Below are positions 1-64,000 of a DNA stretch of 64,000 nt, piece after piece. The stretch comes from Pseudomonadota bacterium. GTDB lineage: Bacteria; Pseudomonadota; Gammaproteobacteria; Xanthomonadales; Xanthomonadaceae. The stretch's first letter is position 1. The number at the start of each line of letters is the position of its first letter. A model generated the notes under the pieces. The model did no database searches. It saw nothing but the letters and a program-made list of their open reading frames with translations, and had not been told where the DNA came from. The stretch is taken from assembly GCA_018242445.1 (NCBI GenBank), contig JAFEBW010000009.1:1-64000 (forward strand), written 5' to 3'. Made by a program: the position numbers and the translations under genes.

Positions 1-1
1 G

Positions 2-202
<201 letters not shown>

Positions 203-218
203 CCTTGAACACAGTTGC

Positions 219-238
219 TCCCCCGCTTGCGGGGGAGG
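219..238. repeat. Short GC-rich palindromic intergenic repeat (CTCCCCCGC...GCGGGGGAG type)
   Basis: The arms CTCCCCCGC and GCGGGGGAG flank a 2-base centre, in the gap between the IS110 tail and the lipA stop codon. The same palindrome class recurs in many gaps of this window (for example near 14710, 54918, 55331 and 56600). A related weaker palindrome lies near 305-325. The element could act as a transcript end, but there is no T-tract. Confidence 0.7.
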
Positions 239-337
239 GAATCCATACCGCTTGCTACGAGAAGTTTCTTGGCAAAAAGCAGTCCGCCAGCGGCTGACAG
301 ACAGCTCTCTCACCGGGGAGAGAACCGTCGCGACGCA

Positions 338-1402
338 TCAGCAGCGCAACGACGCCGACTCGCGGATACCGTCTAAGATCGCCTGATCAACGGTAGCTGC
401 ATCGACCGAAGGCGCACCAAGGCCGACGTTGTTGTGTTCAAGCACGCGCTCGGCGCGGTAGCTCGAGCGCACCAGCGGGCCGGACACGGCTTCCATGAAG
501 CCCATCCCCAGCGCCACGTCGCGGAAGTGCTGGAATAGTTCGGGCGTCACGAAGCGCGCGACCGGCAGGTGATTTTTCGTCGGGCGCATGTACTGGCCCA
601 GCGTGACCACGTCCACGTTCGCGGCGCGGATATCGGCCAGCGTGCGCTCGATCTCGTCGTCGGTCTCGCCCAGCCCCAGCATCATGCTGGTCTTGGTGAT
701 GGTGGCTGGCGCGTGGGACTTGGCGAACTTGAGCACATCCAGCGTCTGCCGGTAACCCGCGCGCGGATCGCGCACCGGGTGGGTGAGGCGCTCGACCGTC
801 TCGATGTTCTGCGCGAAGGTCGCAAGCCCGGCATCGAGCACCTTGGCCACGCATTCATGGCGGCCGGCGAAATCCGGCGTGAGCGCTTCCACCGCGGTCT
901 GCGGCATGCGCGCGTGGATGGCGCGGATGCAGGCGGCGTAATGACCGGCGCCGCCATCGGGCAGGTCGTCGCGATCCACCGACGTCAGCACCACGTATTT
1001 CAGCCCCATCAAGGCCACCGCATCGGCGACATGCGCCGGTTCCTGCGGATCCAGCCAGCCCTGCGGGTTGCCGGTGTCCACCGAACAGAACTTGCACGCG
1101 CGCGTGCATACCGAACCCATCAGCATCAGGGTGGCGGTGCCGCGACCCCAGCACTCGGCGAGGTTCGGGCATTTGGATTCGGCGCACACCGTGGAGAGTT
1201 GATGCGTGCGCACGATGTCGCGCACGGCTTCGAACTTGCCGCCCGCCGGCAATTTCACCCGCAGCCACGGCGGCTTGCGCTGCGCATCCGGCACTGCGCT
1301 CAACGCGCTCGGGCGGATGCCGTCCTTGACCGCGCGGGTGCCCTGCGGGCTGGTGAACTTGCTGCCCGGCGCGACGCGGGGCTGGTCGGTGGTTTCGGTC
1401 AT
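338..1402 (-). CDS. lipA: Lipoyl synthase LipA
   Basis: Radical-SAM enzyme that inserts two sulfur atoms into protein-bound octanoyl groups to make the lipoyl cofactor of 2-oxoacid dehydrogenases and the glycine cleavage system. The 354-residue product has both cysteine sets: the auxiliary-cluster triad C73, C78 and C84 ([12 protein letters not shown]) and the SAM-cluster motif CTRACKFC (C99, C103, C106). A C-terminal VRSSYRAE segment carries the serine typical of the family. The ATG at 1402 was chosen because the open frame upstream has no LipA character. It lies 52 bases downstream of the SufR-like regulator gene on the same strand, so the two may be co-transcribed. No lipB is visible here. 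Confidence 0.97.
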
Positions 1403-1454
1403 GGCGTTCGGACGAGAGCGACGGGCGACAAGGCGCGCGCCGGAAGCCGTCATT

Positions 1455-2117
1455 CTACCGCTGCTTGCCGGAATCCATCTCACCCAGCCGAAACCGGCAC
1501 GCCGGCTGCCCGTGCAGCATGCACGCCGTGCGCTGCACGCTGCGGCCGGTCGCCTGCGCCATGAAGGCCAGATCGAAGCGGCACACGTCCGGATGGGCGC
1601 GCGCCAGCGCATGAAAAACGCAATTCCACGCCTGCACTTCGGCGTGCCCATCAGACTGCGACACTTCGGCCTCGTAGCCGAGCGCATCGAGTTGCTCGGC
1701 CAGCAGGCGTGTGGCCTGCGCCGCGTCACGCGCGGCAGCGAGGCGGCTGGCCGCCTGCAAACCCAGCCGCGCACCCAGTTCCGACAGCATGGTCTGCACG
1801 GCGCTCACGCCGCCGTGCGCGTACAGGTACTCGACCATGCCTTGCGCCAGCAGCGCGTAGTTGCGCGGGAACAGGTCGTGGCCTGCGGGCTGCAGCACGT
1901 ACATGGCGCGGGGCCGTCCACCGCTGGCGATCGCCTCGCCCTGCTCGATGAATCCGCGCGCCCGCAACGCGGTCAGGTGCTGCCTGACCGCGTTGTGGCT
2001 GATGCGAAGCGCCCCGCACAAGTCTTCGATGGTGGCACCCTGCGGCCGCGACAGCAGGGTGCGCAGCAATTTGCGCTGGGTGTCGCCGAGTTGTTGCAGG
2101 GCGCTGGCGTTGTTCAA
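1455..2117 (-). CDS. SufR-like winged-helix regulator with a cysteine cluster
   Basis: A 220-residue DNA-binding protein. Residues about 12-75 form an ArsR/DeoR-type winged helix ([20 protein letters not shown] recognition region), followed by a mainly helical domain. Four cysteines in the C-terminal third (C166, C179, C199, C207) give a CX12C-X19-C-X7-C pattern. SufR-type repressors bind a [4Fe-4S] cluster through similarly spaced C-terminal cysteines, so cluster sensing is a reasonable inference. The start is TTG at 2117, preceded by AGGTGAG at suitable spacing; no better ATG is available. It lies between a periplasmic protein gene (20-bp gap) and lipA, which encodes an Fe-S enzyme. Confidence 0.72.
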
Positions 2118-2136
2118 CGACTCACCTGTTCTCGGC

Positions 2137-2793
2137 TCACTTGGCCTTGTCCGGGAACTGCTTGGCGATGCCGTCGGCCAGCACGTCGGCGATCATGTTC
2201 ATGTGTTCCTGCATCTTCGTCCAAGCCTCGTCCTGCTGCGCCTTGGGTGCGTTCGCCATCATCAGGTCGATCTGCGTCTGATGGTCGGCACCGTGCATCA
2301 CCAGCGCGCCATTCAGGCTGGCCTGCGTCCAGTTCGGATTGGCCCCGGCGAGGAACTTGGCGATTTCGCCGGCATTGCTCGCCAGAGCCTGCATGGCCTT
2401 GTTCTCGCCCGCCTTGTCGCCGGCCCGGCCGGCGTCGGTGAGATCCTTCACGCCCTGCCAGTGGCCGGCCAGCAGCTTGAGCAGGCCGTCACCCGCGGGT
2501 TTGCCGTAGAAGCCAGCCACCGCGTCGGCGATCTGCTTGGCATTGGCGACCACCGCATCGGCGGCCTTGGCCTGCGCAGCCTTGTTGCCGGCGTGCACGG
2601 CCAGCGCGTAATCATGGGTGGCCACGAGATGACCGTGCCAGAGCCCGCGCAGGGCGGCGTGCAGTTGCGGTGCAGTGGCGGCGGCAGAGGTCGCATGCGC
2701 GGCGTGGTGGGCGTCTTGCGCCAGCAACACGGGGGCGGCAGTGGCCATCGCCACGCCCACGACGAGGGCACGCAGGAAGGTCTTGGTGTTCAT
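2137..2793 (-). CDS. Periplasmic helical protein, function unknown
   Basis: The 218-residue product begins with a clear signal peptide (MNTKTFLRALVVGVAMATAA, cleavage near VLLAQ|DA). The mature part is rich in Ala, Lys and His, with several His-Trp and Trp-His contacts (LWHGHLVATHDYA, LLAGHWQGV) and a C-terminal IADVLADGIAKQFPDK ending. I recall similar proteins of unknown function in other proteobacteria with the same FYGKPAGD...GHW core, but can assign no reaction. The repeated His/Trp positions could bind a metal or haem; this is a guess. It is the first gene of a run with the SufR-like regulator and lipA and has a palindrome in its promoter region. Confidence 0.7.
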   Translation of the reverse strand: MNTKTFLRALVVGVAMATAAPVLLAQDAHHAAHATSAAATAPQLHAALRGLWHGHLVATHDYALAVHAGNKAAQAKAADAVVANAKQIADAVAGFYGKPAGDGLLKLLAGHWQGVKDLTDAGRAGDKAGENKAMQALASNAGEIAKFLAGANPNWTQASLNGALVMHGADHQTQIDLMMANAPKAQQDEAWTKMQEHMNMIADVLADGIAKQFPDKAK

Positions 2794-2860
2794 GGTGGAA
2801 GCTCCTTGGGGATGGGATATCGCGCAACGGCGACCACCTCAAGATAAGGCTATTTCACCT

Positions 2861-2877
2861 ATATTCAATGCGAATAT
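2861..2877. promoter_or_regulatory. Palindromic operator candidate upstream of the periplasmic protein gene
   Basis: The perfect inverted repeat ATATTC-N5-GAATAT lies 68-84 bases upstream of the ATG at 2793. On the minus strand it overlaps a possible -35 (TTGAAT) spaced 16 bases from a possible -10 (TATCTT). The SufR-like regulator encoded in the same gene run is the obvious candidate ligand. This is inference from position and symmetry only. Confidence 0.45.
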
Positions 2878-2945
2878 GTGTAAAGGTCATCACATAACTG
2901 TTTGAAGTGAGCCTAGCAGAACCTTGCGGCACCCGCCGAGACGAT

Positions 2946-3764
2946 TCAGTCGAGGAACAGGTCAGTCAGCAGCGGCTGCGTGGCATCCACCGCGTAGACG
3001 GAAAAATCCGACACTCCGCGCTCGCGCAGGATGGCTTCGTCGATCACGAAGCGGCCGCACAGCTCGCGTGCAGGTGTGGTCAGGATGGCATGCGCGGCAT
3101 CGGCCATGATCTCGGGTTTGCGACCATTGGCCCCGCTCACGCCGGGGATCATGTTCAACGCATCGGTGGCGATCAGCGTGCGCGGCCACAGCGCGTTCAC
3201 CGCCACCCCGCGCGGGCCAAACTCGGCGGCTAGGCCGAGGGTGACGAAACTCATGCCCATCTTCGCCAGCGTGTAGCCGGTGTGCGCACCCCACCATTTG
3301 GGATCGAGCGAGGGCGGCGGCGCGAGGGTGAGGATGTGCGGATTGGCCGCTTGCAGCAGGTGCGGCAGGCAGACTTGCGCGCACAGGAAGCTGCCGCGCG
3401 CGTTGACCTGCTGCATCAGGTCGAAGCGCTTGATCGGCGTGTCGAGCGTGCCGCGCAGCCAGATCGCGCTGGCGTTGTTGACGAGGATGTCGATGCCGCC
3501 GAAGCGCGCGACGGTCTGCGCCACGGCAGCGTGCACCTGATCCTCCTCGCGGATGTCGCACTGGATCGCCAGCGCGTGACCGCCGGCTTCCTCGATGGCT
3601 GTCGCGGCGGTGTGGATGGTGCCGGGCAGCCTGGGATTGGGCACGCTCGATTTCGCAGCGATGACGACGTTGGCGCCCTCGCGCGCCGCACGCAGGCCGA
3701 TGGCCAGGCCAATGCCGCGCGAGGCGCCGGTGATGAACAGGGTTTTTCCTTGCAGGGTGGACAT
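2946..3764 (-). CDS. Short-chain dehydrogenase/reductase, HSDL2-like
   Basis: NAD(P)-dependent oxidoreductase of the SDR family, 272 residues. The cofactor motif TGASRGIG is at residues 12-19, NNAS at 96-99 and the catalytic Tyr-Lys pair (YTLAK) at 164-168. The longer loop after the second strand (SSVPNPRLPGTIHTAA) and the APPPSLDP...WW segment match the hydroxysteroid-dehydrogenase-like 2 group, which is mostly linked to lipid or acyl metabolism; the substrate cannot be read from sequence. The gene starts 3 bases after the mpl stop codon, so the two are probably translated from one mRNA although their functions are not obviously linked. Confidence 0.85.
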   Translation of the reverse strand: MSTLQGKTLFITGASRGIGLAIGLRAAREGANVVIAAKSSVPNPRLPGTIHTAATAIEEAGGHALAIQCDIREEDQVHAAVAQTVARFGGIDILVNNASAIWLRGTLDTPIKRFDLMQQVNARGSFLCAQVCLPHLLQAANPHILTLAPPPSLDPKWWGAHTGYTLAKMGMSFVTLGLAAEFGPRGVAVNALWPRTLIATDALNMIPGVSGANGRKPEIMADAAHAILTTPARELCGRFVIDEAILRERGVSDFSVYAVDATQPLLTDLFLD

Positions 3765-3767
3765 GAC

Positions 3768-5297
3768 TCAGCCTCGCAATGCGCAGAGGAACCGGCGCGG
3801 CGCGCCCTCGAAGCCGCCGTTGGACATGAACACGACGTGGTCGCCGTCACGCACACGCGAGCGCAGTTCGTCGAGCAGCGCATCCACGGTCGGTGCGGCG
3901 ACGCCTTCGCCACGCAAGTCCGCGATCACCTTGCCGGCATCCCAGGGCAGTTCGGCGCGGCGCAGGAACACCACCGCATCGGCATCCGCGAGCGCGGGCG
4001 CGATCTCGTGCGCATGCGCGCCCAGCCGCATCGAATTGCTGCGCGGCTCCATCGCCACCACGATGCGCGCAGCGCCCACCCGCGCGCGCAGGCCGGCGAG
4101 GGTGGTGCGGATCGCGGTCGGATGGTGGGCGAAGTCGTCATACACGGTGATGCCCTGCGCCGCGCCGAGCACTTCCAGCCGGCGCTTGACGCTGCGGAAC
4201 GAGGCCAGCGCGGCGATGGCCACCGCCGGTTCGACCCCGACCGCATGCGCGGCGGCGATCGCGGCCAGCGCGTTCATCATGTTGTGCGCGCCGAGCAGAT
4301 CCCAGTGCACGGTGCCGACCTCGACGCCGCAATGGAGCACCGCGAAGCGCGAGCCGTCGGCGCTGATGGCACGCTGCGTCCACTGCGCATCGCCGGCCAT
4401 CGCGAAACGCTCGACCGGCGTCCAGCAACCCATCGCCAGCACTTCGCGCAGGCGTTCATCCTCACCGTTGACGATCAAACGCCCGTTGCGCGGCACGGTG
4501 CGCACGAGGTGATGGAACTGGCGCTGGATCGCGGCCACGTCGGGGAAGATGTCGGCATGGTCGTATTCGAGGTTGTTGAGGATCGCCACCCGCGGCCGGT
4601 AGTGGACGAACTTGCTGCGCTTGTCGAAGAAGGCGGTGTCGTATTCGTCCGCTTCTACCACGAACGGCGCAGCCGAAGGCTGCACTTTGTTTCCTTCTCC
4701 CTCTGGGATGAGATGTTGCGCTTGCGAACCACCGGTTCGCGCAACATCGAATGCCTCCGTGCTTGCACGGAGGCCGGGGCGCGAAGCGAGGTGGCGCGTA
4801 GCGCCGGATGAGGGAGGAAAATCTGGTGAGCGACCGGCGGTCAGCCTCCCCAGCCGCGCCGACACCCCGAAGTTCTCCGGCACGCCGCCGACGAGGAAGC
4901 CCGGTTCGCGGCCGGCGGCTTCGAGGATCCACGCCAGCATCGAGGTTGTGGTGGTCTTGCCGTGGGTACCGGCGACCGCCAGCGTGCAGCGCCCGGGCAA
5001 TACCTGCTCGGACAGCCACTGCGCGCCGGAGGTGTAGGCCATGCCGGCATCCAGGACGTGTTCCACCGCCGGGTTGCCGCGCGAGAGCGCATTGCCGACC
5101 ACCACCACGTCGGTATCGGCGTCGATGTGTTCTGGCGCATAGCCCTGCGCCAGCGCGATGCCGAGGGCTTCGAGCTGGGTGCTCATCGGCGGGTAGATGT
5201 TGGCATCGCTGCCGGCGACCGCGTGGCCGAGTTCGCGCGCGAGTGCGGCCACGCCGCCCATGAAGGTGCCGGCGATGCCGAGGATGTGGAGTTTCAA
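3768..5297 (-). CDS. mpl: Murein tripeptide ligase Mpl carrying an in-frame repeat insertion
   Basis: UDP-N-acetylmuramate:L-Ala-gamma-D-Glu-meso-DAP ligase, which recycles peptidoglycan tripeptide in the cytoplasm. The N-terminal MurC-like fold, the ATP loop GTHGKTTT (residues about 110-117), the EADEYDTAFFDKRSKFVHY block, NNLEYDHADIF and the DDFAHHPTAI segment are all present. The family is usually about 450-460 residues and this product has 509. The excess, about residues 151-209, separates SARLG from PFVVEADEYD, which are nearly adjacent in E. coli Mpl. The extra DNA is a copy of a dispersed repeat (4693-4814) read without a stop or frameshift. Flanking catalytic motifs are intact, so the enzyme may still work with a surface loop. 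Confidence 0.93.
   Translation of the reverse strand: MKLHILGIAGTFMGGVAALARELGHAVAGSDANIYPPMSTQLEALGIALAQGYAPEHIDADTDVVVVGNALSRGNPAVEHVLDAGMAYTSGAQWLSEQVLPGRCTLAVAGTHGKTTTTSMLAWILEAAGREPGFLVGGVPENFGVSARLGRLTAGRSPDFPPSSGATRHLASRPGLRASTEAFDVARTGGSQAQHLIPEGEGNKVQPSAAPFVVEADEYDTAFFDKRSKFVHYRPRVAILNNLEYDHADIFPDVAAIQRQFHHLVRTVPRNGRLIVNGEDERLREVLAMGCWTPVERFAMAGDAQWTQRAISADGSRFAVLHCGVEVGTVHWDLLGAHNMMNALAAIAAAHAVGVEPAVAIAALASFRSVKRRLEVLGAAQGITVYDDFAHHPTAIRTTLAGLRARVGAARIVVAMEPRSNSMRLGAHAHEIAPALADADAVVFLRRAELPWDAGKVIADLRGEGVAAPTVDALLDELRSRVRDGDHVVFMSNGGFEGAPRRFLCALRG
4693..4814 (-). repeat. 122-bp palindrome-rich dispersed repeat inserted in frame in mpl
   Basis: On the minus strand the segment runs from a CCCTCATCC end to a GGGAGAAGG end and contains nested hairpins (GCCTCCGTGC/GCACGGAGGC; GATGTTGCGC/GCGCAACATC; GCGAACC/GGTTCGC). 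A homologous copy of about 123 bp lies in the opposite strand orientation in the rho-trxA gap at 35300-35422. Both copies keep the same open frame, reading LA(S/L)RPGLRA...EAFD and later GSQA...LIP.GEG. Similar outer ends (CCTTCTCCCTC...) occur around 40579-40687. Confidence 0.85.
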
Positions 5298-5352
5298 GCG
5301 GATGTCCTGCGGTATCTGGAGCCGCAGGAATTATGCGGGTTGCGGGAGATGC

Positions 5353-5384
5353 GGGGAATGGGGCTTGGGAATGGGGCTGGGGGG
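5353..5384. repeat. GGGAATGGGG-type intergenic repeat
   Basis: This stretch repeats GGGAATGGGG and GGGCTTGGGAATGG-type units in the 197-bp mpl-adk gap. It is followed by C-rich sequence (TTCCCTTTTCCCC, about 5460) that could fold back on it. The same motif family forms the insertion in nadE near 53481-53573 and a weak copy near 40455. The rest of the gap shows no gene. Confidence 0.6.
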
Positions 5385-5494
5385 TTTTTCCCCTGTGGGG
5401 GAAGGAAAAGCCACGGCCCTTTTCGTCAGCGAGCCAACCTGCTGACTACTGCCATCTCTTCCCTTTTCCCCTATCCCCCGTCCCCACCCCCCCC

Positions 5495-6067
5495 TCAAGC
5501 GTACCGGCTGTCCAACGCCTCCACGATGCGCGCGAACACCTCTTCCATCGCGCCCACGCCATCCACCGCGGTGAGCTTTTCCTGATGGCGGTAAAACTCG
5601 ATCACCGGGGCGGTCTGCTCGTCATAGACCTGCAAACGTTTGCGCACCGATTCGGGGTTGTCGTCGGCGCGGTGTTCGGCCAGTGCGCGCCCGGCGAGGC
5701 GGGCGACCAGCAATTCGGTATCCACATCCAGTTGGATCGCGCGCTCGACCGGCTGGCCGAGCTTGCCCAGCAGGGCATCGAGCGCGTTGGCCTGGGCCAC
5801 GTTGCGCGGGTAACCGTCGAGGATGTAGCCGGGGCCGGTATCGCCCTGCGACAGGCGCTCTTCGAGGATGGCCAGCACGATGGCGTCGGACACCAGCCCG
5901 CCCGCGTCCATCACCGCCTTGGCTTGCAGACCCAGCGCGGTGCCCGCCTTGACCGCCGCGCGCAGCAGTTCGCCGGTGGAGATGTGCGGCACGCCGTAGT
6001 GGTCGCGCAGGCGCGCTGCCTGCGTGCCCTTGCCGGATCCCGGCGCGCCCAGAAGTACCAGTCGCAT
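5495..6067 (-). CDS. adk: Adenylate kinase
   Basis: Converts AMP + ATP to 2 ADP in the cytoplasm. The 190-residue product has the P-loop GAPGSGKGT at residues 7-15, the AMP-binding STGELLRAAV region, the DGYPRN motif and the ERL...GPGYI segment. It is of the short form, without the zinc/LID insertion of the E. coli enzyme (214 residues). The ATG at 6067 is preceded by AGGAAA at 8-base spacing; a TTG two codons earlier is less likely. It lies upstream of mpl on the same strand, separated by a 197-bp repeat-containing gap. Confidence 0.96.
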   Translation of the reverse strand: MRLVLLGAPGSGKGTQAARLRDHYGVPHISTGELLRAAVKAGTALGLQAKAVMDAGGLVSDAIVLAILEERLSQGDTGPGYILDGYPRNVAQANALDALLGKLGQPVERAIQLDVDTELLVARLAGRALAEHRADDNPESVRKRLQVYDEQTAPVIEFYRHQEKLTAVDGVGAMEEVFARIVEALDSRYA

Positions 6068-6218
6068 CGTCAATTTCCTGAAAAAAGCACCGCCGGATGG
6101 CCGGATCGGGCGAGCGGGTTGCTACACTCGATGCGCGTCAAAACCATGCCGCGATGCGGACGGTTCACGCTAACCGCTGGCGGCCGGGCAAGTCAAATCA
6201 AACCCGGGGGTGCGGGCC

Positions 6219-7472
6219 ATGGCCAAGGGCAACCTGCTGTATGCGCAATCCGGCGGCGTCACCGCGGCCATCAATGCCACCGCCTCGGCGGTGATCCACG
6301 CCGCGCGCGAGCACCACGTCAAGGTGCTGGCCGCGCGCAATGGCATCCTCGGCGCGCTGCGCGAGGATCTGATCGACACCTCGAAGGAAACCGCCGCCGC
6401 CATCCGCGCGCTGGCGCACACGCCCGGCGGCGCGTTCGGCTCGTGCCGCTACAAGCTCAAGGCACCGGAGGTCGATCGCGCGCCCTACGAGCGCCTGATC
6501 GCGGTGTTCCGCGCCCACGACATCCACGGCTTCCTCTACAACGGCGGCAACGACTCGGCCGACACCGCGCTCAAGCTGTCGAAGATCGCCGCCGAGTTCG
6601 GCTACCCGCTGACCTGCGTGGGCGTGCCCAAGACGGTGGACAACGACCTCGTCGTCACCGACTGCTGCCCGGGCTTCGCCTCGGCCGCCAAGTACACCGC
6701 GGTGTCGGTGCGCGAGGCCGCGCTGGACGTGGCGGCGATGGCCGACACCTCGACCAAGGTGTTCGTCTACGAAGCGATGGGCCGCCACGCCGGCTGGCTG
6801 GCGGCCGCGGCGGGCATGGCCGGGCACAAGGCCGACGATGCGCCGCACCTGATCCTGTTCCCCGAGCGCGCGTTCGACGAGGCCGACTTCCTCGCCCGGG
6901 TGAAGGCGACGGTGGCGCGGGTGGGCTGGTGCATGGTCGTCGCATCCGAGGGCGTGCGCGGGCCGGACGGACGGTTCCTCGCCGAGGCCGGCACCGTGGA
7001 TGCCTTCGGCCATGCGCAACTCGGCGGGGTGGCCCCGCACCTGGCGCAGGTCGTCAAGGAAAAGCTCGGCTGCAAGGTGCACTGGACGGTGCCCGACTAC
7101 CTGCAACGCTCGGCCCGGCACCTGGCCTCGGCGACCGACCTCAAGCACGCCATCGCCGTGGGTCGGGCGGCGGTGAAGTACGCACTCGCCGGCCGCAACG
7201 CGGTGATGCCGGTGATCGCGCGCAACTCGGACGCCCCCTATCGCTGGAAGATCGCCGCCGCGCCGCTGGAGGATCTGGCCAACCGCGAGAAAAAACTGCC
7301 GCCTGAATTCGTCCGCGAGGACGGCTACGGCATCACGTCCGCCGCGCGCCACTATTTCGCGCCCCTGCTGCGCGGGCAGGCGCCGCTGCCGTACGGGAAG
7401 GACGGCATTCCGCGCTACATCGCGCTGCGGAACCACGCGATCGTCAAGACATTGCCGGACTGGAACCCCTGA
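6219..7472 (+). CDS. pfp: Pyrophosphate-dependent 6-phosphofructokinase
   Basis: Phosphorylates fructose 6-phosphate with PPi instead of ATP, a step that is reversible and so serves both glycolysis and gluconeogenesis. In the 417-residue product the phosphate-donor loop reads GGNDS (109-113) and the next motif PKTVDND (137-143). Asp rather than Gly in the first loop and Lys in place of the Gly of ATP enzymes (PGTIDND) are the accepted markers of PPi use. YEAMGRHAGW and the C-terminal SAD-type substrate loops are present. ATG 6219 is preceded by a GGGGG stretch; a GTG three codons earlier is possible. The H+-pyrophosphatase and soluble pyrophosphatase genes lie within 12 kb. Confidence 0.92.
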   Translation: MAKGNLLYAQSGGVTAAINATASAVIHAAREHHVKVLAARNGILGALREDLIDTSKETAAAIRALAHTPGGAFGSCRYKLKAPEVDRAPYERLIAVFRAHDIHGFLYNGGNDSADTALKLSKIAAEFGYPLTCVGVPKTVDNDLVVTDCCPGFASAAKYTAVSVREAALDVAAMADTSTKVFVYEAMGRHAGWLAAAAGMAGHKADDAPHLILFPERAFDEADFLARVKATVARVGWCMVVASEGVRGPDGRFLAEAGTVDAFGHAQLGGVAPHLAQVVKEKLGCKVHWTVPDYLQRSARHLASATDLKHAIAVGRAAVKYALAGRNAVMPVIARNSDAPYRWKIAAAPLEDLANREKKLPPEFVREDGYGITSAARHYFAPLLRGQAPLPYGKDGIPRYIALRNHAIVKTLPDWNP

Positions 7473-7520
7473 CCGGCAAGGATCGACGCGCTGCCGATCC
7501 GCCGTCGCAACCTGCGTGCG

Positions 7521-8036
7521 TCAGCAACCCTTGGACGTCTGCACGCTGGCGCTGAACTCCGGCACCGTCACCGGAGCCTGCGGCTTGTCGAGGTAGATGC
7601 GGGCCCGGCCTTGCGCATCCAGCGCCGGCGGCTTGTTGTTTCCGGGGTGTCGCCAGACTTCAATGGTGGCCTGGCAGGCCGGCGCATCCGCACGGGCGAT
7701 GACGATGCGGTCGTTCAAGATCCAGTGATCGGCGACCGACGGAGCCGGTTTCACCTGGCTCGCATCGACATAGGACGCGCGCTGCACGCAGGGGTCGCGC
7801 GGCAGCACCTCGATCCGGTACGGCTCCTTGGGATCGCCCGTGAACAGGCCCTCCAGCCGCACGCAGGCCTCGGGGATGTTGCGCACGGTGTGCAAGGCAC
7901 CGATGGGCTGCGGCGTGCTGCTGTCGGGCGGGCGCGTGATCTCGGGCGCGGGCGGGGCAGCCGCTGGCGCGGATGCGGCGAGGAACATCGCAAGCGGCAG
8001 CGTCAAGCCCAGCGCGATTGACCGGAAGCGGGCCAT
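7521..8036 (-). CDS. Exported protein of unknown function
   Basis: The 171-residue product starts with a signal peptide (MARFRSIALGLTLPLAMFLA, cleavage near APAAA) followed by a Pro-rich stretch (APPAPEITRPPDSSTPQPIG). The mature domain, about residues 45-171, has five cysteines (in EACVRL, DPCVQR, APACQA and the final KGC among them) suggesting disulfides, and looks mostly beta. I do not recognise a family. It is convergent with pfp. The ATG at 8036 was chosen because the open frame upstream runs through the dispersed 119-bp repeat, is not protein-like and lacks a signal sequence. Confidence 0.65.
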   Translation of the reverse strand: MARFRSIALGLTLPLAMFLAASAPAAAPPAPEITRPPDSSTPQPIGALHTVRNIPEACVRLEGLFTGDPKEPYRIEVLPRDPCVQRASYVDASQVKPAPSVADHWILNDRIVIARADAPACQATIEVWRHPGNNKPPALDAQGRARIYLDKPQAPVTVPEFSASVQTSKGC

Positions 8037-8103
8037 GTTTGCGTTCCTTCCTCCAACTGGGAATGGACAGACTGCCACAGTCGCGCTGAATCGTGGCCAG
8101 GAC

Positions 8104-8222
8104 AACGCTGATTGATTCAGCGTTGCCAGCCGGCCATGGATGGCCGACCACGAACCAATCACGCAAGTGGTTGATTCGTGTGAGCTGCAGTCCGGGCATG
8201 TACCGGGCTGAAGCGTGCGCTG
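8104..8222. repeat. 119-bp multi-hairpin dispersed repeat, copy 1
   Basis: The segment is 119 bp long and differs at about 7 positions from the copy at 62953-63071. It contains four successive inverted repeats: AACGCTGA/TCAGCGTT, CGGCCAT/ATGGCCG, a CGAACCAATC...GATTCG pairing and CAGTCCGG/CCGGGCTG. It fills most of the 372-bp gap 8037-8408 between the exported protein and the CsgG-like gene. The AT-rich stretch 8340-8375 downstream probably holds the promoter of the latter. Confidence 0.85.
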
Positions 8223-8408
8223 ATCATTCCAGGATGGAATTATCCAGCGCCTAAATCCATGCCGTTGGCACGTTGCAGGATCGTGCACCGATTGCGCCGG
8301 TCGCTTCGTGCAGGCAGCGGATGTTGAAGCGGACTGCCACAACCGTTAAATTGTGATGATAACCTTATCCATACGCACCAGTACGGTGCCCCACGACGGT
8401 AAAAACCC

Positions 8409-9341
8409 ATGTCCCAGCACAAGCTCGCCATCCTCGCCACGGCCCTCGCCCTGACCTTGTCCGCACCGGCCTTTGCCGGCGGCGGCGTGGAAAACCAGAA
8501 GGGCTCGACCAAGAGCGCCGAAATCCCGCAATGCGGCCATGTGCTGGGCACCATCGCGCTGGTGGACGGCGATGGCCACGGCTGGGCCGCCTATGGCCTG
8601 GCCGCGCCCTCCACCCTGCTCAAGACCTTCATCAACCGCTCCGGCTGCTTCAAGCTGGTCAATCGCGGCGCCGGCATGGCCGCGATCCAGCGCGAGAAGG
8701 AGTTGTCCGGCCAGGGACAGTTGCAGCGCGGCTCCAACGAGGGCGGCGGACAGATCAAGACCGCCGACTGGCTGCTGGTGGCCGACGTCGCCGGGCAGAA
8801 CCAGAACTCCGGCGGCAGCGCGGTCGGCGGGCTGGTCGGCGGCCTGGTCGGCGGGCGCGTGGGCGCGCTGGCCGCAGGCATCCGCACCAGCAAGGTCGAG
8901 GCGCAGACGGTGCTGTCGCTGGTCAACACGCGCACCTCGGAGGAGGAATACAACATCGAGGGCTTCGCCAAGAAGACCGACATCGGCTTCGGCGGCGGCG
9001 GCTTCCTCGGCTGGGGCGGCGTCGGCGGCGGCGCCTACGAGAACACCGACGTGGGCAAGGTGGTCGGCCTGGCCTTCCTCGACGCCTACCGGCAACTGGT
9101 CACGCAGATGGGCGGCATCAATGCCAACGAGGTCGCCTCCGCGCCGCGCCAGTCCTTCGTCGCCCGCATGCGCGCGGAAATGCACAGCGCGCCCTCGGTT
9201 TCCTCGAGCATCGTGCGCCGCCTCGACCCGGGCATGATGGTCTATCCGACCGGCGGCAAGCAGGACATGTGGTGGGAAGTCGAGGACGAGAACGGCAACA
9301 CCGGATGGGTGTTGAACGACAAGCTCGAACCGAAGAAGTAA
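8409..9341 (+). CDS. CsgG/HfaB-like exported protein with a C-terminal SH3-like domain
   Basis: The 310-residue product has a signal peptide (MSQHKLAILATALALTLSAPAFAGG). The middle resembles the CsgG/HfaB/LpoB-like outer-membrane family: a TFINRSGCFKLVNRG block, then ADWLLVADVAG, a Gly-rich stretch (GGLVGGLVGG) and VLSLVNTRTSE...YNIEGFAKK. The last 60 residues (PGMMVYPTGGKQDMWWEVED) look like a bacterial SH3 domain and may bind cell wall. No lipobox cysteine follows the signal peptide, unlike CsgG itself, so a role as a secretion pore is doubtful. No curli genes are adjacent. ATG 8409 directly precedes the signal sequence. Confidence 0.7.
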   Translation: MSQHKLAILATALALTLSAPAFAGGGVENQKGSTKSAEIPQCGHVLGTIALVDGDGHGWAAYGLAAPSTLLKTFINRSGCFKLVNRGAGMAAIQREKELSGQGQLQRGSNEGGGQIKTADWLLVADVAGQNQNSGGSAVGGLVGGLVGGRVGALAAGIRTSKVEAQTVLSLVNTRTSEEEYNIEGFAKKTDIGFGGGGFLGWGGVGGGAYENTDVGKVVGLAFLDAYRQLVTQMGGINANEVASAPRQSFVARMRAEMHSAPSVSSSIVRRLDPGMMVYPTGGKQDMWWEVEDENGNTGWVLNDKLEPKK

Positions 9342-9410
9342 ACCGCACGCCGAGGGCCGGTTCCGGCGGCCATTGCGGCCGGCCCTTGCGGCTAGCCCCT
9401 TGCAACGGAC

Positions 9411-9438
9411 GAAAACCCGCGCTCGTCGCGGGTTTTTC
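9411..9438 (+). terminator. Rho-independent terminator after the CsgG-like gene
   Basis: Stem ACCCGCG/CGCGGGT with a 5-base loop, preceded by AAA and followed by TTTTTCG, about 70 bases after the stop codon at 9341. The remaining part of the 305-bp gap to hppA (9440-9646) shows no gene and must contain the hppA promoter; I could not place it with confidence. Confidence 0.8.
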
Positions 9439-9646
9439 GTCGAGCGCGCATCGAATGCCGCCGCAAACCCCGGACTTGGCGCAGCGGCGCGGGATTTGGC
9501 ATACTTCGCCGGTTCGGCGGCCCGCACAGGGCCTGCCGATGCGGTCGTGACGCCCGGCAAGGGGACATGCGGCCGGGCTGCAATCCATCCGAAAAATCCA
9601 TTCCGCAGATTCACAGTGACCGGCGTCCAGTCGGGGGAGCACGTTC

Positions 9647-11716
<2,070 letters not shown>

Positions 11717-11880
11717 TCGAAGCGATTCCCGCACGGCACCATCGCCCCTCTCCCGCTTGCGGGAGAGGGGAACGGGGTGAGGTAGCGCCGCAGGCGCGGA
11801 TCAAGATCATCAACATCGTCGCCCTGCTGCTGATCCCGCTTCTATAAAGCTGTCGCAGTCGCGCACAGCGCGACGATCAC

Positions 11881-11922
11881 TCCCCCTCTCCCTCCGGGAG
11901 AGGGCAAGGGGTGAGGGAACAT
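11881..11922. repeat. CCCTCTCCCTCCGGGAGAGGG-class intergenic repeat
   Basis: Arms CCCTCTCCC/GGGAGAGGG followed by CAAGGGGTGAGGG, the same two-part layout (palindrome plus GGTGAGGG tail) seen at 11745-11790, 25343-25388 and 35229-35275. Confidence 0.75.
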
Positions 11923-11956
11923 TTCAACAGCACACCCGCGCAACGAAATCTTCGAG

Positions 11957-11991
11957 TACGAAAAACCCCGCCTCGTGCGGGGTTTTTCGTA
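11957..11991. terminator. Strong bidirectional-type terminator downstream of hppA
   Basis: A perfect 15-base inverted repeat (TACGAAAAACCCCGC and its complement) around a CTCGT loop, with A5 and T5 tracts inside the arms. It lies 240 bases after the hppA stop and ends any read-through before the next gene. Confidence 0.85.
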
Positions 11992-12122
11992 TCCGCCCAT
12001 CCACTCCATTTGCGCGCTTGGAGGATGAATCGCCGCCAACGGCGGTGCTGCCACGCCCGTTTCTGCTGTCGGCAGCGCGGACGATGCCGCGTTGTCTCCC
12101 GCACACCCACCGGAGACTGCCC

Positions 12123-12443
12123 ATGACTGCTGTCGTCGCCACCCCTGCCCGCCTCGGCGGCACCATCACCCTGCATGCCCTGCGCGACAACGTGCTGCGC
12201 GAGGCGGGCTGGATCCTGATGGGCGGCTCGGCGCAGTTCCGTCACGGCGCGCTGTCCGCCCTGCGCTGGAACCTGAACCGGCTGCCGGAATTCGACGTGG
12301 ACGAAACGCTGCTGCGTGTGGCCGACTTGCTGGATGCGCGCGCCACCGCCATCGCCAAGCACAACGACCACGCACCGGCGGCGGTGCTCGGGCTGCAGCG
12401 CACGCTGGAGGACTTCCAGCGCGCCCTGCCCGCGCATCGCTGA
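12123..12443 (+). CDS. Small conserved-looking protein of unknown function
   Basis: The 106-residue product has no signal peptide and is rich in Ala, Leu and Arg with predicted long helices (LHALRDNVLREAGWILMGG; LRVADLLDARATAIAKHND). I do not recognise the family. The ATG at 12123 follows a GGAGACTGCCC stretch that may serve as ribosome site. It stands alone between the hppA terminator and the S9 peptidase gene, whose start is 100 bases downstream. Codon use matches the neighbours, so it is likely a real gene. Confidence 0.55.
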   Translation: MTAVVATPARLGGTITLHALRDNVLREAGWILMGGSAQFRHGALSALRWNLNRLPEFDVDETLLRVADLLDARATAIAKHNDHAPAAVLGLQRTLEDFQRALPAHR

Positions 12444-12543
12444 CATGGGGGCGTCGCCACGGCGGCCATGACGTAATGCCTATGGCGGCGGCACGGCGAT
12501 TGGGCGACCATCGGGGGATGGCACCTCATCGGACACCATCCCC

Positions 12544-14646
12544 ATGCACCCGATTTTTCTCGCTGCCGCCGTCGCCGTCGCCGGCATGAGCACGACGCCC
12601 GCGCCATCCAACGCAGCGGCCAGCACCGCCGGCGACGATCCTTACCTGTGGCTGGAGGACATCCATGGCGCCAAGCCGATGGAGTGGGTGAAGGCGCAGA
12701 ACGCGCTCACCGAAAAACGCTTCATGGATTCGCCGGGATTCGAACGCACCCGTGCACGGCTGCTCGACGTGTACGACTCCGACGCACGCATCCCCTATCC
12801 GAACCGGATGGGCGAGTACCTCTACAACTTCTGGCAGGACAAGGCGCACCCGCGCGGCATCTGGCGGCGCACCACGCTGGATCAATACCGCAAGGCCGAT
12901 CCGCAGTGGGAGACGCTGCTCGATATCGACGCCTTGAATGCGGCCGAGAAGGCGAAATGGGTGTTCAAGGGCGCCGACTGCCTGCGCCCGAAGTACGAGC
13001 GCTGCCTGATTTCGCTCTCGCCAGGCGGCGGCGACGCGGTGGAGATTCGCGAGTTCGACCTGCCCTCGCGCGCGTTCGTGACCGATGGCTTCCGCATCCC
13101 AACCGCGAAAACGCAGGCCGGCTGGATCGACGCCAACACGCTCTACGTCGGCACCGATTTCGGCCCCGGTTCGATGACCGAGTCCAGCTACCCGCGCATC
13201 GCCAAGCAGTGGCAGCGCGGCACCCCGCTATCGGCGGCGACGACGGTGTACGAGGGCAAGCCCACCGATCTGGCGATCAGCGCCTATCACGATCCCACGC
13301 CCGGCTTCGAACGCGACTTCGTCGCCGTCGCCACGGATTTCTTCCATTCGCAAACCTTCCTGCGCACCGACGGCAAGCTCGTGCTCGTGGAGGTGCCGGA
13401 CGATGCCAGCGTCGATGCCCACAAGCAGTGGCTGCTGGTGACCACGCGCTCGCCGTGGACCGTCGGCGGCAAGACCTGGCCGACCGGTTCGCTGCTGGCA
13501 ACGAGGTTCGACGACTTCATGGCCGGCAAGCGCGACTTCACCGCCCTGTTCACGCCCGACGCGCACACCGCGCTGTCGTCCTACAGTTGGACGCGCAACC
13601 ACCTGATCCTCGACGTGCTCGACGACGTCAAGAGCCGGCTGTTCGTACTCACCCCGGGCGCTGGCGGCTGGAAACGCGAGGCGCTGGAAGGCGCGCCGCC
13701 GATGAGCACGATCGGCGTGGTCGATACCGATCCGGACGTCAGCGACGAGTACTGGATCAGCTACGCCGGTTTCCTCACTCCCTCGACCCTGCAACGCGGC
13801 GTGCTCGGCGAGATCGCGCCGCAGACGGTCAAGACCCTGCCGGCGTTCTTCGATGCCTCGAAGTTCGAAGTCAGCCAGCATTTCGTGACCAGCAAGGACG
13901 GCACCCGCGTGCCCTACTTCCAGGTCGCGCCGAAAGGCATGAAGCTCGACGGCTCGAACCGCACGCTGGAATACGGCTACGGTGGCTTCGAGGCTTCCGA
14001 GCTGCCGTTCTACAGCGGCGGTGTCGGCCGGGCGTGGCTGGAACGCGGCGGCGTGTATGTGGTCGCCAACATCCGCGGCGGTGGCGAGTACGGCCCGGCC
14101 TGGCATCAGGCCGCGCTCAAGGCCAATCGCCTGCGCGCCTACGAAGACTTCGCCGCGGTCGCGCAGGATCTCATCGTACGCGGCGTCACCTCGCCGAAGC
14201 ACCTCGGCGCCGAGGGCGGCAGCAACGGCGGCCTGCTGATGGGCAACATGCTCACGCTCTACCCGCAGTTGTATGGCGCGATCGCCTGCGAGGTGCCGCT
14301 GCTGGACATGAAGCGCTACTCGCACCTGTCCGCCGGTGCTTCGTGGATGGCCGAGTACGGCGATCCCGATACCTCCGACTGGGAGTTCATCAAGACCTTC
14401 TCGCCCTACCAGAACGTCCACGCCGACGGCCATTACCCGCCGGTGCTGTTCTACACCGCCACCAGCGACGACCGCGTCGGCCCGGTGCAGGCGCGCAAGA
14501 TGGCCGCGAAGATGCAGGGTTTCGGGCTGAAGAACGTGTGGTTCTACGAGAACCTCGAAGGCGGTCACGGCGCGGCGGCCGACAACCGCCAGGCGGCGAC
14601 GATGCACGCGCTGGCGTATGACTTTTTGTGGGATCAGTTGCGGTAA
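12544..14646 (+). CDS. Prolyl oligopeptidase family (S9A) peptidase, exported
   Basis: The 700-residue serine peptidase has an N-terminal beta-propeller and a C-terminal alpha/beta-hydrolase domain. The catalytic Ser is S560 in EGGSNGGLLMG, the Asp is in TSDDRVGP (642-643) and the His is H675 in EGGHGAA, all in family order. A hydrophobic N-terminus (MHPIFLAAAVAVAGM) suggests export to the periplasm, where such enzymes cleave short peptides after proline or other residues. The start ATG 12544 was taken because it precedes the signal-like stretch directly. The LWLEDI opening of the mature protein (DPYLWLEDIHGA) is typical of the family. Confidence 0.93.
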   Translation: MHPIFLAAAVAVAGMSTTPAPSNAAASTAGDDPYLWLEDIHGAKPMEWVKAQNALTEKRFMDSPGFERTRARLLDVYDSDARIPYPNRMGEYLYNFWQDKAHPRGIWRRTTLDQYRKADPQWETLLDIDALNAAEKAKWVFKGADCLRPKYERCLISLSPGGGDAVEIREFDLPSRAFVTDGFRIPTAKTQAGWIDANTLYVGTDFGPGSMTESSYPRIAKQWQRGTPLSAATTVYEGKPTDLAISAYHDPTPGFERDFVAVATDFFHSQTFLRTDGKLVLVEVPDDASVDAHKQWLLVTTRSPWTVGGKTWPTGSLLATRFDDFMAGKRDFTALFTPDAHTALSSYSWTRNHLILDVLDDVKSRLFVLTPGAGGWKREALEGAPPMSTIGVVDTDPDVSDEYWISYAGFLTPSTLQRGVLGEIAPQTVKTLPAFFDASKFEVSQHFVTSKDGTRVPYFQVAPKGMKLDGSNRTLEYGYGGFEASELPFYSGGVGRAWLERGGVYVVANIRGGGEYGPAWHQAALKANRLRAYEDFAAVAQDLIVRGVTSPKHLGAEGGSNGGLLMGNMLTLYPQLYGAIACEVPLLDMKRYSHLSAGASWMAEYGDPDTSDWEFIKTFSPYQNVHADGHYPPVLFYTATSDDRVGPVQARKMAAKMQGFGLKNVWFYENLEGGHGAAADNRQAATMHALAYDFLWDQLR

Positions 14647-14706
14647 CGCGCCTAACGGCCATGGTGACTGGCACCACCGCGGATGATGAAAGAGCCTGCG
14701 CTGACA

Positions 14707-14873
14707 CTCCCCTCCCCTGCCTGCGGGGGAGGGTTGGGTAGGGGGCAACGCATACGACAACGCCCCCCATCCCAGCCTGTCCTGCCCTGCCGGGCGTTCT
14801 TCGGCGCGCGAACTGCCACCGGCAGTTCGCAAGCACGCATCATCACCCCCCGCAAGCGGGGGAAGGGGCCGAC
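14707..14873. repeat. Cluster of palindromic repeats in a 412-bp gene-free gap
   Basis: Between the S9 peptidase stop (14646) and yefM (15059) lie two G/C-run palindromes: CTCCCCTCCCCTGCCTGCGG with its GGGGAGGG arm (about 14708-14735), and CCCCCCGCAAGCGGGGG at about 14847-14863, separated by a CGAACTGCCACCGGCAGTTCG hairpin region. The layout resembles paired inverted elements elsewhere in the window. The remaining sequence (14874-15029) has no recognisable gene. Confidence 0.65.
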
Positions 14874-15029
14874 TTCGAGCAAGATCGTGGCGAGGAGAAA
14901 ACTCTTTCACGACAAACTTGGAAGCGATGCGTGCAGGAGTGCGGCGCTCCCGCCGCCAACGCACCTTGGTGCGTTGGCATTCATGGAGCACGCCGCACAC
15001 CGCGTCTGGACAATTGAGGCAAAAGATTT

Positions 15030-15057
15030 AGACTTGTACGAGGAAAGGTACAAGTCT
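15030..15057. promoter_or_regulatory. Palindromic operator overlapping the yefM ribosome site
   Basis: A perfect 10-base inverted repeat, AGACTTGTAC and GTACAAGTCT, with an 8-base centre GAGGAAAG that contains the ribosome-binding sequence of yefM (ATG at 15059). Type II antitoxins of the YefM family autoregulate at palindromes of this kind (E. coli sites contain TGTACA-like cores). Binding here would cover both promoter end and ribosome site; as RNA the arms could also form a hairpin around the ribosome site. Confidence 0.75.
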
Positions 15058-15058
15058 C

Positions 15059-15415
15059 ATGCGCACCATCAACTTCTCCGACGCCCGCAGCAACCTCAAG
15101 GCCGTGCTCGACACCGTGGTCGATGACCACGACGTGACCCTCATCAAGCGCCGCGACGCGCAGGACGTGGTGGTGATGTCGCTGGCCACGTGGAATAGCT
15201 GGAAGGAAACCGAATACCTGCTGGCCAGCCCCGCCAACAAGCGGCGACTGCTCGAATCGATCGCGCAACTCGATGCCGGCAAGGGCGAGGTTCACGAGCT
15301 GCGCGATCCGGCTACGGCTGTGAGCGTCCACGAATCTCGTGCCGACCACCGCAAGCAGGCACCCGCGAAACGGCCTTCCAAGGTCGCACGCAAGCGGGCG
15401 CGCCCGCATGGCTAG
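15059..15415 (+). CDS. yefM: YefM/Phd-family antitoxin
   Basis: Antitoxin that should neutralise the downstream YoeB and repress its own promoter. Residues 1-75 follow the YefM fold closely (MRTINFSDARSNLKAVLDTV, DDHDVTLIKRR, VVVMSLATWNSWKETEYLL). The protein is 118 residues against about 83 in E. coli. The extra C-terminal 35 residues are basic (RKQAPAKRPSKVARKRARPH) and overlap the beginning of the toxin gene in another frame. ATG 15059 follows AGGAAAGG, inside the palindromic operator. The stop codon lies 8 bases inside yoeB, the usual coupled arrangement. Confidence 0.92.
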   Translation: MRTINFSDARSNLKAVLDTVVDDHDVTLIKRRDAQDVVVMSLATWNSWKETEYLLASPANKRRLLESIAQLDAGKGEVHELRDPATAVSVHESRADHRKQAPAKRPSKVARKRARPHG

Positions 15416-15677
15416 ACGGTTGGTATTCACGCCCCATGCCTGGGATGAATACCTCCACTGGCAGCCGCGCGATCGCGCGATCACCGAGCGGATCAACTTG
15501 CTGCTGCGCGATTGCGCACGCGACCCGTTTCGCGGCATCGGCAAACCCGAGGCTTTGAAGGGGGATTTTCGCGGCTTCTGGTCGCGGCGCATCGACGATG
15601 CGAACCGTCTCGTCTATCGCGCCACGGCGCAGGATCTGGAAATCATCGCCTGCCGCTATCACTACGGCGATCGCTGA
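15408..15677 (+). CDS. yoeB: YoeB-family mRNA interferase toxin
   Basis: Ribosome-dependent endoribonuclease of the RelE superfamily. The 89-residue product aligns along its whole length with E. coli YoeB (84 residues): FTPHAWDEYLHWQ, GKPEALKGDFRGFWSRRI, NRLVYRAT, ACRYHY. Catalytic residues are conserved: Glu48 (E46 in E. coli), Arg67 (R65), His85 and Tyr86 (H83, Y84). It starts with ATG 15408, overlapping the antitoxin gene by 8 bases, so translation is probably coupled. The pair sits alone between repeats and a glycosyltransferase gene. Confidence 0.95.
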   Translation: MARRLVFTPHAWDEYLHWQPRDRAITERINLLLRDCARDPFRGIGKPEALKGDFRGFWSRRIDDANRLVYRATAQDLEIIACRYHYGDR

Positions 15678-15745
15678 CTCACCGCCGACCCGGCCCCGCC
15701 TGATGGAGCGGCTGCTACGATGACGCGCCCATTCGTCGCCCGCGC

Positions 15746-17449
15746 ATGACCGATACCACCGCCGCCGACCGCCGCGCCTTCTGGCTGTTCATGACCTTCG
15801 CACTGGCGTTCCTCGCGCTGGGCATCGGCCTGCGCGACCCGTGGCCGGCCGACGAGCCGCGCTTCGCGCTCGTAGCCAAGCAGATGGTGGCATCCGGCGA
15901 CTGGCTGTTCCCGCATCGCGGCAGCGAGTTGTACGCCGACAAGCCGCCGTTGTTCATGTGGCTGCAAGCCCTCGGCTTCGAGGCGCTGCGCTCGTGGCGG
16001 GTGGCCTTCCTGCTGCCGTCGCTGTTGTCGGGCGTGCTCACGCTGGCGCTGACCTTCGACCTCGGCCGCCGTTTGTGGAATCCGCGTGCTGGTTTGTTTG
16101 CCGCAGGCGCACTGCTGTGCGTGTTGCAGTTCGCGTATCAGGTCAAGCGCGCGCAGATCGACCCGCTGGTGATGGCGGAGATCACGCTGGCGAACTGGGC
16201 CCTGCTGCGGCACTGCCTGCGCGGGCCGGACTGGAAGATGTACTGGTTCGGCTGTTTCATGGCCGGGATCGGCGTCATCACCAAGGGCGTTGGTTTCCTC
16301 GCCCTGCTGATGCTGATCCCCTATGCCTTGCTGCGCTGGCGCGGCTGGGAGGTCACACGCACGTCGGAATCAACATGGCGCTGGCTGCTCGGCATTCCCG
16401 CCTTCCTCGCCGCCATCGCCCTGTGGCTGGTGCCGATGCTGCTGGCGGTGCGCGCGCGCGGCACGCCCGAATACATCGCCTATGCACGCGACATCCTGCT
16501 GCACCAGACCGCCGAACGCTACGCCGAGCACTGGTCGCATCCCAAACCGTTCTGGTACTTCGTCCCGGTGCTGTTGTTGGGATGGTTCCCGATCTCGCTC
16601 GCCTACCCTGGTGCGTTCGTGCGCTGGTGCGGCGCATGGCGGGCGCGCGATGCACGCATCGTGCTGCCGTTGGGCTGGGCGGCGCTGGTGCTGGCCTTCT
16701 TCAGCATCGCATCGGGCAAACGCGACATGTACGTGCTGCCGATGCTGCCGATGGTCGCCGTGGCGATGGGGCCGTATCTGGAGGGCATCGTCCACGCGCG
16801 CTGGCTGCGTTACAGCGCGTTCGGCATCGCCTTGCTGCTGGGCGTGGCGATGCTCGGGTATGGCGCGTGGGCGTTGCAGGGACATGCGGCTGCCGCGCGC
16901 ATGGCCAGCGAACGCGGATTGACCGACGGCGGCCACGCCGTGTGGATGATGCTCGCCTGCGTGGGCGCGGCCTTCGTGCTGGCATCGATGGCCTTCCGCC
17001 CACGCCGCGGACTGCACGCCTTGCTGAGCGGACTCGCGGCGATGTGGGTCGCGTGGAGCCTGTGGGCCTATCCCCTGCTCAACGACTCCAGTTCGGCTGC
17101 CGGCATCATGCGCGACGCCGGGCGCATCATCGGCCCGCAGGCGCAACTGGGGCTGGTCGGATGGCGCGAACAAAATATGTTGATGGCAGGCCGCCCCGCG
17201 ACCGACTTCGGTTTCAAGGCATCCGTCGCGCAGCAGTTCGGCCGCGCTTCACGATGGCAGGAAGGCGATCCCGCCCGGCGCTGGGTGTTCGCCATCGACG
17301 ATGCCATCGGGGCTTGCGTGGATCGCACGAAGGCGCGGCGCGTGGGCGTGGCCAATCGCAGGGCGTGGTGGGTGTATCGCCACGATGCGGTGATCCCCGG
17401 ATGCGTGCCGGCGACGCCGGATGCAGCGTCTGATGAAGCGGGCATGTGA
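15746..17449 (+). CDS. ArnT-like (GT83) membrane glycosyltransferase
   Basis: A 567-residue inner-membrane protein with about 11-12 hydrophobic segments. The N-terminal periplasmic loop carries RDPWPADEPRFALVAKQM, with the acidic DEPR site, and YADKPPLFMWLQ; these are signatures of the ArnT/PMT-like GT-C fold that uses lipid-linked sugars. ArnT itself moves aminoarabinose to lipid A, but no arn genes are adjacent, so the donor and acceptor are unknown. The C-terminal 120 residues (QAQLGLVGWREQNMLMAGRP onward) form a soluble periplasmic domain. It lies 68 bases after yoeB. Confidence 0.8.
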   Translation: MTDTTAADRRAFWLFMTFALAFLALGIGLRDPWPADEPRFALVAKQMVASGDWLFPHRGSELYADKPPLFMWLQALGFEALRSWRVAFLLPSLLSGVLTLALTFDLGRRLWNPRAGLFAAGALLCVLQFAYQVKRAQIDPLVMAEITLANWALLRHCLRGPDWKMYWFGCFMAGIGVITKGVGFLALLMLIPYALLRWRGWEVTRTSESTWRWLLGIPAFLAAIALWLVPMLLAVRARGTPEYIAYARDILLHQTAERYAEHWSHPKPFWYFVPVLLLGWFPISLAYPGAFVRWCGAWRARDARIVLPLGWAALVLAFFSIASGKRDMYVLPMLPMVAVAMGPYLEGIVHARWLRYSAFGIALLLGVAMLGYGAWALQGHAAAARMASERGLTDGGHAVWMMLACVGAAFVLASMAFRPRRGLHALLSGLAAMWVAWSLWAYPLLNDSSSAAGIMRDAGRIIGPQAQLGLVGWREQNMLMAGRPATDFGFKASVAQQFGRASRWQEGDPARRWVFAIDDAIGACVDRTKARRVGVANRRAWWVYRHDAVIPGCVPATPDAASDEAGM

Positions 17450-17590
17450 ACGGTTCATCGCCGCGAGGGTGCGTCACCCGACGGCTTGTCGTAACCTTGC
17501 GCACATCGCCAACGCCTGATCGACCTGTCCCTCGTTGCGCGCCCCCAACAATCCCAATGCTCTGAACTTGAAGCCGAAACTACCCGACAT

Positions 17591-17693
17591 CGTCATTCCC
17601 GCGAAAGCGGGGCTTTCAACAGCCGAACGGCTGGTAATCCAGCGCCTCACGATTCGACGATAGCCGTGGATCCCCGCTTTCGCGGGGATGACG
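17591..17693. repeat. Long inverted repeat of ATTCCCGC...GCGGGGAT type
   Basis: The ends CGTCATTCCCGCGAAAGCGG and CCGCTTTCGCGGGGATGACG are near-perfect inverted copies separated by about 60 bp. The core resembles the dRS3 consensus ATTCCC-N8-GGGAAT known from Neisseria and seen in many proteobacteria. A second unit lies at 27558-27667. It occupies the 347-bp gap 17450-17796; the rest of this gap (for example 17694-17796) has only the ppa leader. Confidence 0.8.
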
Positions 17694-17796
17694 AGCTGAA
17701 ACGTCGACGCATTGCATGACCTTCCCCTGTGGTGCGCGAAAGGGAAGGAGTACATCACAATGCGCCAAGCTTGCGACGCAACCTCAAGGAATCCCC

Positions 17797-18345
17797 ATGG
17801 GCCTCGACCTCGTCCCCACCGGCCACGACGTGCCGCACGACATCAACGTCATCATCGAAATCCCGAAAGACGCCGAACCGGTCAAGTACGAGGTGGACAA
17901 GGCCACCGGCGCGATGTTCGTCGACCGCGTGCTCTCCACGCCGATGCGCTACCCGTGCAACTACGGCTATGTCCCGCACACGCTCTGCGGCGATGGCGAC
18001 CCGGTCGACGTGCTGGTGGTTATGCCGCTGCCGCTGATCCCCGGCTCGGTGATCCGCTGCCGCCTCGTGGGCATGCTCAACATGACCGACGAGGCCGGCA
18101 CCGACACCAAGCTGCTGGCCGTTCCCATCGACAAGGTGTTTTCCGGTTATGCGAAGGTGCGCGACATCGACGACGTGCCTGCGCACTGGCGCGAGCGCAT
18201 CGCCCACTTCTTCGCCCACTACAAGGATCTGGAGCCGGCCAAGTGGGTGAAGATCGACGGCTGGGGCGATGCCGCCGCGGCACGGCAGGAGATCCTCGAC
18301 TGCGTGGCGCGCTACGAAGCGAGCGCGGAAAAGCCGAGGTTTTGA
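17797..18345 (+). CDS. ppa: Soluble inorganic pyrophosphatase, family I
   Basis: Hydrolyses cytoplasmic PPi to phosphate. The 182-residue product contains the family I metal-site motif DGDPVDVLV, the YEVDKATGAMFVDR segment, PCNYGYVP, and the downstream KWVKIDGWGD block. The ATG at 17797 was chosen because it gives the normal N-terminus (MGLDLVPTGHDVPHDINVII), with AAGGAA upstream. Its presence beside a PPi-dependent kinase and a PPi-driven proton pump means that PPi use must be balanced against hydrolysis. The PIN-domain toxin remnant begins at its stop codon. Confidence 0.96.
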   Translation: MGLDLVPTGHDVPHDINVIIEIPKDAEPVKYEVDKATGAMFVDRVLSTPMRYPCNYGYVPHTLCGDGDPVDVLVVMPLPLIPGSVIRCRLVGMLNMTDEAGTDTKLLAVPIDKVFSGYAKVRDIDDVPAHWRERIAHFFAHYKDLEPAKWVKIDGWGDAAAARQEILDCVARYEASAEKPRF

Positions 18346-18489
18346 GGACAACCATCTGATCGAATTGGCCGTGGCCGGCCACGCCAATCGTATCGTCGGC
18401 CGCAACCTTCGCGATCTGTTTCACGCGGAATCGCGGTTTCCGGGAATCCGCTCCGTCACGCCGGAACACGTCATCAAGCAGGCCCAGCC

Positions 18490-18493
<4 letters not shown>
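18344..18493 (+). pseudogene. PIN-domain toxin, C-terminal remnant
   Basis: The frame that begins at the ppa stop codon encodes about 49 residues, EDNHLIELAVAGHANRIVGR then NLRDLFHAESRFPGIRSVTP and EHVIKQAQP, before TGA 18491-18493. This matches the C-terminal part of PIN_3-type toxins: an acidic residue, an AVAG.A..IV core, a NLRD pair and a final TP-containing helix. The N-terminal two thirds, with the first catalytic aspartates, are missing, replaced by ppa. It overlaps the ATG of the following ribbon-helix-helix gene by 4 bases, as a functional toxin-antitoxin pair would. Confidence 0.7.
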
Positions 18494-20797
<2,304 letters not shown>

Positions 20798-20875
20798 CGG
20801 CGTCTATTGCACCACGATCCGCCGGCGGCGACCAGCGGCGCGCAGTGCCGTCTGGATGGGAAGGGCTTCGCGGCA

Positions 20876-21931
20876 CTACCGCAGCCCCGCGTTGATCTTC
20901 GCCAGCGCCGCATTGCCCGGGCAAAGCTCGGCTTCGCCCAAACGGTTGAAGGGCGTGGCCACGGTGTTGAGGTGGCCGTGCAGATCGCGTGGATTGGGGT
21001 CGATGAACAGCAGCCCGGTGGCGATCTCGCCGGCCGCGCGCGCGGCCTCGGCGTGGCGCGCGGCACCGACGTGGTTGCGCGGGTCGTAGCTGGCGTCGAG
21101 CTTGCGCAGGCGCAGGAAGCTGCCATCGTGCTGCTCGACTTCCACCACCGCGCCGTCGGCGTAATCGACCACGATCTCCTCGCGGCAGGGCACGAAGTCC
21201 ATGCGGTTGGCGACCTCGTTGTGGGCGCGCACGTATTCGTAGCTCTTGGTGCTGCCGGCGTGGTTGTTGAAGGCCACACAGGGGCTGATGACATCGATGA
21301 AGGCCGCGCCGGGATGAGCCATCGCGCCCTTGATCAGCGGCACCAGCTGGCGCTTGTCGCCGGAGAAACCGCGAGCGACATATGTCGCACCCAACTGCAG
21401 GGCCAGCCCGACCAGATCCAGTGGCGCATCGGTGTTGACCACGCCTTTTTTCGACACCGAGCCTTGATCCGCCGTCGCCGAGAACTGGCCCTTGGTCAGC
21501 CCATACACGCCGTTGTTCTCGACGATATAGACCATGTTCACCCCGCGCCGCAGCGCGTGCACGAACTGGCCGATGCCGATGGAAGCGCTGTCGCCGTCGC
21601 CGGACACGCCCAGATACAGCAGCTCGCGGTTGGCGAGGTTGGCGCCGGTGAGCACCGAGGGCATGCGCCCGTGCACGGTGTTGAAGCCGTGCGAGTTGCC
21701 GAGGAAATACGTCGGCGTCTTGGAACTGCAACCGATGCCCGAGAGCTTGGCCACGCGATGCGGCTCGACATCCAGCTCCCAGCAGGCCTGCACGATCGCC
21801 GCGGAGATCGAGTCGTGGCCGCAGCCGGCGCACAAGGTGGATACCGCGCCTTCGTAATCGCGGCGGGTGTAGCCGACCTGGTTGCGGGTCAGGCTGGGAT
21901 GGTGGAGCTTGGGCTTGGCCAGATACGTCAT
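20876..21931 (-). CDS. korB: 2-oxoacid:ferredoxin oxidoreductase, beta subunit
   Basis: TPP-binding subunit of a ferredoxin-dependent 2-oxoacid oxidoreductase (pyruvate or 2-oxoglutarate to acyl-CoA, CO2 and reduced ferredoxin). In the 351-residue product, C34, C37 (CAGCGH), C68 (GIGCSS) and C218 (SPCVAFNN) fit the four ligands of its [4Fe-4S] cluster, and GDGDSASIG (111-119) with VENNGVYGLTKGQ forms the TPP-Mg site. The ATG at 21931 overlaps the stop of the upstream Sel1/hydroxylase gene (ATGA). The fused gamma-alpha subunit korA lies upstream beyond that gene. The order suggests 2-oxoglutarate as substrate, but this is not proven. Confidence 0.92.
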   Translation of the reverse strand: MTYLAKPKLHHPSLTRNQVGYTRRDYEGAVSTLCAGCGHDSISAAIVQACWELDVEPHRVAKLSGIGCSSKTPTYFLGNSHGFNTVHGRMPSVLTGANLANRELLYLGVSGDGDSASIGIGQFVHALRRGVNMVYIVENNGVYGLTKGQFSATADQGSVSKKGVVNTDAPLDLVGLALQLGATYVARGFSGDKRQLVPLIKGAMAHPGAAFIDVISPCVAFNNHAGSTKSYEYVRAHNEVANRMDFVPCREEIVVDYADGAVVEVEQHDGSFLRLRKLDASYDPRNHVGAARHAEAARAAGEIATGLLFIDPNPRDLHGHLNTVATPFNRLGEAELCPGNAALAKINAGLR

Positions 21932-23457
21932 GTCGGCGCTCGCTCGGTCGAGGTCGGGTACAGCGGGTGTTCGCGCAAGGTGGAGCGCCACATCCATTTT
22001 TCGCCCCTCACGACCGGACGGCCGCTGTGCAGGGATTGCACGTCCTGACCACCGTCCGGCAGCGCGTTGTAATGCAGCAATCCCATCCCAGCCTCGCCTC
22101 GCACTGCCAGTGCGGGATGATGGAAATATGTCTCGCCGCCTGCATCGGCCGCACGCAGGCACAGCAATAAAGTCACCGAGCGTTGCCCGCCCAGATCGCC
22201 ACGTGCGCGATTGGCGACGATTTGATCGGAGGTGAAGGAATCCACATGCGGCAGGTATTCCTCGCCGGGCTGGTAGCGGATCACCGAATACGGCTCCAGG
22301 GCGGCGGCATCCCAACCGCTGAGGGCGATGATGCGCCGCTCGATCAAACGCACCACCGCATCGGCGTGCAACACGCCCGGCGGATGGCCCTGGCCATTGA
22401 ACTGTCGGCTCTCGGACTCATCGTTGATGCTGCCGCGCTTGACGTACGCATCCGGATGGCGCAATACCGCGGCCACTTTGTGCATCAGGTGCGCGCATTC
22501 CTCGCGGGTGGCCATGCCGCGACTGATCCCGATGCGCGGCTGTTGCGCCAGCCATTCCAATGCGCCCGGCTTGGCCTGCACGCGCCCGCACGCCACTGCC
22601 GACACGCCCACGCGAGAATCCGTTGCAAGCGCTATGGCCGGATGGCCGATGCTGGCGAAATGGCTTTCCAGCCGCAACACCAACGGATGCACCAAAGGCC
22701 GCGTGAGCGGTGCATCGGCGGGCACCAGTTGCTGCAAGATCGGCCGCGCCGTGACGAGGTTATCCTTGAGACGACTATGCCACACATCCGCCGCATCACC
22801 GCACAGCGCTGCCGGCACCAGATCATCGGCGGCTTGCCGCGCATCCGGGAAGCCGGCATCGGCGGCGCGCAGCATCAAGGCGCGCGAGAAGGCCGCGTCG
22901 CGCTGCGTGGGATCGGCGCAGGCCATGCGCAAACCGAGCGAGTAATATGCTGGCGGATAGCCGAGCGCACAGGCGCGCGCGAACATGGCAGCGGCTCGGA
23001 CATCCTCGCCGGCGTCGGCCAGCAGGTAACCGGCTTCCCACGCCGCCTGCTGAAAGCCTGCATCCGCGAGGTGATTTTGCAGATTCAATGCGCGCACCGG
23101 ATCGAAGGCCACGCCTAGCCCTTGCAGATACAAAGTCGCCAGACGGTCGATCGCCGGTGCGACCCCGGCCGCAGCCGCGCGAGTCAGCCAGCGTGCAGCT
23201 TGCTGATGCGCATCCGGCCATGTCGTCACTTGCAGGTAATACGCACCCAGACACCAGCTCGCCTCGCGCCAGTGCGGGCCATGGGCAGCGGCCAGCATCA
23301 GGTCGAGGCCGCGTTGATGCTCGGGCGTGCCATGACGATGCCGCGCGAGCAATTGATTCGCCAGCGCGATGCGCGCGCCTTCGTCGCCACTGCCTGCGGC
23401 CAGTTCCAGCGCTGCCAGATCGACCGGCGCGGCCGCCGTGGGCGCGATCGTACTCAT
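21928..23457 (-). CDS. Sel1-repeat protein fused to a prolyl 4-hydroxylase-like Fe(II)/2OG dioxygenase domain
   Basis: The 509-residue protein has Sel1/TPR-like helical repeats in residues about 25-215 (AARWLTRAAAAGVAPAIDRL and similar units) and a P4Hc-type dioxygenase domain in about 300-500. Iron ligands are H404 and D406 (LPHVDSF) and H477 (QSLHSGRP), with K487 in GEKW at the 2-oxoglutarate position, so it should be active. The RYQPGEEY block also fits. It lies between korA (31-bp gap) and korB (4-bp ATGA overlap), so it is in the operon of an enzyme that may consume 2-oxoglutarate. The protein substrate is unknown. Confidence 0.85.
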   Translation of the reverse strand: MSTIAPTAAAPVDLAALELAAGSGDEGARIALANQLLARHRHGTPEHQRGLDLMLAAAHGPHWREASWCLGAYYLQVTTWPDAHQQAARWLTRAAAAGVAPAIDRLATLYLQGLGVAFDPVRALNLQNHLADAGFQQAAWEAGYLLADAGEDVRAAAMFARACALGYPPAYYSLGLRMACADPTQRDAAFSRALMLRAADAGFPDARQAADDLVPAALCGDAADVWHSRLKDNLVTARPILQQLVPADAPLTRPLVHPLVLRLESHFASIGHPAIALATDSRVGVSAVACGRVQAKPGALEWLAQQPRIGISRGMATREECAHLMHKVAAVLRHPDAYVKRGSINDESESRQFNGQGHPPGVLHADAVVRLIERRIIALSGWDAAALEPYSVIRYQPGEEYLPHVDSFTSDQIVANRARGDLGGQRSVTLLLCLRAADAGGETYFHHPALAVRGEAGMGLLHYNALPDGGQDVQSLHSGRPVVRGEKWMWRSTLREHPLYPTSTERAPT

Positions 23458-23488
23458 GCCCGCACCTGCATCTCCGACACGCAAAACC

Positions 23489-25324
23489 TCATGCCACGCG
23501 CTCCCTCGCCGCGGTCGCTGCCATCGCTTCGCCGCCGATCGTCCTGGCGATGAACTTCGCGGTGATCGGGGTGCCGTCGTAATGCAGCACCGACACCAGC
23601 CGCGCCGGATCGATGCCGAACTCGGCGACCAGCAGGGTCTTCATCTGCGCATCGCGGTTCTGTTCGACCACGTACACGCTCTCGTGGGCGTCGATGAACG
23701 CGCGCACCGAATCCGGGAAGGGATAGGCGCGCAGGCGCAGGATGTCCACGTGCACGCCCGCCGCGTCCATGAGTTCCGCGGCCTCGGCCATCGCCGGGCT
23801 GGTGGAACCGAAGTAGATCGCACCGTGCCGTGCCGGTTCACGCGCCTTGTGCTCGCTAGGCTGCGGCACCAGCGCCTTGGCGGTGTCGAACTTCTTCAGC
23901 AGCCGCTGCATGTTGTAGATGTAATCGGGCCCGCGCTCGGAATAGCGCGCGTAGGCATCGCGCGAGGTGCCGCGGGTGAAGTAACTTCCCTTGCTCGGAT
24001 GCGTGCCCGGATAGGTGCGGTACGGAATGCCGTCGCCCTCGACATCGAGGTAGCGGCCGAAATCGCGACCGGCTTCGAGTTCCTCGGCGGTCATCACCTT
24101 GCCGCGGTCGTAGCGGCGGTTTTCGTCCCACGCGAACGGCTCGCACAGGCGCTGGTTCATGCCGATATCCAGATCGGTCATCAGGAAGATCGGCGTTTGC
24201 AGGCGGTCGGCCAAATCCAGTGCCGTGGCGGCAAAATCGAAGCACTCGCGCGGGTCTTCGGGCAACAGCAACACGTGCTTGGTGTCGCCGTGCGAGGCCC
24301 ATGCGCAGGACAGCAGATCGGCCTGCTGGGTGCGCGTGGGCATGCCCGTCGATGGCCCGCCGCGCTGCACATTGATCAAGGTCACCGGAATCTCGGCGAA
24401 ATAGGCCAGGCCGATGAACTCGGTCATCAGCGAGATGCCAGGCCCCGAGGTGGTGGTGAAGGCGCGCGCGCCGTTCCAGCCGGCGCCGACCACCATGCCG
24501 ATCGAGGCGATCTCGTCCTCGGCCTGCACGATCGCGTAGCGGCTGCGGCCGTTCTCGTCCTTGCGCAGCTTGCCGCAGTATTTCTCGAAGGCCTCGGCGC
24601 AGGACGACGAGGGCGTGATCGGATACCACGCGCACACCGTCGCCCCGCCATACACGCAGCCCAGCGCGGCGGCCGTGTTGCCATCCACGAAGATGCGCTG
24701 GCCCACCTCGTCGGCGTGCCGCACCTGCAGGTGGAAGGGCTGATGCAGGTGCTCGGCGGCATGCCCGTGCGCCAACCGCAGCGCCTCGCGATTGGCGTGC
24801 AGCAGCTTTTCCTTGGACTTGTACTGCTCGCCGATCAGTTGCTCGATCACGTCCAGCTCGATGCCCAGCAACTGCGCCAGCGCGCCGACGTACATGATGT
24901 TCTTGAACAACTGGCGCTGGCGCGGATCGGCATAGGTGGCGTTGCAGATCGCCGTCAGCGGCATGCCGATCGCGGTGACGTCCTCGCGGAACATCGATTG
25001 GGGCAGCGGCTTGGTGCTGTCGTAAAACAGATAGCCGCCGGGCACGATCTCGGCCACATCGGCGGCCCAGGTCTGCGGGTTCATCGCCACCATCAACTCC
25101 ACGCCGCCGCCGCGCCGACCGAGCCAGCCGGCCTGCGACACCCGCACTTCGTACCACGTCGGCAGGCCCTGGATGTTGGACGGGAAGATGTTGCGCGGCG
25201 ACACCGGCACGCCCATGCGCAGGATGGACTTGGCGAACAGCTCGTTCGCCGAGGCCGAGCCCGAGCCGTTGACGTTGGCGAACTTGACGACGAAGTCGTT
25301 GGTGGCGGAGATGGGCTGGGTCAT
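23489..25324 (-). CDS. korA: 2-oxoacid:ferredoxin oxidoreductase, fused gamma-alpha subunit
   Basis: The 611-residue product joins a gamma-type domain (about 1-190: FANVNGSGSASANELFAKSI, GGGVELMVAMNPQTW) with an alpha-type TPP-enzyme domain (GNTAAALGCVYGGATVCAWY, YPITPSSSCAEAFEKY, TTTSGPGISLMTEFIGLAYF, QRGGPSTGMPTRTQQ). Such fusions are common in KorA/VorB-type enzymes. It lacks its own Fe-S motifs, which are provided by the beta subunit and partner ferredoxins. The ATG at 25324 is the first of the domain. The gene is separated from the upstream FAD/Fe-S oxidoreductase by a 175-bp gap filled with two facing palindromic repeats. Confidence 0.92.
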   Translation of the reverse strand: MTQPISATNDFVVKFANVNGSGSASANELFAKSILRMGVPVSPRNIFPSNIQGLPTWYEVRVSQAGWLGRRGGGVELMVAMNPQTWAADVAEIVPGGYLFYDSTKPLPQSMFREDVTAIGMPLTAICNATYADPRQRQLFKNIMYVGALAQLLGIELDVIEQLIGEQYKSKEKLLHANREALRLAHGHAAEHLHQPFHLQVRHADEVGQRIFVDGNTAAALGCVYGGATVCAWYPITPSSSCAEAFEKYCGKLRKDENGRSRYAIVQAEDEIASIGMVVGAGWNGARAFTTTSGPGISLMTEFIGLAYFAEIPVTLINVQRGGPSTGMPTRTQQADLLSCAWASHGDTKHVLLLPEDPRECFDFAATALDLADRLQTPIFLMTDLDIGMNQRLCEPFAWDENRRYDRGKVMTAEELEAGRDFGRYLDVEGDGIPYRTYPGTHPSKGSYFTRGTSRDAYARYSERGPDYIYNMQRLLKKFDTAKALVPQPSEHKAREPARHGAIYFGSTSPAMAEAAELMDAAGVHVDILRLRAYPFPDSVRAFIDAHESVYVVEQNRDAQMKTLLVAEFGIDPARLVSVLHYDGTPITAKFIARTIGGEAMAATAARERVA

Positions 25325-25342
25325 GCGCGGAAACTCTCGATG

Positions 25343-25473
25343 TTCCCCTCTCCCACCGGGAGAGGGTGGCGCGCAGCACCGGGTGAGGGAAAGTCAGCGA
25401 GTGGACGCAGTGTGTGCTGTCTCGTCCACGTTCTTCCCTCACCCCTGCCCCTCTCCCGGAGGGAGAGGGGTTC
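25343..25473. repeat. Paired inverted palindromic repeats inside the kor operon
   Basis: Left unit: CCCCTCTCCCACCGGGAGAG followed by a GGGTGAGGG tail. Right unit, inverted: CCCTCACCCCTGCCCCTCTC followed by CCGGAGGGAGAGGGG. About 50 bp separate them. The paired head-to-head layout recalls REP doublets (BIMEs). It fills the space between the FAD oxidoreductase stop (25500) and korA start (25324) and may attenuate or stabilise the mRNA. Confidence 0.75.
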
Positions 25474-25499
25474 AAGCAGGGTTGCGAGCTTCATCGCCA

Positions 25500-27332
25500 T
25501 CACGCCGCCTCCTTCGCCTTGCTGGCACAACCCGAGCCGGCATGCGGCTGCTGGAACAGGAACTTCTGCATGTCCCAGGCTCCCGTCGGGCAGCGCTCGG
25601 CGCACAGGCCGCAGTGCAGGCACACGTCCTCGTCCTTGACCATGACGCGAGCGGTCTTGAGTGGGCCGGACACGTACAAATCCTGCGCGAGGTTCAGCGC
25701 CGGCGCGCTCAGGTGCGTGCGCAACTGCGCTTCCTCGTCGTTGCCGGTGAAGCTGATGCAATCCATCGGGCAGATGTCCACGCAGGCATCGCATTCGATG
25801 CACAGCTTGTCGGCGAACACCGTCTGCACGTCGCAATTCAGGCAGCGCTGCGCCTCCTTGAACGCGGTCGCCGCATCGAAACCCAGCTCGACCTCGACCT
25901 TGATCGAAGCCAGCTTCTTCGCCTCCTCCGACCACGGCACCGCGTAGCGCTCGTCGCGCACGATGTCGTTGTCGTAGCTCCATTCGTGGATGCCCATCTT
26001 CTGCGACATCAGGTGGGTGGCCGGCGGCGGCCGCTGCGCCGGGTTCCCGCCGGACAGCAGGGCGTGGATCGACACCGCCGCTTCGTGGCCGTGCGCCACC
26101 GCCCAGATGATGTTCTTCGGCCCGAATGCCGCATCGCCGCCGAACAGCACATGCGGCAACGTGGACTGCATCGTGACCTTGTCCACCACCGGCATGTCCC
26201 ATTCACCGAAAGCGATGCCGCAATCGCGCTCGATCCACGGGAAGGCATTCTCCTGTCCGACCGCGATCAGCACCTCGTCGCAGGCATGGATTTCATCGGG
26301 CTCGCCGGTCGGCACCAGCTTGCGCCGACCCTTGTCGTCGTACACCGACTGCACGATCTGGAAGCTCATGCCCACGAGTTTGCCGCCCTCGTGCAGGAAG
26401 GCTTTCGGCACCCGGCAGGGCAGGATCGGGATGCCCTCGTGCTGCGCGTCCTCCTTCTCCCACGGGCTGGCCTTCATGTCCTCGAAGGTCGAGCGCACCA
26501 GCACCTTGACCGATTCGCCGCCCAAGCGCCGCGCACTGCGGCAGCAATCCATCGCGGTGTTGCCGCCGCCGAGCACCAGCACGCGCTTGCCGACCTTCGT
26601 GACGTGGCCGAAATACACGTTGGCCAGCCAGTCGAGGCCGACGCGGATGTGCGCGGCCGCTTCCTGCCGGCCGGGGATGTCGAGGTCGCGCCCGCGCGGC
26701 GCGCCGCAGCCGACGAACACCGCGTCGTAATGCTCCGCGAGCAGCGCCTTCATCGAATCGATGCGGCGGCCGCCGACGAACTCCACGCCCAGATCGAGGA
26801 TGTAGCCGGTTTCCTCGTCGATCACCGCCTCGGGCAGACGAAAGCGCGGCACCTGCGTGCGCATGAAGCCGCCGGGCTTGGGATCGGCCTCGAACACGCT
26901 GACGTGGTAGCCCAGCGGCGCCAGATCGCGCGCCACCGTCAGCGACGACGGCCCGCCGCCCACGCAGGCGATGCGCTTGCCATTGCGTGGGCGCGTGGCC
27001 GGCAGCATCGCGTGCAGGCGCTGGCCGACATCGGGGTCCTTGTGATCGGCCGCCACGCGCTTGAGCCGGCAGATCGCCACCGGCTCGGGCTTGCCGGTGT
27101 TGTGCTCCTCGACGCGACCGCGCCGGCAGGCCGGCTCGCAGGGGCGGTCGCAGGTGCGCCCGAGGATCCCGGGGAAGACATTCGACTCCCAATTGACGAG
27201 GTAGGCGTCGGTGTAGCGCCCGGCCGCGATCAGGCGGATGTAGGCCGGCACCGGCGTGTGCGATGGACAGGCCCACTGGCAGTCCACCACCTTGTGGAAA
27301 TACTGCGGATCGCGAATGTCGGTCGGACGCAC
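25500..27332 (-). CDS. GltD-like FAD-dependent oxidoreductase with N- and C-terminal Fe-S clusters
   Basis: About 610 residues. The N-terminal glutamate-synthase-type Fe-S domain has CQWACP and CDRPCEPACRRG. The FAD and NAD(P) folds follow (ACVGGGPSSLTVARDL; VLVLGGGNTAMDCCRSA; LPHVLFGGDAAFG). The C-terminal 2x[4Fe-4S] ferredoxin part has CIECDACVDICP and CLHCGLCAERCP. It is probably the electron partner of KorAB, passing electrons between ferredoxin clusters and NAD(P)H; this is inferred from gene order. No in-frame ATG exists near the conserved start, so GTG 27332 preceded by CCGGAG was chosen; longer forms starting up to 27509 cannot be excluded. Confidence 0.85.
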   Translation of the reverse strand: MRPTDIRDPQYFHKVVDCQWACPSHTPVPAYIRLIAAGRYTDAYLVNWESNVFPGILGRTCDRPCEPACRRGRVEEHNTGKPEPVAICRLKRVAADHKDPDVGQRLHAMLPATRPRNGKRIACVGGGPSSLTVARDLAPLGYHVSVFEADPKPGGFMRTQVPRFRLPEAVIDEETGYILDLGVEFVGGRRIDSMKALLAEHYDAVFVGCGAPRGRDLDIPGRQEAAAHIRVGLDWLANVYFGHVTKVGKRVLVLGGGNTAMDCCRSARRLGGESVKVLVRSTFEDMKASPWEKEDAQHEGIPILPCRVPKAFLHEGGKLVGMSFQIVQSVYDDKGRRKLVPTGEPDEIHACDEVLIAVGQENAFPWIERDCGIAFGEWDMPVVDKVTMQSTLPHVLFGGDAAFGPKNIIWAVAHGHEAAVSIHALLSGGNPAQRPPPATHLMSQKMGIHEWSYDNDIVRDERYAVPWSEEAKKLASIKVEVELGFDAATAFKEAQRCLNCDVQTVFADKLCIECDACVDICPMDCISFTGNDEEAQLRTHLSAPALNLAQDLYVSGPLKTARVMVKDEDVCLHCGLCAERCPTGAWDMQKFLFQQPHAGSGCASKAKEAA

Positions 27333-27557
27333 GGCAGGCTCCGGTTCGCTGGCGATGATCGGAGTGTAGTCCGCGCGGACGGCGACGTCATGCCTGAAAC
27401 GCGAACCCGACGTCCATCGGTGTGCCCGTGCCGATGCGGGCGGGTTGTGACACGATCCATCGTCTGCGTGACGGCCTTCACGCAACCCGCAAAACAGGAC
27501 TTCCGGCACTGTCGGTCGCCGCCCCGATCTGCGGAACTAGAAAAACCCTGAATGGCT

Positions 27558-27667
27558 CGTCATTCCGGGGTCGCTGCGGCTTTTGCGGCGGAACCCGGAA
27601 TCCAGCGTCTTTGCATGTCCGCAGGTTGCGGCCAAGGCACTGGATTCCCGCTTTCGCGGGAATGACG
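27558..27667. repeat. Second ATTCCCGC/GCGGGAAT inverted repeat unit
   Basis: The left end is CGTCATTCCGGGGTCGC and the right end contains ATTCCCGCTTTCGCGGGAAT followed by GACG. The right end matches the dRS3 consensus exactly, and the outer CGTCAT/ATGACG ends match the unit at 17591-17693. It lies in the 421-bp divergent gap 27333-27753, between the FAD oxidoreductase and the S10 peptidase; 27668-27753 should hold the peptidase promoter and the opposite side that of the kor operon. Confidence 0.8.
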
Positions 27668-27753
27668 GGCGTTCGAGATGAGCAAACGTACCTTGGGGCG
27701 GCGGGGATCGATGCCGCGCCCACACCTGTCCACCCACATCACGAGGAATTGCC

Positions 27754-29373
27754 ATGTCCCGGCGTACCCGCCTGCTGTCGTTGAGCCTGCTGTCGCTCGC
27801 CCTCTCGCTCGCCCTGCCCGTGCTGGCGCAGGATCGGCCCGACGGCCCGCCCGGCGGCGGCGGCGACGGCAAGTCCGCCGACAAGGCGTATCAGGATCGC
27901 GTCTCCAAGGAAGTGGCCGATGCCTGGACCAGCCCGCCGGTCGCCGAGCGCGACGTGGCTACCGCGCACAGCATCAGCGTCGGTGGGCGCACCCTGAAAT
28001 ACCACGCCCACGCCGGCACGATCACCTTGCGCGACGAGAGCTCCAAGCCGATCGCCAGCGTGTTCTACACCGCCTACACGCTCGACGGCGCCAATCCGAG
28101 CGCGCGCCCGGTGACCTTCTTCTGGAACGGCGGCCCGGGCTCATCGACGATCTGGCTGCGCATGGGCTCGTTCGGCCCGATGCGCGTGCAGACCACCAGC
28201 CCGGAAACCATCCGCCCGGCGCCCTACGCTTTCGGCCCCAACCCCGACACCCTGCTCGACAAGACCGACATGGTGTTCATCGACATGATCGGCACCGGCT
28301 ACTCGCGGCCGCTGGGCGATATCAAGGCCAAGCAGTTCTGGGGCGTCGATGAGGACGCCGACGCCTTCGCCAACACCATCCTGCGCTGGACGACCAAGTT
28401 CAGCCGCTGGTCGAGCCCGAAGTTCCTGTTCGGCGAAAGCTACGGCACCACCCGCGCTGCCGCGGTGTCCTACCAGTTGCAGGACCGCGGCATGGCGCTC
28501 AACGGCGTGATCCTGCTCTCCTCGATCCTCAATTACGGTATCGAGCAGTCCGGCTACGACCAGTCCTACATCAGCTACCTGCCCAGCTACGCGGCCACCG
28601 CGTGGTACCACAACAAGCTCGCCAACAAACCGGCGCAGCTCGCGCCATTCCTCGACCAGGTGCGCGCTTTCGCCGGCGGCCCCTACGCTGAGGCGCTGTC
28701 CAAGGGGCAGAACCTCACGCCAGCCGAAACCGACGCCATCGCCAACCAGATGTCGGCCTACATCGGCATCTCCGCCGACTACATCAAGCGCGCCAACCTG
28801 CGCGTGGATCTGGGCCGCTTCGAGAAGGAGCTGCTGCGCGATCAGCGCCTGACGGTCGGCCGCTTCGATTCGCGCTACACCGGCGTGGACGCCGACGCGG
28901 CCGGCGAACGCCCGGACTACGACGCTTCCGATACCGCCATCTCCGGCGCGTTCATCGCCACGTTCAACGACTACATCGTGCACGAGTTGAACTACAAGAC
29001 CGACATGCCCTACCTCGTGGCGGCCTACGGCCAGCCTGGCTTCAACTGGGACTTCAAGCACCGCGCGCCGGGCGAATGGGGCCGCCAGAACAACCCCGAC
29101 GTGGCGGTGGATCTGGCCGCGGCGATGCGCACCAACCCCTACCTGCACGTGCTCTCGCTCAACGGCTGGTACGACATGGCCACGCCGTTCTTCGCCACCG
29201 AGTACGACATCGCGCACATGATGCTCGAGCCGGCGCAGAAGAAGAACCTCGAGTTCCGCTACTACCCGTCGGGGCACATGATCTACCTCAACCCCGATGC
29301 CCTGCACCAGTTGCACATCGACCTGTCGTCGTTCTACGACCGCACGGTGAACGCGGCACGACCTGGCAAATAA
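27754..29373 (+). CDS. Serine carboxypeptidase (S10 family), exported
   Basis: The 539-residue product has a signal peptide (MSRRTRLLSLSLLSLALSLA, cleavage after VLAQ) and a Gly-rich linker. It is an alpha/beta-hydrolase with the S10 oxyanion block FFWNGGPGSST, nucleophile S229 in GESYGTTR, Asp474 in NGWYDMATPF and His508 in YPSGHMIYL. Such enzymes remove C-terminal residues from peptides in the periplasm or outside. The ATG at 27754 follows GAGGAATTGCC. Together with the S9 peptidase at 12544 it suggests active peptide scavenging. A hairpin without a T-tract (29385-29405) separates it from the convergent kefB-like gene. Confidence 0.92.
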   Translation: MSRRTRLLSLSLLSLALSLALPVLAQDRPDGPPGGGGDGKSADKAYQDRVSKEVADAWTSPPVAERDVATAHSISVGGRTLKYHAHAGTITLRDESSKPIASVFYTAYTLDGANPSARPVTFFWNGGPGSSTIWLRMGSFGPMRVQTTSPETIRPAPYAFGPNPDTLLDKTDMVFIDMIGTGYSRPLGDIKAKQFWGVDEDADAFANTILRWTTKFSRWSSPKFLFGESYGTTRAAAVSYQLQDRGMALNGVILLSSILNYGIEQSGYDQSYISYLPSYAATAWYHNKLANKPAQLAPFLDQVRAFAGGPYAEALSKGQNLTPAETDAIANQMSAYIGISADYIKRANLRVDLGRFEKELLRDQRLTVGRFDSRYTGVDADAAGERPDYDASDTAISGAFIATFNDYIVHELNYKTDMPYLVAAYGQPGFNWDFKHRAPGEWGRQNNPDVAVDLAAAMRTNPYLHVLSLNGWYDMATPFFATEYDIAHMMLEPAQKKNLEFRYYPSGHMIYLNPDALHQLHIDLSSFYDRTVNAARPGK

Positions 29374-29384
29374 GCCTGCACATC

Positions 29385-29405
29385 GCAGCCGCATCGTGCG
29401 GCTGC
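29385..29405. terminator. Hairpin between convergent genes, weak terminator candidate
   Basis: Arms GCAGCCGCA and TGCGGCTGC with a 3-base loop lie 12 bases after the S10 stop and 6 bases before the end of the kefB-like gene. There is no T-tract on either side, so factor-dependent ending or mRNA 3'-end protection is as likely as intrinsic termination. Confidence 0.45.
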
Positions 29406-29410
29406 GCCGT

Positions 29411-31216
29411 TCACCCCGGCTCGCTGGACGCGGTCGGGGTGGATTGCGTGTCGGCCTGGAACAATTCCTGCAATTCCCGCCGCGCTTCCTGCGCGGTCTG
29501 GATCAGCGCGCTCTCGTCGTCGTGCACCAGATATTGCTCGGCGAGCAGTTTCTCGTCGTACATGCGGAAACGTTCGACACGGTCGGCCGCGACCTCCGGC
29601 GCAAAGCCCAGCGCTTCGAGCACGCCGCGCGTCAGATCCAGGCTGCCATGCAGGGTTTCGCGCACCACCCCGTCCACGTTCAGATCCATCAGCTTGTAGG
29701 CATGCTGGCGGTTGCGCGCGCGCGCGTACACTTTCAGATGCGGAAACAGGCGCTTGACCAACCGCGCGGTGCGCACGTTGATCTCCGGGTCGTCGGTGGC
29801 GACCACGAACACTTCGGCGCGGTCGGCATGCGCGGCGCGCAACAGGTCGGCACGCGACGGATCGCCGAAGTAAATCTGGTTGCCGAAGCGGCGCATGAAA
29901 TCGACCTGCTCGGCGCTGTGCTCCAGCGCGGTGAAGGAAATCTTCTGGGCGAGCAGCACACGGCCGACGATCTGCCCGACCCGGCCGAAACCGGCGATGA
30001 TGACGCGCGGGTGCTCGTTGTCGATGGCATCGAACGGGCGCCTGGGTTTCGCGTCCGGGTGCGCGGCCAGCCAGTTCGATGCGGCCATCACCAGCAGCGG
30101 CGTGGCGGCCATGCTCAGGCCGACCACCGCCACCAGTTCATCATGCAAGCTGACGTCGATCAGGCGCGCCCGCAGCGCCTGCGCGAACACCACGAAGGCG
30201 AATTCGCCACCCAGCGCCAGCGCCGCGGCGAGCATCAACGATGCGCGTGCGCGCAGCTTGCCCAGTCGCCCCAGCGCGAACAGCAGCACGCCCTTGACCG
30301 CCAGCAGCACGGCCACGCCCAGCGCGATCAGCACCGGCTGGCGCGCGACCAGATGCAAGTCCAGGCTCATGCCCACGGCCATGAAGAACAGGCCCAGCAG
30401 CAGGCCCTTGAACGGCTCGATCTGCGCTTCCAGCGCGTGCCGGAACTCGGAGTCGGCCAGCAGCACGCCGGCGAGGAACGCGCCCAGCCCCATCCCCAGC
30501 CCGGCCTGCTGCATCAACCACGCGGTGCCGGCGACCACCAGCAACGAGGTCGCGGTGAACACCTCGGGCATGCCGGTGGCCGCGACCACGCGGAACACCT
30601 GCCGCAACACCAGTCGCCCGACCACGACCACGCCGACCACCGCGCCCAGCGCCTGCAAAGCCGACTGCCACATCGGCACGCCCGCATGCGCCGCCTGCAT
30701 GCCGCCCAGCAGCGGGATCGCCACCAGCAAAGGGATCGCGGCCAGATCCTGAAACAGCAGGATGGCGAACGACAGACGCCCGAAGTCGGTGGTCAGCTCC
30801 TTGCGCTCGGCGAGCAATTGCAGGCCGACCGCGGTGGACGACAACGCCAGCCCCGCGCCGACCACGAAGGCCGCCTTGCCGCCCAGCCCGCAGGCGATCA
30901 ACAAGCCGGCGAACACCGCCGCCGTCAGCAGCACCTGCAGGCCGCCGACACCGAACACCTTGCGCCGCATCACCCACAACCGTGCCGGCGACAGTTCCAG
31001 GCCGATGATGAACAGCAGCATCACCACGCCGAACTCGGAAGCGCCGAGAATGCGCTGCGGGTCGCGCACGAGTTGCATCCCCTGCGGCCCCAGCGCCACG
31101 CCGGCGGCGAGGTAGCCGAGCACCGCACCCAGACCGAGCTTGCGGAACAGCGGCACCGCGATCACCGCGGCGAGCAGGAAGACGAGGGCGATTTCGAGAT
31201 AACCGGCACCGTGCAT
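29411..31216 (-). CDS. kefB: KefB/KefC-type K+/H+ antiporter (CPA2) with TrkA-N domain
   Basis: The 601-residue inner-membrane protein has about 12-13 hydrophobic segments, GYLAAGVALGPQGMQL near the N-terminus, the FIIGLEL block of CPA2 antiporters and a LFQDLAAIPLL segment. From about residue 400 a cytoplasmic Rossmann domain (VIIAGFGRVGQIVGRVLL) binds nucleotide and would control gating. Its length equals that of E. coli KefB. No ancillary KefG/KefF gene is adjacent. The ATG at 31216 was preferred over the GTG two codons upstream. A second antiporter of the YbaL branch is at 45279. Confidence 0.85.
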   Translation of the reverse strand: MHGAGYLEIALVFLLAAVIAVPLFRKLGLGAVLGYLAAGVALGPQGMQLVRDPQRILGASEFGVVMLLFIIGLELSPARLWVMRRKVFGVGGLQVLLTAAVFAGLLIACGLGGKAAFVVGAGLALSSTAVGLQLLAERKELTTDFGRLSFAILLFQDLAAIPLLVAIPLLGGMQAAHAGVPMWQSALQALGAVVGVVVVGRLVLRQVFRVVAATGMPEVFTATSLLVVAGTAWLMQQAGLGMGLGAFLAGVLLADSEFRHALEAQIEPFKGLLLGLFFMAVGMSLDLHLVARQPVLIALGVAVLLAVKGVLLFALGRLGKLRARASLMLAAALALGGEFAFVVFAQALRARLIDVSLHDELVAVVGLSMAATPLLVMAASNWLAAHPDAKPRRPFDAIDNEHPRVIIAGFGRVGQIVGRVLLAQKISFTALEHSAEQVDFMRRFGNQIYFGDPSRADLLRAAHADRAEVFVVATDDPEINVRTARLVKRLFPHLKVYARARNRQHAYKLMDLNVDGVVRETLHGSLDLTRGVLEALGFAPEVAADRVERFRMYDEKLLAEQYLVHDDESALIQTAQEARRELQELFQADTQSTPTASSEPG

Positions 31217-31342
31217 GTGCACAGGGTACGCAGGCGCACGCCCCGCGCACAGGGGCGCGTTGGTTTTTCCCTATCAACACGTGTCGTCGTTATCCGCGTG
31301 CAGGCGGATCGCGACATGCAGTCGTCTTGGAACAGCGCTGTC

Positions 31343-33130
<1,788 letters not shown>

Positions 33131-33210
33131 GGGCTGGCTCCGGGCAGGATGAATGCCCTACTTTGGCATGCCCGGAACCGAAGATTTGCTCCAATGCCGG
33201 GCTGAAATGA

Positions 33211-33235
33211 AAACGCCGGCTCGAGGCCGGCGTTT
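33211..33235 (-). terminator. Rho gene intrinsic terminator
   Basis: Perfect 10-base arms AAACGCCGGC and GCCGGCGTTT with a 5-base loop, followed on the minus strand by TTCATTTC. It starts about 20 bases after the rho stop codon. Confidence 0.8.
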
Positions 33236-33256
33236 CTTGACTCATCAACGCAGGGA

Positions 33257-35041
33257 TCAGCGCTTCATGAAGCGGAAGAACTCCTCGTTGGTCTTGGTGT
33301 CCTTCATCTTGTCGAGCAGGAACTCGATCGCCGCCAGTTCGTCCATCGGGTGCAGCAGCTTGCGCAGGATCCAGATCTTCTGCAGGTAGTCGGGCTCGAT
33401 CAGCAATTCCTCGCGGCGGGTGCCGGAGCGGTTGATGTTGATCGCAGGATAGACGCGCTTCTCGGCGATGCGGCGGTCCAGGTGCACCTCGGAGTTGCCG
33501 GTGCCCTTGAACTCCTCGTAGATCACCTCGTCCATCTTGCTGCCGGTGTCGATCAGGGCGGTGGCGATGATGGTCAGCGAGCCGCCTTCCTCGACGTTGC
33601 GCGCCGCGCCGAAGAAGCGCTTGGGGCGATGCAGTGCGTTGGCGTCCACGCCGCCGGAGAGCACCTTGCCCGAGGATGGCACGACGTTGTTGTAGGCGCG
33701 CGCCAGTCGGGTGATGGAATCGAGCAGGATGACGACGTCGCGCTTGTGCTCGACCAGGCGCTTGGCGCGCTCGATCACCATCTCGGCGACCTGCACGTGG
33801 CGCGCGGCCGGCTCGTCGAAGGTCGAGGAGATCACCTCGCCGCGCACGGTGCGCTGCATCTCGGTGACTTCCTCCGGGCGCTCGTCGATCAGCAGCACGA
33901 TCAGGTGCGCCTCGGGGTGGTTGGCCATGATCGCCTGCGCGACGTGCTGCAGCATCATGGTCTTGCCGGACTTGGGCTGGCTGACGATCAGGCCGCGCTG
34001 GCCCTTGCCCTGCGGGGCCATCAGATCGAGGATGCGACCGGTGATGTCCTCGGTGGAGCCGTTGCCGCGCTCCAGATGGAAGGCCTTGCGCGGGAACAGC
34101 GGGGTGAGGTTCTCGAACAGCGCCTTGTTCTTCGACGCCTCCGGCGGCTCGCCGTTGATCGCGTTGACCTGCGAGAGCGCGAAGTAGCGCTCGCCCGGCT
34201 TGGGCGAACGGATGCGGCCGGAGAGGTGGTCGCCGGTGCGCAAGTTGAAGCGGCGGATCTGGCTGGGCGAGATGTAGGTGTCGTCCGGGCCGGCCAGATA
34301 CGAGGCCTCGTGCGCGCGCAGGAAGCCGAAGCCGTCGGGCAGGATCTCCAGCACGCCGTCGGCGGCAACGCCCTCGCCGTAGCGGGTGAGCACCTTCAGC
34401 AGGGCGAAGATCACGTCCTGCTTGCGCATGCGCGCCACGCCCTCGGAGATGCCAAGCTTGTCGGCGATGTCCATCAACTGATACGCCGGCATCTTCTTCA
34501 GGTCGGCCAGCGTGTAGACCGGGAAATCGGGCGGCAGCGTCGGCAGCGGTTGGCTGTCGTAGCTCTCGCCGCCCTCGTTGCCGCGGTTGTCGTTGCCGCG
34601 CTGCGGATTGTTGTTGTCGCGATGGCCTTCGCGGTTCTGGTCGCGCTCGCGGTTGCGCTCGCGACGGTCGCGGAAGCGCTCGCGGCGGCTTTGGCGGTGG
34701 GATGGCTGCGGCGGCGAAGCGCCGTCTTCCGATGCCGTCGGCGCAGCGCCAGCGGGGGCTGCGGTGGCGTGTTCAGCCCCGCCTGCCGCCTCCATCGGAA
34801 CCGGCGCGGCGGCATCCGGCGACGTCACGGCAGGCGCGGCTGCCGCGGGCACCGGCCTCGGCGGTGGTGGCGACGGCGGGCTGACGACCTCGGCAGGCGC
34901 TGCGGGCGGCGCGTCGGGCGCCGTGGGCGCGGCATCGGCCGGCGACGTGGTGGCGGAAGCATCAGCTGCGGTTGCGGCCTTGCGGACATGCCGGGTGCGC
35001 TTGACGGCGACCTCGGCGGTCTCGTGATCGGATTCGGACAC
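33257..35041 (-). CDS. rho: Transcription termination factor Rho with long disordered N-terminal insertion
   Basis: Hexameric RNA helicase that ends transcription. The conserved part begins near residue 175 ([20 protein letters not shown]), then the RNA-binding DGFGFLR block, Walker A (SQPKSGKT, near 354-361), and the [18 protein letters not shown] and [15 protein letters not shown] regions. The first about 170 residues are low complexity: Ala/Pro-rich, then an Arg/Asp/Asn-rich part ([20 protein letters not shown]). The total of 594 compares with 419 in E. coli. GTG 35041 was chosen since it begins [15 protein letters not shown]; the ribosome site is weak, so the start is uncertain. The rho-trxA-rhlB cluster is typical of gammaproteobacteria. 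Confidence 0.94.
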
Positions 35042-35228
35042 GGAGTGACCCTGAAGGAGGGCTTGGGAGGGGATGGCGTGATGGGACGCTGGAAAGCGCG
35101 TCGGGGATCGCGGTAGCCGGCCCTGCCGGCGGCGCATGGGGCAACGCTAACATTGCCCGCGCGTGGCGGCAAGTCGCCGAGGCTTGCTCATCGAGGACGG
35201 TTCAGGCTTGCGACCGCACGAGACAACG

Positions 35229-35283
35229 CTTGATGCCCTCTCCCACTGGGAGAGGGTGCCGAAGGCGGGTGAGGGAATTTTTT
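35229..35283. repeat. CCCTCTCCC/GGGAGAGGG palindrome with GGGTGAGGG tail
   Basis: CCCTCTCCCACTGGGAGAGG is followed by TGCCGAAGGCGGGTGAGGGA and a T7 tract. It sits in the 390-bp gap between rho (35041) and trxA (35432), directly before the longer element at 35300-35422. The gap holds nothing else recognisable except the rho promoter zone near 35042-35200. Confidence 0.75.
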
Positions 35284-35299
35284 TCGAGTGGACGGCTTG

Positions 35300-35422
35300 C
35301 CCTCATCCGCCCCCGCCGGAGCACTCGCTTTGCGCCCCGGCCTTCGCGCCCGCGCGGAGGCATTCGATGGTGCGCGAACCCGTGGTTCGCAAGCGCGACA
35401 ACTCATCCCAAGGGGAGAAGGG
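35300..35422 (+). repeat. 123-bp dispersed repeat, intergenic copy homologous to the mpl insertion
   Basis: It runs from CCCTCATCCGCC to AAGGGGAGAAGGG. It matches the reverse complement of 4693-4814 over nearly its full length; shared blocks include GCGCCCCGGCCT, CGGAGGCATTCGATG, TGGTTCGCAAGCGC and ACTCATCCCA/TCTCATCCCA. The frame that is open in mpl is open here too. This copy shows that the mpl insertion belongs to a mobile family. Confidence 0.85.
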
Positions 35423-35431
35423 AAAACGCGC

Positions 35432-35761
35432 TCACGCAATCCCGCGGTCGATGAACTGCACCAACTGGTTGCGCGCCACCGCGCCGACCTGGGTGGCGTG
35501 CACCTTGCCGTCGCGGAACAGCATCAGGGTGGGGATGTTGCGCACCGCGTACTGGCGCGGGGTGGTCATGTTCTGCTCGATGTTGAGTTTCACCACCTTC
35601 AGGCGGCCGGTATAGACCTCGGCCAGCTCCTCCACCATCGGCGCGATCATCTTGCACGGCCCGCACCACTCGGCCCAGAAGTCCACGAGGACAGGCTCTT
35701 TCGACTTGAGCACCTGGGCTTCGAATTCGGAATCCTTGACGCTGGCAACGTGCTCGCTCAC
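35432..35761 (-). CDS. trxA: Thioredoxin
   Basis: Disulfide reductant of the cytoplasm, 109 residues. The active site WCGPC is at residues 32-36, with [20 protein letters not shown], and the cis-Pro is in [12 protein letters not shown] 35761 is used as start, with AGGAG 8 bases upstream; an ATG is not available in the conserved N-terminus ([17 protein letters not shown]). It is divergent from rhlB, and rho lies downstream on the same strand past the repeats. Confidence 0.96.
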
Positions 35762-35970
35762 GGGTCTTGCTCCTGATCTGGATGATGGAGGCCGGGCGGA
35801 GCCGGCGATGCGATGGGCTACAATGGGGGCTGATCGCCGCGCTTCAAGCATTCCGCCACCAGCGCAGCGCCTCCAGACACGGGCAGTGTGCGATCTGCCG
35901 CCCGCGCGCGCAAGCACGCCGCGCCGCCACGCGCGACACGCAACCCGCGCGCCACTTTTCAAGAATCAGC

Positions 35971-37827
35971 ATGACCGACAAGCCGCTGACCGATATCGCC
36001 CTTTCCAGCTTCGACCTGCATCCGAGCCTGCTCGAAGGCTTGACCCGGGCCGGATTCACCCGCTGCACGCCGATCCAGGCGCTGACCCTGCCGCTGGCCC
36101 TGCACGGGCGCGATGTCGCCGGGCAGGCGCAGACCGGCACCGGCAAGACGCTGGCCTTCCTCGTGGCCACCATCGACCGCCTGCTCAAGCGCCCGGCATT
36201 GGCCACCCGCGGCGACGCCGATCCGCGCGCGCTGATCCTCGCGCCGACCCGCGAGCTGGCGATCCAGATCCACAAGGACGCACTGGCCTTCGGCTCGGCG
36301 CTGGGCATCAAATACGCGCTGGTCTACGGCGGCGTGGATTACGACAAGCAGCGCGAGATCCTGCAGCACGGCGCGGACATCATCATCGCCACGCCCGGGC
36401 GGCTGATCGACTACGTCAAGCAGCACAAAGTCGTCAGCCTGCACGCCTGCGAGGTGTGCGTGCTCGACGAGGCCGACCGCATGTTCGACCTCGGCTTCAT
36501 CAAGGACATCCGTTTCCTGCTGCGGCGCATGCCCGGCTGCAAGGAGCGCCAGACCCTGCTGTTCTCGGCCACGCTGAGCCATCGCGTGCTGGAGCTGGCC
36601 TACGAGCACATGAACGAGCCGGAAAAACTCGTCGTCGAAACCGAGTCGGTGACCACCGCGCGGGTGCGGCAGAAGATCTATTTCCCGGCCAACGAGGAAA
36701 AGATCCCGCTGCTGATCGGCCTGCTCACCCGTACCGAGGGCGTGCGCACGATGGTGTTCGTCAACACCAAGGCGTGGGTGGAGAACGTGGCCAAGGCGCT
36801 CGAACGCGCCGGCTTCCGCGTCGGGGTGATTTCCGGCGACGTGCCGCAGAAAAAGCGCGAGAGCCTGCTCAACCGCTTCAAGCGCGCCGATCTGGAAATC
36901 CTCGTCGCCACCGACGTGGCCGCGCGCGGGCTGCACATCGACGGCGTCTCCCACGTGTTCAATTTCGACCTGCCCTTCGATGCCGAGGACTACGTCCACC
37001 GCATCGGCCGCACCGCTCGGCTGGGCGCCGAGGGCGACGCGATCAGCTTCGCCTGCGAGCGCTACGCGCAGTCGCTGCCGGACATCGAGGCCTACATCGA
37101 ACAGAAGATCCCAACCGCCTCGGTCGATCCCGAACTGCTGGTGCCGGTGCCGCGCAAGCCGCGCGCCCCGGTGCCGCAGGTCGAAGGCGAAGAACCGGTC
37201 GAGAGCATCAGCCAGATCTACCGCGAAGTGCGGCAGGCGCAGAAGGAAGAAGGCGGGCACCGTGGCGGCGGCCGCGGCACCTCGCGCGGCGGATCGTCAC
37301 GCGGCAGTCCTGCGCACGGCGGCCGACCGGGTGGCGCGGGGCGATCGGGCAGCGGACACGCGGGTCACGGCAGCGCGGGACACGGCGGCTCGCGTCGCGC
37401 ACACGGCGGCCACGGCGCGCACGCTGATGCACAACACGGGCAAGCGGCAGCCGCGAGCGGAACCCCCCACGCAACGCCCGCGGTCTCTGGCACCGACGCC
37501 ACGTCGGCTCCCGCACCCGCCCTCGAGGGTGCCGAGCGCACGCGCAAACCGCGACGTCGGCGCGGCGGCCGGCGTCGCAGCGACGGCGAAAACGCAGCGG
37601 TCGTCACCGGCACCGAGATCACCCAGCGCCTGCCCGAAGTCAGCGACGAGCACGCCGTGCAGGCGCGCGACGGCAAGCCCCACGCCGCCCCACGCGACGC
37701 CGGCCCGCCGGCCCACGCGCCCGAGGCCAAGGCTCCGACCGCCAAGGCGGCCAAGGCCTCGCTGTTCGCGAAGCTCAAGCAAGGCCTGAAAAAACTGGTC
37801 AAGCGTCCGCCGCGCAGCGGGCACTGA
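35971..37827 (+). CDS. rhlB: ATP-dependent RNA helicase RhlB with a long basic C-terminal extension
   Basis: DEAD-box helicase that works with the RNA degradosome in enterobacteria. The core (1-400) has the Q motif [37 protein letters not shown] ([13 protein letters not shown]), SAT and [10 protein letters not shown]. The total is 618 residues against 421 in E. coli. The tail has a Gly/Arg/His/Ser-rich part ([20 protein letters not shown]), an Arg block ([11 protein letters not shown]) and an Ala/Lys-rich end ([17 protein letters not shown]) that could bind RNA. ATG 35971 was chosen as it precedes the Q motif with a normal spacing. A TACAAT -10 candidate lies at 35819-35824. Confidence 0.94.
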
Positions 37828-37914
37828 GGTAGCCGAGGCCGTTCGTATCTTTCATGCCTCATCGGCACGGGCGATACTTCCCACCCCACCGCAGCAACCT
37901 CGGTCTGATCGACG

Positions 37915-38601
37915 ATGACCCTGCTCCGCTTCGATGCTGTCGGCAAACGCTACGCGGGCGGCCACGAGGCGCTGGCCGACGTGAGTTTCGCGGTCGAGGC
38001 CGGGCAGATGCTGTTCATCACCGGCCATTCCGGCGCCGGCAAGACCACCTTGATGCGCCTGATCCACCTCGCCGAGCAGCCCAGCCGCGGGGTGGTGCTG
38101 ATGGAGGATCGCAACCTCGCGCGCCTGCGCGGCCGGCAGGTCGCGTTGCAGCGCCGGCGCGTGGGCGTGGTGTTTCAGGATCATCGCCTGCTGATGGATC
38201 GCAGCGTGTTCGAGAACGTGGCGATGCCGCTGGTGATCGCCGGCGTGCCGCGCGCGGAGATCGCCGTGCGCGTGCGCAAGGGCCTGGAGAAAGTAGGATT
38301 GGCGACGCGCGAACTGGCGCGCCCGCGCGAGCTGTCCACCGGCGAGCAGCAGCGCGTGGGCATCGCCCGCGCGGTGGTCGCGCAGCCGCCGCTGCTGATC
38401 GCCGACGAGCCCACCGGCAACCTCGACCCCACGCTGGCCGAGGAAATCATGGATCTGTTCGCCGCCCTGCCCGCGCAGGGCACGACGGTGATGGTGGCCA
38501 CCCACGACCTCGGCCTGGTCAAGCGCATGCGCAAGCGCACCCTGGTGCTCGACCACGGCCGCCTGCTCGACGATATCCCGGCCACGGAGCTGGCCGCATG
38601 A
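37915..38601 (+). CDS. ftsE: Cell division ATP-binding protein FtsE
   Basis: ABC ATPase that, with FtsX, transmits division-ring signals to periplasmic murein hydrolase activation. The 228-residue product has Walker A GHSGAGKTT, the FQDHRLLMDRSVFENV Q-loop region typical of FtsE, a signature read as LSTGEQQRVGIARA (Thr in place of the common Gly) and Walker B LLIADEPTGNLD. ATG 37915. The stop overlaps the ftsX start by the ATGA pattern. It follows rhlB by 87 bases. Confidence 0.96.
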   Translation: MTLLRFDAVGKRYAGGHEALADVSFAVEAGQMLFITGHSGAGKTTLMRLIHLAEQPSRGVVLMEDRNLARLRGRQVALQRRRVGVVFQDHRLLMDRSVFENVAMPLVIAGVPRAEIAVRVRKGLEKVGLATRELARPRELSTGEQQRVGIARAVVAQPPLLIADEPTGNLDPTLAEEIMDLFAALPAQGTTVMVATHDLGLVKRMRKRTLVLDHGRLLDDIPATELAA

Positions 38602-39599
38602 ACGCGCCCGCGACGCCGCGCGTGGATGCCGACACGCTCAAGGCCGCCAAGGCCACGGTCTCCGCACGCCGCAAGCGCCGCGGCCCGCTCGCGCCGGTGC
38701 GCCACTGGCTGGGCCTGCACGCGCACGGGCTGTTCTCCAGCCTCGGGCGGATGGCACAGCGGCCGCTGGCGGCGGCGATGACGATCGCGATGATGGCGAT
38801 CGCGATCGCCCTGCCGGTGGCGCTGTGGCTGACCCTGGCCAACGTGCAGCGTTTCTCCGGCAGCGTGCAGGCCTCGCGGCAGGTGACGGTGTTCCTGCAT
38901 CAGGACATCGGCATGAACCGCGCCGACGCCATCGCCGCGCAATTGCGCGCGCGCCACGACGTGGCCACGGTGACGCTGCGCTCGCCGGAGGAAGGTCTGG
39001 CCGAGTTCCGCAAGATGAGCGGCCTCGCACCGGCCATCGATGCGCTCGACGACAACCCGCTGCCGCCGGTGCTGTTGATCGACCCCAACGACGATGGGGC
39101 TGCGGTCGCCGCCTCGCTCGCGGCCATGCCCGAGGTGGACGTGGTGCAGCAGGATGCGGTCTGGCGCGAGCGCCTGTCGGCATGGCTGAGCTTCGGCACG
39201 CGCATCGCCTGGGTGCTGGCGATCGCGCTGGGCGCGGGCGCGCTGCTGGTGGTCGGCAACACCGTGCGGCTGGACATCCAGCACCGCAGCGAGGAAATCG
39301 GCGTGCTGCAATTCCTCGGCGCCACCGACGGTTTCGTGCGCCGACCCTTCCTGTATCTGGGCGCGCTGTACGGCCTGGCATCCGGCGCGCTGGCGCTGGG
39401 CCTGCTGGCGCTGGCCGGGTTCGCCATCGGTCCGGCGTTGAACCGCCTGGTCGCCAGCTACGGCAGCCATTTCGCCCTGCACGGGCCGGGGGGCATCGGC
39501 ATCGCGGCACTGCTCGGCGGCCCGCTGCTGCTAGGATGGCTGGGCGCATGGCTCGCGACAGGGCATCATTTGCGCGGCAACCGGCCGGTCAAGGACTGA
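38598..39599 (+). CDS. ftsX: Cell division protein FtsX
   Basis: Membrane partner of FtsE, 333 residues. One membrane segment at about residues 58-80 (AAAMTIAMMAIAIALPVALW) is followed by a periplasmic domain (about 85-200: QVTVFLHQDIGMNRADAIAA) and three C-terminal membrane segments separated by the LDIQHRSEEIGVLQFLGATD cytoplasmic loop characteristic of FtsX. The basic N-terminal arm (SARRKRRGPLAPVRHW) is cytoplasmic. The ATG at 38598 overlaps ftsE by four bases. The next gene begins 2 bases after its stop. Confidence 0.94.
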   Translation: MNAPATPRVDADTLKAAKATVSARRKRRGPLAPVRHWLGLHAHGLFSSLGRMAQRPLAAAMTIAMMAIAIALPVALWLTLANVQRFSGSVQASRQVTVFLHQDIGMNRADAIAAQLRARHDVATVTLRSPEEGLAEFRKMSGLAPAIDALDDNPLPPVLLIDPNDDGAAVAASLAAMPEVDVVQQDAVWRERLSAWLSFGTRIAWVLAIALGAGALLVVGNTVRLDIQHRSEEIGVLQFLGATDGFVRRPFLYLGALYGLASGALALGLLALAGFAIGPALNRLVASYGSHFALHGPGGIGIAALLGGPLLLGWLGAWLATGHHLRGNRPVKD

Positions 39600-39601
39600 A
39601 G

Positions 39602-40450
39602 ATGGGCGCAGGCGGCTTCCGTCACATCGATACGCAGTCGCCACGCATCATGGTCGTGGACGGCTCCAAACTCGCGCGCAAGATGATCGAGCAACTGCTG
39701 CGCGCCGAGGTGCCGGAGATGGAGTTCATCGGCTGCGAAACCGGCGCGCAGGCCAAGCAGGCCCTGCTCAGCGGTCAGGTCAACCTGATCACCACCGCGC
39801 TGGCGCTGCCGGACATGGACGGGCTGGAACTGGCCAAGTACATCCGCGAATACACCCCGCAGGCGTTCATCCCGATCATCGTGGTCTCCGGCAACGTGCA
39901 GGAGCGGCTGGAGTCGCGCGACCTGAGTTCGGACGTCACCGATTATTTCGACAAGTCGCTGGGTTTCGGCGCGCTGGCCGCGTTCATCCGCGGCTACGTC
40001 AAGCCCGCCGACGAGCCGGGTGGAGAAGTGCTGTACATCGAGGACAGCCGCGTGGTGGCGGTGGCCACCAAGCGCATGATGGAAAAGCACGGCCTGAAAA
40101 TCACCCACATGGTGACGGTGGAGGAGGCGCTGGAACGCTTGCAGGTGTTCCACGACGATGGCACCCCGCCGCCGGACATCCTGCTCTCGGATGTCTATCT
40201 CAAGGGCGACCTGACCGGCTCGGATCTGCTCGAGCGCGTGCGCCGTGGCATCGGCTATTCCAAGATGGATTTGCCGATCATCATGATGACCGGCGATTCC
40301 GACCCCGCCAACCAGAGCGCCCTGTTGCGCGCCGGCGCGAACGACCTGGTCGAAAAACCCATCGAGGAAAACCTGCTGATCGCCAAGCTGCTGTTCCAGC
40401 TGCGTACCGGCCGCGTGCTGCGCGCCAAGCACGAGGCGATGCGGAGGTGA
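39602..40450 (+). CDS. Double-receiver response regulator with a degenerate first receiver
   Basis: The 282-residue protein has two CheY-like domains and no output domain. Receiver 1 (about 14-130) has only one acid of the acidic pair (IMVVDGSK) and reads TTALALPDMDG, so the phosphorylated Asp is replaced by Ala66. Receiver 2 (about 142-275) looks complete: YIEDSR, phospho-acceptor D197 in LLSDVYLKG, MMTGDSD and the Lys in LVEKPI. It starts 2 bases after ftsX, suggesting co-transcription, which links it in position to division but not in known function. ATG 39602 is the only early start. Confidence 0.85.
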   Translation: MGAGGFRHIDTQSPRIMVVDGSKLARKMIEQLLRAEVPEMEFIGCETGAQAKQALLSGQVNLITTALALPDMDGLELAKYIREYTPQAFIPIIVVSGNVQERLESRDLSSDVTDYFDKSLGFGALAAFIRGYVKPADEPGGEVLYIEDSRVVAVATKRMMEKHGLKITHMVTVEEALERLQVFHDDGTPPPDILLSDVYLKGDLTGSDLLERVRRGIGYSKMDLPIIMMTGDSDPANQSALLRAGANDLVEKPIEENLLIAKLLFQLRTGRVLRAKHEAMRR

Positions 40451-40578
40451 GGCGGGAATCGAGAATGGGAAATCGGGAATCGGTTGAAGCGACGGCGAGG
40501 CGACTCATGGCGTTTCAAGAACAACAGGCTATGTCGTCGACGAAAACGCAGCGCACGTAATGGAACATCGGATGCATT

Positions 40579-40687
40579 CCTTCTCCCTCCGGGAGAAGGT
40601 GGTGCGCAGCGCCGGATGAGGGAAGACAATCGGCGCGCGAGATTTTTCCCTCATCCGCCTTCGGCACCTTCTCCCTCCGGGAGAAGG
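40579..40687. repeat. Repeat doublet with identical inverted-repeat ends
   Basis: Each end is the same 21-bp palindrome, arms CCTTCTCCC/GGGAGAAGG around CTC (40579-40599 and 40667-40687). Inside are GCGCCGGATGAGGGAAGAC and, inverted, TTTTCCCTCATCCGCCTTCG. The ends equal those of the mpl insertion. It lies in the 279-bp gap 40451-40729. Next to it are GGGAATCG repeats (about 40453-40480) and two CCCGAGT units (40703-40718) abutting the ung start. Confidence 0.8.
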
Positions 40688-40729
40688 AACAGCCAATGCC
40701 TCCCGAGTCCCGAGTCCCCGTTCGCTCCC

Positions 40730-41452
40730 GTGCCCACCCCGCCCCCCATCCGCCTCGAACCCTCCTGGAAAGCCCGCGTCGGCGACTGGCTGCTGCGCCC
40801 GCAGATGCAGGCGCTGGCGGCCTTCCTGCGCGCCGAAAAGGCCGCCGGCAAGGCCATCTTCCCGCCGGCTTCGCAGATCTTCGCCGCGCTGGATGCCACG
40901 CCCTTCGATGCGGTGCAGGTGGTCATCCTCGGGCAGGATCCCTACCACGGCCCCGGGCAGGCGCACGGGTTGTGTTTTTCGGTGCTGCCCGGCGTGCCGG
41001 TGCCGCCGTCGCTGGACAACATCTTCAAGGAGATCGGCAGCGATCTGGGTATCAATCGACCCGATCACGGCTGCCTGCTGCCGTGGGCGCGGCGCGGGGT
41101 GCTGCTGCTCAACGCGGTGCTGACGGTGCAGTCCGGGCAGGCAGGCTCGCATCAGGGCAAAGGTTGGGAAGGTTTTACCGACCACGTCATCGACACCCTG
41201 TCGCGCGAGCGCGAAGGCTTGGTGTTCCTGCTCTGGGGCAGTTATGCGCAGGCCAAGGGCAAGCTGATCGACGACCGCCGCCACCGCGTGCTCAAGGCCC
41301 CGCACCCCTCGCCGCTGTCGGCGCACCGCGGCTTCCTCGGCTGCGGGCATTTCTCGGCGGCCAACCGCTGGCTGGCCGGGCGCGGCACGCAGCCGATCGA
41401 CTGGTCGCTGCCGCCGCGGGCGCAGGTCGAGGCGATGCTGGCGGGCGACTGA
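40730..41452 (+). CDS. ung: Uracil-DNA glycosylase, family 1
   Basis: Removes uracil from DNA. The 240-residue product has the water-activating motif [13 protein letters not shown] with D70, the LLLNAVLTV block, [11 protein letters not shown] and the DNA-intercalating [10 protein letters not shown] with H192. Length and order match the E. coli enzyme (229). GTG 40730 was taken because it is the last start before the conserved [15 protein letters not shown]; the sequence upstream is made of repeat DNA (CCCGAGT units, REP doublet), so the native start may have been displaced by it. Confidence 0.95.
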
Positions 41453-41570
41453 GCGAGCGGATTCGGTCGGGCCTTGAAGGCTACCGAAGGCACCCCCATT
41501 GAACCTGAGCGCGGGGCGCCGCGAGGTTTTCGGCGTCCCATGAATGGGACACAACAGCCCGAAAGGGCGG

Positions 41571-41597
41571 TTAGCACTCCATCGATGAGACTGCTAA
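41571..41597. promoter_or_regulatory. CIRCE-like HrcA operator and promoter of rpoH
   Basis: TTAGCACTC-N9-GACTGCTAA differs from the CIRCE consensus (TTAGCACTC-N9-GAGTGCTAA) at one base. The same sequence holds a sigma-70-like promoter: TTAGCA, 18 bases, then TAAAAT (41595-41600). The calculated transcript start falls at about 41607-41608, at the ATG. Further upstream are the inverted repeat GTCCCAT/ATGGGAC (41535-41550) and a GCCC-GAAA-GGGC hairpin (41557-41568). Confidence 0.65.
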
Positions 41598-41607
41598 AAT
41601 GCTCGCC

Positions 41608-42504
<897 letters not shown>

Positions 42505-42629
42505 AGCCCGCCGGTTCGTGACGAGGGCTCATCGGTTCGAGATGAGCTGGTTGAACCACGAACTACGGCAAATTGGAACATCGCAACGGCCCGGGCAACC
42601 GGGCTGTTTGCGCTGGTGCGTTGCCGCCG

Positions 42630-42680
42630 ACCGAAAATTGACCCACTTTCGAGCGATCTGCCGATTGAAAATTGACCCGG
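42630..42680 (+). mobile_element. IS21-family left-end repeats
   Basis: Two copies of GAAAATTGACCC (about 42633-42644 and 42666-42677), spaced 33 bases, precede the istA fragment. IS21-type elements carry such multiple repeats in the terminal region that bind the transposase. The outermost end could not be fixed. Confidence 0.6.
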
Positions 42681-42734
42681 GTGTTCAACCTACCCTGCCG
42701 CTTTCGACGCGGCGGGGAACACGAGGTGATCACC

Positions 42735-42974
42735 ATGTTCATGATTGGCAAGATCAGGCGGATGCATTGGCGTGACGGGATGTCGGTGCGGGAGATCGTG
42801 CGGCGGACGGGCTTGTCGCGCAACACGGTGCGGACGTGGCTGCGGGCGTCGGCGCAGCAGGAGCCGCGGTATCGGCGGAAGGGTCAGCCGGGGAAGCTGA
42901 CGCCGTTCCACGCGGTGTTGGTACAGGCGTTGAAGGCCGATGCGTTGCGACCAGCCCAATCCTTGAACATGTAG
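42735..42974 (+). pseudogene. istA: IS21-type transposase IstA, N-terminal fragment
   Basis: ATG 42735 opens 79 codons. The first about 70 (MFMIGKIRRMHWRDGMSVRE, then IVRRTGLSRNTVRTWLRA, EPRYRRKGQPGKLTP and FHAVLVQALKADA) form the N-terminal helix-turn-helix of IS21 IstA. After about 42945 the sequence leaves the family and ends at TAG 42972, just inside the relB operator. The integrase core and the IstB helper ATPase are absent, so the element is dead. It marks the left end of a small accessory island. Confidence 0.85.
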
Positions 42975-42990
42975 CTCCAATGAGCTACAT
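42969..42990. promoter_or_regulatory. Palindromic operator of the relB-yafQ pair
   Basis: Perfect 9-base arms ATGTAGCTC and GAGCTACAT with a 4-base centre CAAT, 28 bases before the relB ATG. The position fits antitoxin autoregulation; it overlaps the end of the istA fragment. Confidence 0.65.
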
Positions 42991-43017
42991 TGTGTGTCTT
43001 TCCATCGGAGTACGAAC

Positions 43018-43278
43018 ATGGCCGCAACCGCCTTCGTCCGCGCGCGCATCGACGAGAACCTGAAGGACCAGGCCACGAAAATCCTGGCCGCGATGGGCCT
43101 GACCGTCTCCGATTTCGTGCGCATCGGCCTGACCAAGGTGGTGCACGAGCGCGGGCTGCCGTTCGAGATGCGGGTGCCCAACAAGCTGACGGCGGAGACG
43201 CTGGCGAAAAGCGAGCGCGGGGAGGATCTGCATCGATTCGACAGCGCCGAAGCCATGTTCAAGGATCTGGACATCTGA
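43018..43278 (+). CDS. dinJ: RelB/DinJ-family antitoxin
   Basis: The 86-residue product has an N-terminal ribbon-helix-helix (MAATAFVRARIDENLKDQAT; ILAAMGLTVSDFVRIGLTKV) with the FRARID-like strand and the SDFVRIGLT helix of DinJ. The C-terminal part (PNKLTAETLAKSERGEDLHR, then FDSAEAMFKDLDI) should wrap the toxin. ATG 43018 follows GGAGTACGAAC. Its stop codon overlaps the toxin ATG by one base (TGATG), giving translational coupling. It lies on the island between the IS21 fragment and yjjJ. Confidence 0.93.
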   Translation: MAATAFVRARIDENLKDQATKILAAMGLTVSDFVRIGLTKVVHERGLPFEMRVPNKLTAETLAKSERGEDLHRFDSAEAMFKDLDI

Positions 43279-43550
43279 TGCGCATTCCCGTTTATTCGGG
43301 GCAGTTCAAGCGCGACGTGCGTGCCGTTGGAAAGCGCGGCAAGGACATGGACAAGTTGCGAGCACTGATGGCGTTGCTCATCGAGGCCAAGCCCTTGCCT
43401 GCAAGCTGTCTCGATCATCCCCTGAAGGGGGCATGGCGCAGCTTTCGCGACGCACACGTCGAATCCGATTGGCTGCTGATCTACAAGGTCGATGGAAACA
43501 CGGTGCGTTTCGAACGCACGGGACGACATACCGATTTGTTCAACGAATGA
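43278..43550 (+). CDS. yafQ: YafQ-family mRNA interferase toxin
   Basis: Ribosome-associated endoribonuclease. The 90-residue product aligns over its length with E. coli YafQ (92): VYSGQFKRDV, GKDMDKLRALMALL, DHPLKGAWRSFRDAHVESDW, LLIYKVDGNTVRFERTGRHT. The catalytic residues reported for YafQ (H50, H63, D67, H87) correspond to H47, H60, D64 and H84 here, so it should be active. It is translated from an ATG overlapping the antitoxin stop. Confidence 0.95.
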   Translation: MRIPVYSGQFKRDVRAVGKRGKDMDKLRALMALLIEAKPLPASCLDHPLKGAWRSFRDAHVESDWLLIYKVDGNTVRFERTGRHTDLFNE

Positions 43551-43566
43551 CGGTTTTCTTGAGCCT

Positions 43567-44946
43567 TCACGCGCGTTCGACAGCCTCTTCCACCGCCACC
43601 AACGCCCGCTGTGCAATCGTGGCGAAATCCGCGTTGATGCTGCGTGTGCGCGCCACTTCACGCCAGAACACGAGCGCGATCGTCGCCGCCTGCAACCAGT
43701 CGTCGCGGCATTCCGGTGGCGGCGGCACGACCGTCAAGTCGTGCGCCAGCACTTCGCCGCCGGCGGTGGGGCGGAAGGCCATCGGCAGCATGTCGTAGGC
43801 CGGCGCGAGCGTCGGTACGCGGATGTCGGCGGCGTCGAGGAGCAAGCCGGCGTTGCCCAGGTGCATGTCGGTGTTGCCAATCAACGTGCCGAACCACGAG
43901 AGCAGGCGCAGGTGGCGGGCATTGTCGGCATCCAGCCAGCCATCGCGTTGCAAGGTCGCGGCATAGCGCCACCATTCGAGGCGGCCATTACCGTGGAAGG
44001 CGGTATCCACTGCGGCGAGGCTGACGAAGCCGCGCCGGCCGAGTACGGGCGTGCGGTCGAAGCGGGTGGCTTCGAGAAACACGCGGTCATCGGCGATGAC
44101 GAGGTTCGTGTGTGCGGCATGCACGTCATGTGCCCGCAGGATGACGGCCGCGATGTGCTCGGCACGCAGCAGGTCGGCCCATCGCCGGCCAGCGGCGCTG
44201 TCGTCGCGCGGGCTGAATTTGACGATCACCGGGCGCAAGCCATCGCCATCGCGCAGGGTGATGGCGAACTTGGGTTGCTCGCCGCCGGCCGATGAGCCGA
44301 CTGCTTCGCCACGCAGGGCGGCTTCGGCCAGCGCCGGATAGTGTGTCTTGCGTCGCTTGGCTGCGATGCAGTCGGTGGGTGCGGCGATGGCTTGTTGGGC
44401 GCGCTGCAGGGCCGCTTCGCCCAGCACGAAATCGCCCGGTCGATTTTCACTATGCCGCAGCAGTGCCAGCAACACATCATCGACACGCCAGCGCAGCAGA
44501 TCGGCCGGCGCGCCGATGCCGGCGGCAATGCGCCGGGCAAAGGCGCGACCGAGGAAGCCTTGCGGGCGCTGGTCGTCGAGGAACCACGGCAGACCGGGGT
44601 ACAGGCCGTCGGCAAAGATCCCGCGCGACGGCGATGGATCGAATGCAGGTGGTTCCAGCAGGAAACGCTCGCCGTGCAGAGCCGACAATGCGCCGACGCG
44701 ATGCGCCCGGCCTGCCGGATCGATGCGGTACAGCGGCCAGCGTCCGCCGTCGCGGCCGATCTGCCGTGCCAGCGCATAGCGGCTCGCGCGCGCGCGACCG
44801 ATCCGCACGACCTGCGATCCACCTGCGGCCAGCAACCGCGAGACGGTCGGTTGACTGATGCCAAGGTGCTTGGCGATGGCGTGCGCTGTCAGCTCGCCAT
44901 CGCGGCGCAGCAGGTTTTCCAGTTGCTGGAAGCGGCGCTCGTTCAT
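43567..44946 (-). CDS. yjjJ: HipA-family kinase YjjJ (HipH-like) with N-terminal HTH
   Basis: A 459-residue protein with a winged-helix/HTH at about residues 1-58 (LTAHAIAKHLGISQPTVSRL) and a HipA-type Ser/Thr kinase domain. The phosphate loop SSAGGEQPKFAI (218-229), lysine in VIVKFSP (240-246), catalytic loop GNTDMHLGN (357-365) and metal site AYDML (383-387) are all present. YjjJ-type proteins merge a DNA-binding part with the kinase and have no separate HipB; none is adjacent here. E. coli YjjJ has been reported as toxic. It converges with yafQ, with 16 bases between stops. Upstream is an unusually AT-rich 300 bp. Confidence 0.88.
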   Translation of the reverse strand: MNERRFQQLENLLRRDGELTAHAIAKHLGISQPTVSRLLAAGGSQVVRIGRARASRYALARQIGRDGGRWPLYRIDPAGRAHRVGALSALHGERFLLEPPAFDPSPSRGIFADGLYPGLPWFLDDQRPQGFLGRAFARRIAAGIGAPADLLRWRVDDVLLALLRHSENRPGDFVLGEAALQRAQQAIAAPTDCIAAKRRKTHYPALAEAALRGEAVGSSAGGEQPKFAITLRDGDGLRPVIVKFSPRDDSAAGRRWADLLRAEHIAAVILRAHDVHAAHTNLVIADDRVFLEATRFDRTPVLGRRGFVSLAAVDTAFHGNGRLEWWRYAATLQRDGWLDADNARHLRLLSWFGTLIGNTDMHLGNAGLLLDAADIRVPTLAPAYDMLPMAFRPTAGGEVLAHDLTVVPPPPECRDDWLQAATIALVFWREVARTRSINADFATIAQRALVAVEEAVERA

Positions 44947-45278
44947 GACCGTAATGAATAGATAAACGCATGGATACTTCCATATTTTATGTTCCTATTC
45001 AATTCACTACATACATCCATGAAATCAATCTGAATTGATCCAACGCATCAAGGCCGCAGCTTGCCATCGACTCATCGAAGACGCTCGGTTCAGAAATCGG
45101 TAGCTCGCTTTCCCATACGACACCCTTGACTGTGTCACTGTGAGGGTTTCGTGCTTTGCCGCCCTCGCGACGCAACGCCGCTGCGTTTCCCGCATGAATC
45201 GATGGCCCACCGCGCACCCTGATTTGCGCGCCCGCCGCCCTCCATTCACTATCGGGCTTCGTACATCGGAGCAAGCCG
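44947..45278. other. AT-rich gene-free gap upstream of yjjJ and ybaL
   Basis: The 332-bp divergent gap is clearly richer in A+T than its surroundings between about 44950 and 45060. It should contain the promoters of yjjJ (leftward) and ybaL (rightward). Short open frames here show no recognisable protein; a leftward frame spanning the gap ends in PSVFDESMASCGLDALDQFR but has no homology I know. The composition suggests imported DNA. Confidence 0.5.
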
Positions 45279-47000
45279 ATGCACCACCCGACCTCCCTGA
45301 TCGCCATCCTCAGCGCCGGCTTCGTGCTCGCCTTCGTGCTCGGCATGGCCGCGCAGAAGCTGCGGCTGTCGCCCCTGGTGGGTTACCTCGTGGCTGGCAT
45401 CATCGCCGGGCCGTTCACGCCCGGCTTCGTCGCCGACCAGACGCTGGCACCGCAACTGGCCGAGATCGGCGTGATCTTGCTGATGTTCGGCGTCGGCCTG
45501 CATTTTTCGCTGGCCGACCTGGTCGCGGTCAAGCGCTACGCGATCCCCGGCGCGCTCGGACAGATCCTCGCCACGACCCTGATCGGCACCGCGCTGGCGC
45601 ACGTCATCGGCTGGCCGCTGGCGCAGGGCGCGGTGTTCGGGTTGGCGCTGTCGGTGGCGAGCACCGTGGTGGTGTTGCGCGCGCTGGAGGATCGGCGCCT
45701 GCTCGACACCCAGCGCGGGCGCATCGCCATCGGCTGGCTGGTGGTGGAGGACCTGGCGATGGTGCTGGTGCTGGTGCTGCTGCCGGCGCTGGCCGGGGCA
45801 CTCGGCGCCGATCCGGCAGCGGGCTCGCGCGATGCGTGGCAGATCCTCGGCGCGCTCGGCGGCACCTTGCTCAAGGTCGGCGCCTTCGTGGCGATGATGT
45901 TGGTCGTCGGCCGCCGCGCCATTCCGTGGGTGCTGGAGAAGGTGGCCGGCACCGGCCAGCGCGAATTGTTCACCCTCGCCGTGCTGGCGATCGCGCTGGG
46001 GGTGGCCTTCGGCTCGGCCAAGCTGTTCGACGTGTCCTTCGCGCTGGGCGCGTTCTTCGCCGGCATGCTGCTCAACGAGTCCGAGCTCAGCCACAAGGCC
46101 GCCGCCGACTCGCTGCCCTTGCGCGACGCTTTTGCCGTGCTGTTCTTCGTCTCGGTGGGCATGCTGTTCGACCCCGGCATCCTGCTCGCGCATCCGTGGC
46201 GGGTGCTGGCCACCTTCGCCGTGGTGACCTGCGGCAACGCGCTGGTGGCGCTGAGCCTGGTGCGGCTGATGCGCCTGCCCAGACTCACCGCGCTCACGCT
46301 GGCGGTGAGCCTGGCGCAGATCGGCGAGTTTTCCTTCATCCTCGCCTCGCTGGGCGTGGACTTGCACCTGCTCGACGACGAAGCGCGCGACCTGATCCTC
46401 GCCGCCGCGCTGATGTCGATCATCGCCAATCCCTTCGCGTTCGCGTGGCTGGATCGCCAGCAAGCCCGCCACGAAGCCAACGAAGCCAACATCGCCCGCG
46501 ATGCCGCGCAGGCTGCCGAGGCGGTAGTGGACAGCCAATTCCAGATTCCTGCCGACACCCACGGGCATGCCATCGTGATCGGCTACGGCCGCGTCGGCCA
46601 GCAACTCGCGGCCCTGCTGCACGAGCGCAAGGTGCCGGTGGTGGTGATCGAGGACGATGCCGACAAGGTCGCGCGGGCGCGCGCGGACGGTTTTCCCACC
46701 GTGCGCGGCAACGTGGCCGCCGAGCGCGTGCTGGAGGAAGCGCGTCCGCAACATGCGTGCATGGCGGTGTTCGCGATCCCGCGCACGCTCGAAGCCGGCG
46801 TGGCCATCGCCCGCCTGAAGGCCGAGCTCAACCCGGGGATCGGCGTGCTCGCGCGCGCGCACAGCGAGGCCGAAGTGCGCCACCTGCTCGAACACGGCGC
46901 CGACGGCACCGTGCTGGCCGAGCGCGAGCTGGCCTATTCGCTGGCCGAGATGGTGATGTCCACCCCGCCGTACCGGGCGCTGCGGGCGGCGGCTGGATAA
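45279..47000 (+). CDS. ybaL: YbaL-family cation:proton antiporter (CPA2) with TrkA-N domain
   Basis: The 573-residue inner-membrane protein has about 12 hydrophobic segments, GYLVAGIIAGPFTPGF near the N-terminus, FGVGLHFS, a WLVVEDLAMVLVLVLLP segment and QIGEFSFILASLG. The Rossmann domain, VIGYGRVGQQLAALL, begins near residue 430. YbaL differs from KefB/C by the LHFS and QIGEFSF motifs seen here. The function, K+ or Na+/H+ exchange, is inferred from family. ATG 45279 follows GGAGCAAGCCG. Confidence 0.9.
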   Translation: MHHPTSLIAILSAGFVLAFVLGMAAQKLRLSPLVGYLVAGIIAGPFTPGFVADQTLAPQLAEIGVILLMFGVGLHFSLADLVAVKRYAIPGALGQILATTLIGTALAHVIGWPLAQGAVFGLALSVASTVVVLRALEDRRLLDTQRGRIAIGWLVVEDLAMVLVLVLLPALAGALGADPAAGSRDAWQILGALGGTLLKVGAFVAMMLVVGRRAIPWVLEKVAGTGQRELFTLAVLAIALGVAFGSAKLFDVSFALGAFFAGMLLNESELSHKAAADSLPLRDAFAVLFFVSVGMLFDPGILLAHPWRVLATFAVVTCGNALVALSLVRLMRLPRLTALTLAVSLAQIGEFSFILASLGVDLHLLDDEARDLILAAALMSIIANPFAFAWLDRQQARHEANEANIARDAAQAAEAVVDSQFQIPADTHGHAIVIGYGRVGQQLAALLHERKVPVVVIEDDADKVARARADGFPTVRGNVAAERVLEEARPQHACMAVFAIPRTLEAGVAIARLKAELNPGIGVLARAHSEAEVRHLLEHGADGTVLAERELAYSLAEMVMSTPPYRALRAAAG

Positions 47001-47057
47001 CGTGGTCGATTCTGATGCGCGCCATCGTTGTGCCGGTGGATTGCGACACCAGCCAAA

Positions 47058-47094
47058 CCAACCCCTCCCCAACCCTCCCCTGCTACGCAAGGGA
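47058..47094. repeat. CCTCCCC...AAGGGAGG palindromic repeat after ybaL
   Basis: AACCCCTCCCCAACCCTCCC precedes CTGCTACGCAAGGGAGGGAG. It belongs to the same CCCTCCC/GGGAGGG class as the copies at 50019-50058 and inside pgeF, in the 174-bp gap between the convergent ybaL and clpB. Confidence 0.65.
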
Positions 47095-47174
47095 GGGAGA
47101 CAGGCACCAGCGCAAGTTCGCGCGGATGCGGGATTGGTCTCTCTCCCTCGCTGCGAAAGGACGGGAGACCAGTC

Positions 47175-49766
47175 TCAACCCTTGCGGAACACCAGCGCAC
47201 CGCCCTGCGCGTCCACGGTCACCAGATCGCCCGCGCCGAACTCGCCGGCGAGGATGCGCTGCGCCAGCGGGTTTTCCAGTTGCTGCTGGATCGCGCGCTT
47301 GAGGGGCCGTGCGCCATAGACCGGATCGAAGCCGGCGTTGCCGAGCAGGGCCAGCGCCTTGTCGGTGATCTGCAGGCCGATCTGGCGCTCGGCCAGGCGT
47401 TTGCCGAGGTAAGCGGTCTGGAAGCGCGCGATCTGCTGGATCTGCTGCTTGTCCAGCGGATGGAAGACCACGATCTCATCGAGGCGGTTGATGAACTCGG
47501 GGCGGAAATGCGACTGCACCTCGGCCATCACCGCGGCCTTCATCTGCGTGTAGGCCTGGGCCTCGTCGCCACCACCGCCGGCCATCTCCTGGATCACGTG
47601 CGAGCCCAGGTTCGATGTCATCACGATCACCGTGTTGCGGAAGTCCACGGTGCGGCCCTGGCCGTCGGTGAGGCGGCCATCGTCGAGCGCCTGCAGCAGC
47701 ACGTTGAACACGTCCGGGTGCGCCTTCTCGACCTCGTCGAGCAGGATCACGCTGTACGGGCGCCGGCGCACGGCCTCGGTGAGGTAGCCGCCTTCCTCGT
47801 AGCCGACGTAGCCCGGGGGCGCACCGATCAGGCGCGCGACGGAGTGCTTCTCCATGAACTCGCTCATGTCGATGCGCACCATCGCCTCGGACGAATCGAA
47901 CAGGAAATCGGCGAGCGCCTTGCACAGCTCGGTCTTGCCCACGCCGGTGGGCCCGAGGAACAGGAAGGAGCCGGTCGGGCGATTGGGATCGGACAGGCCC
48001 GCGCGCGAGCGGCGGATCGCATCGCTCACCGCCTTCACCGCCTCGTCCTGACCGACGACACGTGCATGAAGAGCAGCTTCCATCTTCAGCAATTTCTCGC
48101 GCTCGCCTTCGAGCATCTTGCTGACCGGGATGCCGGTCCAGCGGCTGACGACCTGCGCGATCTCCTCGGCGGTGACTTTGTCTTGCAGCAAGGTGAAACC
48201 TTTCGTCTCGGCTTCCTGCGCGGCCTTGAGCTGCTTTTCCAGCGCCGGCAGCTTGCCGTACTGGATCTCGCTCATCTTCGCGAAATCCTGCCGGCGTTGC
48301 GCGGCTTCCAGATCCAGCCGCGCGGCCTCGATCTGTTCCTTGATTTTGGTCGCGCCCTGCAAGGTGGCCTTCTCGGCCTTCCACACTTCTTCCAGGTCGT
48401 TGAACTTGCGTTCGAGCGTGGCGATTTCGGATTCGAGATCGGCCAGGCGCTGCCTGGACTCCTTGTCCTTCTCCTTCTTCAGCGCCTCGCGCTGGATCTT
48501 GAGCTGGATCAGGCGCCGCTCCATGCGATCCATTTCTTCGGGTTTCGAGTCGATCTCCATGCGGATGCGCGAGGCCGCCTCGTCCATCAGGTCGATGGCC
48601 TTGTCGGGCAACTGGCGGTCGGCGATGTAGCGGTTGGACAAGGTCGCGGCGGCGACGATCGCCGGGTCGGTGATCTCCACGCCGTGGTGCACCGCGTAGC
48701 GTTCCTTCAATCCACGCAGGATCGCGATGGTGTCCTCCACGCTCGGCTCACCGACGAACACTTTCTGGAAGCGGCGCTCCAGTGCGGCATCCTTCTCGAC
48801 GTACTTGCGGTACTCGTCCAGCGTGGTCGCGCCGATGCAGTGCAGTTCGCCGCGCGCCAGCGCCGGTTTGAGCATGTTGCCGGCGTCCATCGAGCCCTCG
48901 GCCTTGCCCGCGCCGACCATCGTGTGCAACTCGTCGATGAACAGGATGACGTTGCCTTCCTGCTTGGCGAGGTCGTTCAACACGGCTTTCAGGCGCTCCT
49001 CGAACTCGCCGCGGAACTTCGCCCCGGCGATCAGCGCGCCCATGTCCAGCGACAGCACGCGCTTGTTGCGCAGGCCCTCGGGCACCTCGCCGTTGACGAT
49101 GCGCTGGGCCAATCCTTCGACGATGGCGGTCTTGCCCACACCCGGCTCGCCGATCAGCACCGGGTTGTTCTTGGTGCGCCGCTGCAATACTTGAATGGTG
49201 CGGCGGATTTCCTCGTCGCGGCCGACCACCGGGTCGAGCTTGCCGCTCTCGGCGCGCGCGGTCAGGTCGATGCAGTATTTCTCCAGCGCCTGCCGCGCTT
49301 CCTCGGCGGTCGCCTCGTTGACGTTCTGCCCGCCACGCAGTTTGCCGATCGCCGCTTCGAGTTTTGCCTTGTCCGCGCCGGCCGCACGCAGCAATTTGCC
49401 AGTCTCGCCCTTGTCCTCGGCCGCGGCGAGCACGAACAATTCGGTGGCGATGAAGCCGTCGCCGCGCTGCTGCGCGAGTTTGTCGGCGAGGTTGAGCTGG
49501 CGCGACAGATCGTTGGAGACGTTGACGTTGCCTTCCTGCCCGGCCACGGTCGGCAGGCGGTCGAGCGCCTCGCCCAGGCGCGCGCGCAGCGTGGCGACAT
49601 CCACGCCAGCCTGCGCCAGCAGTGGCTTGGTGCTGCCGCCTTGCTGGTCGAGCAGGGCGACCAACAGGTGCGCCGGCTCGATGAGGTTGTGGTCGCGCCC
49701 GACCGCAAGCGATTGCGCGTCGGCGAGGGCTTGCTGGAAGCGGGAGGTCAATTTATCCATGCGCAT
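47175..49766 (-). CDS. clpB: Disaggregase chaperone ClpB
   Basis: Hsp104-type hexameric ATPase that frees aggregated proteins with DnaK. The 863-residue product has the N-domain ([20 protein letters not shown]), Walker [19 protein letters not shown], the long coiled-coil M-domain (about 410-530: [20 protein letters not shown]), second Walker [16 protein letters not shown] and the Arg-finger region. ATG 49766 has GAGGT 7 bases upstream. It is a standard sigma-32 target and rpoH lies 7 kb away; I could not identify a clear sigma-32 promoter in the 328-bp gap upstream (49767-50094). Confidence 0.97.
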
Positions 49767-50018
49767 GACGTTTACCTCACAAATAGTGTCGGGGTGATCC
49801 ATCCATGGCGCAGCTTCCGTTCGACATCCTGTCGAACCCGAAACCGATCCGCGCGATGGGCATCGCGCAAGCGGATCGGTTCCGACCATGCGCATGATGG
49901 CGACTCCGGAATGTGGAAGGCCCAGCGACGGAAGCGCCGACCAATGTCCTGCAGATGCGGTCGAGGTGCCGCTGAATCAAGCGCATAGGCCGTGCGGAAC
50001 GACACACCAAGAAGCGCA

Positions 50019-50058
50019 ACCCCACCCCAACCCTCCCCTTCGATAAAGGGGAGGGAGT
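50019..50058. repeat. CCACCCCAACCCTCCCCTTCG-class repeat in the clpB-pgeF gap
   Basis: CCCCACCCCAACCCTCCCCT is followed by TCGATAAAGGGGAGGGAG, giving a CCCTCCCCTT/AAGGGGAGGG hairpin. The same words make up part of the pgeF insertion. The gap 49767-50094 contains no gene; 49770-50000 may hold the clpB promoter. Confidence 0.7.
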
Positions 50059-50094
50059 GGTCATCGGTGCCGAGGGTGCGCCTGCCTCCGGGCG

Positions 50095-51063
50095 TCAACG
50101 TTCGCGGTGCTCAAGCCAAATCAAGCTCGCCATGCGCCCGGTCGCGCCTTCGCGGCGATAGGAATAAAAGCGCCGCGTGTCGGTGAGGGTGCACAGGCCG
50201 CCGCCGTACACGCGCGCCACGCCTGCATGCGCCAGCCGCAGCCGCGCCAGCGCGTACAGGTCGCACAGCCAATGGCCGGGGCGGGTGGCGACGAAAGCGT
50301 TGGCGGCAGCGGGATCGGCATCGACGAAAGCCGCACGCACCTCCTCGCCGACCTCGTAGGCCTGCGCGCCGGCGGCAGGGCCCAGCCATGCCAGCAGGCG
50401 CTCGGGCGGCGTGCGCATCGCGGCGACGGTGTTTTCCAGCACGCCGGCGCTCAGCCCGCGCCAACCTGCGTGCGCGGCGCCGGTTTCATCGCCGGCATCG
50501 CTGCAGAACAGCACCGGCAGGCAGTCGGCGGTGAGGATGGCGAGCACGACACCGGGGTTGGAGGTGATGGCGGCGTCGGCGGATTCCTCTCCCTCCCTTT
50601 CGCCGCAGGCGAAGGGGAGGGTTGGGGTGGGGTTGCACGCGCTCGCCGGTTCGATAACCCCCTCCCAGCCTCCCCCTTCGCTTCGCGAAAGGGGAGGAGA
50701 CAAACGCAAACCCTGCGTGCCATGCCCCTCCCAGCCTCCCCCTTCGCTACGCGCAAGGGGTGCAGACAAGCGCAGCACCCGCGTGCCATGCACCTGCCGC
50801 AGCCAGTGCGGCTCCGCGGGCAGGGCGAAGGCGCGCGCCAGCAGGCTGCGGTTGGCGCGCACCGTGGCCTCGTCCTCGCCGCTGCGCAGGCCGAGGTTGA
50901 AGGCATCGAAGGGTGGCCGCGAGTGGCCCGGCAGCAGGCGGGTGGTCGCCAGCGCCTGCACGCAGGGCGGCGCTGGCCAGGCGGGGCGCACGATGGCATC
51001 GCCCGCATCGCCATCCGCTGTCGGCACCAGCCAGGCAGGAAGGTCGATGGCATCGTCAACCAT
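50095..51063 (-). CDS. pgeF: PgeF/YfiH-type peptidoglycan editing factor with in-frame repeat insertion
   Basis: Copper/zinc-site enzyme of the DUF152 laccase-like family (PgeF of E. coli removes mis-incorporated L-Ser from cell-wall precursors). Metal-site residues are kept: H92 (RQVHGTRV), C181 (LTADCLPVLF) and the His in AAHAGWRGL. The product is 322 residues where about 240-260 is normal. The excess, about 100-160, contains a tandem 22-residue repeat (HGTRVLRLSAPLARSEGGGW and HGTQGLRLSPPLSRSEGGGW) and a NPTPTLPFACGEREGEE stretch encoded by CCCTCCC/GGGAGGG palindromes. The gene begins 2 bases after rluD. Confidence 0.9.
   Translation of the reverse strand: MVDDAIDLPAWLVPTADGDAGDAIVRPAWPAPPCVQALATTRLLPGHSRPPFDAFNLGLRSGEDEATVRANRSLLARAFALPAEPHWLRQVHGTRVLRLSAPLARSEGGGWEGHGTQGLRLSPPLSRSEGGGWEGVIEPASACNPTPTLPFACGEREGEESADAAITSNPGVVLAILTADCLPVLFCSDAGDETGAAHAGWRGLSAGVLENTVAAMRTPPERLLAWLGPAAGAQAYEVGEEVRAAFVDADPAAANAFVATRPGHWLCDLYALARLRLAHAGVARVYGGGLCTLTDTRRFYSYRREGATGRMASLIWLEHRER
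50584..50766 (-). repeat. Three palindromic repeat units inserted in pgeF
   Basis: Three TTCGC...GCGAA/GCGCAA-centred palindromes with CTCCC/GGGAG outer arms lie near 50593-50625, 50660-50700 and 50727-50762. The second and third are part of a 66-bp tandem duplication that includes the host sequence encoding HGT..LRL. The whole stretch lacks stops in the pgeF frame. It is the same class as the intergenic copies at 47058 and 50019. Confidence 0.85.
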
Positions 51064-51065
51064 CG

Positions 51066-52088
51066 TCAGCGCCCTCCGTGCACTCCACTGGCAGCATGCT
51101 GCCGGGTGTCCTCGCGCAGCACCGCCAGCAGCGCCTGCATGTCGGCCGGTAGCGGTGCTTCGACCGTCACTTCGCGGCCGTCGGCTGGATGGGCGAAGGC
51201 GAGCTTCTCCGCATGCAGCGCCTGCCGGCGGAAATCGCGCAGGGCGGCCAGCAACTCCGGCGTCGCCCCGCGCGGGTTGGCCAGCCGGCTGTACACCGGA
51301 TCGCCGACCAGCGGATGCTTGATGTGCGCCATGTGCACGCGGATCTGGTGGGTGCGGCCGGTTTCGAGCCGGCACTCGACGAGGGTGTGTGCGCGGAAAC
51401 GCTCGCGCACGCGGTAATGGGTGACGGCGTCGCGGCCGTTTTTCACCACCGCCATGCGCACGCGATCGCTGGGGTGGCGGCCGATCGGCGCATCCACGCT
51501 GCCACCGGCGATCATCGGCCCCATCGCCACCGCGACGTACTGCCGGTGTACCGCGCGCGCCGACAACTGCTCGACCAGCGCGGCATGCGCGCGCAGGTTG
51601 CGCGCCACCACCAGCAGCCCGGAGGTGTCCTTGTCGAGCCGGTGCACGATGCCCGCGCGCGGCACTTCGGCAAGCTTCGGATCGAAGTGCAGCAGGGCGT
51701 TGACGAGGGTTCCGCGGGGGTTGCCGGCGCCCGGATGCACGACCAGCCCGGCCGGCTTGTCGAGCACCAGCACGTCGGCATCCGCGTAGGCGATGGTCAG
51801 CGGAATGGCCTCGGGCTGCGCGTCGGTCTCGATGCCGGGGGTGGCCGCGAGCGTCACTTCCTCGCCGCCGCGCACCGCATCGCGCGGCCTGCGCACCGCG
51901 CCATCCAGCAGCGCCTGCCCGGACTTGATCCATTCGGCCAGCCGCGAGCGCGAATAGTCCGGGAACAATTCGGCCAGCACCTGATCGAAGCGCCGGCCGG
52001 CGGACTCGAAGGGCACGCTGGCGGTCATGGCCTGCGCCGAGTCGGCGGCCTCCTCGCTGAAATCCTCGTCGTCGGGGGGCTCGTGCAT
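51066..52088 (-). CDS. rluD: 23S rRNA pseudouridine synthase RluD
   Basis: Makes pseudouridines in helix 69 of 23S rRNA. The 340-residue product has an S4 RNA-binding domain (about 30-90: [20 protein letters not shown]) and the catalytic motif [11 protein letters not shown] with D152. [20 protein letters not shown] and [19 protein letters not shown] are typical. The N-terminal 25 residues are acidic. ATG 52088 follows AGCACGCGCCTGACC, with no strong ribosome site. It is divergent from bamD, as in many gammaproteobacteria, and is followed directly by pgeF. Confidence 0.96.
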
Positions 52089-52258
52089 GGTCAGGCGCGT
52101 GCTGGATCGGGGCCGACAGTGTGGGCCAATTCGCGGCCTCGCGGGGCCGCCGGTGCCGTCCATGAACGGTGCGCCGCCCGGCGCATGCGGCCGGGCGGGC
52201 GGTTTGGGCTATCATGGCCGTCCTTGCCGCCTGCCGGCGCATCCGCCCTACCCGTCCG

Positions 52259-53119
52259 ATGAGCCCATCCCGCGGCCCGACCCCTGGCCTGATCCGCACC
52301 CTGCTGATGGCCGTATTCACCGCTGCGCTGCTCGCCTCCAGCGGCTGCTCGCATTTCCACGGCATGTTCAAGCACGCCGACCCGGAAACCGAGACGCTGC
52401 CGGTCGACCAGCTCTACGCCGCCGGCCACAAGCAGGTGGTGATGGGCAACTTCATCCGCGCGCAGACCTACTTCCAGCGCCTGAACGCGCGCTTCCCTTA
52501 CGGCCCGTACACCGAACAGGCGCAACTGGAGCTGATCTACGCGCAGTACAAGGCAAGCAAGTTCGAGGAAGCCACCGCGACCGCGAACCGCTTCATCCGC
52601 ACCTACCCGACCCATCGCCACGTCGATTACGCGTATTACATGAAGGCGCTGATCGACTTCAACCGCGATTCGCAGGCGCTGGCGCGGATCGCGCGGCTGG
52701 ACATGAGCGCGCGCGACCAGGGTTCGCCGCGCGCCAGCTTCAACGAATTCGCCGACCTGATCCGCCGCTTCCCGAACAGCCGCTACGCGCCCGACGCGCG
52801 CCAGCGCATGATCTACCTGCGCGAGGAAATGGCCCGCCACGAGATCAACGTCGGCCTGTTCTATCTCGCCCATCAGGCCTATGTCGCCGCCGCCAATCGT
52901 GGGCAGTACGTCATCACCAACTATCCGCAAAGCCGCTACGAGGGCGATGCGCTGGCGTTGATGGCCGAGTCGTACCAGCGCCTGGGCAACACGAAGTTGT
53001 CCGACGACGCCAAGCGCGTGCTGGCGCAGAATTACCCCGACCACCCGTGGCTGAAGGGCCATTGGCCGCCGAAGGAAGGCGTCCTGCGCCGGCTCAACCC
53101 GTTCGCGCCGGGGCAGTGA
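52259..53119 (+). CDS. bamD: Outer-membrane assembly lipoprotein BamD
   Basis: Essential lipoprotein of the BAM complex. The 286-residue product has a signal peptide ending in a lipobox (LLASSGC, acylated C30) and five TPR-like repeats: QLYAAGHKQVVMGNFIRAQT, FPYGPYTEQAQLELIYAQYK, YPTHRHVDYAYYMKALIDFN, FPNSRYAPDARQRMIYLREE and YPQSRYEGDALALMAESYQR. ATG 52259 was preferred over upstream in-frame starts (52169, 52214) because it gives a normal signal peptide. The promoter should lie in the 170 bp shared with rluD. Confidence 0.95.
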   Translation: MSPSRGPTPGLIRTLLMAVFTAALLASSGCSHFHGMFKHADPETETLPVDQLYAAGHKQVVMGNFIRAQTYFQRLNARFPYGPYTEQAQLELIYAQYKASKFEEATATANRFIRTYPTHRHVDYAYYMKALIDFNRDSQALARIARLDMSARDQGSPRASFNEFADLIRRFPNSRYAPDARQRMIYLREEMARHEINVGLFYLAHQAYVAAANRGQYVITNYPQSRYEGDALALMAESYQRLGNTKLSDDAKRVLAQNYPDHPWLKGHWPPKEGVLRRLNPFAPGQ

Positions 53120-53177
53120 TTCACAGCGGCGACCCGCGCGGTCGCCGGCTCATCAATGCTCGTTCATCAAAGCCCGA

Positions 53178-54893
53178 TCACCAGCGCCCGCAGGTGATGG
53201 GGTAGCGGCGCTCGCGCCCGAACGCCTTGCGCGACACCTTCGGACCGGGCGCGGCCTGCTGGCGCTTCCATTCGCTGATCCGCAGCAGGCGCAGCACCGT
53301 GTCCACGGTGCTCGCAGCGAATCCGGCGGCGACGATCTCCGCCCGCGATTGCTCCTGTTCGACCACGCGCAGCAGGATCGCATCGAGCACCGCGTACGGC
53401 GGCAGCGAATCCTGATCGGTCTGGTTGTCGCGCAATTCGGCGGACGGCGCGCGGTCGATGACGGCCTGCGGGATGACCCATCCCGCAGCGGGAATGGGGA
53501 ATGGGGAATGGGGAATGGTGCCAGCAGATGCGCCGCTTTGGGATTTTATTCCCCAGCCCCCAGTTCCCATTCCCTGCTCGTTGCGCCACTCGCACAGCGC
53601 ATACACCTCGGTCTTGTACAGATCCTTGATCGGCGCGTAGCCGCCGCACATGTCGCCGTAGATGGTGGCGTAACCGACCGCGTACTCGCTCTTGTTGCCG
53701 GTGGTCAGCAGCATGCGACCGGACTTGTTCGCCAGCGCCATCAGCAGCGCGCCGCGGCAGCGGCTTTGCAGGTTTTCCTCGGTCACGTCGCTGGGCAGCC
53801 CGGCGAACACGGGCGCGAGCGTGCGCAGGAAGCCTTCGAACGGCGCTTCGATGGGCAAGGTTTCGATGCGCACACCCAGTGCCGCGCATTGCTCGGCGGC
53901 CAGATCGTTGCTCAGGTCGGATGTGTAGCGCGAGGGCAGGCGCACCGCCAGCACGTTGTCCGCGCCCAGCGCATCGGCCGCGATGGCCAGCACCAGCGCC
54001 GAATCCACCCCACCGGACAAGCCCAGCACCACCTGCGAGAAACCGTTCTTGCGCACGTAATCGGCGGTGCCGCGCACGATGGCGCGGCAAGCCAAAGATG
54101 CGTGACTCTCGTCGGTTTCGATCGGCCAGTGCACGCGCTCGAAACGGCGCGTGGCCGCATTGAAGTCGGTGACGAGCAGGCGATCTTCGAACGCCATCGC
54201 GGCCGGATGGACGCGGCCATCGCCGTCGGCCAGGCACGATGCGCCATCGAATACCAGGCTGTCCTGACCGCCGACGGCATTGAGGTAGGCGATGGCGACG
54301 CCTTGCCCGGCGCGCTGCGATTCCGCCACCCGTTGCGCCAGCAGTCCATCGCGCAACGCGGCCTTGCCGTGCTCGAACGGCGAAGCGTTGGGCACCAGCA
54401 CCAGTTGCGCGCCAGCCGCGAGCGTCGCCGCCAGCGGCTCGGCGAACCACAGGTCCTCGCAGATCACCACGCCGACGGTGACGCCATCGAGCGCGAAGGT
54501 GCAGGCCTCGTCGCCCGCCGCGAAATAGCGGCGTTCGTCGAACACCGCGTAATTGGGCAGCTCGCGCTTGCGGTACGTCGTCTCGATGCGCCCATCGCGC
54601 AGCACGCTGGCGGCGTTGAACGCCACCGCCCCGACGGCGTGCGGATGGCCGACCACGGCGACGATGCCGTGCACCGCCGCCGCGACCCGCGCCAGCGCGG
54701 CCTCGCAGGCGGCGAGGAAGTCCGGGCGCAGGACGAGATCCTCGGGCGGATAGCCGCTGATCGCCAATTCGGGGAACAGCACCACATCCGCGCGCTGCTC
54801 GTCGCGCGCCCGCGCGATCAGCTCGGCGATGCGCCGCGCGTTCGCGTCCACTGCGCCGACCGGGAAATCGAACTGGGCGAGCGCGATGCGCAT
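53178..54893 (-). CDS. nadE: Glutamine-dependent NAD+ synthetase with in-frame repeat insertion
   Basis: Makes NAD+ from deamido-NAD+, ATP and glutamine. The N-terminal nitrilase-type glutaminase has E40 (LFPELAISGYPPED), K109 (YRKRELPNY) and C145 (VVICEDLWF). The C-terminal synthetase has the pyrophosphatase loop LSGGVDSAL (292-300) and TTGNKSEYAVGY. The product is 571 residues where about 540 is usual. Between the conserved YALCEWRNEQ and VIPQAVIDRAPSAELR lie about 31 extra residues (441-471) rich in Gly, Ser and Pro that are encoded by a GGGAATGGGG repeat. The rest is intact. ATG 54893 was chosen as MRIALAQFDFPVG. Confidence 0.94.
   Translation of the reverse strand: MRIALAQFDFPVGAVDANARRIAELIARARDEQRADVVLFPELAISGYPPEDLVLRPDFLAACEAALARVAAAVHGIVAVVGHPHAVGAVAFNAASVLRDGRIETTYRKRELPNYAVFDERRYFAAGDEACTFALDGVTVGVVICEDLWFAEPLAATLAAGAQLVLVPNASPFEHGKAALRDGLLAQRVAESQRAGQGVAIAYLNAVGGQDSLVFDGASCLADGDGRVHPAAMAFEDRLLVTDFNAATRRFERVHWPIETDESHASLACRAIVRGTADYVRKNGFSQVVLGLSGGVDSALVLAIAADALGADNVLAVRLPSRYTSDLSNDLAAEQCAALGVRIETLPIEAPFEGFLRTLAPVFAGLPSDVTEENLQSRCRGALLMALANKSGRMLLTTGNKSEYAVGYATIYGDMCGGYAPIKDLYKTEVYALCEWRNEQGMGTGGWGIKSQSGASAGTIPHSPFPIPAAGWVIPQAVIDRAPSAELRDNQTDQDSLPPYAVLDAILLRVVEQEQSRAEIVAAGFAASTVDTVLRLLRISEWKRQQAAPGPKVSRKAFGRERRYPITCGRW
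53481..53573 (-). repeat. GGGAATGGGG-family element inserted in nadE
   Basis: Four GGGAATG units near 53490-53518 face inverted GTTCCCATTCCC at about 53562-53573, with about 45 bp between. The same words occur in the mpl-adk gap (5353-5384). The element keeps the nadE frame open and encodes the linker TGGWGIKSQSGASAGTIPHS and SPFPIPAAG. Confidence 0.8.
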
Positions 54894-54894
54894 C

Positions 54895-55293
54895 CTACGC
54901 AATGCCTTGCTGGTCTGCTTCCCCCGCAAGCGGGGGAAGGCCGGGATGGGGGCGGGTTTTCGCCAATGTGTCGTAGATGGCTTGCGCCACGGCTTCCGTC
55001 TGCGTCAGCACGTCATGATTCCAGAAACGCAGGACTCGGAAGCCGGCTGCGTGCAACCACGCATCGCGAACGGCATCCCGTGCCGAATCCAGATGTTGTC
55101 CGCCGTCGACCTCGACCACGAGCCGGTGTTCGATACAGACGAAATCGAGGATGTAGGGCCCCTCGGGATGTTGGCGTCGGAATTTGCAACCTTCGAGTTG
55201 ACGCAGGCGCAGGCATCGCCACAGCTTGCGCTCGGCATCGGTCATCACCGTGCGCAGGCGCTTGGCCTGATGTGTTTTGGCACCTTCACGCAC
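54895..55293 (-). CDS. DUF559 (Vsr-like endonuclease fold) protein between inverted repeats
   Basis: The 132-residue protein matches DUF559: MTDAERKLWRCLR, GCKFRRQHPEGPYILDFVC, VVEVDGGQH (E61, D63, H67) and GFRVLRFWNHDVL. The domain belongs to the PD-(D/E)XK/Vsr-like nuclease superfamily; E61 and D63 are candidate metal ligands. GTG 55293 is the likely start. The last about 20 residues (TRPHPGLPPLAGEADQQGIA) are translated from a palindromic repeat, and a matching inverted copy lies beyond the start. The gene ends 2 bases before nadE. Function is unknown; DUF559 genes often occur in many copies per genome. Confidence 0.82.
   Translation of the reverse strand: MREGAKTHQAKRLRTVMTDAERKLWRCLRLRQLEGCKFRRQHPEGPYILDFVCIEHRLVVEVDGGQHLDSARDAVRDAWLHAAGFRVLRFWNHDVLTQTEAVAQAIYDTLAKTRPHPGLPPLAGEADQQGIA
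54918..54956 (+). repeat. Inverted repeat, nadE-side copy flanking the DUF559 gene
   Basis: A 39-bp unit consisting of the palindrome CTTCCCCCGC/GCGGGGGAAG followed by a GGATGGGGGCGGG tail. It is identical at 35 of 39 positions to the reverse complement of 55311-55349. It encodes part of the DUF559 C-terminus. Confidence 0.8.
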
Positions 55294-55310
55294 GCCGATC
55301 GCCCGGAAAG

Positions 55311-55349
55311 CCCGCCCCCATCCTGCCCTTCCCCCGCAGGCGGGGGAAG
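55311..55349 (-). repeat. Inverted repeat, sucD-side copy flanking the DUF559 gene
   Basis: The mirror copy of 54918-54956 (35 of 39 identical), 18 bases upstream of the DUF559 start. The pair encloses about 354 bp that hold the whole nuclease-like core. It opens the 323-bp gap 55294-55616, which otherwise contains only the heptamer array. Confidence 0.8.
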
Positions 55350-55487
55350 GAATCCTTCTTCGTGGTTTCAGTACAAGTCGGTGCCAATGCTTCGGAAATA
55401 TTCCGACAAGACAAAAGACCTCCGATCTCCGATAACCGACATTCGAGCCCCACTCGTGCCACCTGCTCCCAGCTCCCAGCTCCCCAA

Positions 55488-55556
55488 GTCCCGAGTCCCG
55501 AGTCCCGAGTCCCGAGTCCCGAGTCCCGAGTCCCGAGTCCCGAGTCCCGAGTCCCC
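55488..55556. repeat. Tandem heptamer array (GTCCCGA, nine full copies plus a partial one)
   Basis: Nine uninterrupted copies of the 7-bp unit GTCCCGA (55488-55550) and a last GTCCCC. Two related units stand next to the ung start (40703-40718). Such arrays change copy number by slippage. It lies 60 bases from the sucD stop and outside any coding region. Confidence 0.9.
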
Positions 55557-55616
55557 AGCAGAGCTTCACCACACCGGCATCCCCGGGCAAGGCTTGATCA
55601 CTGGAGCCTGTTTCCC

Positions 55617-56501
<885 letters not shown>

Positions 56502-56524
56502 GGAATCGGAATCCTTGTGTTGGT

Positions 56525-56626
56525 CTCCCTCTCTCGCTTGCGGGAGAGGGTTGGGGTGAGGGCAAGCTTTCGCGGTATTCGCCGGGCGACGCCCCCACCC
56601 TGGCCCTCCCCCGCCAGCGGGGGAAA
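56525..56626. repeat. Paired palindromic repeats between sucC and sucD
   Basis: The left unit, CTCCCTCTCTCGCTTGCGGG with an AGAGGG arm and a GGGGTGAGGG tail, faces a right unit, CACCCTGGCCCTCCCCCGCC then AGCGGGGGAAA. The arrangement equals the doublets at 25343 and 40579. It lies inside the sucCD operon and may affect relative expression. Confidence 0.75.
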
Positions 56627-56630
56627 AATC

Positions 56631-57794
<1,164 letters not shown>

Positions 57795-57939
57795 GCAGCA
57801 CCTTCGGATGGGGAAGCGATCGCCGCACGTTGCGCGGCAGCAGCCGCTATTGTGGGCAAGCCACCCGGCAAAGGCAAAACGCGAAGCGCTTTGCATCCTA
57901 TACTCGCGGCGTGTTAGGCCCCGAGCGGCGAGCGATGGC

Positions 57940-59589
57940 ATGAGCTGGAAACTTCGAGCCGCGCCACCCGGAGAAACCGGTCTGCGCCGCGAGCTGTACT
58001 TTCTGTCGGCCTTTCGCGTGCTCGAAGGCGGGCTGTTCGCGACGGCGGCCTTCAGCCCGCTGGCGATGGGCACCGCGCCGCCGCGCAGCCTCGCCTGGGC
58101 CGGGGCGGCGGCGATCGCGCAGCTCACCCTCGGCGGCGTGCTGTTCGTCCTCTCCCGCCGCAGCCGCTGGCGGCCGCGGGACTTGTTCGCCACGGGCGTC
58201 GTGCTGGACATGGCGGTGTTTGCCGTGCTGCTGCTCGCCCTGCCCGGTTTCGGCAACGGCGTGAGCCTGCTGATGCTGTTCAATGTCGCCGCCTACGCCC
58301 TGCTCACGCGGCTGGGATGGGGCCTGGGGCTGGCCGCCACCGCCACCCTGATCCAGATCGGCACGTTCATCGCCGCGCAGGTGTTCGCGCTCACCATCGA
58401 GCGGCCCCTGGCGGAAGCGGTGATGTTCGGCGCCAGCTACATGCTGACGGCGATGCTCACCCACCTGCTCGGCCGGCAATTGCGCGAGACCCAGTCGCTG
58501 GCGCGCCAGCGCGAGGTGGAGGTGGGCAACCTCGAGCGGGTGAACGAGTTGATCATCCGGCGCATGCGCACCGGCCTGCTCGCGGTGGATTCGGGCAACA
58601 CCATCCGCATCTTCAACGAATCGGCGTGGTACCTGCTCGGCAACCCGGCCCCCGATCGCAAGGCGCTGGGCGAGGTGGCGCCGGATCTGCTGCGCCGGTT
58701 GTGGCAGTGGCGGCAATCGCAGAAGGCCGACACCACGCCGCTGGCGCTGTCGCCCGACACCCCGGCGGTGATCCCGCGCTTCACCGCCATGGGCCGCAGC
58801 CACGACCTGACCCTGATCTTTCTCGACGACACCTCCCTGCTCTCGCGCCGCGCCGAGGAGCTGACCCTGACCACACTCGGCCGGCTGGCCGCGAGCGTGG
58901 CCCACGAGATCCGCAACCCGCTGGCGGCGATCAGCCACGCCGGCCAGCTGCTGCGCGAATCGAGCATCGAGCCGGAAACCGACCATCGTCTCGTCGAGAT
59001 CATCAACACCCAGTGCCAGCGCATGGACGGCATCGTGCAAAACGTGCTCGGGCTGGCGCGCCGCGAACGCTCGCGCCCGGAAACGCTGGAGCTCGTCGCC
59101 TGGTCGCACCACTTCGTCGCCGACTTCCACCGCATCCAACCCGACGAGCGCGACGAGCTGAAAGTGAGCGCGCCGCAGGGCGCGGTGCGCGCGACGATGG
59201 ATCCGCAGCAATTGCAGCAGGTGGCGACCGTGCTGGTGCAAAACGCGCTGACCTACGGCCGCATACCCGGCGAGGCCGCGCGCGTGACCCTGTTCGTGCA
59301 CCGCGACAGCCCGGAAGGCGAGCCGATGCTGGACGTGGTGGATCGCGGCCCGGGGATCCCGGCCGGGGTGGCCGCGCAATTGTTCGAACCCTTCTTCACC
59401 ACCAGCGAGCACGGCACCGGCCTCGGCCTGTACATCGCCCGGCAATTGTGCGAGGCCAACCAGGCCACCCTCAACCATGTCCCCCTGCCCGGCGGCGGCA
59501 GCTGCTTCCGGATCACCCTGGCGCGCACCGAGCCGGTGGCGTCTGCCGTCCTGCCGGAACGTACGTCCATGTTGGCTCGCAAGCCATGA
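57940..59589 (+). CDS. pilS: Sensor histidine kinase PilS
   Basis: Membrane kinase that activates PilR to control type IV pilin transcription. The 549-residue product has about six membrane segments (30-175), a PAS-like cytoplasmic domain ([20 protein letters not shown]), the phospho-accepting H322 in [18 protein letters not shown], an N-box [11 protein letters not shown], and G-boxes [10 protein letters not shown] and [15 protein letters not shown] 57940; the stop overlaps the next gene by four bases (ATGA). The next gene is a glycosyltransferase, with pilR only after it. Confidence 0.94.
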
Positions 59590-61463
59590 TCGACGAATCT
59601 TCCCATACCACCCGCAGCGATCACCCCAGTGTCGGCGCGGCATCCGCCGAACCGATGCGCGGCAACCAGGGCTGCAGCAAGCGCCGCATCGACCGCTGCT
59701 TCCTGCTGCTGGCAGGCGCCATACTGCTATGCATCGCCGCGTTGTATGGGCCCTTGTACCAGGCCGCATTCGTCTGGGACGACCGCGTGCTGCTGCATGA
59801 CAACGCATGGCTCCAGAGCGGCCACGGCGCATGGCGCGCGATCTTCCTTGGGCCAGCGGATTGGCGCTATTTCCGTCCGCTTGGATTGGGCCTGTTTGCG
59901 CTGGAGTTGCGCTGGTTCGGCGCATTGCCGGCACCCATGCACCTGCTGTCGATCCTCCTGCACTTGGTCAATACCGCGCTCGTGGGCGCATTGGGATGGC
60001 GACTGTCGCGGGAGCGCTCGCCGGCAGCCGATCCGCGATGGGCGGTCGCTTTCTCCATGGCGGTGTTTGGACTGCATCCGGTCATCGTCGAAGCGGTGGC
60101 ATGGATCGCAGCCCAATTCGACTTGCTGTCGACGATGTTCATCCTCGCGGGCTTGCTGCTCGATCGCCTGATCGCGAAAACCTGGCTCCGGGCCGCGCTG
60201 GTCGCCGTCTGCTTTTTCCTCGCCGCCTGCGCGAAGGAATCGGCGATCGTGTTTCCTGCCTTGCTCGTGCTGCTGGAGTGGATGCGACCGGTCGCCTCGG
60301 CAGGTTCGGCGAGCGGGTGGGGCGCACGCCTGCGCAGCGTATTGCGCAGGCAGGGCGCGAGCGTACTGGCGGCGATGGCGGCTGGACTGGTTTACATGGC
60401 GCTGCGGACGTACTTCACCGGCAATGCCGCGGCGGTTTCGATGGAGCCCTTGTTCACATGGGCGCGCCTGCAAACCGTCTGCCATGTCCTCGTGGCTTGC
60501 TGGAAACTCATCGTCTTCCCGTTTGCGGGCCTGAATCCGCACCACATCGTCGACCCGGCCACTTTGGCAACGGCGAGCGCGGCCTCCATCGCCACTTGCG
60601 CCGCAGCCATCGCCATCCTCGCGGCAGGAGCGTGGCTGACGATGCGCGGTCGCGCGTCGGGGGTGCTCATCGCGTGCGTGACGGCTGCGGTGTTTCCCAC
60701 CCTGCATGTGGTGCCGATCCATTTCGACGAAAGCCTGTACCACGATCGTTATCTGCTGTCGGCAGCGGCCATCGCCTGCGCCATCATGCCCATGATGTTG
60801 CTGCAAGCATGGGCGCGGGCCAGCGCCATCGTGCGGCGATCGGCAGGCGCGCTGGCGGCGCTCTGGCTGGCACTGGCGATCGTCACGGTGCGCACCACCG
60901 TTCCGCTGTGGTTCAACGACACCCGGATGTGGGAATGGGGTTTGCGCGGCAATCCGGAATCCACGTTCGTCATGGAAAATCTGATGGGAACCTATCTGGG
61001 TACCGGCGACATTCCGCGCGCCAGGGCCATGGCGAACGATATGTTGCAGAACGCCAGCCACTGTCCGGACTGCATGATGGATGTCGCGAAGCTCGCCATC
61101 CTGCAAGGCGATGCAGACACCGCCGCGCGGGCACTGGACGCCGCGAACCAGCACTTCACCGCGACCCCGGTCACCCACGCCCGGGTGCTGGCCTACATCC
61201 TCATCAACGGCGACCTGTACAAGCTGCGCGGCGAGTTCGCGCAGGCCGAAGCGGCCTATCGCGACGCGACCACGATCATCCCGACCCGCCCCGACGCCTA
61301 TTTCGAACTGGCATGGCTGCTGGCCCAGGAAGGCGGACACGAAGCCGAAGCCCGCCGTGCGTTCGAGGCCGGCGCGGCCCGTGCCGTGCCGGATGTCGTT
61401 GCATCATTGCGCCCGCGCTTCGAACGATTGCTGGCCAGCCACACGAGCAGCAGCACCCATTGA
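59586..61463 (+). CDS. GT-C-type membrane glycosyltransferase with TPR tail, between pilS and pilR
   Basis: The 625-residue protein has about 11-12 hydrophobic segments (40-465) and a soluble C-terminal part with TPR-like repeats (DIPRARAMANDMLQNASHCP; GEFAQAEAAYRDATTIIPTR; ARRAFEAGAARAVPDVVASL). The first periplasmic loop has FVWDDRVLLHDN, an acidic pair as in GT-C enzymes of the TMTC/PMT kind, and EAVAWIAAQFDLLSTMF resembles the LWWVAGRTDLLA-type motif of those families. Its position, translationally coupled to pilS and close to pilA, suggests that it glycosylates pilin or another exported protein; this is inference. Confidence 0.75.
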   Translation: MIDESSHTTRSDHPSVGAASAEPMRGNQGCSKRRIDRCFLLLAGAILLCIAALYGPLYQAAFVWDDRVLLHDNAWLQSGHGAWRAIFLGPADWRYFRPLGLGLFALELRWFGALPAPMHLLSILLHLVNTALVGALGWRLSRERSPAADPRWAVAFSMAVFGLHPVIVEAVAWIAAQFDLLSTMFILAGLLLDRLIAKTWLRAALVAVCFFLAACAKESAIVFPALLVLLEWMRPVASAGSASGWGARLRSVLRRQGASVLAAMAAGLVYMALRTYFTGNAAAVSMEPLFTWARLQTVCHVLVACWKLIVFPFAGLNPHHIVDPATLATASAASIATCAAAIAILAAGAWLTMRGRASGVLIACVTAAVFPTLHVVPIHFDESLYHDRYLLSAAAIACAIMPMMLLQAWARASAIVRRSAGALAALWLALAIVTVRTTVPLWFNDTRMWEWGLRGNPESTFVMENLMGTYLGTGDIPRARAMANDMLQNASHCPDCMMDVAKLAILQGDADTAARALDAANQHFTATPVTHARVLAYILINGDLYKLRGEFAQAEAAYRDATTIIPTRPDAYFELAWLLAQEGGHEAEARRAFEAGAARAVPDVVASLRPRFERLLASHTSSSTH

Positions 61464-61563
61464 GCGCCATCGCCGCTTCGCATCGGGCATTGCAGAGGCC
61501 GTGGCTCGCACACGCGAGGCCGGCGTGGGAACATGCAGCCTGCATCCAGCCCCACGCCATCCC

Positions 61564-62946
61564 ATGAGCCAACCCTCCGTCCTCGTCGTCGACGACGAAC
61601 GCGACATCCGCGAGCTGCTCACCATCACCCTCGGGCGGATGGGGCTGCTGGTGGATACCGCCGGCAACGTCGCGCAGGCGCGCGCGCGGCTGGCTGGTGG
61701 CCGCTACGGCCTGTGCCTGACCGACATGCGCCTGCCCGACGGCAACGGGCTGGAGATCATCGCCCACATCGTCGCCCGCCACCCGGACACCCCGGTGGCG
61801 ATGATCACCGCCTACGGCAACGTCGAGGCGGCGGTGGACGCGCTCAAGGCCGGCGCCTTCGATTTCGTGTCCAAGCCGGTCGATCTGGCGGTGCTGCGGC
61901 GGCTGGTCGGCAACGCGCTGGAGTTGCAACAAAAGCGCAACGCCGCCCCGGCCGCGTCCGGGCTGATCGGCGAGTCGCCGACCATGCTGGCGCTGCGCCA
62001 GACCATCGCCAAGCTGGCGCGCAGCCAGGCCCCGGTGTACATCACCGGCGAGTCCGGCGCCGGCAAGGAGCGCGTGGCGCGGCTGATCCATGAGCAAGGT
62101 CCACGCACGGCAGGGCCCTTCGTGCCGGTCAACTGCGGGGCGATCCCGGCCGAGCTGATGGAAAGCGAATTCTTCGGCCACAAGAAAGGCAGCTTCACCG
62201 GCGCCCATGCCGACAAGGATGGCCTGTTCCAGGCCGCCCACGGCGGCACCCTGTTCCTCGACGAGGTGGCCGAGCTGCCCCTGCACATGCAAGTCAAATT
62301 GTTGCGGGTGATCCAGGAAAAATCCGTGCGCGCGGTGGGCGCGGCAGCCGAGGTGCCGGTGGACGTGCGCATTCTCTCGGCCACCCACAAGGATCTCGCC
62401 CGCCAGGTCGAGGACAACCGCTTCCGCCACGACCTGTTCTATCGGCTGAACGTGATCGAGTTGCGGGTGCCGCCGCTGCGCGAGCGGGTGGACGACATAC
62501 CGCTGCTGGTGGACGCCATCCTGAAAAAGCTGTCGGCCGAGGCCGGCGAACCGCTGCCGAAGCCCGATGCCGACGCCCTGGCCGCGCTGCGCGGTTATGC
62601 CTTCCCCGGCAACGTGCGCGAACTGGAGAACATCCTCGAGCGCGCCACCGCCCTGTGCGAGGGCGACAGCATCCAGCCTGCAGACCTGCGCTTGCCGGTC
62701 GCCAGCCCGACGCGCGATGCCGGCGAGACGGCGGGCAATGGCCGAGCCCCCGTGGAACAGGCCGCCACGCCCTTGCCAGCGGCCGGCACCGGCGACGCCC
62801 TGCCGCGCCACCTGGAAAACCTCGAGCGCGAGGCCATCGTGCGTGCGCTGGAGGAATGCCGCTACAACAAGACCAAGGCGGCCGCGCGACTGGGCATCAC
62901 CTTCCGCGCCTTGCGCTACAAGCTCAAGAAACTGGCGATCGAATAG
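61564..62946 (+). CDS. pilR: Sigma-54-dependent response regulator PilR
   Basis: Activator of pilin genes. The 460-residue product has a receiver (phospho-acceptor D54 in CLTDMRLPDG), an AAA+ domain with Walker A GESGAGKE, the sigma-54 contact loop GSFTGAHADKDG (consensus GAFTGA, with Ser for Ala) and LFLDEVAELPL. A Fis-type helix-turn-helix (ALEECRYNKTKAAARLGITF, then RALRYKLKKL) ends the protein. ATG 61564. Two sigma-54 type promoters lie before the downstream pilin genes, in agreement with its role. Confidence 0.95.
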   Translation: MSQPSVLVVDDERDIRELLTITLGRMGLLVDTAGNVAQARARLAGGRYGLCLTDMRLPDGNGLEIIAHIVARHPDTPVAMITAYGNVEAAVDALKAGAFDFVSKPVDLAVLRRLVGNALELQQKRNAAPAASGLIGESPTMLALRQTIAKLARSQAPVYITGESGAGKERVARLIHEQGPRTAGPFVPVNCGAIPAELMESEFFGHKKGSFTGAHADKDGLFQAAHGGTLFLDEVAELPLHMQVKLLRVIQEKSVRAVGAAAEVPVDVRILSATHKDLARQVEDNRFRHDLFYRLNVIELRVPPLRERVDDIPLLVDAILKKLSAEAGEPLPKPDADALAALRGYAFPGNVRELENILERATALCEGDSIQPADLRLPVASPTRDAGETAGNGRAPVEQAATPLPAAGTGDALPRHLENLEREAIVRALEECRYNKTKAAARLGITFRALRYKLKKLAIE

Positions 62947-62952
62947 AAGGCA

Positions 62953-63071
62953 AACGCTGATTTATTCAGCGTTGCCAGCCGGCCCTGGATGACCGACCAC
63001 GAACCAATCACGCAAGCGATTGATTCGTGTGAGCTTCAGTCCGGGCATGTACCGGACTGAAGCGTGCGCTG
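62953..63071. repeat. 119-bp multi-hairpin dispersed repeat, copy 2
   Basis: The same length as the copy at 8104-8222 with about 7 differences. Here the last hairpin is CAGTCCGG/CCGGACTG, fully paired, where copy 1 has a T-G pair. The third hairpin also differs by substitutions in its 3' arm. It occupies the pilR-pilA gap immediately upstream of the sigma-54 site. Confidence 0.85.
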
Positions 63072-63120
63072 CCGCCGAGCATCGGCGTAAGGCACGCCCA
63101 TGCGACAGCGGAAGCGACGG

Positions 63121-63136
63121 CGGCACGATTCTTGCT
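63121..63136 (+). promoter_or_regulatory. Sigma-54 promoter of the first pilin gene
   Basis: CGGCAC-N5-TTGCT matches the consensus TGGCAC-N5-TTGCA at the essential GG and GC positions with correct 10-base spacing. Transcription would start near 63148, leaving a leader of about 23 bases with GTGGAG as ribosome site for the ATG at 63171. Confidence 0.8.
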
Positions 63137-63170
63137 TGAATATTGGATGGGTTCTGTGGAGATCCGATCC

Positions 63171-63629
63171 ATGCCAAGACAGTCGCCCGGCTTCACCCTG
63201 ATCGAGCTGATGATCGTGGTCGCGATCATCGCCCTGCTGGCGGCCATCGCCCTTCCGGCCTATCAGGACTACGTGGTTCGCTCGCAGGTTTCCGAAGGCG
63301 CCGTCCTGGCCGATGGCAGCAAGTCCGCGATCGCCGAGTTCTATTCCAACAAGGGCGTCATGCCGACGTCCAATGCGTCGGTTGGCCAACCCCAGCCAAC
63401 CAGCATCGTCGGCACCTTCGTGAGCCGGGTGGACGTCGGTACCGCCGCCGGTGCGCCGGGCTGGATCAAGGTCACTTATTCCAGCGCCGCCCCGGAGCGT
63501 GCGAACACGGCCCTCAATGGCACGTTTCTGATCCTCAAGCCTTTGCCGCAGACCGGCTCGGTGGTGTGGTCGTGCAAGGATCCATCCACCACCGTGCCGC
63601 CGCGCTACCTGCCGACGGCCTGCCGGTGA
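63171..63629 (+). CDS. pilA: Type IV pilin (PilA-type)
   Basis: Type IVa prepilin, 152 residues. The short leader MPRQSPG is cut before F; the mature start [20 protein letters not shown] has Glu5 and the hydrophobic helix needed for assembly. The C-terminal part has two cysteines (SCKDPS and TAC) that define the disulfide loop. ATG 63171 gives the 7-residue leader; an upstream in-frame start would be unusual. It lies downstream of pilR and a sigma-54 site, and a second pilin gene follows. Confidence 0.95.
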
Positions 63630-63759
63630 GCTGGATGCTGGGCCCCGCCCGCTGTCGCATCGCGTCACTTTTTGACCCAATCCACCTCCCATTGACGATG
63701 CCCTGGCAAGCAGCCATGCTGCACGGGCGACAACCGTGTCAAAGGTCACACTTCCACGT

Positions 63760-63775
63760 TGGCACGGCATTTGCA
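63760..63775 (+). promoter_or_regulatory. Sigma-54 promoter of the second pilin gene
   Basis: TGGCACGGCATTTGCA is an exact match to the TGGCAC-N5-TTGCA consensus. The transcript would start near 63787, about 95 bases before the second pilin ATG. The other sequence in the 252-bp gap 63630-63881 shows no gene; PilR sites are expected upstream of the promoter but are not evident. Confidence 0.9.
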
Positions 63776-63881
63776 TCATCCTGTTTGCATGCACCGGCGT
63801 CCGGTACGGATCATGGACGCAGTCCGCGCCGTCCGCGGGGCAGGCAAGGTTAGCTAACCCACCAACCAAAGGAATTTCGTC

Positions 63882-64000
63882 ATGAACAAGCTCCAGCAAG
63901 GCTTCACCCTGATCGAGCTGATGATCGTGGTCGCGATCATCGCCATCCTCGCCGCGATCGCCATCCCGGCCTATCAGGACTACGTGATCCGCTCGCAGGT
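63882..64000 (+). CDS. pilA: Second type IV pilin, truncated by the window end
   Basis: ATG 63882 begins [19 protein letters not shown] and continues as a helix nearly identical to that of the first pilin ([19 protein letters not shown]). GGAATTTCGTC precedes it. Only 39 codons are in the window. The exact sigma-54 promoter suggests that this is the major pilin, and the first gene with its weaker site a minor or alternative one; this is inferred. Confidence 0.93.

Follow-up and report, generated by a model that had tools for sequence, protein, structure and literature searches.

The window analysed here, the whole stretch of 64,000 nucleotides, contains a DUF559 nuclease gene that stands between inverted copies of a palindromic repeat, and the locus raises the question of whether the enzyme and the repeat are partners and whether the one spreads the other. 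The gene lies on the minus strand at 54895–55293 and would encode 132 amino acids from the most plausible start codon, a GTG at 55293. It matched Pfam family PF04480 with an E value of 1.1e-39, and the DUF559 domain, as matched in its own genome, spans 54964–55278. A sequence-only reading of this stretch had described a 39-bp element at both gene ends in inverted orientation. We reproduced its identity of 35/39, and the inverted arms extend to 44 nt, with 39/44 identical (54918–54961 and 55306–55349). One copy had also been said to encode the C-terminus of the protein, and the 3′ end of the open reading frame indeed runs through the arm at 54918–54961, so that the protein ends with ...RPHPGLPPLAGEADQQGIA before the stop codon.

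Each arm at this locus is made up of a hairpin (CCTTCCCCC..GGGGGAAGG) and then a G-rich tail (GGATGGGGG), the hairpin lying outermost and the tail inward to the gene. The repeat at the 3′ end of the gene occupies 54918–54956 on the plus strand. Its hairpin (54918–54940) includes the purine arm GGGGGAAGG at 54932–54940, and after a linker at 54941–54943 comes the mirror tail GGATGGGGG at 54944–54952, directed at the DUF559 gene. The inverted copy upstream of the gene (55311–55350, minus strand) is composed of a hairpin at 55327–55350, a linker at 55324–55326 and a mirror tail at 55315–55323, which is also directed at the gene. A tandem heptamer array, (GTCCCGA)n, adjoins the locus at 55483–55560. 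Such arrays match at dozens of sites across the genus, and this one resembles the quadruplex-type heptamer repeats reported for Xanthomonas (PMC4692102). The NAD synthetase frame (53178–54929) contains a low-complexity stretch, MGTGGWGIKSQ...GTIPHSPFPIP, which resembles a repeat inserted in frame.

Compared with the purine arm, the tail has the reversed order of bases and is not its complement, and an A in the arm can be matched by A or T. The mirror tail was perfect in 91/107 asymmetric arms, and when mirror and direct matches were compared, the mirror was better by 68 to 1. The mean mirror score was 0.973 for the real arms and 0.861 for shuffled arms (sd 0.0065). In triplex mirror pairing, G is placed over G-C and A or T over A-T, and the mirror rule is that of the antiparallel purine-motif fold-back triplex. 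The linker, which would form the second loop, was mostly 2–5 nt, the short loop of the PIT/TM repeats; otherwise it was 12–27 nt, often with a hairpin. The repeats also have the purine 3′ arm and the third stem mirroring that arm by which PIT/TM repeats are recognised. Judged by their sequences, the repeats flanking DUF559 genes belong to the PIT/TM class of intrastrand-triplex repeats. Triplex formation in vitro has been shown for one of these, TM_ECO (Holder et al. 2015, PMC4666352, which cites earlier work by Hoyne et al. on these repeats). The published survey counted 3610 copies in 262 proteobacterial genomes and linked the repeats to genome instability; no activities providing mobility were found nearby, and their origin and spread were called unanswered (PMC4666352).

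Outside the hairpin we found no conserved sequence beyond a weak preference over the last 2–3 bases, and no GTAG or CGTC tag adjoining it. Published E. coli pairs had suggested an asymmetry between left and right linkers (TT vs CC; PMC4666352). We sought this asymmetry in the gene-bearing loci and found none; 44 pairs were TT/TT. A divergent DUF559 group (L281–L284) is flanked by CCCCCCTTTGAAAAAGGGGGG-CA-GGGGGGATTT, which obeys the mirror rule. At two class-level loci (L324 and L328), the inverted repeats reach 30–50 nt beyond the hairpin, unlike at other loci.

The repeat architecture was taken from approximately 455 kb of sampled stretches of this genome. All of its three DUF559 genes lie between inverted repeats, each with a different flavour (GGGGGAAGG; GGGGAGGGG/GGGAGAGGGG; AGGGGAGGG). 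About 150 copies of the palindrome CCCCCGCNNGCGGGGGA are present in the genome, compared with 0 of the reversed pattern. Dispersed copies are often paired as doublets, with the layout seen at the gene and a spacer of 16–46 bp. In the window, one doublet consists of two GGGAGAGGG-flavour repeats with hairpins out, tails in and no gene inside (25346–25470), another is of the GGGAGAAGG flavour with linker hairpins (40579–40687), and a third is of mixed flavour (50591–50695). Two triplex-type repeats on opposite strands face each other between sucD and sucC (56527–56627), and a single dispersed repeat lies on the plus strand at 14710–14746. Inward pairs of gene size were found only twice in the 455 kb, 345 and 362 bp apart, and both are the DUF559 genes within that sample. 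The genome has many repeats of the GGGAGAAGG flavour whose linker forms a hairpin (40579–40687; L076–L078), and they stand at none of its three DUF559 genes; they may be an orphan family, or their DUF559 gene may have been lost. A direct repeat of a separate kind, approximately 118 nt long (GATGAGGAGGCGCGATGGCGAACTGCC...), occurs around the AGGGGAGGG-flavour DUF559 gene (L001, 1–1500).

Flanking by such repeats extends to DUF559 genes elsewhere. Inverted arms were present at 95/132 DUF559 loci of the bacterial family and at 57/79 loci of a wider set comprising alpha-, beta- and gammaproteobacteria, Nitrospirota, Acidobacteriota and others, in addition to all three genes here; a class-level sample gave inverted arms at 20 loci. 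An inward mirror-tailed hairpin was found on at least one side at 128 of the 132 family loci. Mirror-tailed hairpins with the tail inward on both sides were found at 133/212 DUF559 loci and at 0/217 offset sites. The pairing goes beyond chance, because none of the offset pseudo-genes, placed 1–1.3 kb away, scored as high as the cut-off (0/62 and 0/149). RAYT-type (Y1_Tnp) loci with such repeats numbered 0/27. Thus, a partnership of DUF559 with PIT/TM repeats is strongly supported.

The flavour of the repeat goes with the DUF559 lineage and not with the genome. The arm 9-mer was identical on both sides in 99/133 loci, compared with a mean of 28 and a maximum of 39 when partners were shuffled. 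DUF559 pairs within one genome shared a flavour in 21% of cases, while between genomes the value was 79% for pairs of 65–80% identity and 100% above 80%. Flavour changes on the DUF559 tree numbered 35, against at least 68 after shuffling.

Repeat copy number also tracks the cognate gene. With shared ancestry uncorrected, the 12 genomes that carry the matching DUF559 had 422 copies of the GGGGGAAGG flavour, the 72 genomes with only other DUF559 genes had 43, and the 65 genomes without DUF559 had 14; on the same basis, a second flavour had 127, 10 and 1 copies, respectively. Class-wide, at least 10 TM copies were present in 22/60 genomes with DUF559 and 6/214 without (odds ratio 20), a comparison in which ancestry is likewise uncorrected. 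In the genome searches in general, DUF559 absences may be slightly over-counted, as the PF04480 control missed E. coli despite the ycjD annotated as DUF559 in most of its genomes. The repeat pattern read backwards occurred 0 times in every genome counted. Abundant repeats in genomes lacking DUF559 would have spoken against the partnership, and mostly they were not seen. A few genomes do hold repeats with no matching gene, namely G036 (10 copies), six from the class-wide sample (at least 10 each) and the present genome with its GGGAGAAGG family; gene loss or action in trans is therefore needed for them if DUF559 spreads the repeats.

The sequence-only reading had proposed a tiny mobile cassette. 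This can be true at most occasionally, since 165/196 close DUF559 pairs have a shared neighbour and 31/196 do not; the gene itself rarely moves and is mostly inherited vertically in place. It adjoins sucD in 34/132 family loci of many genera, often with only the DUF559-upstream repeat kept (L165–L194, sucD–nadE region). These sucD-adjacent copies form few clades, with 9 changes on the tree compared with at least 26 when shuffled. We found no DUF559 and zero repeat copies in a genome of the same genus that is 71% complete (G121); its sucD–nadE gap is 23 bp and repeat-free, so gene and repeats are absent together. Some doublets are also absent from congeners, although the congener sites differ by more than the doublet alone, and we saw no clean target-site duplication at the doublet sites compared. 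A further candidate for such an absence, doublet D4, was rejected as the alignment showed a doublet there in all four genomes.

In most complete E. coli genomes, the DUF559 gene ycjD adjoins sapF, and in others it is absent there. In strain L307, a full TM_ECO stands at the 3′ end of ycjD and directs its tail at the gene. The corresponding copy is truncated in the other ycjD strains read, which have another TM at a greater distance downstream. No TM was seen upstream of ycjD in the strains read, and the repeat is kept on the downstream side only. In strains that lack ycjD, another gene stands beside sapF, and this edge carries no TM.

We then considered the enzyme. The AlphaFold model of the DUF559 protein has a pLDDT of 81. 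In structural alignment, this predicted model matched 3hrl (Z 16.7), the EDxHD homing endonuclease I-Bth0305I (3r3p, Z 11.7) and Vsr (1cw0, Z 10.0). The protein is thus predicted to fold like Vsr and I-Bth0305I. The first match, 3hrl from N. gonorrhoeae, is of the DUF559 family and shares 51% identity over 89 aligned residues. Twenty-one residues are invariant in the DUF559 alignment, among them E23, D52, H69 and D75, which may be the EDxHD residues; their equivalence to those of I-Bth0305I is putative. Unlike I-Bth0305I, the window DUF559 has no DNA-binding extension and is not intron-encoded, and no methylase gene was seen adjoining it. YcjD was tied to Vsr earlier by profile (PMC1189080). 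In Caulobacter, the DUF559 protein VsrA has been proposed as a mismatch-repair endonuclease and is reported to damage DNA in cells without a cytosine methylase (PMC12907096). This damage fits an active nuclease, and the main rival reading below builds on it.

DUF559 is the best candidate yet for the spreader of PIT/TM repeats, because it nearly always adjoins, and often lies between, inverted copies of one flavour and because genomes with many repeats of a flavour usually carry the matching enzyme. Our analysis favours, as probable, DUF559 as the cognate nuclease that propagates the repeats; the mobilising chemistry, that is, cleavage of the folded repeat and its copying or insertion, is what we infer. 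Each DUF559 lineage would have a single repeat flavour as its partner. Two inverted copies with hairpins outside and tails inward would form the basic unit, which with the gene inside would be the enzyme-bearing locus and with a 16–50 bp spacer a non-autonomous doublet. Where the purine-rich strand becomes unpaired, as at a replication fork, it could form the hairpin, and the G-rich tail could fold back as a third strand. A Vsr/EDxHD-type nuclease would recognise this triplex fold and nick at the hairpin base, and repair would then put the released or copied unit at another site. The enzyme gene would pass mostly vertically, like RAYT, and the repeats would multiply around it.

The main rival holds that DUF559 resolves or repairs folded PIT/TM repeats, as at stalled forks or cruciforms, without spreading them. 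The enzyme would be kept because the genome has repeats, and the copies beside the gene would serve for autoregulation or recognition. The Vsr-like fold of the predicted model, the mismatch-repair role proposed for VsrA and the DNA damage that it causes when a methylase is lacking (PMC12907096), the mostly vertical inheritance, and the position beside sucD in 34 loci over many genera are all consistent with it. We nevertheless consider it unlikely, as the inverted bracketing of the gene itself, the lineage-tied flavour and the gene-free pairs of the same layout are left unexplained. It is still less probable that DUF559 is a free-standing homing-type endonuclease, which would cut gene-free alleles and enter them by recombinational copying, the repeats serving as boundaries or as substrates for recombination. 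I-Bth0305I is the closest fold outside DUF559, and the gene is present or absent at fixed sites. However, the gene-free sites (the 23-bp gap in G121 and the E. coli sapF edge) lack the repeat as a target, though another target sequence could serve, and homing alone does not account for same-flavour copies that are scattered by the dozen without a gene.

Two further readings have little to recommend them. Repeats are common in these genomes, and relatives share both repeats and gene, so a pile-up of intergenic repeats might bracket a short gene by chance, with the copy-number link reflecting ancestry or G+C content. The offset controls (0/217 and 0/149), the 0/27 for RAYT genes, the flavours that agree on the two sides of the gene and go with the protein lineage and not with the genome, and the complete absence of the reversed pattern make this very improbable. 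The window holds no RAYT-type gene, as the sequence-only reading had noted, and the genome has two Y1_Tnp genes elsewhere, one intact and one broken. That RAYT (TnpA_REP) transposases move the repeats is hardly credible at all, and we rejected them as the driver: none of the 27 Y1_Tnp loci tested had these repeats, the repeat-bearing genomes G068 (49 copies), G020 (14) and G027 (13) gave no Y1_Tnp match, and the hairpin has no GTAG or CGTC tag beside it.

The link to DUF559 makes the spread of PIT/TM repeats directly testable, and E. coli YcjD is a ready model, with natural strains that lack ycjD. If DUF559 does spread them, a mobile element would have a non-canonical DNA fold as its recognition signal, and a role could be assigned to a large nuclease family of 'unknown function'.

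The repeat itself is already known. PIT/TM repeats have the same hairpin and third G-rich stem in mirror order, inverted pairs were reported for them too, and the published PIT pattern, CCCTCNCCC-N3-6-GGGNGAGGG-N3-GGGNGAGGG, is one of the flavours found here (PMC4666352). That paper mentions no nuclease or DUF, whereas we propose DUF559 as the partner and find many more flavours. Reports on the DUF559/YcjD family, including those on 3hrl and VsrA (PMC12907096), appear to mention no flanking repeats, in contrast to the repeat-flanked DUF559 genes here. Of the openly searchable papers that contain the term DUF559, none seems by its title and abstract to deal with the pairing. Of the repeat-plus-nuclease system proposed as new, the pairing appears to be undescribed in that literature, and the repeat was known before.

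RAYTs, which are presumed to act for REPs, are mostly vertically inherited enzymes. The DUF559 loci resemble REP-RAYT and REPIN systems in that an enzyme gene stands between inverted palindromes, inverted doublets are dispersed, copy number is tied to the enzyme, and a mostly stationary enzyme is accompanied by a multiplying repeat. They differ in that the gene between the repeats is DUF559, a Vsr-like nuclease by its predicted fold, and not an HUH/Y1 transposase, and in that a mirror tail takes the place of the GTAG/CGTC tag. Because enzyme and tag differ, the system does not belong to RAYT-REP. REPs with the CGTC tag are likewise a palindromic class without a known dedicated transposase (PMC3733652), but they have another tag and other stems, and the word triplex is absent from that paper. 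We give about an even chance to a separate class of mobile DNA, in which a single-domain Vsr/EDxHD nuclease would read fold-back triplex ends and spread PIT/TM repeats, and in which enzyme and flavour would co-evolve by lineage, independently of HUH, DDE and recombinase enzymes.
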